Positions 1 through 64,000 of a DNA stretch of 64,000 bases are shown here, piece after piece (positions within the stretch are counted from its first letter, which is position 1; each line of letters begins with the position of its first letter). The stretch covers positions 2,973,052 to 3,037,051 of the forward strand of contig NZ_BAFN01000001.1 of NCBI RefSeq assembly GCF_000949635.1, in the 5' to 3' direction. Under the pieces are notes generated by a model. It did not search any database and was not told the DNA's origin. It saw nothing but the letters and a program-made list of their open reading frames with translations. The DNA comes from Candidatus Brocadia sinica JPN1 (lineage in GTDB: Bacteria; Planctomycetota; Brocadiia; Brocadiales; Brocadiaceae). The position numbers and the translations under genes were made by a program.

Positions 1-584
1 GATTTTGGGCTAGCGACTAAATTAAACTTATTTAGCAACCAATTGAGTAAAACTCTTTGGTCATTAATTGTTGCACGACGTGCTTGGGAGAGCAAATGAA
101 TTTGGTCGGGTTTTGGTAGTGCTGTATTTTGTAAACCTTCATTACAGTTAGTACAAATAGCGCGAAGATTTTGCGGTGTATCGTCGCCACCTTTTGATTT
201 ATCTAAAATATGGCCAATTGTTAAACGAACAGTGCGAGGGCCTCCTAGAGGATCTGGGTCACCTGCTGCAACGCCGCACATTTGGCAAGTAAAACCATTG
301 CGTTCTAAAACCTGAGCACGCGTTTCTTTTGAGATGCCACATTTAAAAGCAGGGATACGAGCAATTGTTTCAAGAAGATATTGGCCTGGCTTTAAATCAG
401 AACGGTCTTTGTGAGATAGAATTTGATATCCTTCTTCATCCCGTAGCTCGCGAACCCGACGTGCCCATTCAACAGCGCCGCCACTCGCACGCTGTATTTG
501 CTTTGAATCTAAAACTTTACCAATATTTGCTAAAAAGTAATTTAGAATTAATTCTTTAGATCCGGAGGGCTTTTTGGCAGCCAT
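1..584 (-). CDS. HNH restriction endonuclease (partial, runs off left edge)
   Basis: The first 194 codons of a gene whose 3' end lies outside the window. The ATG sits at 584-582 and there is no stop before base 1. Residues 98-150 form an HNH/zinc module: C100-x2-C103, H125 in an LTIGHILDKS stretch, N139, and C144-x2-C147. This pattern is typical of type II HNH restriction nucleases that cut DNA with a beta-beta-alpha metal finger. The start lies 29 bases inside the end of the upstream methyltransferase gene, so the two are probably translated together as a restriction-modification pair. Recognition sequence cannot be read from the sequence. The N-terminal 80 residues are probably the target-recognition part, which is an inference. 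Confidence 0.8.
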   Translation of the reverse strand, partial: MAAKKPSGSKELILNYFLANIGKVLDSKQIQRASGGAVEWARRVRELRDEEGYQILSHKDRSDLKPGQYLLETIARIPAFKCGISKETRAQVLERNGFTCQMCGVAAGDPDPLGGPRTVRLTIGHILDKSKGGDDTPQNLRAICTNCNEGLQNTALPKPDQIHLLSQARRATINDQRVLLNWLLNKFNLVASPK

Positions 585-1407
585 AGCTTATGCGTTCCTT
601 TGAAAAAGTGGAATATTTTGGATTTAATTCAATAAGAATAGCACTCCGATCTAATTCTTGAGCAACTACTCCTGTGGTTCCAGATCCACCAAATGGGTCT
701 AATATAGAATCGCCGACTTGGCTACCAAGAAGAACGCAACGGCGTACTAATTCACGTGGAAAGGTTGCTGGATGGTCATTACCACTGCTGTCAGGGCCAA
801 GAAGCCAGTAGTTTCTCAAATTAGCACCAGACGCTTCTCTTACGGCGGCTGCATTGTAATAATAAGTTGGCGATTTTGACATTAGAAAAATATCTTCGGT
901 TGCATTTGTTGGTCTGTTTTTTACGCTTTCCGGCATGGCTGTTTTTTTAACCCAAGTTATTCTTGACCTAAATATCCAACCGTCTTCTTGTAATGCAAAG
1001 GCGACACGCCAAGGGATACCCATTAAATCTCTATCTTTCAAGCCCCAACAATCTGGAACTTTGCAATTTCGTTTTTGAATAAGCTTTTTTGTATTACCAA
1101 CTACTGCGTTTGGGCCGCAACTACCAGTTCCACCATTTCGTGCATAACCATCGCCAATGTTTAACCAAAGAGTACCATCTTTACGTAAAACACGCCAAAC
1201 TTCGCTAAAAACCTCAACAAGGCTTTTTACGTATTGAACTGGTGACGGCTCCGCACCAATTTGGGAGGAATGGTTATAATCGCGAAGACCCCAATATGGT
1301 GGAGAAGTGACGCAACACTGAACTGATTCTGCAGGGAGATTAGGAAGGATTTTGCGGCAATCCCCTGTAAATATTTGTAAATCATTTATCTTAAAATCTG
1401 GTATCAT
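556..1407 (-). CDS. DNA methyltransferase, beta class (N4-cytosine or N6-adenine), type II R-M system
   Basis: A 283-residue S-adenosylmethionine-dependent DNA methylase. Catalytic motif IV is TSPPYWGLRDY (SPPY at residues 35-38), and the SAM-binding motif I, DPFGGSGTTG, follows near residues 237-246. The order catalytic-then-SAM-binding defines the beta class. SPPY is commonest in N4-cytosine enzymes, but N6-adenine enzymes with this motif exist. A GAGAGAG stretch just upstream serves as ribosome-binding site. It overlaps the HNH nuclease gene by 29 bases, so it would protect host DNA from that partner. The base composition of the pair looks more AT-rich than the neighbouring carboxypeptidase gene, consistent with a mobile defence module. 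Confidence 0.9.
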   Translation of the reverse strand: MIPDFKINDLQIFTGDCRKILPNLPAESVQCCVTSPPYWGLRDYNHSSQIGAEPSPVQYVKSLVEVFSEVWRVLRKDGTLWLNIGDGYARNGGTGSCGPNAVVGNTKKLIQKRNCKVPDCWGLKDRDLMGIPWRVAFALQEDGWIFRSRITWVKKTAMPESVKNRPTNATEDIFLMSKSPTYYYNAAAVREASGANLRNYWLLGPDSSGNDHPATFPRELVRRCVLLGSQVGDSILDPFGGSGTTGVVAQELDRSAILIELNPKYSTFSKERISYGCQKALRI

Positions 1408-1458
1408 TTCTCTCTCATTTTTTTTTCATGGTATGGTTTGGCAGCGGTGGTTTGGGTT

Positions 1459-1560
1459 TTAATGCATCAAATATACCGAATTCCGGAGCTTACTCGTAAG
1501 CCATTTGCCATTGTCTTTATTGCGGTATAACATGATTATACAGTCTGTATAAAACGGCAT
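1459..1560 (-). CDS. Possible 33-residue leader peptide upstream of the methyltransferase
   Basis: ATG to TAA reading frame on the same strand as the R-M genes, ending about 50 bases before the methyltransferase start. Its codons 3-9 cover the palindrome at 1536-1552 and read FYTDCII. The adjacent upstream ORF has a parallel YTVCII from the second palindrome. No homologue is recognised and no strong ribosome-binding site is visible. It may simply be a by-product of the repeated palindrome. Confidence 0.25.
   Translation of the reverse strand: MPFYTDCIIMLYRNKDNGKWLTSKLRNSVYLMH
1536..1552. repeat. Palindrome TTATACAG-T-CTGTATAA, copy 1
   Basis: Seventeen-base odd-length palindrome with 8-base arms, 129 bases upstream of the methyltransferase start. 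It matches the reverse complement of the copy at 1674-1690 exactly. Two such sites upstream of an R-M operon suggest a protein-binding operator, although no control-protein gene is visible. Confidence 0.6.
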
Positions 1561-1575
1561 ACACCGAATCTCTCA

Positions 1576-1707
1576 CTATATATATATAAGAAGTTGCCGT
1601 GTCTTCTTGTCACGCATTGTAACTACTTTCACATCAGCTTTTTCTGCATTTTTCGCCAATCGTCCATTCCGGATTATACAGACTGTATAATCCGACCTAC
1701 AACCCAT
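1576..1707 (-). CDS. Possible 43-residue small ORF upstream of the R-M genes
   Basis: ATG at 1707 to TAG at 1576. The peptide is lysine- and arginine-rich in its second half (contains RNGRLAKNAEKADVKVV). Codons 6-12 span the palindrome at 1674-1690. It lies in tandem with the 33-residue ORF and in the same direction as the methyltransferase. It could be a remnant of a longer gene or a small regulator; nothing identifies a function. Confidence 0.25.
   Translation of the reverse strand: MGCRSDYTVCIIRNGRLAKNAEKADVKVVTMRDKKTRQLLIYI
1671..1693. repeat. Palindrome TTATACAG-A-CTGTATAA, copy 2, extended to 11-base arms
   Basis: Perfect 23-base palindrome (11-base arms around a single A) whose 17-base core at 1674-1690 is the same sequence as copy 1 read on the other strand. 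The two centres are 138 bases apart. Confidence 0.65.
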
Positions 1708-1973
1708 CGACCGGGCTTCGGACACCGTGACCTCTTTTGCTCAAGATAGGGGTGTAGATCATCGTCATGCTGATGTCTTTGGCGAAGACAATCAGAGATT
1801 ATCATTTACCGTTTTGCAATGTCAAGCTTCTTTTACATGGAGAAATGCCAGAAAATTGTTTTTCTTTGAAAAGGATAATAATACAAAAATAAAAATGCAA
1901 GTATTTTATGGTTTTTCCGGGAAAGAACGAGGGCGAATCTTTCCAGGCTATCCGAGAATAGATAACAATTGAG
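1708..1973. other. Intergenic stretch with no supported gene
   Basis: The 81-codon plus-strand frame at 1727-1972 and the minus-strand frame over it have no recognisable motifs or good ribosome-binding sites. I see no gene here. Together with the palindromes and the repeat element at 1974-2101 it fills the gap between the R-M genes and the carboxypeptidase. Confidence 0.5.
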
Positions 1974-2101
1974 TTTTTTGAAAAAGCAACGGACGAAGCA
2001 TTTGCTTGTTTGGGTATGAATGCATTTATGCAAAATTATAGCAAATGCCTCGCTCCTACACAGAGCGGCAAACATCGCTATTATTGGAATTTTTCAAAAA
2101 A
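1974..2101. repeat. MITE-like element, copy A (12-base terminal inverted repeats)
   Basis: Begins TTTTTTGAAAAA (1974-1985) and ends TTTTTCAAAAAA (2090-2101), which are exact reverse complements. An inner inverted pair GCATTTGC/GCAAATGC is also present. The right end, 2080-2110, is nearly identical to 19202-19231 beside copy B. No coding sequence is inside. It may be a small non-autonomous element or a family of structured intergenic repeats. Confidence 0.5.
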
Positions 2102-2124
2102 AATAAATTGTCACAAAGGTACAT

Positions 2125-3630
2125 TCACAAGTTATAAATTTCACCATACTTGTTCTTTAAGTATGCAGTGAAAGAATAGGTCTGTAAGAATTCGCCGGTG
2201 ATTTTATTCGCAAGCTCGTTCAGGGTGAACTTGCGGCCATGGGTATGCAGATTCGCGCGCAGCCAATCGAGTAATATATGAAACTCACCTTTCTTAAGGT
2301 GGTCATCGAGACTGGAAATGTCCTTTCTTATTTGGTCAAATAATTGTGCCGCGAAAAAATTGCCGAGGGAATACGTTGGAAAGTAACCAAAGCTGCCGTG
2401 CGACCAGTGGACGTCCTGAAGCACACCGTGCGCATCGTCCGGTGGTGTTATGCCGAGATATTCCTGCATCTTACTGTTCCACACTTCGGGCAGGTCGTTC
2501 ACCGCTATGCGCCCTTCGAGCAGTGCATTTTCCAATTCGAAACGGAGCATGATGTGCAGGTTGTAGGTGACCTCGTCCGCCTCCACGCGAATAAGCGAGG
2601 GTTGTACGCGGTTTACTGCGCGGTACATCTTTTCGGCATCTGCATTTTTGAACTGCTCAGGAAAAACGGCTTTCACACGCGGCATGAAAAATTTCCAAAA
2701 AGGGCGGCTGCGCCCAACGAGATTTTCCCACATCCGTGATTGCGACTCATGGGCACCAAGGGATGCGCCGTCCGCAAGTGGGGTACGTTCGAGTTCGTGG
2801 CGTATGCCCTGATTGTACAGCGCATGGCCTGTCTCATGCATCGTTGCAAAAAAAGCGGCAGGAAAATAATCATGCATAAAGCGTGTCGTGATGCGTACAT
2901 CATCTATAGAAAAAGAGGTGGTGAATGGATGCGGTGAGCGGTCCTGACGGCCGCGTTCAAATGCGTAGCCAATGAATCGGGCCGCTTCGATGCCGATATC
3001 CCACTGTTTTTGCTCATCAAAAGCCTGGTGCAAAAAGGAATTGTCAACCATATGCTGTTTTGGCGCAATGGCATGAACGAGCGGCACGATTTCTTGTTTG
3101 ACGTTTGCAAAGATAGCTTCTACCTGGGCTGTTTTCATACCAGGTTCATAATCGTCGAGGAGTGGGTCGTAGATGCGATCGGTATAGCCCAGGCATTCGG
3201 CGTAGCGCCTTTTCAAGTCGAGATTCCGTTGAAGATAGGGTACAAAGTCGGAGAACCTGGATTCGGCTTTGGCCTTTCGCCAGACATCAAAGGCCTGGGC
3301 GGTGGTATGTGTGATTTCAGACACAAGCGTGGATGGTACCCGGCGTGCCTTATCGTAGTCGCGTTTTGCCACCCGAATGAGGCTTGCATCGTCTGAATCG
3401 TAAGGTAAACCTCCGGCATATGCGCGCAGGTCATCCAGGAGATGTCCGATTACATCATCGGTAAACTTTTCGTGTGCAATGTGGCTTAAGGTTGCGAGTT
3501 GCCGGGCACGTGCCGATGCACCACCGGGCGGCATATAAGTTTGCTGATCCCATCCAAGTACGGCTGCTGCGTTATTGAGATCACTTATTTCAGCCAGTCG
3601 ATTTTTTAAATCATTCAGTTTCTCTTCCAT
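2125..3630 (-). CDS. Carboxypeptidase Taq-type metallopeptidase (family M32)
   Basis: A 501-residue zinc carboxypeptidase that trims C-terminal residues of peptides in the cytoplasm. The active-site HETGH is at residues 265-269 and the third zinc ligand lies in HESQSRMWEN (E295), a family hallmark. WDQQTYMPPGG near residues 27-37 is also typical of M32. The frame is open 17 codons further upstream, but the internal ATG at 3630 has GGGAG just before it and matches the family's usual N-terminus. It is a stand-alone gene, separated from the MOSC gene by 150 bases. Confidence 0.93.
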   Translation of the reverse strand: MEEKLNDLKNRLAEISDLNNAAAVLGWDQQTYMPPGGASARARQLATLSHIAHEKFTDDVIGHLLDDLRAYAGGLPYDSDDASLIRVAKRDYDKARRVPSTLVSEITHTTAQAFDVWRKAKAESRFSDFVPYLQRNLDLKRRYAECLGYTDRIYDPLLDDYEPGMKTAQVEAIFANVKQEIVPLVHAIAPKQHMVDNSFLHQAFDEQKQWDIGIEAARFIGYAFERGRQDRSPHPFTTSFSIDDVRITTRFMHDYFPAAFFATMHETGHALYNQGIRHELERTPLADGASLGAHESQSRMWENLVGRSRPFWKFFMPRVKAVFPEQFKNADAEKMYRAVNRVQPSLIRVEADEVTYNLHIMLRFELENALLEGRIAVNDLPEVWNSKMQEYLGITPPDDAHGVLQDVHWSHGSFGYFPTYSLGNFFAAQLFDQIRKDISSLDDHLKKGEFHILLDWLRANLHTHGRKFTLNELANKITGEFLQTYSFTAYLKNKYGEIYNL

Positions 3631-3780
3631 GGGGTCTCCCGAATATGGTAAAGGTAATCTCGTTGCTCGTGGTCTATTCAACCTGCAAAATGTCCGGCAG
3701 AAAAACTTCCCTGCATTGCGGGACAGACAAAATTCCCCTCACTATTCAAACAGGCAATGGAAATTCATTCAAAGGGAAAC

Positions 3781-4440
3781 TCATTTCTGAAAGATTAAGT
3801 TTTGCTGCCACCGCGGAGAAAGCGGCGGACATTGGGCTAATGCCTGTGCTGCCGTAACATCAGTTCTGCGGTTACGCATGATTACGTACGCTGCGGCAAC
3901 GGTCCACTGCGGGAAAGGCCGATCTCTAAGAATTAAGGTATTTCCGGCCTCCACAGATCCCTCCTGCAAGACACGAAAATACCAGCCGGTCTTCCCTGTC
4001 TGTTTAATACGCGTAGCCAGATCCCTGACACCCCATCTCTGTTCTATCTTCCAGCAGGGTTGCCGGGGTTGTGAAACCTGCACAATGGCCCCGCCGGCCT
4101 GAAACACATCACCGATGCAAACCTCGTCTTCAAGTAAATCGCAGGTCGTAAAATTTTCTCCGAAGGCGCCGTACGGCATATCCTGTATCTGAAATTCCTG
4201 CTTCCACTGAGGGTAATGCTCGGATGGATACACATTAACCGCCTTGTGTGAGCCGCCGTGGACTGATAAGTCTGCCTGTGCGTCTCCGGCAAGGTTGAGT
4301 TTGTTCAGCCATACAGAACCGCAAACCGCCGTCTTGAAGATGCCTGTCGTCCAGGATTTTTTATCCGATCCGGTTGTCCCGGTTCCGCTGAGCGTTTTGG
4401 GCAAGCCAACCTGAATTGAGAGGATTCTTGCTTCTTTCAT
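3781..4440 (-). CDS. MOSC domain protein, YiiM-like
   Basis: About 219 residues. MOSC domains bind sulfur- or molybdenum-cofactor-related ligands through a conserved cysteine; here C129 in QVSQPRQPCWK fits. The glycine-rich DLSVHGGSHKAVNVYP and GENFTT stretches are typical of the YiiM branch, which in enterobacteria reduces N-hydroxylated compounds with the help of molybdenum cofactor. The frame extends 17 codons upstream, but the ATG at 4440 gives the normal family start (MKEARILSIQVG). Substrate here is unknown. It has no operon partner in the window. Confidence 0.85.
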   Translation of the reverse strand: MKEARILSIQVGLPKTLSGTGTTGSDKKSWTTGIFKTAVCGSVWLNKLNLAGDAQADLSVHGGSHKAVNVYPSEHYPQWKQEFQIQDMPYGAFGENFTTCDLLEDEVCIGDVFQAGGAIVQVSQPRQPCWKIEQRWGVRDLATRIKQTGKTGWYFRVLQEGSVEAGNTLILRDRPFPQWTVAAAYVIMRNRRTDVTAAQALAQCPPLSPRWQQNLIFQK

Positions 4441-4743
4441 AAACAGATGCAGATGACAGGTCACTAAGTACAGGTCTGACTCCGAAGACATGCTTGATTG
4501 TCAGCATAAAACATATTTCTCGCAATTTTACCGAAAAACTACCCTATTAATACCACCAAACAGCGAGAAAATCAAAATGAAAGATGAATAAACGATCCGA
4601 AATTTTGGCCTGACCCGATATTTTGTCTGGTTATTGTGTATCATGAGACAAAATACTTGTTTTTTGAGATAAAAGCAGTATGCTTTAATCAGTAAAAGTT
4701 TTGATTGCAGGCACATCATTTACATATTTAAAGGAGTTGCGAA
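4441..4743. other. Divergent intergenic region between MOSC gene and NrfJ-like gene
   Basis: AT-rich spacer that must hold promoters for both divergent genes. TTTTGATTGCAG at 4699-4710 also occurs at 47614-47625 and 51817-51828. AAAGGAG directly precedes the ATG at 4744. No small gene is convincing. Confidence 0.4.
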
Positions 4744-5523
4744 ATGAAAAGATTTTCGATGTTGTTTACCTTTGTTCTGGCCTTGACGACCGCAGTTTCA
4801 ACTCAGGGTATTTATGCCAGTCCCAAGAAGTTAAACAAAACACCGCCAGAGCACGTATACATGAAAGAAAAACAAGATGCGCCCCTTCCTCAGGAAGTAT
4901 CCGCTCTCTCAGGTAAGGTTGTGGAAACCATGAATAGCGGCGGTTATACCTATCTCTGTATCGAGAAGGACGGTAAAAAGACCTGGGCGGCCGTACTGGA
5001 AACAAAAGTGGCTGTCGGACAGGAGATCGCCCTCCAGCCTGGTTATGAAATGGTCAATTTTACGAGCAAGACCCTTAACCGGACATTTGATAAGATCATT
5101 TTCTCGACTGGTCCCGCCTCGGCGGATAGTGCAGTTGAGACAAAAAGTTTCCATGGTAAATCTGTCAGCAAAGGCGCGGAGGCCCCTTCCGGTGAGAAAA
5201 TACAGGTTGATAAGGCTCCCGGTTCAGATGCTTATACGGTAGCCGAGCTCTATGCAAAAAAGACAGAACTTGATAACAAAAATGTTGCTGTCAAAGGTAA
5301 GGTCGTTAAGGTTTCATCTGGCATCATGGGAAAGAACTGGTTACACATTCAGGATGGAAGCGGAAATCAGAATGATGGTACTAATGACCTTGTTGTAACA
5401 TCAAAAGACCTGGCTGATGTTGGAGATATTGTTACCGTAAACGGGATTTTATATAAAGACAAGGACTTTGGGAGCGGTTATAAGTATGATGTAATTGTAG
5501 AGCAGGCAAGTATTAAGAAATAA
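4744..5523 (+). CDS. Exported two-domain protein: NrfJ-like domain plus OB-fold nucleic-acid-binding-type domain
   Basis: A 259-residue protein with an N-terminal signal peptide (hydrophobic residues 6-22, likely cleavage after about residue 26, IYAS). Residues 55-120 (SGKVVETMNSGGYTYLCIEK, then NFTSKTLNRTFDKIIFS) resemble NrfJ, a small protein coded with cytochrome c nitrite reductases. Residues 165-259 (TVAELYAKK, KGKVVKVSSGIMGKNWLHIQ, GDIVTVNGIL) fit a bacterial OB-fold. It probably acts in the periplasm or a similar compartment near nitrogen-oxide chemistry, which is an inference from NrfJ. The ribosome-binding site is AAAGGAG. A strong hairpin follows the stop. Confidence 0.75.
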   Translation: MKRFSMLFTFVLALTTAVSTQGIYASPKKLNKTPPEHVYMKEKQDAPLPQEVSALSGKVVETMNSGGYTYLCIEKDGKKTWAAVLETKVAVGQEIALQPGYEMVNFTSKTLNRTFDKIIFSTGPASADSAVETKSFHGKSVSKGAEAPSGEKIQVDKAPGSDAYTVAELYAKKTELDNKNVAVKGKVVKVSSGIMGKNWLHIQDGSGNQNDGTNDLVVTSKDLADVGDIVTVNGILYKDKDFGSGYKYDVIVEQASIKK

Positions 5524-5553
5524 TAAAAAAGCAAAGTTTTGGAAATTCAAAAT

Positions 5554-5610
5554 TGCCATAAAGACACTGAGGCGCCGGGACTTTTCCTGGTGACCCGGTG
5601 TCTTTGTGGC
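5554..5610. terminator. Large stem-loop between convergent genes, probable bidirectional terminator
   Basis: GCCATAAAGACAC (5554-5566) pairs with GTGTCTTTGTGGC (5598-5610) with one wobble, and an inner GCCGGG/CCCGG step extends the stem. It lies between the convergent NrfJ-like gene and the radical SAM gene, where both transcripts need to stop. Confidence 0.65.
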
Positions 5611-5653
5611 GTAAAAAGTTGCCCAGCGCTTCATGGAATTGCGCGTAATTACT

Positions 5654-6796
5654 TCAAGTCCACACCCCCGGTATGAATTGGTCACAATTTTTGCATTTAT
5701 TCTCTTTCAGATGGTTTTCCAGGATAGAGAAACCAGCCCGTTTAATAAGGATATTCCGGCAATGTGGACAGTAGGTGTTTTCTCCTTCGTGCCCCGGCAC
5801 ATTGCCCACGTAAGGGAAGTGAAGACCCGTGTCAATGGCAATTTTTCTCGCCATCTCCAGGGTCTTTACCGGCGTTGGCGGTAGATTCTTGATCTTGTAA
5901 GTTGGATGAAAGCGGGTAAAATGGACAGGTACGTCAGCCCCAAGATTTTCCTTAACCCAGACACACATGTCCTTCAATTCCTTTTCACTATCATTGAGTG
6001 TTGGTATCACAAGCATAACAATCTCAAACCATATCCCAATCTTCTTCAACGTCACCAGAGTATTTAAAACAGGTTTCAGCTCGCCGGTGCAGGTCTCCTG
6101 GTAGAATTTTTCAGTAAAACCTTTCAGGTCGATCTTCACTGCACTCAGGTGTCGGCACAACTCTGTTAAGGGTTTTTCCTGAATGTAACCGTTTGATATC
6201 ATTACGCTTTTCAAGCCGCGCTCATTACCTAATCGAGCCGTGTCATACATGTATTCATAAAAGACCACGGGTTCTGAATAGGTGAAGGCTATCGTTTTGC
6301 TGCCGTTCATGCTGGCATCCTTTGCCGCATCCTCAGGTGTTAGTTTGATGCTTTCTATCTGTTCAGGCCGATATTGAGAGATCTGCCAGTTCTGGCAGAA
6401 TTTGCACTCAACGTTGCATCCCGCTGTTGCCAGAGAATAAGCCTTTGTGCCTGGCAAATAGTGGAACAGGGGTTTCTTTTCGATAGGGTCTACATTCAGG
6501 GCGCAGACACGGGAATGCACCAGGGTGTAATACGTGCCGCCACGATTTTCCCGTACACCACAGTAGCCACGTTCCATATCAGCAATGGTGCATTTCCGGG
6601 GACAGAGTTCGCATTCTACCCTGAGATCTTCCAGTTTCTTGTAATGCATGGCCTCTTTTACGGGGAACCCCTGGTTCATGCCTTTCAGCGCTTCAGGGGT
6701 ATAGACATCCTCCGCCCATGCTTCCAATGTGTCTCCAAGACAAAGACTGCACGTCCCCAATACCCCTGCCTTTAATAACGATCTTCTGGTAATCAT
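5654..6796 (-). CDS. AmrS-like radical SAM protein with twin-arginine signal
   Basis: A 380-residue radical SAM enzyme. The 4Fe-4S/SAM motif is C127-x3-C131-x2-C134 in ATAGCNVECKFCQNW, which fits the AmmeMemoRadiSam (AmrS) family, relatives of pyruvate-formate-lyase activases. Residues 1-29 (ITRRSLLKAG, then a hydrophobic stretch ending AWAE) form a Tat export signal. Extra cysteines (C62, C65, C69, C79, and two C-terminal CxxC pairs) probably bind a further cluster or zinc. Neither of the usual partners, AMMECR1 or MEMO, is adjacent. The natural reaction of this family is not settled. Tat export implies folding with its cluster in the cytoplasm before transport. Confidence 0.85.
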   Translation of the reverse strand: MITRRSLLKAGVLGTCSLCLGDTLEAWAEDVYTPEALKGMNQGFPVKEAMHYKKLEDLRVECELCPRKCTIADMERGYCGVRENRGGTYYTLVHSRVCALNVDPIEKKPLFHYLPGTKAYSLATAGCNVECKFCQNWQISQYRPEQIESIKLTPEDAAKDASMNGSKTIAFTYSEPVVFYEYMYDTARLGNERGLKSVMISNGYIQEKPLTELCRHLSAVKIDLKGFTEKFYQETCTGELKPVLNTLVTLKKIGIWFEIVMLVIPTLNDSEKELKDMCVWVKENLGADVPVHFTRFHPTYKIKNLPPTPVKTLEMARKIAIDTGLHFPYVGNVPGHEGENTYCPHCRNILIKRAGFSILENHLKENKCKNCDQFIPGVWT

Positions 6797-7063
6797 AAAA
6801 CACCTTAGAGAAAGAGAAGGATTTCTGCCTTCGTAGGATAACTATGGGTTAAAAAACACTATTTCGTAAATTATAGTATCATTGTGCCGGTGAGTCAAGA
6901 AATGCAGGATACAATTTCTGGTTATGTGAGGTGGGGGTTTTGAAAAAATTTCCTGAGTTTTGTTGAAAACCCCATTTGATTCGTGTATATATATCACATT
7001 AAAGATCCACTCCCCTTTCAGCAAGGATGTTCTTATTCCAAAATATTTGTTGGGAAAGCACGT

Positions 7064-7660
7064 ATGGAACCAATTAGGCGATTAAAGATCAATTTCGATA
7101 CGGAAGTCATCTCTGCAATTCAAATCTACTTAATGAATATCCTGAATACCAACGACGTCGTGTACGATGTGGATGGAGAAATGATTAATGAAATCAATGC
7201 CTCTGCGTACTGCAAGACACTGCGGTTTGTCAGTGAACGAAAAGATTTATGCCTTTCCTATAGCAGGGAACTGGCGAAAAGCGCTATCCATTTCAAGAAA
7301 TCCTTTGAGGAGGAGTGCCCCGGTGGTTTAACGTTGCTTTCAATGCCAATATGCCTTGACGAAAATACGGTGATAGGCGCGCATTGTGTGACGATCTCCA
7401 ATCCATTTCGTTCAAAATTCAGTGTATACGATATTGCCGCACAGTTTCATGTTGATGCCCGTATCTTATGGGATGCCGTGAAAAAAACACCGCCCATACC
7501 AAAACCAATTCTGAAGATCGCCCGGGAGCAGGTTGTTTTAACAACCGAACTGATGTCAAAAATGCTTGATCGCATTCATACTTTGAAACAGAGCGAAGCG
7601 TCAATGTCAAAAAAATACCACGATATTGAGGCGCTTTTTAGGGGACAGAGGAGCGAATAA
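7064..7660 (+). CDS. PocR-like ligand-sensing domain protein (tentative)
   Basis: A 198-residue protein starting at the ATG at 7064; the open frame reaches back to 6983 but without a better start. Spaced cysteines around residues 49, 64 and 92 (SAYC, DLCLSY, EECPGG) followed by LSMPICLDENTVIGAHCV resemble the PocR sensory domain found in regulators of small-molecule metabolism. A C-terminal helical tail of about 60 residues has coiled-coil character. No DNA-binding or kinase domain is visible, so it would need a partner. It precedes parA by 173 bases in the same direction. The assignment rests on pattern only. Confidence 0.5.
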   Translation: MEPIRRLKINFDTEVISAIQIYLMNILNTNDVVYDVDGEMINEINASAYCKTLRFVSERKDLCLSYSRELAKSAIHFKKSFEEECPGGLTLLSMPICLDENTVIGAHCVTISNPFRSKFSVYDIAAQFHVDARILWDAVKKTPPIPKPILKIAREQVVLTTELMSKMLDRIHTLKQSEASMSKKYHDIEALFRGQRSE

Positions 7661-7742
7661 GTGGGTAATTTTGTTTTATTTATAGCTTGCAATTTCTATG
7701 AGAAATGCTAAACTTTCTGGCAGTTTGCTCAAATGTTCTTCT

Positions 7743-7770
7743 ATGACATAAATTTTTGTTTATGACATAA
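7743..7770. repeat. Direct repeat TATGACATAA upstream of parA
   Basis: Two copies of the 10-base word (7743-7752 and 7761-7770) stand 18 bases apart, about 65-90 bases before the parA start. The spacing places them roughly two helical turns apart, as for an operator or a small partition site. Confidence 0.35.
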
Positions 7771-7833
7771 CAATAAAATCTCCAGCGTTTGTGCCGATTA
7801 CAAGACCTACCTGTAAATAGGAGGATGTACGGA

Positions 7834-8610
7834 ATGAGAAGTATTGCATTGCTTAACCAGAAGGGGGGCGTGGGAAAAACCACTACAACCGCAAACTTGG
7901 GTGCATGTCTTGCAATGCTGGGCAAAAAGGTATTGGTCATAGATATGGATCCGCAGGCCAACCTGAGTGTTCATCTCGGAGTTGACATTCATAATTTGAA
8001 GTATTCAGTGTACAATCTCATGAAAGGAGAGTGTACACCAGAAGACGTGCTTTTAAACACTGGCGTTCAGGGTCTGGATATTATTCCTGCCAATATAGAA
8101 CTAGCCGGAGCAGAGATTGAGCTGGTGGGCGTTGTGGGGAGGGAGACGGTACTAAAGGAATATTTAGGGCAGGTGCTTGACAAGTATGATTATGTTCTCG
8201 TCGATTGCCCGCCATCCCTTGGTTTGTTAACCCTTAATGTCCTGACATTGGTGCAAGAGTTGTTTATTCCCTTACAGACCGAATTTTTTGCGTTGCAAGG
8301 GGTAAGTAAATTGTTAGAGACGTATGAAGTTGTTCGGAAGAGATTAAATCACGATTTGGAAATTACGGGAATTATTTTCTGCATGTATACCAGCCGTACC
8401 CGTCTTTGCAATGAGGTTATCGGAAAGATTAAGGAATATCCCCCACTTGGGGATAAGGCCTTTAATACGATCATTCGAAAGAATATAAAACTCTCAGAAT
8501 CGCCCAGTCATGGCAAGCCGATTGTCTCTTATGCGCCGGATTCGCACGGTTCTGAGGATTATATGGCGCTTGCAAAGGAAGTGGTGCAGCGAGAAAATAG
8601 TAGGAAATAG
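7834..8610 (+). CDS. ParA/Soj-family ATPase
   Basis: A 258-residue ParA-type ATPase. The deviant Walker A box is KGGVGKTT (residues 10-17, with the signature lysine at 10), followed by VLVIDMDPQANLS (switch I / Walker A') and YVLVDCPPSLG (Walker B). These proteins form ATP dimers on DNA and position chromosomes, plasmids or protein assemblies. The frame opens 15 codons earlier, but the ATG at 7834 has AGGAGG about eight bases upstream and matches the family start. No parB gene is next to it. The following gene (51-base gap) codes for a tail-anchored protein and may be its partner. Confidence 0.92.
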   Translation: MRSIALLNQKGGVGKTTTTANLGACLAMLGKKVLVIDMDPQANLSVHLGVDIHNLKYSVYNLMKGECTPEDVLLNTGVQGLDIIPANIELAGAEIELVGVVGRETVLKEYLGQVLDKYDYVLVDCPPSLGLLTLNVLTLVQELFIPLQTEFFALQGVSKLLETYEVVRKRLNHDLEITGIIFCMYTSRTRLCNEVIGKIKEYPPLGDKAFNTIIRKNIKLSESPSHGKPIVSYAPDSHGSEDYMALAKEVVQRENSRK

Positions 8611-8661
8611 TAATTCCTGTTACACGTAGACCGCTTTTGTAAATCTATTTGGGAGAGAATA

Positions 8662-9279
8662 ATGGGAAAGGATAGTGTGCTTGGACATGATCCATTGGGT
8701 TGGATGAAGATCACAAAAGAGAATAAAAAATCTTTTCCAACGGTGGCTGTGAATGCAACAATTCAAAATACCGGCAACAGTGACCGCCAAACGGGTTCTC
8801 CGGAAATGTTTCCCCAACAGGCATCCGTTCCGATAAATAAACAGAATGATAGGAATCTTGACGTTTCAAAGGTATCGCCCCCTCCCGGCAAAGACGATAG
8901 TGTGAAAACTGACAGTATAGCGGATGACACCACAACACCGAAACCCAGGGTTGTAATTGGACGTTTGTACGAGAAACCATCTACGGAAAAGGTAACGTCA
9001 GTGCGGCGTAACGAAGGTATATTTCAGGAGTCCAAACCTCACATCAATCCGTCATTTCCTGCATCCAGAACTCCGCAACCGATGAAGAGAAACGATTCTG
9101 AAATAAATCGTGTATCCCGTCCTGTTTCTGCAGACCGCTTTTCTACCTATATCATTATTACCTACACAGCGCTTTTGCTTATTCTGGGGTATTTTGTGTA
9201 CAACGACCTCTCAAAACGGACGAGCAGGATTGAGGCGCGACTTTTTGCCCTCGAAAGGGCTTTGCAACTGAAGCAGTAG
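8662..9279 (+). CDS. Tail-anchored hypothetical protein in parA operon
   Basis: A 205-residue protein. About 155 N-terminal residues are polar, rich in proline, serine and lysine, and look disordered. A single membrane segment at about 158-176 (YIIITYTALLLILGYFVYN) and a short helical tail with heptad-like spacing follow. A GGGAGAG ribosome-binding site precedes the ATG. It lies 51 bases after parA and is probably cotranscribed. It could be a membrane adaptor or cargo anchor for the ParA ATPase; this is inference, and no family is recognised. Confidence 0.65.
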   Translation: MGKDSVLGHDPLGWMKITKENKKSFPTVAVNATIQNTGNSDRQTGSPEMFPQQASVPINKQNDRNLDVSKVSPPPGKDDSVKTDSIADDTTTPKPRVVIGRLYEKPSTEKVTSVRRNEGIFQESKPHINPSFPASRTPQPMKRNDSEINRVSRPVSADRFSTYIIITYTALLLILGYFVYNDLSKRTSRIEARLFALERALQLKQ

Positions 9280-9376
9280 CCGTGGCGTGAAGGGTTTGTT
9301 GATGATCAGAAGTGGAAAAAAGATGAGAGAATGGGAAGTTCGAACTTTTCTAACCTCTCAACCTCCTCAAAAACTC

Positions 9377-10222
9377 TTACTCTCTTATGGTTTTGAATGT
9401 TTTATCACAGACCCGAGGCAACGCCTCTCGGGTGTTTATTGTGGCATGCTCTCCACGAAATATCTTTATCTGGCCATTATCGAGCTTCAGCATTAAGCCA
9501 CCGTTATTGGAAATATCAATGACCTTACCGCTGTACTCCGTTTTACCCTCGGTAACGGTTAACTTTTGGCCTACCGTGACACAAAGTTCCTTCCACCGGT
9601 CTGCAATGTAGCGAAAATGTTCATCCCTTAATATAGAATACCACTTGTCAATATCCTGAAGCAATGCCCTTGCAAACAGGATGCGATCTACCAATCCTTT
9701 GTTTTCAATGGCAAGTGACGTTGCAGGGAGACGTGTATGTTTCGGTAACTCTTTTTCAGTGATATTGACATTCAGACCAATTCCAACCAAAAATAGCGAT
9801 TGCTTTTGGGATCCCTTTTCTAACTCTACCAATACACCACCTACCTTTTTCCCGGCAATCAGGATGTCGTTAGGCCACTTGATTTCCGCAGGCAGTTGGA
9901 GAGTTTCGCGGATTGTTTCGGTAATCGAAATAGCCATGGTGCCCGTTAATAAGCATAGGCGGTCGTGTTGTATATTGTGTGAGAGTAATAGAGTAAAAAG
10001 CAGACCTTTATGCCTGGGACAACACCAGGAATTACCAGAGCGTCCTCTTCCACGAGTTTGTTCTTCAGTAAAAATTACGGTGCCGTTTTTAAAACCCGTG
10101 CGTGCAATCTTTTTGGCAATATCCATCGTAGAAGTCGTTCGTTCGTAAGTAACTACGGCACTTCCAACGACTTTCGTCCTTAATTCCTTAGTAATTTCTT
10201 CCGGGATTAAACGGTCTTGCAT
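9377..10222 (-). CDS. birA: Biotin--[acetyl-CoA-carboxylase] ligase
   Basis: A 281-residue biotin protein ligase that makes biotinyl-5'-AMP and attaches biotin to a carrier lysine. The biotin-binding stretch TRGRGRSGNSW is at about residues 57-67, and the catalytic KWPNDILIAGKKVGGVLVE follows near 118-136. It is the short class, without the DNA-binding winged helix of the E. coli repressor form, so it should not regulate transcription. The C-terminal 50 residues fit the small SH3-like domain. The gene is convergent with the parA operon. A likely client in this window is the biotin carrier at 54324-54698. Confidence 0.93.
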   Translation of the reverse strand: MQDRLIPEEITKELRTKVVGSAVVTYERTTSTMDIAKKIARTGFKNGTVIFTEEQTRGRGRSGNSWCCPRHKGLLFTLLLSHNIQHDRLCLLTGTMAISITETIRETLQLPAEIKWPNDILIAGKKVGGVLVELEKGSQKQSLFLVGIGLNVNITEKELPKHTRLPATSLAIENKGLVDRILFARALLQDIDKWYSILRDEHFRYIADRWKELCVTVGQKLTVTEGKTEYSGKVIDISNNGGLMLKLDNGQIKIFRGEHATINTREALPRVCDKTFKTIRE

Positions 10223-12320
<2,098 letters not shown>

Positions 12321-12405
12321 TTCAATCGCTGAGGAGTTAAGTACAATTTTGAGCAACTTTACATATTTTGACTGTTTATTTTTCACGAGGAGGTAAAGAG
12401 AGAAA

Positions 12406-12690
12406 ATGATCAGACCATTAGATGATAGGGTGGTTATTGAACCTATGGAAGCTGAAGAAAAGACACCAGGTGGAATTGTTTTGCCTGATACAGCAAAGGA
12501 AAAGCCCATGAAAGGAAAGATTATTGCTGTGGGAGACGGAAAGATGCTGGAGAGCGGGAAAAGGGCAGAGCTTTTAGTAAAAAAGGGCGATAAAGTCCTT
12601 TACGGAAAGTATGCAGGCACCGAGGTTACTCTTGACGGTAAGGAATATCTGGTTATGAGGGAAAGTGACATTTTGGCCAAGATTGAGTAA
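12406..12690 (+). CDS. groES: 10-kDa co-chaperonin GroES
   Basis: A 94-residue lid protein of the GroEL cage. It begins [28 protein letters not shown], typical of the family, with the mobile loop in residues 17-32. CACGAGGAGG provides a strong ribosome-binding site. It sits between two groEL genes, an unusual order since groES normally comes first. Confidence 0.97.
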
Positions 12691-12717
12691 CAGGGGTAAG
12701 GCTTTAAAGTTTTTTAA

Positions 12718-14364
<1,647 letters not shown>

Positions 14365-14400
14365 TTGGATGTTTATAAAAAATTGAGACATCATAAAAAT

Positions 14401-14433
14401 AAAAAGGCTGCGATACGTAGCCTTTTTATTTTT
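14401..14433 (+). terminator. Rho-independent terminator of the groE operon
   Basis: AAAAAGGCT (14401-14409) pairs with AGCCTTTTT (14419-14427) around a short loop and runs into a T-rich tract, 37 bases after the second groEL stop. Confidence 0.85.
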
Positions 14434-14613
14434 ATACTTTTGTAAGCGCTATTTCAAAGCGAATTAGCGAATAGGTAGATCTGTTTTTTCGACATGGTAT
14501 GTAAAACATCCTTGATTTTATGCAGTTTGATATACTATAATTTTGTGGTAACAATATTCCTGTCTGATGGCATCTCTTTATAAAATCACTACTTATTTTA
14601 TATATAACAATAC

Positions 14614-15735
14614 ATGGAAGAAGATTTTTACAAAGTACTCGGTGTTGATAGAAACGCAAGTGCAGAAGAGATAAAAAAGGCGTATCGAAAGATTGCCTTA
14701 AAATATCATCCCGACAGAAATCCCGGAAATAAAGAAGCTGAACAGATATTTAAGAAGGCCGCAGAGGCTTATGGTGTATTAGGAGACAGTGACAAGAGAA
14801 GGAAATATGATCAATTTGGGATGGATGGCCTGAGAGGTACGGAAACTCATGGATATAGCACATTTGAAGATATTTTTGACGCCTTTGGAGACATTTTTGG
14901 TGGCGGAAGTATCTTCGAAGACTTTTTTGGGGGGGGGAGAGGGCGTGGAAAGGCTGCCAGGAGAGGAGCGAGTCTAAAGTGTGATATTGAGGTTGATTTT
15001 AAAGATGTTGCTGTCGGTGTTGAAAAAAAGATTGAGCTAACGAGAAGAGAAGTCTGTGACACGTGTCGCGGGACCGGTGCACGAGAGGGCACTTCCCCGG
15101 TAACCTGTCCGTATTGCAGAGGTAAAGGGGAGGTGCAGCAGTCGCAAGGTTTTTTCACATTGCGTACAACGTGTCCTAAATGCCATGGTAATGGTAAAAT
15201 TATAGAGTCTCCCTGTACGAAATGTGGTGGTTCGGGGCGTTATCCAAAAAAGTCGATCATCTCGATTCAGGTTCCGCCTGGTGTGGAAGATAGTACACGG
15301 CTGAGGTTATCAGGGCAAGGGGAACCAGGTGAAAACGGGGCGCCTCCTGGGGATCTGTATTGTGATATCCATGTGAAACCCCACCCGATCTTTAAGCGGC
15401 AAGGGGATGATGTTATTTGTGAGGTCCCGATTCCTTTTGCGCAGGCGGCTTTGGGTTGTACCATTGACGTGCCTACCCTTACCGGCAATATTATCCAGGT
15501 AAAGATACCCAAAGGAACACAAAATAATGAGGTTGTTCCGATACGGGGAGAAGGTTTTCCCAACCTGCACGGGTATGGTAAGGGTAACCTCCTGGTACAG
15601 GTGATTGTTGAAGTGCCTACAAAAATGACTCCGAGGCAGGAGGAGTTATTGCGTGAATTTGCAGAACTGGAGAAAAAAAATGTTTCTCCCCGGCAAAAGA
15701 AATTTTTCGAGAAAATGAAGAATTTTTTTGTTTAG
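14614..15735 (+). CDS. dnaJ: Chaperone protein DnaJ
   Basis: A 373-residue type I DnaJ (Hsp40), the cochaperone that stimulates DnaK ATPase. The J domain occupies residues 4-70 with HPD at 32-34, followed by a Gly/Phe-rich linker ([18 protein letters not shown]). Four CxxCxGxG zinc motifs ([32 protein letters not shown]) lie around residues 149-210, and the substrate-binding C-terminal domain is complete. There is no strong ribosome-binding site before the ATG. dnaK and grpE are not in the window. Confidence 0.97.
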
Positions 15736-15856
15736 ATTTTGTAAAAAAATAGAGGAAAATCTTAAGTATCAAATGACATTTTTTCGGGAAGGAGGTCAGC
15801 CACTTGGTTCTTGATTTGGATAATAGGTAACCAGATCAATAACTGGGTTAAGGAAT

Positions 15857-16123
15857 ATGCCTACATACGAATATCGGTGTAATAGTTGTGACCATTCTTT
15901 TGAATTATTCCAGCACATTACAGAAAATCCCATTAAAAAGTGTCCTGCGTGCGGGAGATTGAAGGTAGTACGGGTGATAGGGGCAGGCGGTGGCATTATT
16001 TTTAAAGGTTCTGGTTTCTATCAGACTGATTATCGCAGTGAGGAATATAAGTCAAAGGCCAAAAAGGAGACCGAGCCGGTAAAATCTGAAAAACCGGAAA
16101 CAAAGGCTGCGGAAAAGAAATAA
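15857..16123 (+). CDS. FmdB-family zinc ribbon protein
   Basis: An 88-residue putative regulatory protein. It begins MPTYEYRCNSCDHSFELFQ and carries C8-x2-C11 and C34-x2-C37 zinc ligands, followed by the conserved GGGIIFKGSGFYQTDY. The last 25 residues are a charged Lys/Glu tail. The function of the family is uncertain. It is 14 bases from yacG and likely in one operon with dnaJ, yacG and the membrane protein. Confidence 0.88.
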   Translation: MPTYEYRCNSCDHSFELFQHITENPIKKCPACGRLKVVRVIGAGGGIIFKGSGFYQTDYRSEEYKSKAKKETEPVKSEKPETKAAEKK

Positions 16124-16137
16124 CGAGAAGAATACAT

Positions 16138-16338
16138 ATGCCAAGAATTAATTGTCCTCATTGCAAAAAGGAACTTGTCTATTTGAATAGAAAAGATTTA
16201 CCGTACTTCCCTTTTTGCAGCGAACCATGCAAGCTTATTGATCTTGGAGCATGGCTGGATGAACGGTATCGTATCGAGGAACCAATGAGCCCTGAAGCGT
16301 TGAGTCGGATGGAAAAAAAAGGAGGGGAACATGGGTGA
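16138..16338 (+). CDS. yacG: DNA gyrase inhibitor YacG-like zinc protein
   Basis: A 66-residue zinc-ribbon protein with C6-x2-C9 and C27-x3-C31 in INCPHCKKELV and FCSEPCKLIDLGAWLDERYRI. This spacing and the LGxWLDExYRI tail identify the YacG family. In E. coli YacG binds GyrB and blocks DNA gyrase. Its 3' end overlaps the next gene by eight bases, which suggests coupled translation. Confidence 0.92.
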   Translation: MPRINCPHCKKELVYLNRKDLPYFPFCSEPCKLIDLGAWLDERYRIEEPMSPEALSRMEKKGGEHG

Positions 16339-17545
16339 TGCAAAGGTGGTAAGGCATGATTGTCGTGATATTTTTCGCGCCTTTAAAATGGCTTTTGATC
16401 CCAAGAAGATGTTCCTTGGATATGCCGGCCTTTTAGCCAGTGTGGCATGGTGTGTGGTTGTGGTTACGTTTTTTTCCGCGCTGAAACTGATTAGTACTAC
16501 GCCCGATATCTTTATAAAACTTATCTTCTATTCGGCCAAAGAAGACATATCAATTCTTATAAACAGTTTATTATCGGTAATTATGCCCCTGGATTTTGGG
16601 GAAATTTTCGTTATATCGATACTTATTTTTGGTCTCTTGGCAATATGGTCTTTCGTGGGCGGGGCAATTACTCGAATTGCCGCCCTGGACTATGCCAGGG
16701 ATGAAAGTGTTTGTTTGGCAGATGCCCTGAAGTTCGCCAGGAAAAAACTCTGGTCTTATTTTTGGTCGCCACTGGTGCCAGTTATTGGCGTTTTCTTCTT
16801 TGCCGTGTGCAACGTGGTTGGTGGTCTGATAGGACGGATTCCTGTTTTGGGTGAAGTCGTGGTGGCGCTGGGTTTTCCCTTTGCCCTGATATCCGGGTTT
16901 TTAATGGTTTTTATCGGTGTCATAGGGGCACTGGGACTTTGTTTTATGTTTCCCACGATCAGTGCGGAAGGATCTGATGCCTTTGATGCAATGAGCCGTG
17001 CGTATAGCTATGTCCTTTCACGTCCCAAGCAGTTTCTCATCTACTGTATGGTGAATATGCTGTATGGGTTGGCTTGTTTGTCTGTGATTGCGTTTGTGGC
17101 GTGGTTAATGATACGCCTGGCTCTTTTTACGGTGGGTTTGGGTATGGGACAGAAGTTGCACATGGTTCAGTCCTTTATAGCACAAAAGTGCAATATTGCC
17201 TGTCTTGGATTTTGTAGTGCAACCTCCATGGAGGCAAAAACTGCAATTGTTTCCCTTGACCACTGGTCGCTGAAATTTCTTGCAGGCATGGTGCTTGTTT
17301 ATATTTTCTCGATTAAACTTGCGGTGTGGAGCTTCGCGGTGACCTATTTGTTTTCTGCAAAGACGATTATCTATTTTCTGTTAAGGAAGGAAATTGATAG
17401 TACAGATGTAACCGATGTGTATAGAGAAGAAAAACAGGAAGAAGCAACGGCAGCGACATCGGATACGGGAGTTGAGAGACCTTCTTCATCAGAAGATAAA
17501 AAAGAAATTTATCCTTCAAACGAAGGAGCAATGCCGAATAGTTGA
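16331..17545 (+). CDS. Multi-pass membrane protein of unknown function
   Basis: A 404-residue protein with about six membrane segments (around residues 28-50, 92-115, 147-165, 175-203, 235-260 and 318-350) and an acidic, probably disordered C-terminal tail of about 45 residues. It overlaps yacG by eight bases and has GGAGGGG just before its ATG. No transporter or enzyme motif is recognised. Clusters of Gly and Phe in the helices suggest a permease-like or scaffold membrane protein, but this is not more than description. Confidence 0.75.
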   Translation: MGDAKVVRHDCRDIFRAFKMAFDPKKMFLGYAGLLASVAWCVVVVTFFSALKLISTTPDIFIKLIFYSAKEDISILINSLLSVIMPLDFGEIFVISILIFGLLAIWSFVGGAITRIAALDYARDESVCLADALKFARKKLWSYFWSPLVPVIGVFFFAVCNVVGGLIGRIPVLGEVVVALGFPFALISGFLMVFIGVIGALGLCFMFPTISAEGSDAFDAMSRAYSYVLSRPKQFLIYCMVNMLYGLACLSVIAFVAWLMIRLALFTVGLGMGQKLHMVQSFIAQKCNIACLGFCSATSMEAKTAIVSLDHWSLKFLAGMVLVYIFSIKLAVWSFAVTYLFSAKTIIYFLLRKEIDSTDVTDVYREEKQEEATAATSDTGVERPSSSEDKKEIYPSNEGAMPNS

Positions 17546-17770
17546 GAACTTGCAAATCTCAACTCCTTAATATCCTTCACCAGAACCATCTCCCCCCGAG
17601 GGGGGACGGAACTTTCTTCCCCATTATTTTCCTCCCTTGATGGACGGAGTCAGGTGAGGGTGACAAACTTCTGTTTTTCTTTTGTATCAGGCAGACGCTA
17701 TAATTCTATATTCTATTTAATATATTCTTGATATGATCCTGAACGTTTACTTCCAATTTTAGGTTAAGCA

Positions 17771-19102
17771 ATGACTATTCCCGTTGTTACCATCGTTGGC
17801 AGGCCGAATGTAGGAAAATCTTCCCTGCTGAACTGCCTTGCAAAGCGCAGAATCTCTATCGTTGAGCCCACCAGTGGGGTTACGAGAGACCGTGTCTCGA
17901 CAGAAATTCGATATAAGGATTATGTATTTGAGTTAGTCGATACAGGTGGAATGGGGGTAAAGGATGTGGACGGACTCACAGGGGAGATCGAAGCCCAAAT
18001 AGAAATTGCACTCCTTATGGCCGACGTAATTCTCTTTGTGGTTGATGTGCGGGAAGGTGTGACTCCTTTGGATAGTATGGTTACCGAGAAGTTGCGTCGT
18101 CTGGGAAAAAGAATTATTCTTATCGCCAATAAAGTGGACACACCCAGGTTTGAATCCCAGGCAGCAGACTTCAATAGACTGGGGTTTGGCGAACCGCTCT
18201 TCCTGTCTGCCCTGGAGGGGTTTGGACGATCTGAACTGCTGGACAGGATTGTTTCAGTATTACCAGCGCCATGCCCGGAATTGGTTTCTCCTGAACCCAT
18301 GATGAAACTTACTATTGTAGGCAAGCGGAACGCAGGGAAATCTACGTTAATCAACACCCTGGCTAAGGAGCGAAGGGTAATTGTCAGCGAAGTACCGGGC
18401 ACTACACGGGATTCGGTGGATGTACGATTTGAAATAGAGGGCAAACAATTCCTGGCCATTGATACGGCCGGCGTGCGGAAGAAGAGGCAGGTGAAGGATT
18501 CCATCGAATTTTATAGTATGGCGCGGGCCGAGCGATCCATCCGGAGGGCAGACGTGGTGCTACTTCTCATTGATGCCACGCTAAAAGTATCCGAGGTGGA
18601 TAAAAAATTGGGTGATTATATTATCTCCGAATGTAAGCCGTGCATTATTGTAATCAATAAATGGGATTTGGTACACGGGGTAGAAACAGAAAAATTTAAT
18701 AATTATATTTACCAATGCCTGCCCGGACTTTCCTTTGCGCCCATCTCTTTCATTAGTGCAAAGAATAATGAGCACGTTGTAGAAATGATGCATTTGGCCA
18801 TGGAACTTTATGAGCAGGCGAACACCCGCATTACGACTTCAGAATTGAATCAGGCATTGGAAGAAGCCCTGACCTTGCATCGTCCGACACGCAGGAAGAC
18901 GAAGTCGCCAAAGATTTATTATGCCACCCAGGTGGGTGTATCCCCTCCCACATTTGTCCTTTTTGTTAACGATCCGAGACTCTTCGACAGCGATTACGAG
19001 CGATATCTTTCCAATCAACTCCGCAGTAAACTCCCCTTTTCGGAGGTTCCCCTGAAATTTCATTTCCGGGCCAGAACAAAAGTGCAATTGAGCCATGCTT
19101 AA
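17771..19102 (+). CDS. der: Ribosome-associated GTPase Der (EngA)
   Basis: A 443-residue double GTPase needed for assembly of the 50S ribosomal subunit. First G domain: GRPNVGKSSLL (10-20), DTGG, NKVD. Second G domain: GKRNAGKSTLI, DTAGVRKK, NKWD. The C-terminal KH-like domain (RTRRKTKSPKIYYATQ-type stretch, then FVLFVNDP) completes the protein. Length matches the family. It has its own 225-base upstream gap and a MITE-like repeat about 20 bases downstream. Confidence 0.96.
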   Translation: MTIPVVTIVGRPNVGKSSLLNCLAKRRISIVEPTSGVTRDRVSTEIRYKDYVFELVDTGGMGVKDVDGLTGEIEAQIEIALLMADVILFVVDVREGVTPLDSMVTEKLRRLGKRIILIANKVDTPRFESQAADFNRLGFGEPLFLSALEGFGRSELLDRIVSVLPAPCPELVSPEPMMKLTIVGKRNAGKSTLINTLAKERRVIVSEVPGTTRDSVDVRFEIEGKQFLAIDTAGVRKKRQVKDSIEFYSMARAERSIRRADVVLLLIDATLKVSEVDKKLGDYIISECKPCIIVINKWDLVHGVETEKFNNYIYQCLPGLSFAPISFISAKNNEHVVEMMHLAMELYEQANTRITTSELNQALEEALTLHRPTRRKTKSPKIYYATQVGVSPPTFVLFVNDPRLFDSDYERYLSNQLRSKLPFSEVPLKFHFRARTKVQLSHA

Positions 19103-19123
19103 TGTGAGCGTGTAACAGTTTGG

Positions 19124-19224
19124 TTTTTTGAAAAACCCTGCAGGAATGTATTTAGTGCAGGGGGTTCAAACCGGCCCCTGCCCAGTATGTGACACATTGT
19201 TATTGTTGGAAATTTTTCAAAAAA
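19124..19224. repeat. MITE-like element, copy B (12-base terminal inverted repeats)
   Basis: TTTTTTGAAAAA at 19124-19135 and its reverse complement at 19213-19224 bound an internal GCAGGGG/CCCCTGC hairpin. The right end and flank, 19202-19231, match copy A at 2080-2110 almost base for base. The two interiors differ, but both contain an inner inverted pair. Confidence 0.5.
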
Positions 19225-19269
19225 TAAATTGATTGTAAGGAATTTTCATTTTATTTACGCGAGTTATGT

Positions 19270-19295
19270 GGTGGCATGGACAAACTTGTTTGTCC
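19270..19295. repeat. 26-base repeat with GGACAAAC-TT-GTTTGTCC palindrome, copy 1
   Basis: Identical over 26 bases to 63254-63279. The 3' two thirds form a perfect palindrome with 8-base arms and a 2-base centre. It lies about 75 bases upstream of the RHS gene start and may be part of a dispersed repeat family or a protein-binding site. Confidence 0.6.
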
Positions 19296-19369
19296 ATTGG
19301 TCTTTTATTTTTTTATCATTCTTAAGGAAAAAGCAATTTCCTATCATCTTTTGCGAGAGGAGGGCTGGA

Positions 19370-22300
19370 ATGAAAAGGCAATCTGAAAGGTTAGCCGGAT
19401 TGCCGGAGGTAATGGCAATTCGGTTCTTTTCTACGTATTTCAAATTGTTTCTTTTTCTGTGGCTCTTCTATTGTTGCAATGCAACGTCGGCAGCCGATTT
19501 GAACGATCCGGCCTTGAGTGATCCGTTTCCTCTTGACCAGTTGTATCAGCGCGCAACTAGGACGGGTGAACGGTTGCAGGCAGTATACGACAGGGTGCAG
19601 GAACGGCTGTCGGAAGTGAAACAGGAAAAGGATCGGCTCGTCGCTTTATATGAGCGGCTTCGGATCGATGCATCCGAGCTTGAAGCTGATTTGGATTTCC
19701 GACCAGACCCCTCAATCTCGGTTCGGTTTTTACCGCTTAAGCCTCCATCTGAACTTGAACCGGCCGTTATCATTCCACCCGATCTAATTCACACCACTGG
19801 ATTTTCCCGTTTAGTACAATCCTATCGAAACGCAACAGATGCATCGAAGAGCGCCCGGTGGCGTTCGTCTTTTACCCAAACCGCTGGCATTCAGGCATGG
19901 GAGATGCTCCTTCGGGCACCGGAGGTGATCTACCGCTACGAAATTGCTCTGGCAAAAGCCCGCGCTGCGATCATTGCCTACAGAAATTATTTGGAAAAAT
20001 GGCAATTGGCCAAGGCATACATGTTCGATGCTATGGAAATTACGCGTCGCTTTCCGGACGATGAGGAGATGGTAAAGGAACGTCGGGTCTTGATTCATGG
20101 CCTTCGGGGAAGATATGCCGGCGAGGAACGGCGCATAGACCTTCGTGATTATGCTGAATGGCAGGATACGGTACTGACCATGGAGAGCAAACGAGACCCG
20201 ATAATCGATGAAATAGATGCAACAGTCGAAACACTTGCAGAGCATTATCCATGGATATCCACTCAAGGGGAGTTGGACGATACTGAAGCGTCTGGCGCGC
20301 CCCTTACTCCCGAACGTCCTCGCTCTGCGAGACTGCCTGGTCTGCCAGCCTCCCCGTTAATGTCTGCCAACCTTGCACCTCTCGGTTTCCGTCAGCTCAA
20401 CGACGCCCTTTACGCGGCGCGTAAATTTCGTGCTCTTTTGCAAAAACCCGTCTGGGAAACCATGGCGTTATACAATGTTGACGTCAGGCTTTCGGAACTA
20501 CACTTCAGGGAACTTCCCGGGACAGGCGATCCCGCATTCTTCCGGCCCGAAGGACTTGTTCCGCGGTTTCGCGGTGAACCGGTCAAACATCATGGTGTCG
20601 TCAGTACGTTTCTTCGACTCGAGACATTCAGGGATACGAGGATATCCATATCTGACCCCACTGATGTGGTGTGCGGCGTTGTCAACCATATGCCTGAACC
20701 AATGCCTGAGGAAGAGGACGAAACAAGAACGACAGGTGCCGGAGGATTACCGGATCCCACGCAACTTCGTGAGCGAGCAGAGACAGCATTACGCTTGGTG
20801 ACCGGTCGAATCGAAATACATGAGGAAGACCTCGAAAGATCGTTACAACTGGAACAGCGTCTTCGCGATACTTATGAAAGTTACGCGGAACAAGCCCGGC
20901 TCATGCAAAATGAGCTGCAACAGATACCTGACCTTGCAATATACGCACCATTTCCCCCGACTTTCGAACGAAAACGGGTCGGTTCTGAAATCCTCGGCTC
21001 CATCCCATTCGACCTGTATAACCTGTCGATGCTTGAACAACGACGGCAGCTGGTCGTCGACATGTTTCAAGCGTTGACAAAAACATTTGATCATTTGCAG
21101 AATCCCGGGTATTCGGCCGATGCCCTCGAACGGGCGAGCCGATGGTCCGCAAGGCAGGCTCTTGGTTTCCTTCATGCTGCTCCTGTTCTCTTGATTGATA
21201 ATCACCTGCTGATGACACAAAGGCTGCTGGAGGACTTCTATTATGGGGATTACCTGGAAAAGTGGAATCTGCACCGCGAGTTTATCCAGAAAGCTCGCGC
21301 GCTGCACTTGCAACAAACCGCAGGAAGAGGAGAAACTGACCTGAACGAGCGCGAACAGCTCCGCAATGAGTACAGGGGAAAGGAAAGACTGTTACACAAT
21401 AAGAATCATCAGGCCTGGGAAGAACTTGTCACTGCACGCACAACGACCTTGAATGAGTTGTTCAGGGAAGTGGAACAATTGCTGCGGGGCATACCGGAAA
21501 AATTATGGGATGGCCGGCCGTGGCTCTACGAATTGCCCGTGGCGAATCAGAATTGGCCGGGAAGCCGGGACTTCAAAATCATAAAGGACCGGTTCGGTGA
21601 GCTCAAATCACACTGGATCAATATTACCTCGCTACATTTGTATTTGTTTTTCAGACATCCTGCCGATTTTGGGGATTTGGCATTAAAATCTCAAACACTG
21701 GCATTCACACTCCCGGCATTCGAAGAGAGTGAGCGCGAACCCGGTGGAGGTCTCCCGTCCCCTTTTCCCTCCCCTGCACCAGGGGAGGCACCGAGGGCAC
21801 CATTTGTTATAATCCCCCGGGATGCATCGAAGCCGGAAGGACCCAGGATTGTTGTTCTTCCCAGGACTAGGGAACCTTTCGGGAAAGTCTCCGGGTATCA
21901 GGAGGCCCCGATAAATGCACCCTTTGCCGGCATTGGCGTACATTTAGCAGATGGTTCCTTTGTACACCGGACATCGGACATAACGCTTCGTTCCTGGGAT
22001 GATGTGGACTTCGATTTTGTTCGATCCTACCGGAGCAATATCACGTATGAAGGTGTGATGGGTCCGAATTGGGACTTCAACTACAATCAGCGCCTCGTAC
22101 CGGTGGGAGGAGAACGCATCCCCATCAAGGATGCACCTTTGACTTATGGCGAAGAGTTTCCCCGTAGTGACAGAACAGGGCGGGGTAGTGATCTCCAGTT
22201 TTTCGACGGTGACGGACGTCTCTTTCTGTATACTTTCAAAAAAGCCGAGTTCAGAAATACGGCAATCTGGGGCGTATGGAAGGGAGATGCTCTCGTATCG

Positions 22301-25300
22301 ACCTATGACGCCCCAGCAGGCCGTTTCGATGAACTGCTTCGGATCGTTATCCTGCCCGACAGGAACCAGAGGTTCTCCACCGACCTGGACAGTTCAATCG
22401 TGCCATCTTCGATTTTCTATGTGCGACGGGAAAAAGACGGAACACGTTATTTTTATAATTGTCATGGTCTTCTGACCCGCATTATCGACCGGACAATGTT
22501 TCGGGAGCTTCAGTTCGGATATGCAGGGCCATTCAATCCCCTCACCCTCACGCAGACGTTGAGTGCTGTCAAACTCGTTCATACGGGAACGGTCATCAAA
22601 TTCGAATATGAGCTGCGTTCCGAAAGAGGCCCTCCACGGTTGCTACGGTTGGTTGCGCGCAGCTATCACGGATTGGAAAAAACCGTTGAATATTCATACA
22701 ATGACGAAGGGCGATTGCACGAAGTGACGCTTCCGGGGAGTACGGAGCAGAATCCAATCGTACTCCGGTATACCTACGGGGACAAAAATCTCCTCACCAC
22801 AATCACGTCGCCCAGGGAAGTGGCGCGGGATGGGATCCATTTTTTGAAGAATGAATACTCCAATGGTCGTGTCTCTTCGCAAACGTGGGGGGTGCCTCCC
22901 GAAGACGGCGGAACGTATATATTCAAGTATGATGGTCTGTCAGTTGAGGTTACGGATCCGGGGAAAAACAGAACGGTTTATACGTTAAAAACGGAGAGTG
23001 GCAATATCGTTACGGAACGAATGACCGAAATGGGAGCGGAGGAGGGTAAATCGTGGTCGACGTCATTCGATTACTACCCCTTTCTCCTCTGGCGCCGCGT
23101 CAATTTTCCAAAGGGCAATGCCGTGGAATATGGACGGGATGCAAAGAACGATTTCATAACACTCGATAGTGAACCTTACAATAAGCTGAACCAGGGTAAT
23201 ATTCGTTCCATTGCACGTATCAGTAAGAGCGGGAATAAACTCGAACAATTTACTTACACCTACGAGCCTTACTTCAATGAAGTGGAGACGGTCACCGATG
23301 GACGCCATTACACGACGACCTACAAATACGAACCGGGCTTCAAGCGTTTCGAGGCGTATCAGAACGGTCGTGCCGTCAAGATCATCTATCCTGATTTGAC
23401 GACCGCCAATGGTACGGTTCACAAAGATATTCATGAGATAATCGAATGGACTCCCTTCGGTCCTCTCAAGATCACCGATGTTGGAAAACACGTAACCAAC
23501 TTTATTTACGCAAGCACACCGGATGGTTTTTTTCCCATTACCAGGCAGCATCCCGATTCGACGACCCGCAACGTGACCTATGACGATTGGTGGAACGAAA
23601 AAACCATCAAGGACGAGCGTGATATCGTTACAAAGTTCGAATACGACGGCCGTGACCGCCCAACTGATCGTTATGATGACGTAAATGGTTTCAATATCCA
23701 CACCTCTTATAAATATGACGAGAATGATAACGTCACACGGGTAGAACACGAGTGGAAAGATACGTTCGACAGCAGTCTGCATCCCGCACTCTCTCGTCTT
23801 CCCGCGCAGCCGAGGAAACATGTTCGCACCTATGATTATTATGTACGGGGCATGCTGAAATCAGAGACGGTGGAGTTGGATGATGCTGCCCTTACAACCA
23901 CTTATTACTATGATGGCTATGGCAACCGGCGAAGAATCGAATCACCCCTCTCCGGAGTCACCCAGCGTTTTTTCAACGAGCGCAATCAACTCTCGCGAAT
24001 CAGCAAAGGCTCCCAGTCGGAAGTGCTGATTACCGAAACGTTTGAATATGATGGCAACGGCAATCTCGAAAAGCACATAGACAACAGGGACAACGCAACC
24101 ACCTACCTCTATGATGATTTCGACCGTTTTCGGGGGATCACCGATGCCGCGGGCAATAAAATCGAGCACCTATTGGATGATTCTAACAACATCAAAAGGA
24201 CGAGATTCTTTGGGCACCCCGGCGGTCCTACTCCCGTTGCAGACAATAACCCACAGATTCTCTTGCGCGATATTGAATTCGAGATCGATGAGCATAACCA
24301 TGTGCACACGCGTCACGATCATGTATTGGAAATCAAAGACGGGGAGAGCGTCAGCAACGGAATACTGGATACCCGCTATATATATGATAAGGAGGGACTT
24401 CTTGACTTCGTTATCGATTCTCACGGGCACAAAACGGACAATGATTATGACAGCCGGCACCGGCTGACAAAAGTTACCGATGCAGCCGGCAATTATACCC
24501 TGCGGATTCTCGATGGGAACGGGAATATCGAAGAACTCCACGAGCATGAGGCTGCACAGGAGGGCGCGGCTGAACCTTCCGGGACATATGTTACCAAGTC
24601 GGAGTACAACAGCTTGAACTACCAAATCGCCGAAACGGATCCGCTGAACCGGACTACCCGGTTCTTCTGGGACAGTCTCGGCAACCTGCGGGCGCAGGTA
24701 AGAAAGAGTGGAGTTCCGGATGGCTTCGCGACTCTCTATAGCTGGGATGCATTACACCGGAAGAAGGAGAAGCGGACAGAATGGGTGCGCCATAAGAAAG
24801 AGGGCGGGCTGTGGGCGACAAAGTGGGACGATTTGGTAACAACTTATAAGTATGATTTAACGGGCGGCGCCCTTTCGCTCACCATCATGGAGAAACTGCA
24901 AGGCCTGGAAGGTGACAGGAATGATGAAGATTTTAGCAGCACAACCGAGCTGCACTACGATGCAACGGGACGGCATATCAAGACAGTTCGGCCTGACGGA
25001 GCGACATTTGAAGTTATGGAGTATAACGCCGATGGTAATCCTGTGCTCATGAAAGACGCCAATGAGACAAAAGTCACCAACACATACGATGTTCTCAACC
25101 GGTTAGTCAAGCGAACAATTGAACCAGGTGATGGCATCGGGGGTGTTACCGAGGAACACTATGAATATGACGGGTTAGGACGGATGACGGCAGCCGGTGG
25201 TGAAGGATACGTGGGTTTCAGCTACGACTCATTGGGGCGCATATTGAGCGAACAGCAGGCATCGCGGGCGAGAGTCGACGATGAAGATAATGGACGGCTC

Positions 25301-27787
25301 AAACCGGCGGTCGCCTTTCGCGCCGGAAGGCCGCTCACACCCCGTGAACCGAAAGTTGTCACAACGACATACAAAGATACCGACCACCTGACTGTTACAT
25401 ACACCTACCCCACCCTTCAGTTTCAGGTTGAAGAACAGTATGATCCGCTGGAACGTGTCAGTTCCACCGTCCTTCGCTCCAAAAATGAGGAGAAAGGCCG
25501 GGTAGCGTATCGTTACATTGGGAAGAACCGTGTAAGCATCCGGACCTATAGCAACGACACGAAGACCCATTATTTTTATGATGATGATCGCCTGTTGCAG
25601 GGTATCGCCCATTTCGGCCCCCAGGGGAGAAAACTTCCCCGGCAATTAGAGCCGCCCTTGAGTCCCGAAGAAATGAAAGCCGTCTGGGACGATGTTCGCG
25701 TTCTCCTTCGTAGCGAAGACCCCCTCTTTGCAACAAGTGAACCGCTTCTTGCAGCCTATTTCACGTTACGCGACAAAGAAGGAAATATCTATCTTCACGA
25801 TCACATCCATCCGCTCCCCCAGACTCAGCCCAATACGGATCATTGGCGCCAGGAAAGAAGAATCTTTGCTTATGATAGTTTCAACCAGATTCAGTCACAA
25901 AAACATTTCATCTCCCTGTACCGGAGAGAACGTGCCGGAGGCTCTCCCCTTTCAGAAACCTCGGCTCAATATCACCAATACCGTGAGACCGGGGCACGAA
26001 TGATCACGGACATCGTCGAGAATTACGATCCACCGACAGGTCTCGAAGGAAATGTCAAGCGGCGGGAACTCACCATCGGGCGTACGGCTATCGGCAACGT
26101 TGTCCGCTACAATCCCATAAAGGTGGATCGGCTTGACAAACTGACGGATCTGATTCCACCGACGGAAAATCTGATTTCTGAATCTTTCGGGTACGAATTC
26201 GACAAAACTGGCAACATGATCAGGGATAAGATGAACAACATCGAATATCATTATGATTACCGAGGGCGGCTGGTTTCGGCGCGTTCCGTGGATGACGGCA
26301 CGAGTGTACGGTACCAGTATGACCCCTTTGACCGGCTGATATTACGGGACGTCGAGCTTGGCCCTGAAAGCGATCCCCAAACAATCGTGACATGGTTTAT
26401 TTACAATGGTGAGGCGTGCATCGAGGAGTTCCCCTTTGGTCCTGAAGTGACACCGCTTAACAGGGGCCGCACCAGCTATGTATGGGGCGGCAGCCCCGGC
26501 GAGCTTGTATGGATGAGCCGTGTACTGGATGTTTCAGCAGATACCGAGTCGGCGGTGAGAAATTATTTTGTACACGAAGATTTCAACGGCTCTGCGCAAT
26601 TTTTCTCGACTCTCCGTTTGGTAGAGAAAGCCGGCATGCTTGAAATTCATGATTGGCGTTGGAAACGGCGTGCCCCTAGTATCGGAAAGGAAACGTTTCT
26701 GCCGCTACCGGCGCTTGGTACGCGTTACGAAGCCTATTTCGAAGGGAATCTCCTCGGAGGCCGCCCCCTGTTTGATTTTGAGAAACCCATCAACTTCTCG
26801 TCCCGACACATGGAAGAGTTCAGGGCCGAGCTCACCCGGCGGCGATGGGAAATGGATTCATGGGTACTGTCCCGCATACTCACACCTTTCGGTGGCCCTG
26901 TTGCAGCCGGTATAGAAGGGCTGGGCTGGGTCGCCAGGCTGGGGCTCATAGCAACCGGTAACACCTCTCCCCAGTGGGACAGGAGGTTGGAAAATGCGCT
27001 CTTCATTGCTGATGTACTTGCTTCCTTCGGTTCTCTGGCACTTGCAGGCCCGGATAAATGGACCCGCATGGCTGGAGAGGTGGGAGGCAGCCCGGAGATG
27101 TGGCTCAGGGCGAGGCGGTTGGCCCGATGGGCACAGATCAAACCTCATCTCCCCTTAATTGGTGCCAGGATTTCAGCTGGTCGGACTGCCATCACTCCTG
27201 GGGGTGCCCTGCAGATTGACGCCAACGCAGCACGGCTCCGCGTTATTCAAGCTGCAAGTGAAGGTTCGAATCTGGCAGACGACCCATTCCTGGACAACAA
27301 TATATTGGTCTGGATTTACGAAAAACAAGCCGGTGCGCTGAAGTTCGCCCAGAAATATCATGGCTTGATGAGCATCGACTTGACCGTTGCGAGCGAATTC
27401 GTCGCGGGCGGGCGCTCTCTGCGAGCACTTGGAGAATTGATGAGGGAACATGACATTCGATTGCTTGAGGCAGCCACAGACGCCGAGGCGACAATTGTGA
27501 TGAAGGGGATAGGGAGAACCAGTCTCTCAAACGATATCCGAATCATTGCAACCGCCAGAAAGCATGGAGTACACCTGGCTTCGGGAGACAGGAATCTCAT
27601 TGCCGGAGCGGTTCGTGCAAGCCTGGAAAGCGTTGCATTCGGGAGCAATATCGAAGTACGGGCGTTCCGTTTTGTCGATCCTGCCATTCCCTTTTACAAG
27701 CGTGTCATATCAACATTACGCGCACAAGGAATCAGCACACCCCGTGATTACATCGGACCACTGACAGATTTTCCGCGGGCTCCCTGA
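19370..27787 (+). CDS. Giant RHS/YD-repeat protein with a C-terminal PIN-like nuclease domain (putative polymorphic toxin)
   Basis: A 2805-residue protein. The frame opens at 19229, but the ATG at 19370 has GAGAGGAGGG and starts a signal-type N-terminus (hydrophobic 24-40, then CCNATSAAD). Residues 45-840 are helical with a coiled-coil start. A DUF6531-like segment (FAGIGVHLADGSFVHRTSDI) begins near 847, and YD/RHS repeats fill about 1000-2400. The usual DPxGL cleavage motif at the core end is not evident. The last 170 residues look like a PIN RNase: D2642 in FLDNNILVWIY, E2676, D2722 in SNDIRIIATAR, D2740 in ASGDRNL. RHS shells deliver such tips to rival cells. The gene looks more GC-rich than its neighbours, suggesting transfer. 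Ten bases later a candidate immunity gene begins. Confidence 0.85.
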   Translation: MKRQSERLAGLPEVMAIRFFSTYFKLFLFLWLFYCCNATSAADLNDPALSDPFPLDQLYQRATRTGERLQAVYDRVQERLSEVKQEKDRLVALYERLRIDASELEADLDFRPDPSISVRFLPLKPPSELEPAVIIPPDLIHTTGFSRLVQSYRNATDASKSARWRSSFTQTAGIQAWEMLLRAPEVIYRYEIALAKARAAIIAYRNYLEKWQLAKAYMFDAMEITRRFPDDEEMVKERRVLIHGLRGRYAGEERRIDLRDYAEWQDTVLTMESKRDPIIDEIDATVETLAEHYPWISTQGELDDTEASGAPLTPERPRSARLPGLPASPLMSANLAPLGFRQLNDALYAARKFRALLQKPVWETMALYNVDVRLSELHFRELPGTGDPAFFRPEGLVPRFRGEPVKHHGVVSTFLRLETFRDTRISISDPTDVVCGVVNHMPEPMPEEEDETRTTGAGGLPDPTQLRERAETALRLVTGRIEIHEEDLERSLQLEQRLRDTYESYAEQARLMQNELQQIPDLAIYAPFPPTFERKRVGSEILGSIPFDLYNLSMLEQRRQLVVDMFQALTKTFDHLQNPGYSADALERASRWSARQALGFLHAAPVLLIDNHLLMTQRLLEDFYYGDYLEKWNLHREFIQKARALHLQQTAGRGETDLNEREQLRNEYRGKERLLHNKNHQAWEELVTARTTTLNELFREVEQLLRGIPEKLWDGRPWLYELPVANQNWPGSRDFKIIKDRFGELKSHWINITSLHLYLFFRHPADFGDLALKSQTLAFTLPAFEESEREPGGGLPSPFPSPAPGEAPRAPFVIIPRDASKPEGPRIVVLPRTREPFGKVSGYQEAPINAPFAGIGVHLADGSFVHRTSDITLRSWDDVDFDFVRSYRSNITYEGVMGPNWDFNYNQRLVPVGGERIPIKDAPLTYGEEFPRSDRTGRGSDLQFFDGDGRLFLYTFKKAEFRNTAIWGVWKGDALVSTYDAPAGRFDELLRIVILPDRNQRFSTDLDSSIVPSSIFYVRREKDGTRYFYNCHGLLTRIIDRTMFRELQFGYAGPFNPLTLTQTLSAVKLVHTGTVIKFEYELRSERGPPRLLRLVARSYHGLEKTVEYSYNDEGRLHEVTLPGSTEQNPIVLRYTYGDKNLLTTITSPREVARDGIHFLKNEYSNGRVSSQTWGVPPEDGGTYIFKYDGLSVEVTDPGKNRTVYTLKTESGNIVTERMTEMGAEEGKSWSTSFDYYPFLLWRRVNFPKGNAVEYGRDAKNDFITLDSEPYNKLNQGNIRSIARISKSGNKLEQFTYTYEPYFNEVETVTDGRHYTTTYKYEPGFKRFEAYQNGRAVKIIYPDLTTANGTVHKDIHEIIEWTPFGPLKITDVGKHVTNFIYASTPDGFFPITRQHPDSTTRNVTYDDWWNEKTIKDERDIVTKFEYDGRDRPTDRYDDVNGFNIHTSYKYDENDNVTRVEHEWKDTFDSSLHPALSRLPAQPRKHVRTYDYYVRGMLKSETVELDDAALTTTYYYDGYGNRRRIESPLSGVTQRFFNERNQLSRISKGSQSEVLITETFEYDGNGNLEKHIDNRDNATTYLYDDFDRFRGITDAAGNKIEHLLDDSNNIKRTRFFGHPGGPTPVADNNPQILLRDIEFEIDEHNHVHTRHDHVLEIKDGESVSNGILDTRYIYDKEGLLDFVIDSHGHKTDNDYDSRHRLTKVTDAAGNYTLRILDGNGNIEELHEHEAAQEGAAEPSGTYVTKSEYNSLNYQIAETDPLNRTTRFFWDSLGNLRAQVRKSGVPDGFATLYSWDALHRKKEKRTEWVRHKKEGGLWATKWDDLVTTYKYDLTGGALSLTIMEKLQGLEGDRNDEDFSSTTELHYDATGRHIKTVRPDGATFEVMEYNADGNPVLMKDANETKVTNTYDVLNRLVKRTIEPGDGIGGVTEEHYEYDGLGRMTAAGGEGYVGFSYDSLGRILSEQQASRARVDDEDNGRLKPAVAFRAGRPLTPREPKVVTTTYKDTDHLTVTYTYPTLQFQVEEQYDPLERVSSTVLRSKNEEKGRVAYRYIGKNRVSIRTYSNDTKTHYFYDDDRLLQGIAHFGPQGRKLPRQLEPPLSPEEMKAVWDDVRVLLRSEDPLFATSEPLLAAYFTLRDKEGNIYLHDHIHPLPQTQPNTDHWRQERRIFAYDSFNQIQSQKHFISLYRRERAGGSPLSETSAQYHQYRETGARMITDIVENYDPPTGLEGNVKRRELTIGRTAIGNVVRYNPIKVDRLDKLTDLIPPTENLISESFGYEFDKTGNMIRDKMNNIEYHYDYRGRLVSARSVDDGTSVRYQYDPFDRLILRDVELGPESDPQTIVTWFIYNGEACIEEFPFGPEVTPLNRGRTSYVWGGSPGELVWMSRVLDVSADTESAVRNYFVHEDFNGSAQFFSTLRLVEKAGMLEIHDWRWKRRAPSIGKETFLPLPALGTRYEAYFEGNLLGGRPLFDFEKPINFSSRHMEEFRAELTRRRWEMDSWVLSRILTPFGGPVAAGIEGLGWVARLGLIATGNTSPQWDRRLENALFIADVLASFGSLALAGPDKWTRMAGEVGGSPEMWLRARRLARWAQIKPHLPLIGARISAGRTAITPGGALQIDANAARLRVIQAASEGSNLADDPFLDNNILVWIYEKQAGALKFAQKYHGLMSIDLTVASEFVAGGRSLRALGELMREHDIRLLEAATDAEATIVMKGIGRTSLSNDIRIIATARKHGVHLASGDRNLIAGAVRASLESVAFGSNIEVRAFRFVDPAIPFYKRVISTLRAQGISTPRDYIGPLTDFPRAP

Positions 27788-27797
27788 AGAGGGCGAA

Positions 27798-28196
27798 ATG
27801 AAACCAGAGCGACACATACAAACATTTCTTGAACGATTCGGACCTCATACCCAGGAGTATTCATATTACAAAACCCTTTTAGACATACTGGTTGCTCTGA
27901 ATCCTCCGCGAACCAAAGTGTTTGGCTTTGGCTGTATGATGATGCTCGAATTTACGACTATCCGCTTGCATGATGGACGGGAAATCGGGGGCGACGAGGA
28001 TGTGATGGGCTCTGTTGGTGATATAGCGGAAGCCGTTGCCATTTTGTTCGCATCTATCGAGCGGGATCCACTATGGTGGAAATCGAGATATCCCAGTGAG
28101 CTTTCAGATCCCCAGGTTCAAAAAGCCGCGACCGAGCTCACATCGAAGCTCGATCAGCTGGATATGGTGAAACAGGTGGTGAGCGATTTGGGTTGA
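27798..28196 (+). CDS. Candidate immunity protein for the RHS-PIN toxin
   Basis: A 132-residue soluble protein with no signal peptide or membrane segment, starting 10 bases after the RHS stop with a GAGGG box. It is mildly acidic overall and contains KVFGFGCMMMLEFTTIRLHDGREI and a helical C-terminus. I recognise no family. Position directly after a polymorphic toxin's variable tip, same strand and tight spacing are the classic signs of an immunity gene, so that role is inferred from context alone. Confidence 0.55.
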   Translation: MKPERHIQTFLERFGPHTQEYSYYKTLLDILVALNPPRTKVFGFGCMMMLEFTTIRLHDGREIGGDEDVMGSVGDIAEAVAILFASIERDPLWWKSRYPSELSDPQVQKAATELTSKLDQLDMVKQVVSDLG

Positions 28197-28244
28197 GCAG
28201 TGAGTAACCTGGAGTTGGCGGGTAGGATGGGAATTGGTGAAAAG

Positions 28245-30548
28245 TTATTTCACTTCTTTTGTTGTATCAGTGATATCCGGCAGCTCGTTTGTGATATAGT
28301 CGCATTCGGGATACTTGCTGCATCCAAAAAATATGCCGCCCTTTTTCGAGCGACGTTGAATCAGGTCTCCACCGCATCCTTCATTAGGACACTTTACCCC
28401 TGTAGGAAGGGACTTGATATTCCTGCATTTGGGATAGGAGGAACACCCCATAAACCGGCCCTTTTTGCCGGACCGAATGACCATGGGACTGCCGCATTTT
28501 TCGCATTTTTCTTCGGTAGGTTCAACTTTGGTTGTTTCCCCGGTAAGGGATTTTGTGTTTTTGCAGTTTGGATAGGCAGAACATGCAAGAAATTTCCCAT
28601 GACGGCTTGTCTTAATTACCATGGTGCTGCCACATTTTTCACACTTCTGGTCAGTGGTTTCTGGAGGGGCAGGTGCACCCTTTTCGTCTAAGGGCAGCGT
28701 ATTTTTACAGGTGGGAAATGCTGAACATCCTAAAAACTTTCCATGTCTTCCCCATCGTATAACCATGGGTTGGCCGCAGATGGTACATATCTGGTTACTT
28801 TCTTCAGGAATTCCCTTTACGCTTTTCATCTCTCCCACCGCCTTTTCCAAATCGATTTTAAACGGCTCATAAAATTCCTTAAGCACGTCAAGCCATCCAA
28901 TTTTTTCATCTTCAATCTTGTCTAATTCGTCCTCCATGTGCGAGGTAAATTTCACATCCATTATTTTCGAGAAATGTTCAATGAGTTTTTCAGTGACCAG
29001 TGTTCCTAACTCCGTTGCATAAAAGGCACGTTTCTCTTGTTTAACGTATCCCCGGTCTTGTATTGTGGAGATAATCGAAGCGTAAGTGCTGGGCCTTCCT
29101 ATGCCCATTTTTTCCAACGTTTTCACGAGAGATGCCTCGGTAAAACGCGGAGGCGGCTGGGTAAAATGCTGGGTAGGTACTAACTCTAGTAATTCAAGTT
29201 TCTGGCCTTTTTCCAAAGGCGGGAGGATTTGTTCGTCCTTTTCCATCTCGTGTCCTGAAACAATGGTGTGGCCGTCAAAGAGTAATTCTCTTCCTTTGGC
29301 CTTAAAAGTATAACGTCCCGAAGCGATTTCAACATCTGTTACCGCATAGAGTGCTGGGCTCATCTGACTGGCAACAAACCGATTCCATATCAGTTCGTAA
29401 AGTCTGTGTTGGTCTTTTGTCAAAAAGTTTTTTATGGATTCGGGTGTATATTCGACTCCTGTGGGCCGGATGGCCTCGTGAGCACCCTGGGTTCCCTTTT
29501 TGTCGGATGCATGCACATTGGGTTTTTCCGGGAGGTAATTTTTACCGTATTTCTCTGCAACCAGCTTCCGGCAGGATGTCAGCGCCTGTTCGGAAATATG
29601 AAAAGAATCCGTTCTCATATAGGTGATAAGCCCTACCGCGCCTTCCGTGCCGATATCAATCCCTTCGTAAAGCTGCTGGGCAATGAGCATCGTTTTCTTT
29701 GCACTGAACTGCAATCGTGTGGACGCCTGCTGTTGTAAAAGGCTGGTAGTAAACGGGGGAGGGGCATTGTTGCGTTTGGTTTGTTTTTTTACGTTTGCAA
29801 CAACATACTCTGCCTTTTGCAGTTCATGAACAATGTCTTTCGCTTGGGATTCATTTTTTATTTCGACATTCTCGTCATTGAACTTTTGCAGAATGGATTT
29901 AAAAGTCTTAATATCCCTGAGTTTATCTTTATCTTCAGAAGTGGTCTTTAATTCGGCAGTAATCTTCCAGTATTCTTGTGGTTTAAATTCCTTGATCTCC
30001 TTTTCACGTTCCACAATGAGCCGGACTGCTACCGATTGAACACGGCCTGCACTGAGCCCTTTTGAGATTTTCTTCCACAACAAGGGACTTATCTGATACC
30101 CCACAAGGCGGTCGAGTATCCTGCGTGCCTGCTGGGCGTTAACCTTGGCCATGTTGATAGGTCCTGGATGTTTAAAGGCTTCCAGAATGGCGTCTTTTGT
30201 GATTTCATTGAAAATAACCCGTTGTGCCTTTTCATCAGGTATTTCAAGTGCTTTCGATAGATGCCAGGCAATTGCCTCTCCCTCACGATCAAGATCGGAC
30301 GCCAGGTAAACGATATCCGCCTTCTTTGAATCAGCCAGTAATTCGGAGACCAGTTTTTTTCGAGCGGGGATTATTTTGTATTCGGGAGTGAAATTGTTTT
30401 CTATGTCAACGGATAATTTTTTTTCGGGCAGGTCTCGCACATGTCCCATCGATGAGCAAACGAAAAAAGATGAACCGAGATATTTCCCAATGGTCTTCGC
30501 CTTGGCAGGGGACTCAACAATTACCATATTTTTCTTTGCTTTAGCCAT
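28245..30548 (-). CDS. topA: DNA topoisomerase I (type IA)
   Basis: A 767-residue enzyme that relaxes negative supercoils. The Toprim domain (VIVESPAKAKTIGKYLG, DLDREGEAIAWHL) occupies the N-terminus, and the active-site tyrosine is Y310 in GLITYMRTDS. Four C-terminal zinc ribbons follow (CTICGQPM, CEKCGSTM, CEKCGSPM, CPNEGCGGD), each closing with a GCSxxPxC-like pair. The strand is opposite to the RHS/immunity pair, whose end it meets after 48 bases. No unusual features apart from the full set of four ribbons. Confidence 0.97.
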   Translation of the reverse strand: MAKAKKNMVIVESPAKAKTIGKYLGSSFFVCSSMGHVRDLPEKKLSVDIENNFTPEYKIIPARKKLVSELLADSKKADIVYLASDLDREGEAIAWHLSKALEIPDEKAQRVIFNEITKDAILEAFKHPGPINMAKVNAQQARRILDRLVGYQISPLLWKKISKGLSAGRVQSVAVRLIVEREKEIKEFKPQEYWKITAELKTTSEDKDKLRDIKTFKSILQKFNDENVEIKNESQAKDIVHELQKAEYVVANVKKQTKRNNAPPPFTTSLLQQQASTRLQFSAKKTMLIAQQLYEGIDIGTEGAVGLITYMRTDSFHISEQALTSCRKLVAEKYGKNYLPEKPNVHASDKKGTQGAHEAIRPTGVEYTPESIKNFLTKDQHRLYELIWNRFVASQMSPALYAVTDVEIASGRYTFKAKGRELLFDGHTIVSGHEMEKDEQILPPLEKGQKLELLELVPTQHFTQPPPRFTEASLVKTLEKMGIGRPSTYASIISTIQDRGYVKQEKRAFYATELGTLVTEKLIEHFSKIMDVKFTSHMEDELDKIEDEKIGWLDVLKEFYEPFKIDLEKAVGEMKSVKGIPEESNQICTICGQPMVIRWGRHGKFLGCSAFPTCKNTLPLDEKGAPAPPETTDQKCEKCGSTMVIKTSRHGKFLACSAYPNCKNTKSLTGETTKVEPTEEKCEKCGSPMVIRSGKKGRFMGCSSYPKCRNIKSLPTGVKCPNEGCGGDLIQRRSKKGGIFFGCSKYPECDYITNELPDITDTTKEVK

Positions 30549-30779
30549 ATTTACAACCTCAGAGTAACGTTAAAACGAAGATTTAAGCAGAGGCTTTAAA
30601 CGGTGTCAAGACTTTTTTCTCCTACTGATTTTTCCGGAGTTGCATAATTTAGCGCTTTTCACAGAAATATAAATGTTAAAAAACCATTTGATAATTGTAA
30701 AAATTATAGATAAAATAATTTTTTGTTTTATTTTATCTTTTCGTTATTACTATTGAGAGTATTCGATTAAGAGGGAGAT

Positions 30780-32534
30780 ATGGTCTCGAGTTCTTGGTTC
30801 AGGAGGCATCAAAAGACGGTTTATATCGTCATGATCTTTGCAATGTTTGTGTGGGGGATCAGCTATTCTGCTATGGAGATGATCCCTAAAAAACCTATAG
30901 GAAAGATGTTTGGCAGGAAGGTTACGCAGAATGAATTTGCAGATATGTTGGGACGATGGCAAAGATTGTTCTTCCCGCAGGCGAAAGAATCCGTTGTTTC
31001 CCTGGTATGGAAACAGCTTCTGTTTGTGGAAAAAGCAAAGAGGATGGGGATGGTGGTAACAACGCAAGAGATTGAAGACGGTCTTCAAAGACTTGCTTTA
31101 CAGATATTTGGCGCGAAGGAGAATATCAACCGGTCAAGCCTCATACAATTTCTCTGTAATAATTTCAGGCTGAACCAGGAGCAAATAATGCGTACCCTGG
31201 GGGAAGCGCTCCTTGTCGAGAAACTGGAATCTACAATGCGGATGTCCGTAAAGATGACAACGGATGAAGCCTGGCAAAGATACTCCCTGGAAAATGAACA
31301 GGTAAAGCTCAAGGTGCTTACCATGAAGGCAAAGGATTTTTCAGGGTCAGTTCATGCAACTGAGGAAGAAATACGTGCCTTTTATGAGAAGCACATGAAT
31401 GATGAATACCGTGAAGGCTCTGAAAGACCGGGATACAAGCTTCCAGAAAGGGTTAAACTGGAATGCCTGATTGCAAAATATGATGATGTGGAAAAGCAAG
31501 TGTCGGTTACAGAGGCGGAAATGAAAAAATATTATGAAGAAAATAAGGATATACAGTTTAGGGCTGCGGCTGCAGAGCAGAAACCTGCAGGAAATGAGAA
31601 TAAGACTGCAACCAAAGATGAATCTCCGGCCGACAAGCAGCCTATGAAAAAAGACGAGAAAAAGTCGACCAACTATAAATCATTTACCGAAGTGAAAGGG
31701 GAGATTCAAAAGACCCTTGCAAGACAAAAGGCAATGGAAAAGGCTGCTGAACTAATGAATAAGCTAGACGAAGAAATATATGAGACTATGGATAAGGCAG
31801 AACGCCCGAGTTTCAAGGATCTGGCAAATAAATATAAAGTAACGTATGAGATTCCCAAAGGTAAGAAGTCCAATAATGAATTTCTTACGGAAAGTGACCT
31901 TATGGAGATATTCCCCGGTTCTAACCAGATAGTACAGGTTGCATTTGACAGGGATAAATACGAGGCCTCCGTTCCTCTTGAGTTTGTTGAAGGCAAGGTC
32001 GTTTTCCAGATAATTGATAAAAAATCAGCAGCAGCAGCGCCATTGGAAGAGATTCGAAACACGGTGATTTATGACCTTAAACTGGAAAAGGGACTCCTTA
32101 AAGCAAAAGAAATCGCCGAAAAACACGTACAAACCGCTAAGAATGGCTCTTTTGATGATATTGTAAAGGCAATCAGCGCGGAAAGTGGAAAAAAAGATAT
32201 TCCGGTCTGTGAAACTGATTACATTGCCCGTCCCATGAAGCTTTTCAATAAGGACTCGAGATATATTGAGGCGCTTAAAGAGGACCGTCCCAACGTGGCA
32301 AAAAAGGCATTCGAGTTGAAACCAGGCCAGCTGGGAATAGCGGTAGAAACCTCCGATGAAAAGGCTTGCTACATTATTAGCTTAGTTGATAGAAAATCTG
32401 CTGACAAAGCGGCCTTTGAAAAGGACAGGGAAAATGTAACCAAGCGATATTTATATGAGAAACAAGAGGCCTTCATGACTGACTGGCAGAATGATATTAA
32501 CCGGCATGTGGAAATCTATACAAAATTCCAATAG
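30780..32534 (+). CDS. PpiD/SurA-like membrane-anchored peptidyl-prolyl isomerase or chaperone
   Basis: A 584-residue protein with one N-terminal membrane anchor (about 13-32, VYIVMIFAMFVWGISYSAM) and a SurA/PpiD-type N-terminal chaperone region (KVTQNEFADMLGRWQ, QIMRTLGEALLVEKL). A charged, possibly disordered insert (about 260-300) and a C-terminal portion resembling a rotamase/PpiC unit follow. PpiD proteins help secreted proteins fold as they leave the translocon. GAGGGAG precedes the ATG. The parvulin domain is divergent, so isomerase activity is uncertain. Confidence 0.75.
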   Translation: MVSSSWFRRHQKTVYIVMIFAMFVWGISYSAMEMIPKKPIGKMFGRKVTQNEFADMLGRWQRLFFPQAKESVVSLVWKQLLFVEKAKRMGMVVTTQEIEDGLQRLALQIFGAKENINRSSLIQFLCNNFRLNQEQIMRTLGEALLVEKLESTMRMSVKMTTDEAWQRYSLENEQVKLKVLTMKAKDFSGSVHATEEEIRAFYEKHMNDEYREGSERPGYKLPERVKLECLIAKYDDVEKQVSVTEAEMKKYYEENKDIQFRAAAAEQKPAGNENKTATKDESPADKQPMKKDEKKSTNYKSFTEVKGEIQKTLARQKAMEKAAELMNKLDEEIYETMDKAERPSFKDLANKYKVTYEIPKGKKSNNEFLTESDLMEIFPGSNQIVQVAFDRDKYEASVPLEFVEGKVVFQIIDKKSAAAAPLEEIRNTVIYDLKLEKGLLKAKEIAEKHVQTAKNGSFDDIVKAISAESGKKDIPVCETDYIARPMKLFNKDSRYIEALKEDRPNVAKKAFELKPGQLGIAVETSDEKACYIISLVDRKSADKAAFEKDRENVTKRYLYEKQEAFMTDWQNDINRHVEIYTKFQ

Positions 32535-32627
32535 TAAAACAATGTAAATCATCTATTTTTCCATTAAGACGCCTTCCCGAGTATTCAAGAACTCCGCAGT
32601 AATCCATTACCCCAGAAGGAACGAACG

Positions 32628-33587
32628 TTGAAAAAGATTTATGGCATAAAGGAATTGCCGGGAAAGATTAAGTATCCAGTGGTCACTATTGGAATGTTTG
32701 ATGGTGTACACCGGGGACATCAAAAGATCATCGAGTGTATAAGACATTACGCATTGACGGGAAAAGGGGAGTCGGTTGTGATTACCTTCGACCGTCACCC
32801 GAAAAGTATCATTGAAAACAGGCCTCCTTCCTTTATTACCTCAATGGAGCATAGATTGTCATTGTTGGAACGTCTTGGAGTGGATCACACGGTAGTACTC
32901 CAATTCGACCGGAAGCTTGCGGAAATGACCGCAGAAGATTTTGTTCGTGAAATATTGGTCTGCTGGTTGGGTGTAAAGTGTATAGTATTGGGGTTCAATT
33001 GCCACTTCGGAAAAGACCGTGAGGGGAATATAACCCTGGTTCGCAAATTGGCTGAAAAATATGATTTCGAGGTATACGGGTGTCCACCGGTGATATATCG
33101 GGGTCAGATAATTAGCAGCACGGCCATTCGTCGGGCTATTCTCAATGGTGAGTTAGGCAAGGCGGAAGCTATGCTTGGCAGACCCGTTTCCATCCTGGGT
33201 ACAGTGGTAAAGAAGTCTGGCAGGGGCAGAATATTGGGGTATCCTACTGCCAATCTGGACCTGCATCATGAAGTCAGACCGCCCCGGGGTGTCTATGGAA
33301 CAAGGGTTCGATGGGCTGAGCAAGACTATCTGGCTTTGACCAATATTGGTTTAAGGCCCACGTTTGCAAAAGAACCGTTTACGAGTGAAGGTGAAACACT
33401 GGAGATCGAAGTACATATCCTTGATTTTCAAGGGACGCTGTATGGGCAAAACCTCGAGGTTCAATTCCTCTTTAAGATAAGGGATGAAATACCATTTCAG
33501 ACGGCAGAGGAACTCAAGACGCAAATCGAAAAGGACAAAGAGATATTACTGAAAAGGACATTAACTGTCCAGCATATGGAAGAATAA
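32628..33587 (+). CDS. ribF: Bifunctional riboflavin kinase / FAD synthetase
   Basis: A 319-residue enzyme that makes FMN and then FAD. The adenylyltransferase half has GMFDGVHRGHQKII (about 22-35) and SSTAIRR; the kinase half has GRILGYPTANLDL and a conserved PRGVYGT. The start is TTG at 32628 behind AGAAGGA; no in-frame ATG lies close upstream. It stands 93 bases after the PpiD-like gene. A degraded IS4 copy lies downstream. Confidence 0.95.
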   Translation: MKKIYGIKELPGKIKYPVVTIGMFDGVHRGHQKIIECIRHYALTGKGESVVITFDRHPKSIIENRPPSFITSMEHRLSLLERLGVDHTVVLQFDRKLAEMTAEDFVREILVCWLGVKCIVLGFNCHFGKDREGNITLVRKLAEKYDFEVYGCPPVIYRGQIISSTAIRRAILNGELGKAEAMLGRPVSILGTVVKKSGRGRILGYPTANLDLHHEVRPPRGVYGTRVRWAEQDYLALTNIGLRPTFAKEPFTSEGETLEIEVHILDFQGTLYGQNLEVQFLFKIRDEIPFQTAEELKTQIEKDKEILLKRTLTVQHMEE

Positions 33588-33727
33588 ACATTGACAATAA
33601 TTTAGTGCCTTCCCAAAATTATTTTAGCAGTTTTAGATCATCATGCCGCTTTAGCGGCACCCAGAAACGATGAAAATGTGCCTGGAACTTGAATAATCAT
33701 TTTTACCATATTATACTCCTTTTTCCT
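33588..33727. other. Intergenic stretch between ribF and the IS4 relic
   Basis: AATAATTT/AAATTATT (just after ribF) may be a weak terminator. TGCCGCT-TT-AGCGGCA at 33644-33659 is a perfect small hairpin. A 22-codon minus-strand frame (33641-33709) has a Shine-Dalgarno-like GGAG but no recognisable product. Confidence 0.4.
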
Positions 33728-34386
33728 TGGGCAAAATTTAGAAAGTATAAAGGAGCTATAAAACTGCATACTCTCATGGATTTGCGCGGCAGCATCCTTC
33801 GTTTATCAAAATTACAGACGGTAAGGTTCATGATATAAACGTTCTTGACGATCTTATTCCAGCACCGGGTTCTTTCTACGTAATGGATCGTGGGTATCTC
33901 GACTTTGCACGGTTGTATAACCTTACTGTGTGCTTAGCATTCTTTGTTATTCGTTCCAAAACAAATCTCAAATTTTGGAGAATATAGTCACATCCGATTG
34001 ATAAATCTCTTGGTCTGATATGCGATCAAACCATAGTTCTTTCAAATGCTGACTCAGCAAAAGATTATCCGAAAAACTTACGGCGAGTGGGCTATTACGA
34101 TGCTGAAAATCAAAAAAATCTTATTTTCCTGACGAACAACTTTTTCCTTCCCGCCATTACCATTGCTCTTATTTACAAATCTCGATGGCAGATTGAATTA
34201 TTTTTCAAGTGGATGAAACAACACTTGAGAATAAAAGCATGTTACGGTACTTCTGAAAACTCGGTAAAAACTCAAATATGGATTGCAATCTCCGTTTACG
34301 TGCTTGTTGCAATTATTAAAAAGCGTCTAAATTTAGACATGAGTCCTCTACACAATTTTACAAATTTTGAGTATTACACTATTTGA
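33728..34386 (+). pseudogene. IS4-family transposase, 5'-truncated and broken
   Basis: The readable part begins WAKFRKYKGAIKLHTLMD and includes the second catalytic Asp in FYVMDRGYLDF and the IS4 YREK signature as Y-x2-R-x3-E-x6-K in YKSRWQIELFFKWMK. The N-terminal third is absent, a single-base loss near 33796 shifts the frame, and an in-frame TAG lies at 33985-33987. The last 99 codons (from a GTG at 34087) are open but cannot make a working transposase. Confidence 0.85.
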
Positions 34387-34854
34387 GAAAGTCCCTATTT
34401 TACAAGTACTTACAAGTTCTGATTATAAAAGCGAACCATACTTTCCTTATAAACAATTGTCTTTGCTCAACTTATAACCGGACACTAGTGTCTTTAGATA
34501 AGGCATCTGAAAAAAGCAGTGTATAGGATTGTTTGCCTTGGTATTAGCATATGTGACATAGACAGGAACTATTTTCCTTTTAAGGGAAACTGTACACAAT
34601 ACCGCTATTGAGGGTGAGTTGTGAAAAGTTGACTCTCCCCAGTAATGAGAATACCGTTTTGAACAAAACAATCATAAATTTAGATTCTGTTGTTTTTTCG
34701 CTTGACATAACATAAACAAAAATGATAAATAACGGTTGTATAAAGGAAGAAACGATATGCAAATGGCAATACAAAGGATCGGACTTTTCTGTAAGGGGCA
34801 TCTAAATTTATATTATTCTATAGAGTCCAATTGGATATATATTTGGAGGGAAAA
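34387..34854. other. Intergenic stretch (about 470 bases) upstream of the secreted protein
   Basis: Contains a 12-base perfect palindrome GACACTAGTGTC at 34481-34492 and a possible promoter at 34702-34730. Open frames here are short and lack good starts. Probably part of an eroded mobile element. Confidence 0.4.
34702..34730 (+). promoter_or_regulatory. Candidate sigma-70 promoter for the secreted protein gene
   Basis: TTGACA at 34702-34707, a 17-base spacer, and ATAAAT at 34725-34730. It lies about 125 bases upstream of the ATG at 34855. Confidence 0.35.
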
Positions 34855-35436
34855 ATGAAACCAGTTGTCTTAAGGAATGGATTGTTCTGTTCAATTTTGA
34901 CGGTTATTTCGATTCTTATTTTTGGTTATGTTTCTCACGCTGAGGACAGCAAAGGCGGACTTAAAAAATCATCAGGAACAATTGTTCAAATTGGTGGACG
35001 AGGAAAATTGCCAGAAATTGATGCGAATTTTGTTGCATCATCACCTGCGATTGTAGCATATGCTGCTTTTTCAGGTTCTGAAGTGGCTTTAAATGATGGA
35101 AGCACCGCACTTATTCACGACCCCTTGACTTCTTCAGATGCAACTTCTTTGATTGTAACCTTTCGATCAAATCAGGAAATGCCTTTAAATGAGACAGAAT
35201 GGAAATTATTTAAATATAATGAAGCTTTAGTATTGAAGCAATATGATTCGAGAAAAATAAATTTCAACGATTTTGAGCTGGATCCAAATTTTTATTACTA
35301 TTCTTCGTGGAGCCCCAATCCGGAAGATGGTGATAAGCCATTAGTGAAGGGATTGTATCTCTGCAAGGTGACAGTAAAAGCAAAAAAATCTACACTAAAA
35401 AGCACTATTAAATTTAAATTTGAGGTTACTGAATAA
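34855..35436 (+). CDS. Secreted hypothetical protein
   Basis: A 193-residue protein with a signal peptide (hydrophobic about 9-27, ending SHA-ED). The mature part is polar and beta-rich, contains SLIVTFRSNQEM and a WSPNPEDGDKP loop, and ends in a strand-like, lysine-rich stretch, so an Ig-like or similar small extracellular fold is possible. GGAGGG precedes the ATG; the upstream TTG start is less likely. I do not recognise the family. It stands alone between the IS4 relic and the SLAC1-like gene. Confidence 0.65.
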   Translation: MKPVVLRNGLFCSILTVISILIFGYVSHAEDSKGGLKKSSGTIVQIGGRGKLPEIDANFVASSPAIVAYAAFSGSEVALNDGSTALIHDPLTSSDATSLIVTFRSNQEMPLNETEWKLFKYNEALVLKQYDSRKINFNDFELDPNFYYYSSWSPNPEDGDKPLVKGLYLCKVTVKAKKSTLKSTIKFKFEVTE

Positions 35437-35593
35437 TTCATGACTTCGGAAACGAGCGGTGTGTTATTTGGTGTCAGTCATCAATTATTACCGGCAGTTC
35501 TTCAGAACAAAATAATGATTGGATGTAATAGTTTCCGATAGCCCATATTGCAAAACCATTTAATGCCCGAAGAGAAACTGGTTGCTTGCTTAA

Positions 35594-36850
35594 TCAGTCT
35601 TTAACGTGGTCGAAGTACCATTTTTTTGTCAGTATGTCGTAGGAGATAAGGCAGGTAAGATTGGTATTGGTTATGATGCAATATCGTTTCTTTAACACAC
35701 CCTCAATGGTTTGATCCAGCCATTCGCTTACCACTTCTTTCACCTGAAAAAGTCTGCCGTGCAGTTTGAAGCTGTATGGGGTTACATAGTCAATTGTCAG
35801 ATTGTTAATAGGTACCCATATGGAAGACCTCGCTAAATGGGCAATGGTAAATATTGATGAAAAACACCAAAGGGCCATGCAAGCAATGGAAAAGCACATC
35901 GAGATGATAACAAGGTATTGACCATCAAATAAACCAACCATTTGCTGCGTGCCATCAGCATACAAACCCAAAGCAAAGGCAATTTCCCAATATCCTACGG
36001 TAAATGTAAGACCCTCGTCACTGCAAATCAACTTTCTCATGGCAAGAATGATTAAAAATGGCATCCACCATAGTCCAAACGACCAAAAAAGCAGGGAAAT
36101 TCCTTTTAAAAAGGGGAGAAAATCTACAAAAGGCCCACCTGTTAGTTGTATGTGCCGATGTAACATGACGCCGGTAATTGCCGTTATGGCAGCTGCCCCG
36201 GCATTCATCCAATACGGTGAGAGGACGGTATTGCTGTCAAACCTGTAAAACATCAGCCTTAAGATAATGAGCGCCATAAATACCAGGTATAGGCTTGCCC
36301 CCACCGACCATAGGCCAAATGAGAATACTTGGATGAACACTACATGTCTTGTTGCGTGTTCTGCAACGATAACTCCCAGCAGGGCCGTAGACTGAGTGCC
36401 CACAGTAGCGAAAAACCATCCGCCATGCAAGACATCTTCAATCTTTCTATCGGCAGATTTTTGATGTAAAAACAGGATGCTAAATGAGAAGAGTGATATG
36501 CTCAGCCAGAGGCCTATGGCCACATACCAGAATATATTGGCCGTTATGTAGAGATGAAATATCCTGGAAAAGCAAATACCAGCAAAGCTTACAGCCCCTG
36601 CCATGGTAAAGAAATAGAGGGTTTTCTCCGGATTGAGCATTTCCTCTAAGGCGTCTTTATAAAATAATACCGCCTGCACAGCTTTAAAAACAACCACTGA
36701 GAAAAGTATGGCTAAACTCGCTAAAAAAAAGGAAGGGGCAATTACCTCATAACCATACAATTGAGATAAGGATGCAATCATAGTCGTCGCCATGACGGCA
36801 GTAAACCAGCGGGCGTTCAGTGAATAGGTTGCAATTTTTAAAACACTCAT
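35594..36850 (-). CDS. SLAC1/TehA-type (TDT family) anion channel or carrier
   Basis: A 418-residue integral membrane protein with about ten hydrophobic segments. The conserved early stretch NPEKTLYFFTMAGAVSFAG and GGWFFATVGTQSTALLGVIVA match the tellurite-resistance/dicarboxylate/SLAC1 family, which moves anions such as nitrate, sulfite, malate or tellurite. The C-terminal 50 residues look cytoplasmic. It lies 159 bases after narK, in the same direction, with a hairpin between them. The context suggests a nitrogen-oxide or small organic anion, but the substrate is not determined. Confidence 0.85.
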   Translation of the reverse strand: MSVLKIATYSLNARWFTAVMATTMIASLSQLYGYEVIAPSFFLASLAILFSVVVFKAVQAVLFYKDALEEMLNPEKTLYFFTMAGAVSFAGICFSRIFHLYITANIFWYVAIGLWLSISLFSFSILFLHQKSADRKIEDVLHGGWFFATVGTQSTALLGVIVAEHATRHVVFIQVFSFGLWSVGASLYLVFMALIILRLMFYRFDSNTVLSPYWMNAGAAAITAITGVMLHRHIQLTGGPFVDFLPFLKGISLLFWSFGLWWMPFLIILAMRKLICSDEGLTFTVGYWEIAFALGLYADGTQQMVGLFDGQYLVIISMCFSIACMALWCFSSIFTIAHLARSSIWVPINNLTIDYVTPYSFKLHGRLFQVKEVVSEWLDQTIEGVLKKRYCIITNTNLTCLISYDILTKKWYFDHVKD

Positions 36851-36932
36851 AAGCTATCGTGCAGTATAGCTATATTCTGCTTACGGTAGGTAAGACCCCA
36901 ACCCATGCCTCCTTTAAACGGTAAGGGTCAGG

Positions 36933-36962
36933 GTTGTACCCCCTTATTTATGGGGGTACAAC
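36933..36962. terminator. Stem-loop between narK and the SLAC1-like gene
   Basis: GTTGTACCCCC (36933-36943) pairs perfectly with GGGGGTACAAC (36952-36962) around an 8-base AT loop. It lies about 50 bases beyond the narK stop. There is no strong T-tract, so it may attenuate or protect the mRNA rather than end it fully. Confidence 0.5.
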
Positions 36963-37009
36963 TTCCTAAAATTATGAAATTCAAATTTCGGATTTATCCT
37001 GATTTACCA

Positions 37010-38224
37010 CTAGGTAACATTGACGGCTTTTTGGTGCATCTTTGTTATCGTTTTTTCTTCCATAAATGAGAGGCATATCAGACAAATAAGGGATACAAAG
37101 ATAAATCCTAGCGAATAATTGTTCGTATAATCCCTGATGGTTCCTAATATAATGGGAAGGAAAAAACCACCAAGGCCACCGGCAGCGCCCACCATTCCGC
37201 CAACGGTGCCTGTGTCTTTTGAAAAATACTCCGCGACAAGTTTAAACACAACACCATTACCAATGCCCAGACAAATACCCATCAAATAAAAGACCGTGAG
37301 GGAAGTCATTAACGATACATTCAGGTTCAGGAATATCAATATGCCGAGTATCACCACCGAAAGAATAATTAAAATGCGCCTTCCGGGTATCCGGTCACCA
37401 AGATATCCACCGAGAATACGGGAAAAAGTAGTAGCGAATACAAATATTGACGTAAAACTGCCTGCCTTTACCGGTGTTAATTTATAAAAGTCCCGGAAGT
37501 ACGATGGCAACCATAACGAGAAGGTCACAAAGAATCCAAAAGTCATAAAGTAAAACAGACAAAAGACCCAGATTAAGTTTGAAGACTTATATACCTTTAG
37601 CTTATCACTGAAGGTTGGGGGTTTCCAATTGGCCGGTTTCGGCGCATCTTCAGAGAAATACCAGTAAACAAAGGCCATCATGAGCAGCGGTACTGAATAG
37701 ATCATGAATACCTTGTGCCAGCCGATAGACTCTGCAAGGAATGGTGCTCCAAACGTGGCAAAGGCTGATCCTATGTTTCCAACACCGTAAATCCCCAATG
37801 CCAAACCCTGCTTCTCCTTCGGATACCATTGTGAAACTTGTGGAATTCCGATGGCGAAAGAAGTGCCTATGATACCAAAAAAGAATCCACATACCAGTAA
37901 AAATCCATAACTTTTTGCAAAACCTGCAATAAACAGGGGAAAAAATCCAAATAGGAGCAGAATACTAAAAACTCGCCTGCCCCCAAATTTATCCGTTAGG
38001 ACACCGATGGGAACCCTGGCTATCGATCCAAGCAGTACGGGCGTTGCAAGTAACAATCCCACGGCTGTGGAAGATAGCTTAAACTCGACCTTCATGTATG
38101 CCGCTAAAGGTGAAAAGAGTGCCCAACCGGCAAAGCATACGGCAAACGCCAGGGTTGCAAGTATCAGCACCCTGGTGTTTCCCTGGGACGCTTGTACTGA
38201 GGATGTTTGTACTGATGAATTCAT
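37010..38224 (-). CDS. narK: NarK-type nitrate/nitrite transporter (MFS)
   Basis: A 404-residue MFS transporter of about 12 helices. The MFS motif LTDKFGGRRVF is at about 77-87. The nitrate signature IYGVGNIGSAF and its second-half counterpart MVGAAGGLGGFFLPIILG identify the NarK/NNP family. The frame extends upstream to 38296 across the end of the PAS gene, but the ATG at 38224 (MNSSVQTSS) has AGGAGA behind it. Likely role: nitrate or nitrite uptake or exchange. It belongs with the upstream PAS and Cache genes on the same strand, probably one transcript. Confidence 0.93.
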   Translation of the reverse strand: MNSSVQTSSVQASQGNTRVLILATLAFAVCFAGWALFSPLAAYMKVEFKLSSTAVGLLLATPVLLGSIARVPIGVLTDKFGGRRVFSILLLFGFFPLFIAGFAKSYGFLLVCGFFFGIIGTSFAIGIPQVSQWYPKEKQGLALGIYGVGNIGSAFATFGAPFLAESIGWHKVFMIYSVPLLMMAFVYWYFSEDAPKPANWKPPTFSDKLKVYKSSNLIWVFCLFYFMTFGFFVTFSLWLPSYFRDFYKLTPVKAGSFTSIFVFATTFSRILGGYLGDRIPGRRILIILSVVILGILIFLNLNVSLMTSLTVFYLMGICLGIGNGVVFKLVAEYFSKDTGTVGGMVGAAGGLGGFFLPIILGTIRDYTNNYSLGFIFVSLICLICLSFMEEKTITKMHQKAVNVT

Positions 38225-38258
38225 AAAAATAGATCTCCTAAAAATCTTAAATTCGATG

Positions 38259-38651
38259 TTATGAAGGAAGCAGTGATTGAATAGGCTCAAATTCACTCTT
38301 TATTTTGATAGGGCATTTGTAGAGACCCTCTGTGATTAGTGAACTCGTTTGCTTTATAAAAAACAATCTGCCATTCCTCGTTTTCATCAGGGTAAAAAAG
38401 CCATTCACTTGTCCATCTCTAAAAAGCATAGACAATGTCTTTTCGTGGTCAAAAGGGTGCGCATACAGTTCATTGATTTTTTTCCCAATTACATCGTCAG
38501 ATGACGCAAAACCAAAAAGCTTTGCACCGGCGGTATTGATATGTGTAATGACGCCGTCGTAGGAAGGCTCATACTCAAACCAGCCCTTTGCGTCTTGTAT
38601 ATTAAGAAACAGCTTAGACTCATCCTGTGTTGATAAAATGGTATTGTTCAT
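38259..38651 (-). CDS. Stand-alone PAS domain protein
   Basis: A 130-residue protein that is almost only one PAS fold: GWFEYEPSYDGVITHINTAG, then LFGFASSDDVIGKKINEL and NGRLFFIKQTSSLITEGLY. PAS domains sense ligands or redox state and relay by protein contact. The ATG at 38651 has AAGGAGA; the frame opens 16 codons earlier. It is sandwiched between the Cache/heme gene (30 bases away) and narK (34 bases). With no output domain it must act on another protein, perhaps the neighbouring receiver or NtrC kinase system. Confidence 0.8.
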   Translation of the reverse strand: MNNTILSTQDESKLFLNIQDAKGWFEYEPSYDGVITHINTAGAKLFGFASSDDVIGKKINELYAHPFDHEKTLSMLFRDGQVNGFFTLMKTRNGRLFFIKQTSSLITEGLYKCPIKIKSEFEPIQSLLPS

Positions 38652-38680
38652 ACATATCTCCTTATTCGCAATTCTTTGTT

Positions 38681-40102
38681 TTAAGGTTTTAATTCCCACG
38701 TTGCTACGGTTTTTTCTGGTGATTGTTTTCTATTACTGTTTACGATCTCCCAATCCAAACCTCCTTTATTAATCGTATTTTCAGATTTCAAAATGGGAAA
38801 CTGCTCCTTGAATTTAGAAATATTACTCTTGATAAAATCCTCATCCCTCTGTGTCACAATCGAACCAAATACATCTAAGGGATTATGTACTTTGTATTTC
38901 TGTTCCCGGAGATATCCACGCTCTTTTCTCAATTCGTAACCATCCAGGATGGCTATTACAAATCCAACCACAATGATACTTGTTACTCCCAGCAAGGCCT
39001 TCTTTGGTAAAGATAATTCTCTTAGCATATATCCCGTGCTTAACTTCCTATACATGAGTACAGCCATAACAAACGCCGGAATAATTATCACTACCATGAG
39101 AGACTTTACCATTGAATTAATATTGTTTACGGTGCCAAGTGCCTCATCCGCATCGATCTCAACAATTAGTCCCATATTCAAATCTTTAAGCCAGCTCCAT
39201 GCGCCAACGACTTTTAGCCCGTCATAGTCCATATACCCTTCCAGGTCATAACCACTTCGTTTTTCTGTAATGCATCTTTTCACTCCCTTTGTCAGCATAT
39301 TGGTATCTGGGTCTACGACCTTATGACAGGTCCTGCAAGTTTCACCATTGTTCTTAATGTGATCTGAAAATCTTGACTGGGTGACCATAATGCCGTCTTT
39401 ATTTACCAGATAAGCCTCCCCTGTTTTTCCTAATAATACATTTTTCATGCTCTTGTTGAGCAAGGAGGTATCCATCCACAGTAAAACAGCGCCGATCACA
39501 TCATGGTTTTCACCCTTAATAGGATAAGACATAAACAGGGAAGGCGAGTCGTCCCCTCCCCCATCATTTGCGTCATTGAGAGAATAATGGATCACATCGG
39601 AGGTATACGTTTTACCATCGTATAAGGTCTCATGAACATTTCTGAATGGTTTTTCTTTCATAATATTCATGCCTACCATGGACTTTTCAGTATCCGTTGT
39701 TACCTGGATTGTTCCTGTCGCATCACAAATTACTATTCCTTTATAACCATAATCTGCCTTCATGCATTCCAACTGCATCTTTAATCTGAGATATTCATGT
39801 TCATTTTTTCCGTTCACCAGACTCATAAAATCCTCATCACCGTGGATAAGTAACTCACTTTGAATCGTGTCTGAAACAGCCCTTGCGTGTGATTTCCTTT
39901 CCTCCCACAATAGTGTAAGGAGATCTTTTTGTTTGTTTACGATACCCCAAAGGTTCCTTTGCACCCCTTGTTTCAACTCAGTACTTGCCTTCGGAAAGGC
40001 AATTAATCGAAACAAAACAAGGGGAAACAACGCCAAAAGTACAAAGGTAATAATGACAATTACTATACGTTCCTTAAATATTTTTCTTACCATCTTTCCC
40101 AT
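38681..40102 (-). CDS. Cache-domain membrane protein with a c-type heme motif and no cytoplasmic output domain
   Basis: A 473-residue protein. A membrane helix at about 13-35 precedes a double-Cache sensory region (about 40-325, including GIVICDATGTIQVTTD and GKTGEAYLVNKDGIMV). Within its distal part lies C256-R-T-C259-H260, the CxxCH heme-c attachment motif. Two more helices follow (about 331-350 and 369-387), so the C-terminal 85 residues should be outside the cytoplasm. I see no kinase, methyl-accepting or cyclase domain. AGGGGTG precedes the ATG. It sits just upstream of PAS and narK and 24 bases after a lone receiver gene, so it probably senses a redox-active ligand such as nitrite or NO; this is inference. 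Confidence 0.82.
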   Translation of the reverse strand: MGKMVRKIFKERIVIVIITFVLLALFPLVLFRLIAFPKASTELKQGVQRNLWGIVNKQKDLLTLLWEERKSHARAVSDTIQSELLIHGDEDFMSLVNGKNEHEYLRLKMQLECMKADYGYKGIVICDATGTIQVTTDTEKSMVGMNIMKEKPFRNVHETLYDGKTYTSDVIHYSLNDANDGGGDDSPSLFMSYPIKGENHDVIGAVLLWMDTSLLNKSMKNVLLGKTGEAYLVNKDGIMVTQSRFSDHIKNNGETCRTCHKVVDPDTNMLTKGVKRCITEKRSGYDLEGYMDYDGLKVVGAWSWLKDLNMGLIVEIDADEALGTVNNINSMVKSLMVVIIIPAFVMAVLMYRKLSTGYMLRELSLPKKALLGVTSIIVVGFVIAILDGYELRKERGYLREQKYKVHNPLDVFGSIVTQRDEDFIKSNISKFKEQFPILKSENTINKGGLDWEIVNSNRKQSPEKTVATWELKP

Positions 40103-40126
40103 CTTTCACCCCTTATAAGCTAAATG

Positions 40127-40516
40127 TCATGAGTTATGTAAATTGATTTCCTCAAATTTGGAAAATTCATTAAGACATATTTCAATATCATCGATACTAA
40201 AAGGTTTTGTAATTACCTTTTTCGCGCCTTTCCTGATCGCCTCGTGCACAACGTCTTCACCTGTATAGGCAGTGATAATTACGATATGAGAATTGAATCG
40301 TATTCCTTGCAATTGATCCAATAATTCGATACCATCCATACCCGGCATCTGTACATCCAGCAAGATAATCGAATACCTTCTTCTTTTAATCTCTTCCAGG
40401 GCCTCGAACCCATTGTTCACTGCCTTTGTCTCATACCCGAGGTCGGCTAAGGAATTCGACAATACCTTTCGATATCCTTCCTCATCATCAACAATCAGTA
40501 CCCTTTTTGTTATCAT
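40127..40516 (-). CDS. Single-domain response regulator (CheY-like receiver)
   Basis: A 129-residue receiver alone. Acidic pocket D10, D11, phospho-acceptor D54 in ILLDVQMPGMDG, T83-type residue in VIITAYTG and K104-type residue in VITKPFS are present. It resembles the receiver of the NtrC protein at 43402-44799 and is probably its paralogue. It is the first gene of a probable operon with the Cache, PAS and narK genes. Its partner kinase may be the one at 44958-47444. Confidence 0.92.
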   Translation of the reverse strand: MITKRVLIVDDEEGYRKVLSNSLADLGYETKAVNNGFEALEEIKRRRYSIILLDVQMPGMDGIELLDQLQGIRFNSHIVIITAYTGEDVVHEAIRKGAKKVITKPFSIDDIEICLNEFSKFEEINLHNS

Positions 40517-41419
40517 CTATTTTTAATCCTTACTCTCTTGAGAAATCATGAATTCTGATAATACGTTTTGCAACCACTGTGCCCGTAAAAACAAAAAACG
40601 CCTGGATTGCTCCAAGCGTCTGTATTTCAATAACTTATAAAAGGTAAAAATTATTTTGAAATTATTTTACAAATCTAACTGTAAACAATTCGTTTCATGT
40701 ATTATTCCAGACAATAGGCATAAGTATATACATTAAAATTACATACAAATGAATAGCAAAAATTTAATAAGTGGAAACAATTTGGTTGCAGTTTAAAATA
40801 AAATCCGTGAATTTCACAAAGACTATGAAGATAAGATTGATAGAAATGGGAAAATCGCAGGTTTATTTTTACGAGGCTATTTGCGGCTGTTGGATTTCTT
40901 GTACGGTAACACCTTTCTCGCTTTTCCACCATTGTGAAAAATCAATTTCGGTGAACACGATTTTTGTAACTCCTGTTTTTAAACATATTGTCGGAACGGG
41001 GGATGAAGTAGAGAGAAGAAATTTGATGGTAAGGTTAACGAGGTATTGAATGAACTTGAGAAGGTTGTAGTAGTTTAAATGTGTTTGACAATAAAAGGTG
41101 TTCCCGAGCAGAATGTTAATCTAAAATTTATATGTCATTAATTCAGGGGACACCATACTTAATTTCCAAATTATTCTACTGATGAATGGAAATAATTTAA
41201 AACGAAAAACAATGCAAAGGTTTGTTATTACAATTGATTTGTGCGGTGAGCAAAAGCAAATTCAATTTGTAGAAAAACATCTCGTTGATCTTTTTCCAAT
41301 TTTCGAAAAAGTTATTTAGTACAATCAAATTAAAATGAACAATTCCAGGTACTCTAATTTTGTTAATCTGGTGGCGCGATCATTAAACTCAAGTTGGGTA
41401 GCAGGCGAGGTGCATTGAA
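40517..41419. other. Long AT-rich region (about 900 bases) with fragments
   Basis: Holds a mismatched hairpin at about 40590-40615, the upstream side of the receiver operon, and AATTCAGGGGACACCATACT at 41139-41158, a type of sequence I associate, from memory only, with REP-linked transposases. The 92-codon frame at 40771-41049 has no family features. A 45-codon frame lies at 41182-41319. Confidence 0.45.
41182..41319 (+). CDS. Small hypothetical ORF or gene fragment (45 codons)
   Basis: ATG to TAG frame coding a plausible amphipathic peptide (contains RFVITIDLCGEQKQIQFVEK). No ribosome-binding site of note and no recognised family. It may be a fragment of a degraded gene in this pseudogene-rich stretch. 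Confidence 0.25.
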   Translation: MNGNNLKRKTMQRFVITIDLCGEQKQIQFVEKHLVDLFPIFEKVI

Positions 41420-42137
41420 ATGGAGGTTCTATTCTTCCTCCAGATACGGACCAAGTTTATTCGGGCATTCTACGCGGAGGCTTCTTTCCCCTTCACAGAG
41501 CGCAAGCGCAAGATCGAAGCGGGAGAAGATCCCTTTAAACCTCTGTACAACGAGGGCGGCGAGCCCCAATTCCTCAAGGAATGGGAGGAAGCGGACGATG
41601 CCCTTGATGTTCTTGGCCAGATGTGCATCTCCATGCTCAGTTCCTCGCTGCAGCTCTACCTCAAGGAGTCGGTTAATGATCTCCATGGAAGGTACAACAG
41701 CGAACGCTGGCAAAGGCTGGCATTGGCCGGTCTGAGGACAACAAGGCCGCCTTCAAGGAAGGGTGGATCAATGGTTCCGGGTATACTTCCGAGATCAGCT
41801 CGCTATCGACCGGACGAATGCCCTGTCCAATCTCCCCCTGCTTGAGGAGATCGTGCTGGCCAGGAACCTGGCTCAGCATCCTGAATGCATCACAACCCTC
41901 CAGATTCAACAGTCTGACCGTGATGCAGGCAAGTACCCGCGCAGCTTCTTCGCAGGCGAGATCGAGATGAAACTGTTCGGTGGCGACCAGGCTCAAGACG
42001 AGTTGGTTCGCCCTTGGCGCCTCAACGTTACGAAGGAGAGGTTGCTTACGGCTGTAAATGAAGTGGACCGCTTCTGTTCATGGATCGAGGATGCTCTCCG
42101 CAGGTGGCCCGGCCAACTTGAGCAGAGTGCAACGTAA
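41420..42137 (+). pseudogene. Frameshifted hypothetical gene
   Basis: Two open frames together read like one helical protein of about 235 residues. The first (from 41420) is readable to about 41725 (LALAG). Then a short segment is in a third frame (EDNKAAFKEGWI). From about 41763 the second frame continues (WFRVYFRDQLAIDRTNALSN, then LLEEIVLARNLAQHPE) to TAA at 42137. Two single-base shifts are thus implied. Base composition is GC-rich against its AT-rich flanks, so it may be a foreign remnant. I recognise no family with certainty. Confidence 0.6.
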
Positions 42138-42298
42138 GCCGCTGCCCAACAATGCGATGTTGCAGATGAGGTCGGCGCAAGGGTTGCAGCCTCATTACTG
42201 ATTGCTGCTGTTATGCGGTGAGGATGTAGAACTAAAATTTACCGAGAGACATATAATGGATTTGCAGGAAATTTTAAAATCAGTTGGGAAGGTATAAA

Positions 42299-42514
42299 AT
42301 GACAATAAAAAGTGTACTTGTATCAATCTTATGCATTATGATTGCTGGTTGTGCGTCCTTACCACCCGTTGAGGATAATCAGACAGAACGCCAGGTAATC
42401 AATATATACGATATTAAGGGAAACGTAAAAGATCGTATGATTATCAAAGATGATTATATTACGATTTATGATAAGGATTGGAAGAGAAAGGGGTATGGAA
42501 AGGTGCAAAAATAG
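42299..42514 (+). CDS. Small lipoprotein
   Basis: A 71-residue protein. Hydrophobic residues 4-15 lead to the lipobox IAGC (Cys at about residue 18), the acylation site for an inner- or outer-membrane lipoprotein. The mature 54 residues contain two similar beta-hairpin-like stretches (NIYDIKGNVKDRMIIKDDYI, then TIYDKDWKRKGYGKVQK). GGAAGG precedes the ATG at 42299; an upstream TTG is less likely. Function unknown. Confidence 0.65.
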   Translation: MTIKSVLVSILCIMIAGCASLPPVEDNQTERQVINIYDIKGNVKDRMIIKDDYITIYDKDWKRKGYGKVQK

Positions 42515-42537
42515 CTTGATTTTGGCCACATCTTGCT

Positions 42538-42723
42538 TGTTCCCAAACTCCGTTTGGGAACACAAGGTTATGTGAAACTCTGTTTCGTGTGTTGATCTCT
42601 TGCTTGTAATGAGAAAAAGATTTTTCTCTAAACGGAGTTTCTTGGTCATTGTGTTCCCAAACAGAATTTGAGAACGATCCGAAACTAGCCGAAAATACAA
42701 AAGCGTAACGAAACGGTATTTCG
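42538..42723. repeat. Cluster of REP-like palindromes upstream of a RAYT gene
   Basis: Contains GTTCCCAAAC-TCC-GTTTGGGAAC (42539-42561), GAAAC-TCT-GTTTC (42574-42586), an imperfect second GTTCCCAAAC copy (42653-42675) and CGAAA...TTTCG (42709-42723). REP hairpins of this sort usually flank REP-associated tyrosine transposase genes, as here. Confidence 0.7.
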
Positions 42724-42744
42724 TTTAATATAACCGTACATCAA

Positions 42745-43380
42745 ATGAGAACTTGATACAAAATCCTAGAAAAAAACGGTGTCTATTTTGCGACCTCTAC
42801 AATAGTAGAATGGATGCCTATATTCACGTCTCAAAAATATTGTGATGTTATCATTCAATCCCTCAAATTTTGCAAAGAAACGAAAGGATTGAAGGTATAT
42901 GCATTTGTGATCATGGGCAATCACTTCCATCTTATAGCATCGGCACCAGAACTATCAAACACATTGGCTTCGTTAAAGAAATTTACTGCAAAAGAAATTT
43001 TTACCTTATTGAAACAGGACAACAAAGAGTGGCTATTAAGCCAGATTGCCTTTTATAAAAAGAAGCATAAAAATGAAAGTGACTATCAGGTATGGCAGGA
43101 AGGTATTCACCCCCAGTGGATATTGAACAACGATATCCTTATTCAAAAGATCGAGTATATCCATTGTAACCCCGTAAGACGCGGTTTAGTTGACGATCCT
43201 GGACATTGGCGTTATAGTTCATTCGGGATTACAGTACAAATGATCATTCGCTTATTCGTATTGATGAATTGCCGGTATGACAAATTTCTTGAAACAGAGT
43301 TTCTCGATCAGTGCATTTCCAAACAGAGTTTGGAAACGAGCCACCTTGAAAATAAAACATGTTTTAAAAAACATGCGTGA
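42745..43380 (+). pseudogene. REP-associated tyrosine transposase (RAYT), early stop codon
   Basis: From codon 5 the frame reads YKILEKNGVYFATSTIVEW, MPIFTSQKY and then the HUH motif MGNHFHLI and YIHCNPVRRGLV, a RAYT/IS200-like pattern (Y1 HUH nuclease). The natural start ATG at 42745 is followed by an in-frame TGA at 42754-42756. Translation could only restart at the internal ATG (42814), which removes the first part of the catalytic fold. The 3' end of the frame contains REP-like hairpins at 43291-43303 and 43316-43336. Confidence 0.75.
43291..43336. repeat. REP-like hairpins at the 3' end of the RAYT gene
   Basis: GAAAC-AGA-GTTTC (43291-43303) and TTTCCAAAC-AGA-GTTTGGAAA (43316-43336). 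They resemble the hairpins on the upstream side (42538-42723), so the transposase is framed by matching palindromes. Confidence 0.65.
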
Positions 43381-43401
43381 TTAATTTTTGATAATTATTA
43401 T

Positions 43402-44799
43402 TTAAAAAATATCCTTCGATTTAATATTATATCTCTTCAGCATGCGCTGGAGATATTGACGCTCTATTTCGCTCTCCTTCGCAGCATTTGTCACGTTTCC
43501 ACTCGTTTTATTCAGCACGTTCGTTATATATTTTACATTGAATGCATCGAGCGCCTTTCTGCGTGCCTCTTTGTAAGGCTGAGAAAGTAAATCATCGCCG
43601 ACAAACTCCGTTCGCCCTTCTTTTTTTACCAGCGGCAATATTACGTTTATCGATATTACATCTTCGTTTGTAAGGGTAATCGCTCTTTCTATAACGTTTT
43701 CCAGTTCACGGACGTTGCCAGGCCAATGGTAAGTATAAAATTCCGTTTCTACTTCGGGAGAAATCCCTTTGATCTGCTTATTTTCCTTTTTGTTATACTT
43801 TTCGATAAAATGTTTTACCAATAAGGGGATATCCTCTTTTCTCTCACGTAATGGAGGCATCCTGATATTGATTACATTTAAGCGATAATACAAATCTTCC
43901 CGAAATTCCTTTTCCTGTACTCGCTGTAATAAATCCTGGTTTGTTGCCGCAATAATACGCACATCCACTTTCTTGGTAGCGGTGTCCCCAAGTGAAATAA
44001 ACTCTCCTTCCTGTAAAACCCTTAGAATTTTTGCCTGCACCGATTTTGGGATATCACCAATCTCGTCCATAAACAGGGTACCGCTGTCAGCCTCTTCAAA
44101 AAGGCCTTTTTTGTCTTTGATGGCGCCGGTAAAGGCTCCTTTCACATGGCCAAATAATTCACTTTCCAGGAGATTTTCAGATAATGTGGCGCAATTAATT
44201 ACTACGAATTTCTCGTCTTTCCGATTCCCGGTAAAATGGATCGCCCTCGCTACAAGTTCCTTTCCCGTGCCGCTCTCGCCGGTAATCAGTACAGTAGCAG
44301 AGCTAAAAGCAACCCTTGAAATCATGTCCAGCACCTTCTGTATTTCTTTGGAACTTCCCACAATCTTTTTCAGTCCATAGACCTTTTCCAGTTCGGAATG
44401 GAGATATTTATTCTCTTCAATAATCTTCTGCTGTGCAATCATGCGGTCGATATTGAGGATGATCTCATCGAGATTGAAGGGCTTTGTAATGTAATTAAAG
44501 GCGCCCCGCCTCATTGCCTCAACCGCCGTCTCTATTCCTCCATAGGCAGTCATTATCAGCACGGAAGAGTTATACGTCCCTTTGATTCTTTGAAGTAATT
44601 CCAATCCATCAATTCCCCCCGGGAGTTTCATGTCTATGATGACAAGGGGAAATTCCTGTTTTTTCAGTTCTGCCAGTGCCTCTTCTCCTGATGCTGCTGT
44701 TTTGACATGGAAGCCACGCTCTGTCAATACGTTGTTCAGCACCTTCCGGTAGCCAATCTCATCGTCTACGACCAATATTTTTGTCCCGTTCGTTTTCAT
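43402..44799 (-). CDS. NtrC-family sigma-54-dependent response regulator
   Basis: A 465-residue activator. Receiver with phospho-acceptor D56 (VIIDMKLPGG), AAA+ domain with Walker A GESGTGKE (174-181), sigma-54 contact loop GAFTGA (221-226), Walker B TLFMDEIGDI, and a Fis-type DNA-binding tail (NVLNKTSGNVTNAAKESEIERQ). It activates sigma-54 promoters after phosphorylation. Its histidine kinase is encoded 158 bases upstream on the same strand (44958-47444). Target genes are not shown by the sequence; the Cache/narK or dicarboxylate genes are candidates. Confidence 0.95.
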   Translation of the reverse strand: MKTNGTKILVVDDEIGYRKVLNNVLTERGFHVKTAASGEEALAELKKQEFPLVIIDMKLPGGIDGLELLQRIKGTYNSSVLIMTAYGGIETAVEAMRRGAFNYITKPFNLDEIILNIDRMIAQQKIIEENKYLHSELEKVYGLKKIVGSSKEIQKVLDMISRVAFSSATVLITGESGTGKELVARAIHFTGNRKDEKFVVINCATLSENLLESELFGHVKGAFTGAIKDKKGLFEEADSGTLFMDEIGDIPKSVQAKILRVLQEGEFISLGDTATKKVDVRIIAATNQDLLQRVQEKEFREDLYYRLNVINIRMPPLRERKEDIPLLVKHFIEKYNKKENKQIKGISPEVETEFYTYHWPGNVRELENVIERAITLTNEDVISINVILPLVKKEGRTEFVGDDLLSQPYKEARRKALDAFNVKYITNVLNKTSGNVTNAAKESEIERQYLQRMLKRYNIKSKDIF

Positions 44800-44817
44800 A
44801 AAGATTTAAAATTAAAG

Positions 44818-44905
44818 ATAAAAAATCAAAAATACATATCAAAATGCAAAAGTAATTTTTGTATTTTTGAATTTCGATTTGTCATTTTGCGTTTTGATTT
44901 TTTAT
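44818..44905. repeat. AT-rich inverted repeat between kinase and NtrC genes
   Basis: ATAAAAAATCAAAA (44818-44831) and its exact reverse complement (44892-44905) with further imperfect pairing inside (CAAAATGC / CATTTTGCG). It could form a long weak stem in the spacer of a probable two-gene operon. Confidence 0.5.
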
Positions 44906-44957
44906 TTTTCAGTCATTGTACCCTTATGACTATGGTACACACCCACGAATAAAAGAT

Positions 44958-47444
44958 TTATAGTTTAATCACACACATTTCCTGCTCTTTTTTTGCTTTC
45001 AAGGGCAAAAATATCCTGAATGTTGTGCCTTTTCCAATATCGCTGTCAACCTCAATACTACCGTCATGCATCTTTACTATTCCATAACTAATGCTCAAAC
45101 CCAGACCCGTTCCCTTACCGTCTTTCCTTGTAGTAAAAAATGGATCAAAAATTTTTTTCAAAACATTTTTACTGATACCCACTCCGGTATCCTTAATAAA
45201 TATTTCAACACATTCCTTATCCGGATGGAAACGGGATCCCACAGTCAACTCTCCCTTCCTAAGCACTCCGACGTGCTCCGTATTGCCCATAAATTCTTTC
45301 ATGGCAAAGACGGCATTATTGGTGATATTAATGATAACCTGCTCCATTTGACGGGCATCCATCATAACGTCAGGGATATTTGGGTCGAGCGTACGAACTA
45401 CTTCTATCTTTTCTTTCCTGTATTGTTTCTCTACCATACTGAGCACATTGTCTATCAGATTGTTCACATTTGACAGGCGCATTTCCGGCTCTTTTTGTCT
45501 TGAGAAATCCAGCAGGCCGCTAATTAAGTCCTTACATCGCACGGACTCTTTCACAGAACCTTCTAAGTATTCATACAAATACGTTCTGTTCTTGTTAATG
45601 ACAGTATATATCTGCGCCAATTCCTGGCAGTACTTGTTTAAGTCATCAGCGATGTGTGAAAGCTGCCCTTTCCAGGTATCCTTTTCCAGGGAGAGGTTTT
45701 CTGCATGATCCAAATGAGTAATAAGTTCATTCAGTCGTTGCGTGTTTTCAGAAATAGGAATCGAGCTTATAAGCTTTAAGGCATTAGTAACTCTCTCAAA
45801 AAGCTTTAGACTTTCTGTGCTGTAGAGATAAATTACCCCGATGGGGTTATTGATTTCATGTGCGATTCCGGCCACCAGCTGTCCGATTGAGGCCAGTCTG
45901 TCAGATTGCACGAGCCTTTGTTCAAGTCTTCTTAACTCCGTTACATCATTGGCTACCCCTAAAATACTCATCGTTTGCCCTTCCTTGTTTTTTACCAGAG
46001 AGGTACTGAGCAGCACATTTCGGATGTTATTTTGTTTGTCCAATACTTCGACCTCAAATATCTTGCTGAAACCATTGTGAACAATCTGATCTGCATTTTC
46101 CTGCCGCTTATCGAACAAGATGGAAATCAAAGGCTGTCCGATCAACTCCTCTTCCTGATAACCCCATTCTTTGATCTTGGGATTGACAAAGGTAAAGTTT
46201 CCTCGAACATCCAACGTAAATATCAGTTCATTTGCATACTTTAAGATACTTTCCAGATATTCTTTTCTTTCTTCAAGGTCGGCCTTCAGCTTCAAGAGTT
46301 TTTCACGGGCGTCTTTAATGTCGTCGGTCATGTGGTTAAACGAATTCGTTAGTTCACCCAGTTCGTCTTTCAAGTTGCTTTCGACCCGGAAGTTCAGGTC
46401 ACCTTCCGCAACCCTTTTCATGCCTTTGACAAGCCGTATAATGGGAATAATAATCCCCCGGGAGACAAAAAAGGATATGAATATTACACCAACAATACAT
46501 ACACCCACTACAGTAATAGCCCGATACTTGAACCGGGAAATGGGGGAATATGCTTCTGATTCGTCTGTTTCCACCAAAAGTACCCATTTCATCTTTTTTA
46601 CATACCGTGTGGCACCGATAACGTTCCTTCCCATGTAATTTTTATATACGCCCACAATCTCTTTTCCGGAGTGAAGCGCAGCAGCAACAGGTTCAGTATT
46701 GACCAGGTGTCTCAAGATGGCATCTTCTTTAAACCTTGACCCTGTAATCAGATGATAGTTTTTATTCACAATATATGCCTCGCTGGTTTTTCCTCTTCGA
46801 AGGAACGTACCCACGTCTTCTTTTATATTGGTTCTTTTCCCTGTTGTGATCTCATTTAACTTATTTGCATTGAATCTGATCACCAGTACACCCAGAAACT
46901 TACCCCCCCGTTTCTTTAGGATTGGTGCGGCAAAGGCCATCGAATACTCTCCTGTGTTTTCATCCATATAGACATCCTTGACATAAGGCCCTTGTTTGCC
47001 GTAAGTAAAATAGTCCACACCAAATTCGATCTTACCGATATTGTTTTCATTACTTGATGCTACAATAATTCCCGCCGGGTTTAAAACAAAGGTCTCGTAA
47101 AAATCCTTATTCAGGTTTGTTTTGTATATCATGTAATCATTAAATTTTTTAACGACGTGCGTATTCGTTGGATTGTGGTTCAATATTTCTAAATGTCTTC
47201 GGATAAACTCATCAGACGCAAAAAACTGTGACGAATATTCACCCGCATTGAGGATAGTCAGGATATGATTTTTAATTCCATCAGCAAGGAATGCCTCTTC
47301 ATTGAGGAGTTCGTTCTTGATGGTCTCCTGCGCATACCGATAGGTAAGAATGGCAACGGTAATGATGGGTAAAATGGACAATAACAAAAACCAGCAAAGT
47401 AGTTTTCTGCCAATGCCACTAAAAAGATTAACTCCTTTTACCAT
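44958..47444 (-). CDS. Sensor histidine kinase (Cache-HAMP-PAS-HisKA-HATPase)
   Basis: An 828-residue membrane kinase. Helix 1 is at about 13-35, a periplasmic dCache-type domain at 40-300 ([21 protein letters not shown]), helix 2 at about 309-331, HAMP to 383, PAS about 396-505, HisKA with H529 in [11 protein letters not shown], and a HATPase domain with N, G1 and G2 boxes ([24 protein letters not shown]) near 740-800. It probably phosphorylates the NtrC protein downstream. There is no CxxCH motif in its Cache domain, unlike the 38681-40102 protein. Confidence 0.95.
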
Positions 47445-47844
47445 ATACAGCTTTCAGGTTATGAATACATCATTACCGGACTAAATTTGTTATAATTTTA
47501 CAATACCCCGTAAGTAACATCAAGCCGCAAATACATATACAGTATGATAATTGAATTTCGGATTTGTCAAAAAAACAAACGACAGTATTTTTTATTCAGT
47601 ATCAAGTAACTCTTTTTGATTGCAGTTACATCGCGCCCGGATACATGACCACAACAGCGCCAATCTCATGTTCCATACAAAACCCTTGAAATGCCAAATG
47701 CTTTCTACGATAATCTACCAACGATGCCTGTCGGAACCATTTGCTTTTCCTTAAAGAAATTAAGAGTAAAGAGATCGAGGTTATCGGTGATTTAACAATG
47801 GCGGAATTCCTGGATGAGTAAAGATACAGTCCAATAAATAATTT
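47445..47844. other. Intergenic region between the kinase and the dicarboxylate transporter
   Basis: About 400 bases separating divergent genes, so it should hold both promoters. TTTTGATTGCAG is at 47614-47625. A minus-strand 84-codon frame (47626-47880) and plus-strand fragments have no recognisable homology or start signals; I treat the stretch as non-coding. Confidence 0.45.
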
Positions 47845-49425
47845 ATGGATGAAATAGACCTGCCCCGTGGGAAAGAACAAACCGGGCTGGAAGTACTATC
47901 AAAGACAGAGGAACGGTTCGACCATCTGCGCCGGAGGGCAGGGCTTTATGCAGCCCCTCTGGCATTTGGCATTGTTCTCTGGCTGACCCGGGACAGGCTA
48001 ACACCTGGCGGTAATTATCTGAGCGCGGTATTGGCTTGTGTGCTGGTGTTGTGGATGACAGAGACACTTCCTCTTCCAGTGACCGCGATGCTGGGAGCAT
48101 GCCTGTGTATCGTCTTTGGTGTTGCGGATGCCAGGAAAGTGTTTGCTCCGTTTGCAGACCCTATTATATTCCTGTTCATAGGTGGATTTATAGTTGCCCG
48201 TGCAATGACGCTGCATCATCTCGATCGGCGTTTTGCACTTGCCATTCTTTCTCTTCGCTGGGTTGGAGGGAATCGGGCCAGGATATTGGGTGCTTTTGGA
48301 ATAGTAACAGTGATAATTTCAATGTGGGTCTCCAACTCAGCAGCCACAGCTATGATGATGCCAATTGCTATGGGGATCCTTCATGCCCTCCGGGGTATAC
48401 GTCAGTCTGATCGCGACCCGTCCGGAATATCTTTGAAACTGCAGGATGACCCTTTCTCAACAGGCATCATGCTCATGACGGCATTCTCGGCGTCGGTGGG
48501 TGGTATCTGTACCCCGATTGGTACGCCTCCCAACCTCATCGGCATTGGACTCATCAATACGTTGGTCGGTGTGGAAATTAACTTTTTCCAGTGGATGGCC
48601 ATTGGGATTCCCCTGTGTATAATCATGTATGGAGTGCTTTTTGTGCTGCTTTGTTTGCTGCAGAACAAAAAGACGCAGAAAAACACTGATATGTTGCAAT
48701 TCACACAATACCTTCAGGCAGAGGGTGAGTCACTTGGCAGGTGGACTCGTGGGCAGATAAATACGCTGATTGCCTTTGGAGTTGCCGTAGCATTGTGGAT
48801 CACCCCTGGATTGCTCGCAATTACTCTTGGGAGTGATCACAAGTGTGCAAAATTCGCCAATGAAAATTTTCCTGAAGGGATGGTTGCACTCATTGCGGCA
48901 AGCATCCTTTTTCTGTTGCCAACAGATAATAAACAGGGAAAGTTTACCATCACCTGGCGCGAGGCAGTGCAGATTGACTGGGGTACCATCCTTTTGATGG
49001 GTGGCGGAATGAGTCTGGGAGGATTGATGTTTTCCACTGGGGTAGCGGAAGCTCTTGGAAAAAGTGTTACGAACCTGATGGGTGCCCAATCGCTGTGGGG
49101 ATTGACCGCAATATCGATTGCACTAGCGATTGTAATGAGTGAGATGACCTCCAATGCAGCGTCTGCAAACATGATCATTCCGATTGTTATTACACTTGCT
49201 AAGTCCGCAGGCATCAACCCGATTCCGCCGGCACTTGGAGCATGTCTCGGTGCCAGTTATGGGTTTATGTTGCCTGTGTCCACTCCTCCCAATGCAATCG
49301 TTTATGGCACCGGGCTGGTTCCGATTCCCAAAATGGTCAGGGCAGGTTTTTTCTTCGACCTATGTGGCTTTGTCATCATTTGGTTGGGCATGCGGTTGCT
49401 TTGCCCATTGATGGGATGGGAATAA
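47845..49425 (+). CDS. DASS/SLC13-family sodium:dicarboxylate symporter
   Basis: A 526-residue transporter of about 11-12 helices. The conserved SNT-type stretches SNSAATAMMMPIA (about residues 154-166) and ISEMTSNAASANMIIPIV-like (about 430-447) are hallmarks of the DASS family, which imports succinate, malate or fumarate with sodium. It has no obvious ribosome-binding site at the ATG. It leads a cluster that includes methylmalonyl-CoA enzymes and a sodium pump, so succinate handling is the natural guess. Confidence 0.9.
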   Translation: MDEIDLPRGKEQTGLEVLSKTEERFDHLRRRAGLYAAPLAFGIVLWLTRDRLTPGGNYLSAVLACVLVLWMTETLPLPVTAMLGACLCIVFGVADARKVFAPFADPIIFLFIGGFIVARAMTLHHLDRRFALAILSLRWVGGNRARILGAFGIVTVIISMWVSNSAATAMMMPIAMGILHALRGIRQSDRDPSGISLKLQDDPFSTGIMLMTAFSASVGGICTPIGTPPNLIGIGLINTLVGVEINFFQWMAIGIPLCIIMYGVLFVLLCLLQNKKTQKNTDMLQFTQYLQAEGESLGRWTRGQINTLIAFGVAVALWITPGLLAITLGSDHKCAKFANENFPEGMVALIAASILFLLPTDNKQGKFTITWREAVQIDWGTILLMGGGMSLGGLMFSTGVAEALGKSVTNLMGAQSLWGLTAISIALAIVMSEMTSNAASANMIIPIVITLAKSAGINPIPPALGACLGASYGFMLPVSTPPNAIVYGTGLVPIPKMVRAGFFFDLCGFVIIWLGMRLLCPLMGWE

Positions 49426-49579
49426 AAGTCTTAGAAATTGCACAAATTTTTTGATAATCGCTTGAGAAGTTTGTCCATAAAAGGATAAAATTACTCTTGC
49501 ACTACCTCCCCTCTGTATGGTTGAATAATTCTCGTAATTTTAGTTTTCATGCTACCAACCAAACGAAAGGCCTATTGGT

Positions 49580-50011
49580 ATGGAAATACGGCAGTACCGG
49601 GGAAGGGTGTTGATTGGGAAACTGGGATTGGATGGACATGACCGTGGAGCGCGGTTTATTGCGCGTAGCCTGCGTGACGATGGCTTTGAGGTTATTTACA
49701 CAGGTATACGCCGGACACCTGAAGAAATTGCATCAGCGGCGATTCATGAGGATGTGGATGCAATCGGTCTGTCACTTCTTTCCGGCGCACATAATGAGCT
49801 TATTCCAGAGGTGCTAAAAGCCCTTCGTCAGGCGAATGTCGGAGACATACCGGTAATTGTGGGCGGTATTATTCCTCAGGAGGACATTCCGCATTTAAGA
49901 CACGAAGGTGTTTGCGATGTATTTACCCCTGGCACGCCGATTCAAACAATTCTGAATGCATTTAGAAAAGTCTCCGGTGAATACCATCAAAAGAAGCATA
50001 ACGTAACATAA
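49580..50011 (+). CDS. Methylmalonyl-CoA mutase, cobalamin-binding subunit
   Basis: A 143-residue B12-binding protein. The base-off cobalamin motif DxHxxG is D18-G-H20-D-R-G23 (GLDGHDRGARF), where H20 ligates cobalt, with the following SLLSGAH and VGGIIPQEDI stretches. It is the small half of a split mutase of the archaeal type, followed after 73 bases by the large subunit. The pair interconverts succinyl-CoA and (R)-methylmalonyl-CoA. Confidence 0.93.
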   Translation: MEIRQYRGRVLIGKLGLDGHDRGARFIARSLRDDGFEVIYTGIRRTPEEIASAAIHEDVDAIGLSLLSGAHNELIPEVLKALRQANVGDIPVIVGGIIPQEDIPHLRHEGVCDVFTPGTPIQTILNAFRKVSGEYHQKKHNVT

Positions 50012-50084
50012 CCGCAGAGGGAATTAGGGAACTGGCAACTGTCATTTAAGAAGCAGGTATTTCGCAAACTGAATTGCTCAAAAA

Positions 50085-51761
50085 ATGAACCATCGGGGTA
50101 TTCCTATGGGTGAACACCCAGCGTTTGTTGATTGGAAGAAAAAGGTCCTTCAAAAAGTTTTGGACCGTACACCAGAACGATTAAAGGAGTTCAAGACTGC
50201 CTCAGGTCTTCCTGTGGAGCGTCTTGTATTACCTGAGACCCTTGATGAAAAATATCTCACGAAAGTTGGTTTCCCCGGCCAGTATCCCTATACCCGGGGG
50301 ATTCAACCCACCATGTACCGCGGACGTCTCTGGACAATGCGGCAATATGCAGGATTTTCCACAGCAGAGGAATCTAACAAAAGGTACCGTTACTTGCTGG
50401 AGCAGGGGACAACCGGGCTTTCCGTGGCCTTTGATTTGCCAACGCAAATTGGATACGATTCCGATCATTTCATGAGCCGGGGCGAGGTCGGTAAGGTAGG
50501 CGTTGCCATTGATACCCTGGCGGACATGGAAGCCCTGTTTACCGGTATCCCCCTGGATAAAGTTTCCACCTCAATGACAATCAATGCCCCGGCCGCGGTG
50601 CTGCTGGCCATGTATGTTGCAGTGGGAGAAAAACAGGGGGTTAATCCCTGTCAATTAACGGGGACAATCCAGAACGACATTCTCAAAGAGTATATTGCCA
50701 GGGGAACGTATATTTTTCCACCCCGGCCGAGTTTGAGGTTAACGACAGATATTTTTGAGTGGTGTAGTAAAGTGGTTCCGCAATTCAATACAATTTCAAT
50801 TTCGGGTTATCACATACGGGAGGCAGGCTCGACCGCAGTCCAGGAGGTTGCCTTTACTCTGGCCGATGGGTGTGCGTATGTGCAGGCAGCGATTCATGCG
50901 GGTCTGGATGTCGATATCTTTGCTCCGCGCCTGGCCTTTTTCTTCAGCACATCCTCAGATCTTTTTGAGGAAGTGGCAAAGTTTCGGGCTGCCCGGCGAC
51001 TTTGGGCAAGATTGATGAAGGAACGTTTCCATACCCAGAAACCCACCAGTCAGATGTTGCGATTTCATGCCCAAACGGCCGGATATACCCTGACGGCACA
51101 GCAAGTTGATAACAATATAGTCCGCGTAACATTACAGGCACTTGCAGCGGTGCTTGGAGGAACGCAGTCTTTGCACACAAACTCCCGTGATGAGGCATTG
51201 GCGCTCCCTACGGAAGATGCAGTTCGTGTTGCTTTACGTACGCAGCAGATTATTGCTCATGAATCCAGTGTCTGCAACACGGTTGATCCCCTTGCCGGTT
51301 CCTATTATGTTGAGGATTTGACTGATCGGGTTGAGCGTGAAGTCTCGACACTGATCGAAGAAATTGATCAGGCAGGAGGAATGATTGCAGCCATCGAGGC
51401 AGGAATAGTTCAGCGCCAGATCGAAGAAGCTGCCTTTCAATACCAACAACAAATTGACAGGGGTGAGCGGACGATTGTGGGGGTCAACTGCTTTCAGGAA
51501 CAGGAAAAAGTTTCCCCTCATGTCTTTCAAGTCAACAGAGCTGTGGAGGAAAACCAGATAAGGAAACTTACGGAAATACGCACAAAACGTGATAACCAGA
51601 AAGTGAAAAAGATACTGGCAAGTTTGGATGAAGCAGCACGGGGAAAGACGAATGTAATGCCCTTCATCATGGAGGCTGTCCGTTGCTACGCATCGATGGG
51701 TGAGATCTGCGACGTCCTGCGCGGGGTGTTTGGTGTGTATGACGGGAGAAGAAGCCTCTAG
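50085..51761 (+). CDS. Methylmalonyl-CoA mutase, catalytic large subunit
   Basis: A 558-residue TIM-barrel radical mutase subunit. [21 protein letters not shown] and [10 protein letters not shown] match the substrate-binding region; the tyrosine in WTMRQY is the residue typical of true methylmalonyl-CoA mutases and differs in 2-hydroxyisobutyryl-CoA mutases. It lacks the C-terminal B12 domain, which is encoded separately upstream. Start at 50085 or the ATG at 50106, which has a slightly better upstream GGGG, cannot be decided. The usual MeaB/ArgK chaperone is not in the window. Confidence 0.93.
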
Positions 51762-51894
51762 TATTGCCCTGTAAAAGCATCTTTTTTAGCAAGTATTTTT
51801 GAACTATTTCTTATGCTTTTGATTGCAGTTTCGCGGCGCCAGAAAATTATAATGAAAAATCTTTTAAAAACGCTTGAGGCAGGGAGCCAATATT

Positions 51895-52308
51895 ATGATT
51901 CAGAAAATTGATCATCTGGGAATTGCTGTTCACTCACTTGATAAAGCAATTGGCTATTATGAGCAGGCACTGGGCCTTGTGTGTAAAGGACGGGAGGAAG
52001 TTCCTTCTCAAAAGGTGCGGATAGCGTTCTTTGCGGTGGGTGAAGTTCGGTTTGAGCTTCTGGAACCTACCTCAGCCGATAGTCCTGTAGCCGGGTTTCT
52101 TGAAAAAAGAGGCGAGGGATTGCACCATGTTGCCTTTGAGACGGATGACATCAGGGCACAATTACAACAGGCCAGCAGGGCAGGTTGTCATCTCCTGAAT
52201 GAGACGCCTGTTGAAGGGGCCGGAGGGAAGCAGGTGGCTTTTCTTCATCCGAAATCAACCCACGGTGTTCTTACAGAATTTTGTTCACAGGGTACCAGAA
52301 AATCGTAA
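51895..52308 (+). CDS. mce: Methylmalonyl-CoA epimerase
   Basis: A 137-residue vicinal-oxygen-chelate protein that interconverts the (R)- and (S)- forms of methylmalonyl-CoA. It begins MIQKIDHLGIAVHSLDKAI, and has GEGLHHVAFET and the metal-ligand His/Glu pattern of the family. GGGAG precedes the ATG at 51895; an upstream TTG is less likely. It sits between mutase and decarboxylase, which use opposite stereoisomers, so the order is biochemically sensible. Confidence 0.93.
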   Translation: MIQKIDHLGIAVHSLDKAIGYYEQALGLVCKGREEVPSQKVRIAFFAVGEVRFELLEPTSADSPVAGFLEKRGEGLHHVAFETDDIRAQLQQASRAGCHLLNETPVEGAGGKQVAFLHPKSTHGVLTEFCSQGTRKS

Positions 52309-52339
52309 AAAACTATATCGTATAAAGTAACGAATTTTT

Positions 52340-53890
52340 ATGACCATTTCACAAAGACTTATCGAAGAACTTGAAAGGCGTCGTGGGGCAATCCTGGATA
52401 GCGGGCGTGATAAAATCAGGGAGCGGCATGAGAGGGGCTTGATGACTGCGCGTGAACGTCTCACGAGCCTTTTTGAAGAAAATACTTTCCAGGAATCGGG
52501 AATGCACGCCCAGCATGCCTGCCGCGACTTTGGTATGGAGAAAAAGGTCTTACCCGGTGACGGGGTAGTAACAGGAACGGGTTACGTCAATGGGAGACCT
52601 GTGGCAGCGTTTAGTCAGGATTTCATGGTAGGAGGCGGAGCGTTGGGAAGGATTCATGCCCGGAAGGTATGTGATCTTATGGAGTATGCGCTGAAGACAG
52701 GAATGCCGCTGGTTGGCTTCAATGATTCAGGAGGTGCGAGAATACAGGAAGGGGTAGATTCGTTGTCAGGGTATGGACAGGTTTTCTACCGGAACGTGAT
52801 GCTCTCAGGCGTTGTTCCGCAGATTGCCGTCATTGCCGGCCCTTGTGCGGGAGGAGCGGCATATTCTCCGGCGTTAATGGATTTTATCATCATGACAAAG
52901 AATAACGCCAATATGTTTATCTGCGGACCGGATGTTATCAGAGCTACTACCGGACAATCTACAACCTTAGATGAAATTGGAAATGCGGTAGTTCACGCCT
53001 CAATCAGCGGGAATATTCATTTTATCGCAGAAGATGACCAACATGCCATTGATCTCGTGAAACAGTTACTTTCATATTTACCATCGAATAATATTTTGGA
53101 CCCGCCACACCGGCCCACTTCTACGATTTCGTTGGCTGAAGACCGGGGTATGAATGAGATTGTTCCCGCAGACAACAGGGAGCCATTGCATGTGCTGGAA
53201 ATTATCAAACGGTTGGTTGATGAAGGACATTTTCTGGAAATACAGAAGGACTGGGCAAAAAATATTGTTATTGGTTTTGCAAGAATCGAAGGGATTGTGG
53301 TGGGACTTGTCGCCAACCAATCTTTTGTCAAAGCGGGAACAATCGATATCGATGCTTCAGATAAAGCAAGTCGTTTTATCCGCATTTGTAATGTCTTTAA
53401 TATCCCTCTGGTAACGTTGGTAGATGTTCCCGGGTTTTTGCCCGGGATTGCCCAGGAACGGGGAGGGATTATCCGTCACGGGGCAAAAATGTTATTTGCC
53501 TATGCTGCGGCTACAGTTCCCAAAATTACCGTAATTCTCAGAAAGGCATACGGAGGTGCCTATTTGGCTATGTGCAGTCGGGATATGGGGGCAGACCTGG
53601 TTTATGCATGGCCAACAGCAGAGATTGCCGTGATGGGGGCGGAAGGCGCAGTCAAAATTATCTACCGCCGTGAGATCGAGGCATCAGAAGACCCGAAGGC
53701 TAGGGAGAAGGAGTTTGTTTCAGAGTACAGGGAGCAGTTTGCTTCGCCTTATCAGGCCGCCGCTCATGCAATGATTACTGACGTAATAGAACCCTCACAT
53801 ACACGCTCTGTGATTGCACTTGCTTTGCGCAAAACGCTTTCAAAACGTGAAACTCGTCCACCGAAAAAACATGGGAATATTCCTCTCTGA
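52340..53890 (+). CDS. mmdA: Carboxyltransferase (alpha) subunit of methylmalonyl-CoA decarboxylase / propionyl-CoA carboxylase beta
   Basis: A 516-residue carboxyltransferase. The acyl-CoA-binding GFNDSGGARIQEGVDSLSGY and the C-terminal-half MCSRDMGADLVYAWPTAEIAVMG are family hallmarks. Together with the OadG-like, biotin-carrier and OadB-like subunits that follow, it forms a membrane decarboxylase rather than an ATP-dependent carboxylase, since no biotin carboxylase gene is present. The stop codon overlaps the start of the next gene (TGATG). Confidence 0.93.
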   Translation: MTISQRLIEELERRRGAILDSGRDKIRERHERGLMTARERLTSLFEENTFQESGMHAQHACRDFGMEKKVLPGDGVVTGTGYVNGRPVAAFSQDFMVGGGALGRIHARKVCDLMEYALKTGMPLVGFNDSGGARIQEGVDSLSGYGQVFYRNVMLSGVVPQIAVIAGPCAGGAAYSPALMDFIIMTKNNANMFICGPDVIRATTGQSTTLDEIGNAVVHASISGNIHFIAEDDQHAIDLVKQLLSYLPSNNILDPPHRPTSTISLAEDRGMNEIVPADNREPLHVLEIIKRLVDEGHFLEIQKDWAKNIVIGFARIEGIVVGLVANQSFVKAGTIDIDASDKASRFIRICNVFNIPLVTLVDVPGFLPGIAQERGGIIRHGAKMLFAYAAATVPKITVILRKAYGGAYLAMCSRDMGADLVYAWPTAEIAVMGAEGAVKIIYRREIEASEDPKAREKEFVSEYREQFASPYQAAAHAMITDVIEPSHTRSVIALALRKTLSKRETRPPKKHGNIPL

Positions 53891-54294
53891 TGATATTTAA
53901 TAAAATGTTGATCTTTGCCAATTTGCCAGCACATCCGTCTTTTTGGGAAAATCTTCGTTTTCAAACAATTGGTTTTGTTCTTGTACTGTTGGTTTTGGGG
54001 TTGATCGCCTTGATACTATATACATTTGGATGTCTCTTCAAAAAAACAGGTGACAGAAAGGCCGTGATTGGTGCTGGTACAACTCCTGAAAAATCATTGA
54101 TATTACCACAGGAAGAAGATACCCATGAACTGCTGGCTGTTATTGCTTCCGCGGTGTATTTAGCGATAGAAAATTCCCATCGGATTGTTTCCATTCGTCC
54201 CGTTGCCGACGGCAAGGTCATTGAAAGTCTCTACCTGCAGGCATGGTCTATTGAAGGAAGACGTCAACATTTTGCATCTCACAAAATCCGTTAA
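53890..54294 (+). CDS. OadG/MmdD-like small membrane subunit of a sodium-pumping decarboxylase
   Basis: A 134-residue protein with one membrane helix (about 27-50) and a short cytoplasmic tail, the shape of OadG/MmdD assembly subunits. Its ATG overlaps the mmdA stop by one base. The tail (ELLAVIASAVYLAIE) is typical of the family. It would anchor the soluble subunits to the beta pump. Confidence 0.75.
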   Translation: MIFNKMLIFANLPAHPSFWENLRFQTIGFVLVLLVLGLIALILYTFGCLFKKTGDRKAVIGAGTTPEKSLILPQEEDTHELLAVIASAVYLAIENSHRIVSIRPVADGKVIESLYLQAWSIEGRRQHFASHKIR

Positions 54295-54323
54295 TTTATA
54301 GAGAGAGAGTAATTACTCAAAAT

Positions 54324-54698
54324 ATGAAAAAGCTTAGAGTGACTGTTGGAGAAAAGGTGTATGAAGTGACCGTTGAAATCCTTGAAGAGAATGGGCTTGG
54401 TACTCCACAACCAGCAAAACAGGTCGCTCCCCCTTCTCCTCAAGAACCATCGGTGCCGGTTACGATTCCTCCTGTGCACATTGTACCGAAAGGAATTACC
54501 AGTCCAATGGCAGGAAGAGTTGTCACCATATCTGTACAAGTGGGGCAAACTGTCAGGGAAGGTGATCCGTTGATGGTTATTGAGGCGATGAAGATGAATA
54601 ATTACATTTATGCCCCTCAGGGCGGTCAAATTTCAACCATTCTTGTAAAAGTTGGAGACGCAGTAGAAGAAGGTCAACAACTGCTAATCTTTTCATAA
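54324..54698 (+). CDS. mmdC: Biotin carrier subunit of the decarboxylase
   Basis: A 124-residue biotinyl-domain protein. The acceptor is K90 in VIEAMKMNN, inside a lipoyl/biotinyl fold (PMAGRVVTISVQVGQTV), preceded by a proline-rich linker (about 30-55). It shuttles CO2 between the carboxyltransferase and the membrane subunit. BirA at 9377-10222 is the likely modifying enzyme. Confidence 0.92.
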   Translation: MKKLRVTVGEKVYEVTVEILEENGLGTPQPAKQVAPPSPQEPSVPVTIPPVHIVPKGITSPMAGRVVTISVQVGQTVREGDPLMVIEAMKMNNYIYAPQGGQISTILVKVGDAVEEGQQLLIFS

Positions 54699-54708
54699 AC
54701 CCACTTTT

Positions 54709-55845
54709 ATGATTCAGGATTTCATCAATTTTCTGCACCTGACGGCATTTCACCTTGTGACGTGGCAAATGATGGTAATGTGGGGTATAGCGCTTGTACT
54801 GCTTTACCTTGCAGTATACAAAGGTTTTGAACCATTGCTGCTTGTGCCGATTGCTTTCGGGGCGCTCATTGCAAATCTGCCAACCCAGGGTATCGTCAAT
54901 CTTCCAGTCCACAATCAGCCTGGAGGTCTTTACTATTACATCTCTAAAGGAATTACCTGGGAGATATTTCCTCCATTAATTTTTCTGGGAGTCGGGGCAC
55001 TGACTGATTTTGGACCATTGGTTGCCAATCCACGTACGTTTCTCTTGGGAGCTGCTGCGCAACTGGGAATATTCGTTACTTTCCTTGGGGCATCCTGTCT
55101 TGGTTTTACTGCAAAGCAGGCGGCATCTATCGGGATTATCGGCGGGGCGGATGGCCCTACGGCGATTTTTATGTGCAATAGGCTTGCACCGGAACTGCTA
55201 GCGCCGATTGCAGTGGCTGCCTATAGTTATATGTCTCTCGTCCCTTTGATTCAACCTCCTATCATGAAATTATTAACTACACGGCATGAAAGAAGAATCA
55301 GAATGAAATCGCTGCGAAAAGTGTCAAAGCTGGAGAAACTCCTTTTTCCTCTGATCATCACCGTTCTTTGTGTGCTGCTCGTCCCTGCATCTTCGGCGTT
55401 GATCTTCATGCTGATGCTGGGAAATTTCCTTCGCGAATGCAGTGTAACGGAACGTCTGGTGAATGCCGCCCAAAACGAGATCATCAATATCGTTACGATT
55501 TTCCTTGGTACCAGTGTTGGTGTAACGATGACGGGCGAACGATTTCTTAATATCGAAACGCTTAAAATTCTGTTTCTGGGTGCCTTTGCTTTTGCAGTTT
55601 CAACGGCAGGCGGGGTTCTCATGGGTAAGGTAATGAATTACCTGAGTCCCCATAATCCCGTTAATCCACTTATTGGTGCAGCGGGAGTTTCTGCAATGCC
55701 TATATCAGCACGTGTTGCCCATCTGGAGGGTCAAAGGGAGGATCCGAATAATTATCTTATTATGCATGCGATGGGGCCAAATGTCGCCGGAGGGATAGGC
55801 GCCGTTGTTGTAGCCGGTTATTATATTGCGAGCTTGAGTAGATGA
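54709..55845 (+). CDS. mmdB: Sodium-pumping decarboxylase beta subunit (OadB/MmdB)
   Basis: A 378-residue membrane protein of about ten helices. GIIGGADGPTAIFM (about residues 142-155) carries the conserved Asp of the sodium site, and the late MHAMGPNVAGGIGAVVVAGY is also a hallmark. Decarboxylation of carboxybiotin here drives sodium export. It is the last gene of a tight cluster, ten bases after the biotin carrier. Confidence 0.95.
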   Translation: MIQDFINFLHLTAFHLVTWQMMVMWGIALVLLYLAVYKGFEPLLLVPIAFGALIANLPTQGIVNLPVHNQPGGLYYYISKGITWEIFPPLIFLGVGALTDFGPLVANPRTFLLGAAAQLGIFVTFLGASCLGFTAKQAASIGIIGGADGPTAIFMCNRLAPELLAPIAVAAYSYMSLVPLIQPPIMKLLTTRHERRIRMKSLRKVSKLEKLLFPLIITVLCVLLVPASSALIFMLMLGNFLRECSVTERLVNAAQNEIINIVTIFLGTSVGVTMTGERFLNIETLKILFLGAFAFAVSTAGGVLMGKVMNYLSPHNPVNPLIGAAGVSAMPISARVAHLEGQREDPNNYLIMHAMGPNVAGGIGAVVVAGYYIASLSR

Positions 55846-56037
55846 ACACACGTGAAAAGTTGTTACGGAATAAGGAGCAGGTATCGGATAGAAAAAAGTG
55901 CCTGGTTTCCGATTGTGGAGGTTTATGGCATTCCATAGTTGTACGGATTGTGACAAAAAGATGCTTTTGGGGGGTACAGGAATCGATGTTTTGGACAGAC
56001 CTGGTCAGATAAACCCCGCATTCGGGGTAACTAAGAA

Positions 56038-57807
56038 TTATAGGTTATTTTTGATATCTTCTATAGCCCTTTTTACTTCTTCTGCATCGGGGGCATTGGG
56101 GTTGAGTTTTAGATAGGCCAAGTAATCCCTTAGGGCGTCTTTATTATTGCCGAGCATCTTGTAAGTATTTCCACGGTGAAGATAGGCAAAAGGGTTGTAT
56201 GGAAAGAGTTCTATGGATGCGTTGAAGTCTGCAAGTGCATCTTCGTGTCTTTCTAACTGGTTTTGCATTTGACCTCGTTCGAAGTATACTCCAGCCATCC
56301 GGGGGCTCAATTCTAACACCCTGTTATAATCCTCCATAGCCCTTTCAATATCTCCCTTCCCGCGGTATGCCTTGGCGCGAATATAATAGGCAAAGGAATT
56401 GCCTGGTGTGAATTTTATGAAGATCGTTATGTCCTCAATAGCTTTATCAAAGCGCTGTGCATCAGCGTGAAGAATTCCCCTTTTCATGTAAATTTCGGTA
56501 TTATTGGGATCAAGTTCCAGCGCCTTGTTAAAGTCTTCCAGGGCTTTTTCCGGTTCGCCTGATTCGGCGTAAGCCAGACCACGCTGGGCATATGCAGCCG
56601 CAAATTGAGGGTTTGAAGAAATGGCGCTGCTCATGTCCTCGATGGCCAGGTCTGCCCTCCCGATCATTTTAAATGCGATGCCCCGGTTATAATAGGACAA
56701 GGTTGAACTGGGGTCTAAAGACAGCGCCTTGCTATAATCCATGATGGCTCTGTCAACAACTTCCATTGAGGCATAAACAGAACCACGGTTGTAATATGCC
56801 GGTGCATAGTCATGATTCAGGGCAATGGCCTTGTTATAATCCTCCAGGGCACGTTCGCGATCATTCATTTTTTCGTAAAGTACACCCCGGTTACAATAGG
56901 CTACGGCATCGTTCCCGTGTAATTGGATAGCTTGGTTTATGTCTTTCAATGCGGCATTTATATTGCCTTTCTCTTTTTGTATTATGGAACGGTTCAGATA
57001 AATATCGGCAATTACTTCATTCGTGGTGAGATTTTTGAGATAATATCCATTCTTGATGCTTGTTTGTGAAATACGCTTCCCAGGCATATGTACGTAGTAA
57101 CTGTCGGGAGTAGCCATACCTTCATAACCTGTTTCAATGTTCCTGCGAAAATCCCCGTCGTCGTAACGCACAAAGATATGTTCCGGTACGCTTACACCAT
57201 AGATAGGCAAGTGTAATTCTTCTGCTATACTGAGATAGAGAATCGATAGCCCGACGCAGTTGCCTGTCTTTGTGTCTAATACCTTGTTTAAGGATAGATA
57301 CTCAAGTTCACCTGTTTGTACATATTTAAACTGGAGTTCGTTGAAGAGCACAATGTTGATGGTTTTGATAATCTGTTCCGGTTCTGTCTCGTCCCTGAGA
57401 CTTGTCTTAATATTTTTGATAATGATATCGAGCTTTTTGAGATACTGTTCTACGTCTATTTCAGAATACGATTCTTGTGCAATTTGAAGTGCAGTTCTTG
57501 CCAGCCCTGTTTCCTGCGCATTGATTTCCCAAACCGGATTTGGCCTTACATCTTCTGCCAGCAGAACTAACGAGGTAACCCTCAAACCTGCAAAAGAATA
57601 TTTGAAACCGTAGATTGCACAGATTACACAAATAAAAAGAAATATTTTTCTAACCTGGAGAGGAGAGAACCAGGATAGTTTAAATGTACGATATGCAATC
57701 TGGAATTTAAAATCGCAAGTCTCAAATCGAGAATCGTAATTTTTTGTCAAAAAAGATACATGAATAGGTGCTGCTGATCTAGTATGCATGTTTGTTGATA
57801 AATCCAT
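56038..57807 (-). CDS. TPR-repeat protein with transglutaminase-like domain
   Basis: A 589-residue protein. A membrane or signal segment lies at about 54-72 (IFLFICVICAIYGF). A transglutaminase-like domain follows (TGNCVGLSILYL with the Cys, VPEHIFVRY with the His, and an Asp/Asn further on), similar to the SirB1/Transglut_core2 type. About eight to nine tetratricopeptide repeats make up residues 270-589. It overlaps the downstream sugar transferase by 29 bases at the start region, so the true start may be a later ATG. It may organise an exopolysaccharide or envelope complex. Confidence 0.75.
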   Translation of the reverse strand: MDLSTNMHTRSAAPIHVSFLTKNYDSRFETCDFKFQIAYRTFKLSWFSPLQVRKIFLFICVICAIYGFKYSFAGLRVTSLVLLAEDVRPNPVWEINAQETGLARTALQIAQESYSEIDVEQYLKKLDIIIKNIKTSLRDETEPEQIIKTINIVLFNELQFKYVQTGELEYLSLNKVLDTKTGNCVGLSILYLSIAEELHLPIYGVSVPEHIFVRYDDGDFRRNIETGYEGMATPDSYYVHMPGKRISQTSIKNGYYLKNLTTNEVIADIYLNRSIIQKEKGNINAALKDINQAIQLHGNDAVAYCNRGVLYEKMNDRERALEDYNKAIALNHDYAPAYYNRGSVYASMEVVDRAIMDYSKALSLDPSSTLSYYNRGIAFKMIGRADLAIEDMSSAISSNPQFAAAYAQRGLAYAESGEPEKALEDFNKALELDPNNTEIYMKRGILHADAQRFDKAIEDITIFIKFTPGNSFAYYIRAKAYRGKGDIERAMEDYNRVLELSPRMAGVYFERGQMQNQLERHEDALADFNASIELFPYNPFAYLHRGNTYKMLGNNKDALRDYLAYLKLNPNAPDAEEVKRAIEDIKNNL

Positions 57808-59182
57808 TCCACAACGTAAGCCAGATTATCTTCAGATCAAAGTTTAATGACCAGTTTTCGATGTAATACAGATCGTATTCAATTCGTTTTTCCAGGGAGG
57901 TGTTCCCACGCCAGCCGCAAACCTGTGCCCAGCCGGTAATTCCCGCCTTCATCTTGTGTCTTAACATGTATTTTGGAATGGTGTTCCTGAAATTTTTTAT
58001 AAAGATTGGTCTTTCAGGACGCGGTCCGACAATACTCATGTTTCCGCGTAATACATTAAAAAACTGCGGAAGCTCATCCAGGCTCGTCCTTCTCAGCAAT
58101 TTGCCTATTTTGGTGCATCTTGGATCGTCCTTCTTCGTCCAGACAGGGCCTGTTGACTGTTCCGCATGGATGAACATCGTTCGGAATTTGAGCATGTTAA
58201 ATATCTTACCATCCATCCCCATCCTTTCTTGTCTAAAGAGTACAGGCCCTTCAGAAGTTAGTTTAATCAATATTGCAATAATGATCATAAGAGGGGCAGC
58301 AAAGACAAGCACAAGGGAGGCGAAAACAACGTCTAAAACTCTTTTCCCAATAATATTCCAGCCATACAAAGGTGTGTCACGAAGGCTGATAAGCGGCATG
58401 CCCTCAAACTCACTCACACTGCCTCGCAGGGTAATGAACTCAAAAAGGTCTGGCAAGACCATGATACTAACCATCTCGTCACCAATCCAATTTAAAACTT
58501 CCTTCAGTTGATTATGGGCATCAAAGGGTAAGGCAACAAAAACAATATCGATACCAAACTTTGTAATAAATTCACGGACATCCGGATATTTTCCCATGAC
58601 CTTTATTCCCTGTATGGTATTTCCAACGTTATTCGGGTCGTTGGTCAGGAAACCAGAAATCTGAATTCCGAGTTCGGGATGTTTCTGCAGTTTCTTTACG
58701 AGGTCTTGTCCCAGCTTTTCCGTGCCAAGAATAAGAGCATATCTCTGGTTGTATCCCTTCTGTCGTAAGAAACGTAAAAATTCCCGAAACAGGATACGGG
58801 TCAGGCTGAGAGCGGCAATGTTGATGAGCCAAAAATACAAGAACGTTAACCGGGAGAATTCATATTGACGGAAGAGGAACGTCAGTGCGATAAGGATCAG
58901 GGTCGCAAATGTGGATGCCTTGCCAATATCTATGATTTCAGAAAGCCTGGTCGAAACCCTGCGGGGGCGATACAGCCCAAATACCTTGAAAACCATGCCC
59001 CATAAAGGAATCATGAAAATGAGGAGGGTCAGGTAGATTCTAAACGGCGGGATTCCTTTATAAACGGGTATAATGCCAGAATAAAACCTCATGTAGTAGG
59101 AGGATATCCACGTAATGGACAGGGTAAACCAGTCGGTGAGGAGCAGCAACGATTCGAAAAACTTGCTGTGTTTCTTTAGCAT
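57779..59182 (-). CDS. Undecaprenyl-phosphate sugar phosphotransferase (WcaJ type)
   Basis: A 467-residue enzyme that starts a polysaccharide repeat unit by putting a sugar phosphate on undecaprenyl phosphate. Four N-terminal helices, a Rossmann-like middle (ALILGTEKLGQDLVKKL), a further helix, and a C-terminal bacterial sugar-transferase core (GPVLFRQERMGMDGKIFNMLKFRTM, LRRTSLDELPQFFNVLRGNMSIVGPRP). It overlaps the glycosyltransferase gene upstream by seven bases and shares a transcript with it. Confidence 0.93.
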   Translation of the reverse strand: MLKKHSKFFESLLLLTDWFTLSITWISSYYMRFYSGIIPVYKGIPPFRIYLTLLIFMIPLWGMVFKVFGLYRPRRVSTRLSEIIDIGKASTFATLILIALTFLFRQYEFSRLTFLYFWLINIAALSLTRILFREFLRFLRQKGYNQRYALILGTEKLGQDLVKKLQKHPELGIQISGFLTNDPNNVGNTIQGIKVMGKYPDVREFITKFGIDIVFVALPFDAHNQLKEVLNWIGDEMVSIMVLPDLFEFITLRGSVSEFEGMPLISLRDTPLYGWNIIGKRVLDVVFASLVLVFAAPLMIIIAILIKLTSEGPVLFRQERMGMDGKIFNMLKFRTMFIHAEQSTGPVWTKKDDPRCTKIGKLLRRTSLDELPQFFNVLRGNMSIVGPRPERPIFIKNFRNTIPKYMLRHKMKAGITGWAQVCGWRGNTSLEKRIEYDLYYIENWSLNFDLKIIWLTLWNGFINKHAY

Positions 59183-60324
59183 AAAAGTTTTTCAATATAT
59201 TGTTTAAACTTTTCTTTAAATGTTAAGCGATCAAAACTTTCCGCGTGTTTTCTGATCGATAGTGGATTGAATAGGTTTTTATGATCCTCAAAAAATCTTA
59301 CAGCCTCCACCAAAGATTCTGCAGTTTGTTTTGTAAAAAATACTCCTGTGGGTGTTTCTGGATGTTTCTGTGTTGTTTCTGCAGATGAATCCAGGTGAGG
59401 ATATATACCATGAACGGTTTCCAATACTCCTCCTTTAGCAAAGGCAATCACTGGTTTTCCACATGCCTGCGCCTCCAAAGGGACGATCCCAAAGTCTTCT
59501 TCACCCGGAAAGATGAGCGCCTTGCATCCACGGTAATATTCCTTCAACGATTCGCCGGATTGCCATCCAATACACTGTACGTGTTTTTTTGCCATCTTCC
59601 TGACCTGATCTTCTTCTTGCCCACTTCCGATAATGATGAGTGGCAAACCCATTCTTTCAAATGCGTCTACAGCAATATCAATCCTTTTATAGGGAGCAAA
59701 GGCCGATACAATCAGATAGTAGTCTCCTTCTCTGTGACTCTCCGGAGGTGTATAAAGTGAACAATCTACGGGCGGATAAATGACCGCTGCCGACCTTTTA
59801 TAATATTTTTTTATCCGGTTTGCGACATGATAGGAGTTTGCCACAAAGTAATCCACACGATTACTGGAGGCAACATCCCATATCCTCAAATAATGTGCTA
59901 TAACAGGCATCAAAAACCTGGGAATGACCCCCTTTTTACCGTTGCCAAAATAGGTGTAGTAATGATCCCACACATAACGCATTGGGGTATGGCAGTAGCA
60001 TATATGAACTGCGGATGGAGATGTCAGCACCCCTTTGGCCACGCAGTGACTGCTGGACAGAACCATATCATACTCTCTCATATCGAAACCTTCTATCGCT
60101 AAAGGAAAAAATAACAGAAAAGAGCGATAGTGCCTTTTCGCAAGAGGCACTCTTTGGAGGAAGGAGGTTTGTATATTTCTGTCCTCTATTGCCTTCGAAA
60201 CTGAGCCGTGACAATGGATTAATGTAAAAATATCTGCCTCCGGAAAGAGTTCGCAGAAAACTTCCAAAACCTTCTCCCCACCTCGCATTCCGGTCAGCCA
60301 GTCATGGACTATTGCCACCCGCAT
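59176..60324 (-). CDS. Glycosyltransferase, GT4 family
   Basis: A 382-residue enzyme with a GT-B fold. It begins MRVAIVHDWLTGMRGGEKVLEVF and has the nucleotide-sugar binding E-x7-E type site in FPGEEDFGIVPLEAQACGKPVIAFAKGG. The frame opens 27 codons earlier without a good start; the ATG at 60324 is chosen from homology to similar mannosyltransferases. It should add a sugar to the lipid-linked intermediate made by the adjacent sugar transferase. Confidence 0.9.
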   Translation of the reverse strand: MRVAIVHDWLTGMRGGEKVLEVFCELFPEADIFTLIHCHGSVSKAIEDRNIQTSFLQRVPLAKRHYRSFLLFFPLAIEGFDMREYDMVLSSSHCVAKGVLTSPSAVHICYCHTPMRYVWDHYYTYFGNGKKGVIPRFLMPVIAHYLRIWDVASSNRVDYFVANSYHVANRIKKYYKRSAAVIYPPVDCSLYTPPESHREGDYYLIVSAFAPYKRIDIAVDAFERMGLPLIIIGSGQEEDQVRKMAKKHVQCIGWQSGESLKEYYRGCKALIFPGEEDFGIVPLEAQACGKPVIAFAKGGVLETVHGIYPHLDSSAETTQKHPETPTGVFFTKQTAESLVEAVRFFEDHKNLFNPLSIRKHAESFDRLTFKEKFKQYIEKLLC

Positions 60325-60686
60325 GTGTGTTCTCTCATCAGATTCATTGAAAATTATTATATCATATATTACCCAAAATCTGCGTAAATGACAATTTAAA
60401 ATCAATTGGAAATTGCCTGGGGAAAAGTACCTATGAACATAACCATGAATTCAGGTATATACAACTGTGTAGTTGAGCAAAGAGGATTATTAATAAAAAT
60501 ATATTTTTTTTGAAAAAAACCTGCCGATAATTATAATGGAGAAGTTTAAAAATAAGTGAATAATGATACGTCCTCTCAAAGGGTAGCGTCAGGTATGGTT
60601 AAGGCTGTGCTCTGTATTTACATTTAAGTCAGAAAAATAAACTTTCATAAGACAATATCTGGCCTTGCAAAAGCTATTTACATAGT
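60325..60686. other. Divergent intergenic region of the exopolysaccharide genes
   Basis: About 360 AT-rich bases between the two divergent transcripts. One good candidate promoter (60510-60537) reads toward the small sugar transferase. No gene is visible. Confidence 0.5.
60510..60537 (+). promoter_or_regulatory. Candidate sigma-70 promoter of the small sugar transferase gene
   Basis: TTGAAA at 60510-60515, a 16-base spacer and a perfect TATAAT at 60532-60537, about 150 bases upstream of the ATG at 60687. Confidence 0.45.
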
Positions 60687-61295
60687 ATGAATCTAAGGAC
60701 TGCAATAGAAGACTGTTTAACGAGAATCGTGGATATTGTATGCAGCTTTTTTTTACTTACCGTTCTTCTTCCTCTGTTTTTCATTATTGCCATTTTGGTA
60801 AAAATAGATAGCAGAGGACCTGTTTTCTTTTTGCAGAAGCGGTGTGGCAGGTATGGAAGGGTATTTCATATGTACAAATTCAGGACAATGGTTAAAGAAG
60901 CAGAGTTCCTGAAAAAAAGACTCAAGAACGAGATGGACGGCCCCATGTTTAAAATGAGGAATGACCCGAGAATTACAAAATCAGGAAGGATTCTCAGAAA
61001 GTATAGCCTTGACGAATTACCTCAGTTGATTAATGTTTTCAAAGGACAGATGAGCCTTGTTGGTCCAAGGCCTCTGGCAGACGAAGAGATGACGGGAGAC
61101 GACAATTGGAGAAAAATCAGGCTTTCGGTTAAGCCGGGTATGACCGGACTTTGGCAAATAATGGGGAGGGAGAGCGGCAAATTCAGCGATTGGGTAAATT
61201 ACGACGTCGCCTACGTGCAGAAAAGATCACCCCTTTTGGATTTAAAAATCCTTTTTTTTACCGTATTTACTGTTTTTAGCAAAGTAGGGACATAA
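60687..61295 (+). CDS. Small bacterial sugar transferase (WbaP/EpsL core type)
   Basis: A 202-residue monotopic phosphoglycosyl transferase. One N-terminal reentrant helix (about 17-39), then GPVFFLQKRCGRYGRVFHMY, KFRTM, LRKYSLDELPQLINVFKGQM, SLVGPRPL, the catalytic core of the family. It lacks the long N-terminal part of the WcaJ-type protein nearby. Two priming transferases in one locus suggest two glycan pathways or one being regulated. Confidence 0.92.
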   Translation: MNLRTAIEDCLTRIVDIVCSFFLLTVLLPLFFIIAILVKIDSRGPVFFLQKRCGRYGRVFHMYKFRTMVKEAEFLKKRLKNEMDGPMFKMRNDPRITKSGRILRKYSLDELPQLINVFKGQMSLVGPRPLADEEMTGDDNWRKIRLSVKPGMTGLWQIMGRESGKFSDWVNYDVAYVQKRSPLLDLKILFFTVFTVFSKVGT

Positions 61296-61354
61296 CGGTA
61301 ATTATTCAATAACGACATCAAATACTGCCACGAATCCGGATCATTCCGTATGAT

Positions 61355-62065
61355 TTAGCCCCTTCTGAACAGGTGGTCGAATCTCTCTTTCCAGTCTTTA
61401 TAATCAGACACATAATTCCACCCACAAACCTTGTTTAATTCTCTGCCTTGTAGTATCCTATCGATTTTGGTCGCGCATTCCCTGGTTTCTTTCTGCGGGC
61501 CAAAGGGATTGAATTGCATTCCATTCCCCCTGAGGAACACATAGTCACAGATGAGCAGGACATCCTCAAAGAGATAAAGGGTGAAACCCGGGGTGTGGCC
61601 GCCGATATGGAATGCCTCGATGCCCAGTTCAGTGAAATTTTCCGTAAAGGTCACATCGAAGGTGAAGGCAAGGCAGATGTTGTGGGCAGAGTCCAGCTTA
61701 TGGATCCGTACCGGGGCGTGGAATAAGTCGCGGTACTGATTGCTTGCACCGAGAAAGTGATGATGGGTAAACATGATGGCGTCTGCCGGTTTAAGGCTCG
61801 TATCGAAGCATGAAGGACAGTCTATCCAAAATGCCTTCCCGCCTGTCTCGATACGGTAGGCAGCATGCTCAAAACCAAGAGGCGGTACGGAGTTTAAGCG
61901 CGTAATCTTTTCATTAACGGGAGTGACCTTGACTTTGTATTTTGCGGAGCATTCCATCGAAGTAATGAATTTTTCCTTTGGAGCCCCACAGAATGGGCAA
62001 AAGTCCGGATAATAGCCTACCATATTAAAGCCGCATATGGTACAGACATATTGTTCCTTTTGCAT
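61355..62065 (-). CDS. Rubredoxin-like / metallo-beta-lactamase fold fusion
   Basis: A 236-residue protein. Residues 5-30 form a rubredoxin-like knuckle pair, C8-x2-C11 and C23-x2-C26. The rest is a metallo-beta-lactamase fold (KAFWIDCPSCFDTSLKPADA, MFTHHHFLGASNQY, IGGHTPGFTLYLFE, ICDYVFL). The usual HxHxDH metal site reads HHHFLG, so its last two ligands are missing, which sets it apart from glyoxalase II or flavoprotein types. A strong AAAGGAGGATG-type ribosome-binding site is present. Possibly an electron-transfer or nitric-oxide-related enzyme; role uncertain. Confidence 0.75.
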   Translation of the reverse strand: MQKEQYVCTICGFNMVGYYPDFCPFCGAPKEKFITSMECSAKYKVKVTPVNEKITRLNSVPPLGFEHAAYRIETGGKAFWIDCPSCFDTSLKPADAIMFTHHHFLGASNQYRDLFHAPVRIHKLDSAHNICLAFTFDVTFTENFTELGIEAFHIGGHTPGFTLYLFEDVLLICDYVFLRGNGMQFNPFGPQKETRECATKIDRILQGRELNKVCGWNYVSDYKDWKERFDHLFRRG

Positions 62066-62093
62066 GACATCCTCCTTTCCGCTTTATCCATAA

Positions 62094-63284
<1,191 letters not shown>

Positions 63285-63433
63285 TCACTTCCATATTCTT
63301 AAAAACCCTGGCACAGCACAGCCGCAACCAAATTGACCACCCCTTGCTCTCCTCCTTCGCAAGGAAGGGACTTCGTCATGAGTCTTCGGCATGAACTCAG
63401 ACGACCGCTCAGTCGAACGGTAAAGGGGAGGTA

Positions 63434-63459
63434 AAAAACTTCTCAAAAAAGAAGTTTTT
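63434..63459 (-). terminator. Hairpin terminator of the GNAT gene
   Basis: AAAAACTTCT (63434-63443) pairs with AGAAGTTTTT (63450-63459) around a 6-base loop. On the minus strand it follows the GNAT stop by about 24 bases and ends in a T-run. Confidence 0.7.
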
Positions 63460-63482
63460 ACACAGTAATACTATATAGCGAG

Positions 63483-63911
63483 TTATTTATCCGAATCGTT
63501 ACGGATCATTACATAGTGGTCAATACCAGCCTCTTTGAATATATCGCTAATGATCTCGAACCCATGTTTCCGATAAAAGTCGGTAAGACTTGCCTGGGCA
63601 TGCACCTTGAATTTCTTAAATCCTCGTTCTTTTGCAGTTGAAATCATAAACTCAGTCAGTTTGTTGCCCAGATTCTTTCCCCGGTACGATTCCCGTATTG
63701 CAATGCGTTCCAGTTTTGCATACTCACCATGTGTCCGTATACGGCCTGCTGCAAAGGGCTCTCCGTTTTCTTCTCCCAAAATATGCGTTGCAGAGTAGTC
63801 ATACTCGTCGCGTTCTATTTTATACGAAACCCCCTGTTCTTCAATAAACACAATACCGCGTACGATAAACACCTTAATCAAATCGTCGAGATTTGTTACT
63901 ACTCTAAACAT
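63483..63911 (-). CDS. GNAT-family N-acetyltransferase
   Basis: A 142-residue acetyl-CoA-dependent acyltransferase. The acetyl-CoA loop is ERIAIRESYRGKNLGNKL (about residues 69-86; R/Q-x-x-G-x-G/A type), with FYRKHGFEIISDIFKEAGIDH typical of the ElaA-like subgroup. Substrate is unknown. It is a single gene near the right edge, with the hairpin terminator just beyond. Confidence 0.88.
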   Translation of the reverse strand: MFRVVTNLDDLIKVFIVRGIVFIEEQGVSYKIERDEYDYSATHILGEENGEPFAAGRIRTHGEYAKLERIAIRESYRGKNLGNKLTEFMISTAKERGFKKFKVHAQASLTDFYRKHGFEIISDIFKEAGIDHYVMIRNDSDK

Positions 63912-64000
63912 TTAGAAATCAGAAATTAGAAGTTAGAAGTCAGAATCCAGAATTAAACGGTTTTTACTTCGGACTTCTGAATAGTTAGCAGAGTGATTAG
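63912..64000. other. Right-edge non-coding stretch
   Basis: Contains a short run of AGAA-TCAGAA-like direct repeats (63913-63952) in an A/G-rich tract. No gene begins here within the window. Confidence 0.4.

Follow-up and report, generated by a model that had tools for sequence, protein, structure and literature searches.

A probable PIN-fold tip, exchangeable on its RHS shell, and a candidate immunity gene behind it, in Candidatus Brocadia sinica

What does a giant RHS protein of Candidatus Brocadia sinica JPN1 carry at its C-terminal end, and is the small gene that follows it an antidote? An initial annotation of the window (the whole 64,000-nucleotide stretch of contig NZ_BAFN01000001.1 that was analyzed) had read the end of this protein as a PIN RNase mounted on a delivery shell, and the neighboring gene as the matching immunity gene. 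In this study, we re-read the locus and compared it with related genomes, sequence profiles and predicted structures. Taken as a whole, the locus is likely to encode a Sec-exported RHS shell that would deliver a PIN RNase tip, with the 132-residue protein blocking that tip.

The RHS gene and its shell

The features discussed below are as follows, with positions in the window.

19370..27787, + strand: RHS polymorphic-toxin gene, 2805 aa (ORF; Pfam RHS_repeat and DUF6531; ATG from the DNA alignment with L047)
19415..19495, + strand: candidate Sec-type signal peptide, MAIRFFSTYFKLFLFLWLFYCCNATSA-AD (hydrophobic segment at residue 14; orthologue N-terminus)
19496..21937, + strand: N-terminal region of about 800 aa (about 54-80% identity to the G021 orthologue in 50-residue blocks)
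21938..26360, + strand: DUF6531 and YD/RHS-repeat shell (PF20148, PF05593, TIGR01643; 13 YD-type motifs)
26900..27052, + strand: two hydrophobic segments, residues 2511-2529 and 2543-2561 (hydropathy; kept in the orthologue)
27108..27109, + strand: tip-swap boundary, the end of the DNA match with the orthologous shell (7.77 kb, 77% identity)
27287..27679, + strand: PIN-like nuclease tip, spanning residues 2640-2770 or so and including D2642, E2676, D2722 and D2740 (PF01850; AF2 model and VIA-align range; homologue L036)
27680..27784, + strand: C-terminal tail past the PIN fold, of low model confidence (AF2 model)
27798..28196, + strand: candidate immunity gene, 132 aa (ORF, spacing, ribosome-binding site, codon statistics)

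When re-read, the ATG-started frame at 19370-27787 on the forward strand encodes 2805 residues, the length first claimed. The ORF listing allows it to be extended upstream to a TTG at 19229. The ATG at 19370 is likely the true start, because a strong ribosome-binding site, GAGAGGAGGG, precedes it and because DNA identity to the orthologous shell of L047, described below, starts exactly there. Across the whole protein, Pfam matched RHS_repeat (PF05593, E=5.5e-28, 8 stretches), DUF6531 (PF20148, E=9.3e-9) and PIN as its sole families, with no match to PAAR. NCBIfam matched YD repeats (TIGR01643, E=1.2e-16), and the 13 YD-type motifs run from residue 979 to residue 2300. The signal peptide candidate was judged by eye, and the N-terminus of the orthologue bears a hydrophobic segment similar in kind. 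The two hydrophobic segments near the other end lie directly before the swap point and are candidates for a membrane-crossing or pre-toxin part. A search of solved structures with the shell and the N-terminal region returned zero relatives.

The RHS protein works like an RHS polymorphic toxin, yet it is not a canonical core-bearing member. It resembles Rhs1, RhsA, Tse5 and WapA (TIGR03696-type) in its YD-repeat shell with a variable C-terminal tip, in the small gene directly after the tip and in the exchange of tips on a conserved shell. In contrast to these toxins, it has a PIN tip, NCBIfam detected no RHS core (TIGR03696) in it or in its L047 orthologue, and its own 2805 residues contain no DPxG sequence. 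Unlike the PAAR-bearing T6SS RHS effectors, it begins with a candidate Sec-type N-terminus and the region of about 800 residues. The initial annotation had correctly seen an RHS shell with a tip but had overlooked the missing core and DPxG motif and the Sec-type N-terminus. In characterized RHS toxins, PxxxxDPxGL is the aspartyl self-cleavage site that frees the toxin (PMC8636562). Since this shell has neither DPxG nor the core, release of the payload must go another way, or not happen, and the locus thereby poses the concrete question of how the tip gets freed.

The GC content of the RHS gene is about 51-55%, compared with 42-47% in its housekeeping neighbors (der, topA and a peptidyl-prolyl isomerase gene). 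This contrast suggests that the gene was horizontally gained between der and topA. The genome also contains another RHS-like locus (L050, G000:C1:1088000-1100000), which consists of short frames of 564 and about 182 aa and is apparently degraded.

An exchanged tip with a predicted PIN-like fold

A class-wide search with the N-terminal region of the RHS protein found a single full orthologue, the gene L047 in a genome (G021) of another genus in the same family. The two genes share one unbroken DNA match of 7.77 kb at 77% identity, which covers 19370-27108, that is, from the ATG to about residue 2580. Outside this segment, L047 and the DNA of the window have zero similarity, whether before it, after it or between the tips. 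The L047 tip (L047:11036-11635) bears HAE and CPEC motifs and matches the OTT_1508 deaminase family, though below the threshold (PF14441, E 0.0088), and on these grounds we regard it as deaminase-like. The same shell carries a different tip beyond residue 2580 or so, as the claim of a variable tip had anticipated. The tip is a swappable warhead, as one would expect in a polymorphic toxin.

Re-translation placed the four spaced acids of the tip where they had first been read, at D2642 (FLDNNILVW), E2676 (VASEFVAGG), D2722 (LSNDIRII) and D2740 (ASGDRNL). Their spacing is PIN-like, and in an alignment they fall on acidic columns conserved in the PIN proteins of the same genome. The Pfam PIN profile (PF01850) matched the tip by itself with E = 2.6e-4 (22.0 bits, where the cut-off is 23.6), and in the genome search it matched in frame with 24.7 bits, above the cut-off. 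The AF2 model of the tip, built on a 2-row alignment, averages a pLDDT of 58 and reaches 70-83 in the core. Many PIN chains were listed when the whole model was searched with Foldseek (best E 4.5e-3, none < 1e-3). The top match of the model in VIA-align was VapC21 (Z 10.3, rmsd 2.9 A over 117 residues), and the highest-ranked solved chains were PIN/VapC-type proteins nearly throughout. Modeled alone, the tip is therefore predicted to adopt a PIN-like fold rather than some other one.

One homologue of the tip was found among 392 genomes of the phylum (E 1.4e-13). A genome-contig scan placed it (L036) in the MAG of Planctomycetota bacterium ACE_NR_PLAN1 (JAMLIC010000096.1), where an RHS core (TIGR03696, E 2.5e-12) precedes a tip that shares 35% identity with that of the RHS protein. 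The L036 tip has its own matches to Pfam PIN (E 2.3e-4) and to the VapC family TIGR00028 (E 0.0032). The PIN assignment thus rests on the Pfam profile, the predicted fold and the independent occurrence of a homologous tip on a different RHS core, and the locus very probably encodes an RHS polymorphic toxin with a PIN-fold tip.

No relatives of the tip were found in phages, plasmids or viral contigs. Several weaker matches were set aside. L003 and L004, from the same genus, are HsdR-type restriction-enzyme proteins matched by chance; an MreB-like locus with an internal stop (L035), a glycoside-hydrolase-like frame (L038), and L053 and L054 were likewise dismissed as chance matches. L057, from the MAG that also carries L036, is a separate protein of VapC type.

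The downstream gene and competing readings

The 132-residue ORF begins ten bases after the RHS stop codon, as originally described, and GAAGAGGG forms a ribosome-binding site before its ATG. Its codon log-likelihood is +18.8, whereas the other five frames all score below zero and 1000 shuffles reach -5.6 at most; the ORF is therefore in all likelihood a genuine gene. The initial annotation had recognized no family in its product, and Pfam and NCBIfam match none; PADLOC reported nothing, and plasmids and viral contigs held no relatives. The predicted model is all-helical, at low confidence (pLDDT 60). Among the 392 genomes of the phylum, the gene is present solely in the window genome, and it was not found in any that lacks the tip. 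Its position, its operon-like distance from the RHS gene, its coding signal and a rarity that matches that of the tip make it moderately likely that the 132-residue protein is the immunity partner of the tip.

It is possible, but rather unlikely, that the tip is a real PIN toxin while the 132-residue protein is unrelated or accessory, protection coming instead from export and encapsulation. Such a reading would account for a protein that has neither a family match nor a homologue. It would also fit L047, where no immunity-sized ORF was found directly 3' of the deaminase-tipped shell, so that adjacency is no rule for the shell shared with the RHS gene. However, the ten-base gap, the ribosome-binding site and the strong coding signal are harder to reconcile with a bystander, and the gene occurs just where the tip does. 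In addition, the other PIN tip is itself adjoined by an Imm5_like gene (L036:9799-10449, PF21805, E 3.9e-10), which is convergent and overlaps the end of the RHS-core-PIN fragment; from its sequence, we regard it as a putative immunity gene. Its product is unrelated to the 132-residue protein by BLASTP. L036 therefore resembles the present locus in placing a homologous PIN tip after RHS sequence and differs from it in its canonical core, its truncated shell and the family and orientation of its neighbor.

The tip itself is probably an active RNase toxin, judging from its likeness to PIN proteins. That it has the PIN fold but is inactive, or serves another role such as binding, or that the gene is a decaying relic, appears improbable to us. 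The fourth acid is displaced in L036 (ASANYD for ASGDRN), and the L036 copy is a truncated RHS fragment with serine recombinase and transposase-like genes upstream; these features, together with the absence of the self-cleavage motif from the shell, would suit a tip that has lost its function. On the other hand, the RHS gene is intact across 2805 codons, the first three acids (D, E, D) are kept in two tips that are only 35% identical, and the active-site strand DDPxLDNNILV is nearly invariant between them.

A further reading holds that the shell captured a VapBC cassette, which acts purely inside the cell as a toxin-antitoxin module. The tip does share with VapC/PIN toxins the PIN profile and fold and the acidic metal-site residues, and about 20 PIN/VapC-type loci lie elsewhere in the 4.08-Mb genome that holds the window. 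VapB is usually encoded upstream of its toxin, whereas the 132-residue gene lies downstream of the tip, and no antitoxin family of Pfam or NCBIfam matches its product. Unlike VapC/PIN toxins, moreover, the tip is fused to the end of a 2580-residue shell that is predicted to be exported, and its partner gene is not VapB-like. With a profile of the genome's own PIN proteins, the RHS tip scored 10.4 bits against a maximum of 9.8 in 2000 shuffles, a weak test alone. Because this score barely exceeds the shuffles, the tip has no special closeness to the genome's VapC-type PINs and did not arise by recent copying of a local VapC. Salmonella rhs elements are reported to behave as toxin-antitoxin modules (PMC7043789), and we nevertheless hold a captured cassette to be quite improbable here.

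Least probable of all, to a degree that we give it very little credence, is that the tip has another alpha/beta fold with its acids placed by chance: the borderline Pfam scores, the modest AF2 model and a weak similarity to EPSP synthase would allow it, but two divergent homologues match PIN independently, the fold list consists nearly entirely of PIN proteins, and the EPSP-synthase match, which we rejected, is unsupported by that list, misses the DNN strand and is unreported for the L036 homologue.

We therefore return to the reading of a delivered PIN toxin with its own immunity protein, which would operate as follows. The shell, from residue 1 to roughly residue 2580, would be exported by the Sec route and would enclose and deliver a C-terminal payload. 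This payload would be exchanged between strains, and in the RHS protein it would be a nuclease with the PIN fold. From its homology to VapC and further PIN proteins, the tip should bind Mg2+/Mn2+ through D2642, E2676, D2722 and D2740. Inside a recipient it would presumably cut RNA and so stop translation. In the producer and its kin, the 132-residue protein would most likely bind and block the tip.

PIN nucleases among polymorphic toxins

The survey of Zhang et al. (2012) found PIN domains to be apparently unused in polymorphic toxins (PMC3482391), in agreement with the earlier remark that PIN is unusual as an RHS tip. No later report of a PIN-tipped polymorphic toxin was found in the open-access literature, and one elsewhere is possible. 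On the strength of the survey and of this later literature, the tip represents a new type on a known RHS delivery system. The RHS-PIN locus and its planctomycete homologue L036 supply the link that was missing in 2012. A bolder proposal is that PIN nucleases are a genuine, unrecorded class of polymorphic-toxin tip, with at least two independent immunity solutions (the 132-residue family and the Imm5-like one), here on an RHS lineage that has no self-cleavage core and needs another way of releasing its payload. We judge the chances of this proposal to be evenly balanced. The tip and the 132-residue gene form a candidate toxin-antidote pair that can be tested directly.

Elsewhere in the window, at 50085-55845, genes for methylmalonyl-CoA mutase, a carboxyltransferase and a Na+-decarboxylase beta subunit stand in a row and adjoin a DASS symporter gene. 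Their arrangement resembles a cluster for a sodium-pumping methylmalonyl-CoA decarboxylase.
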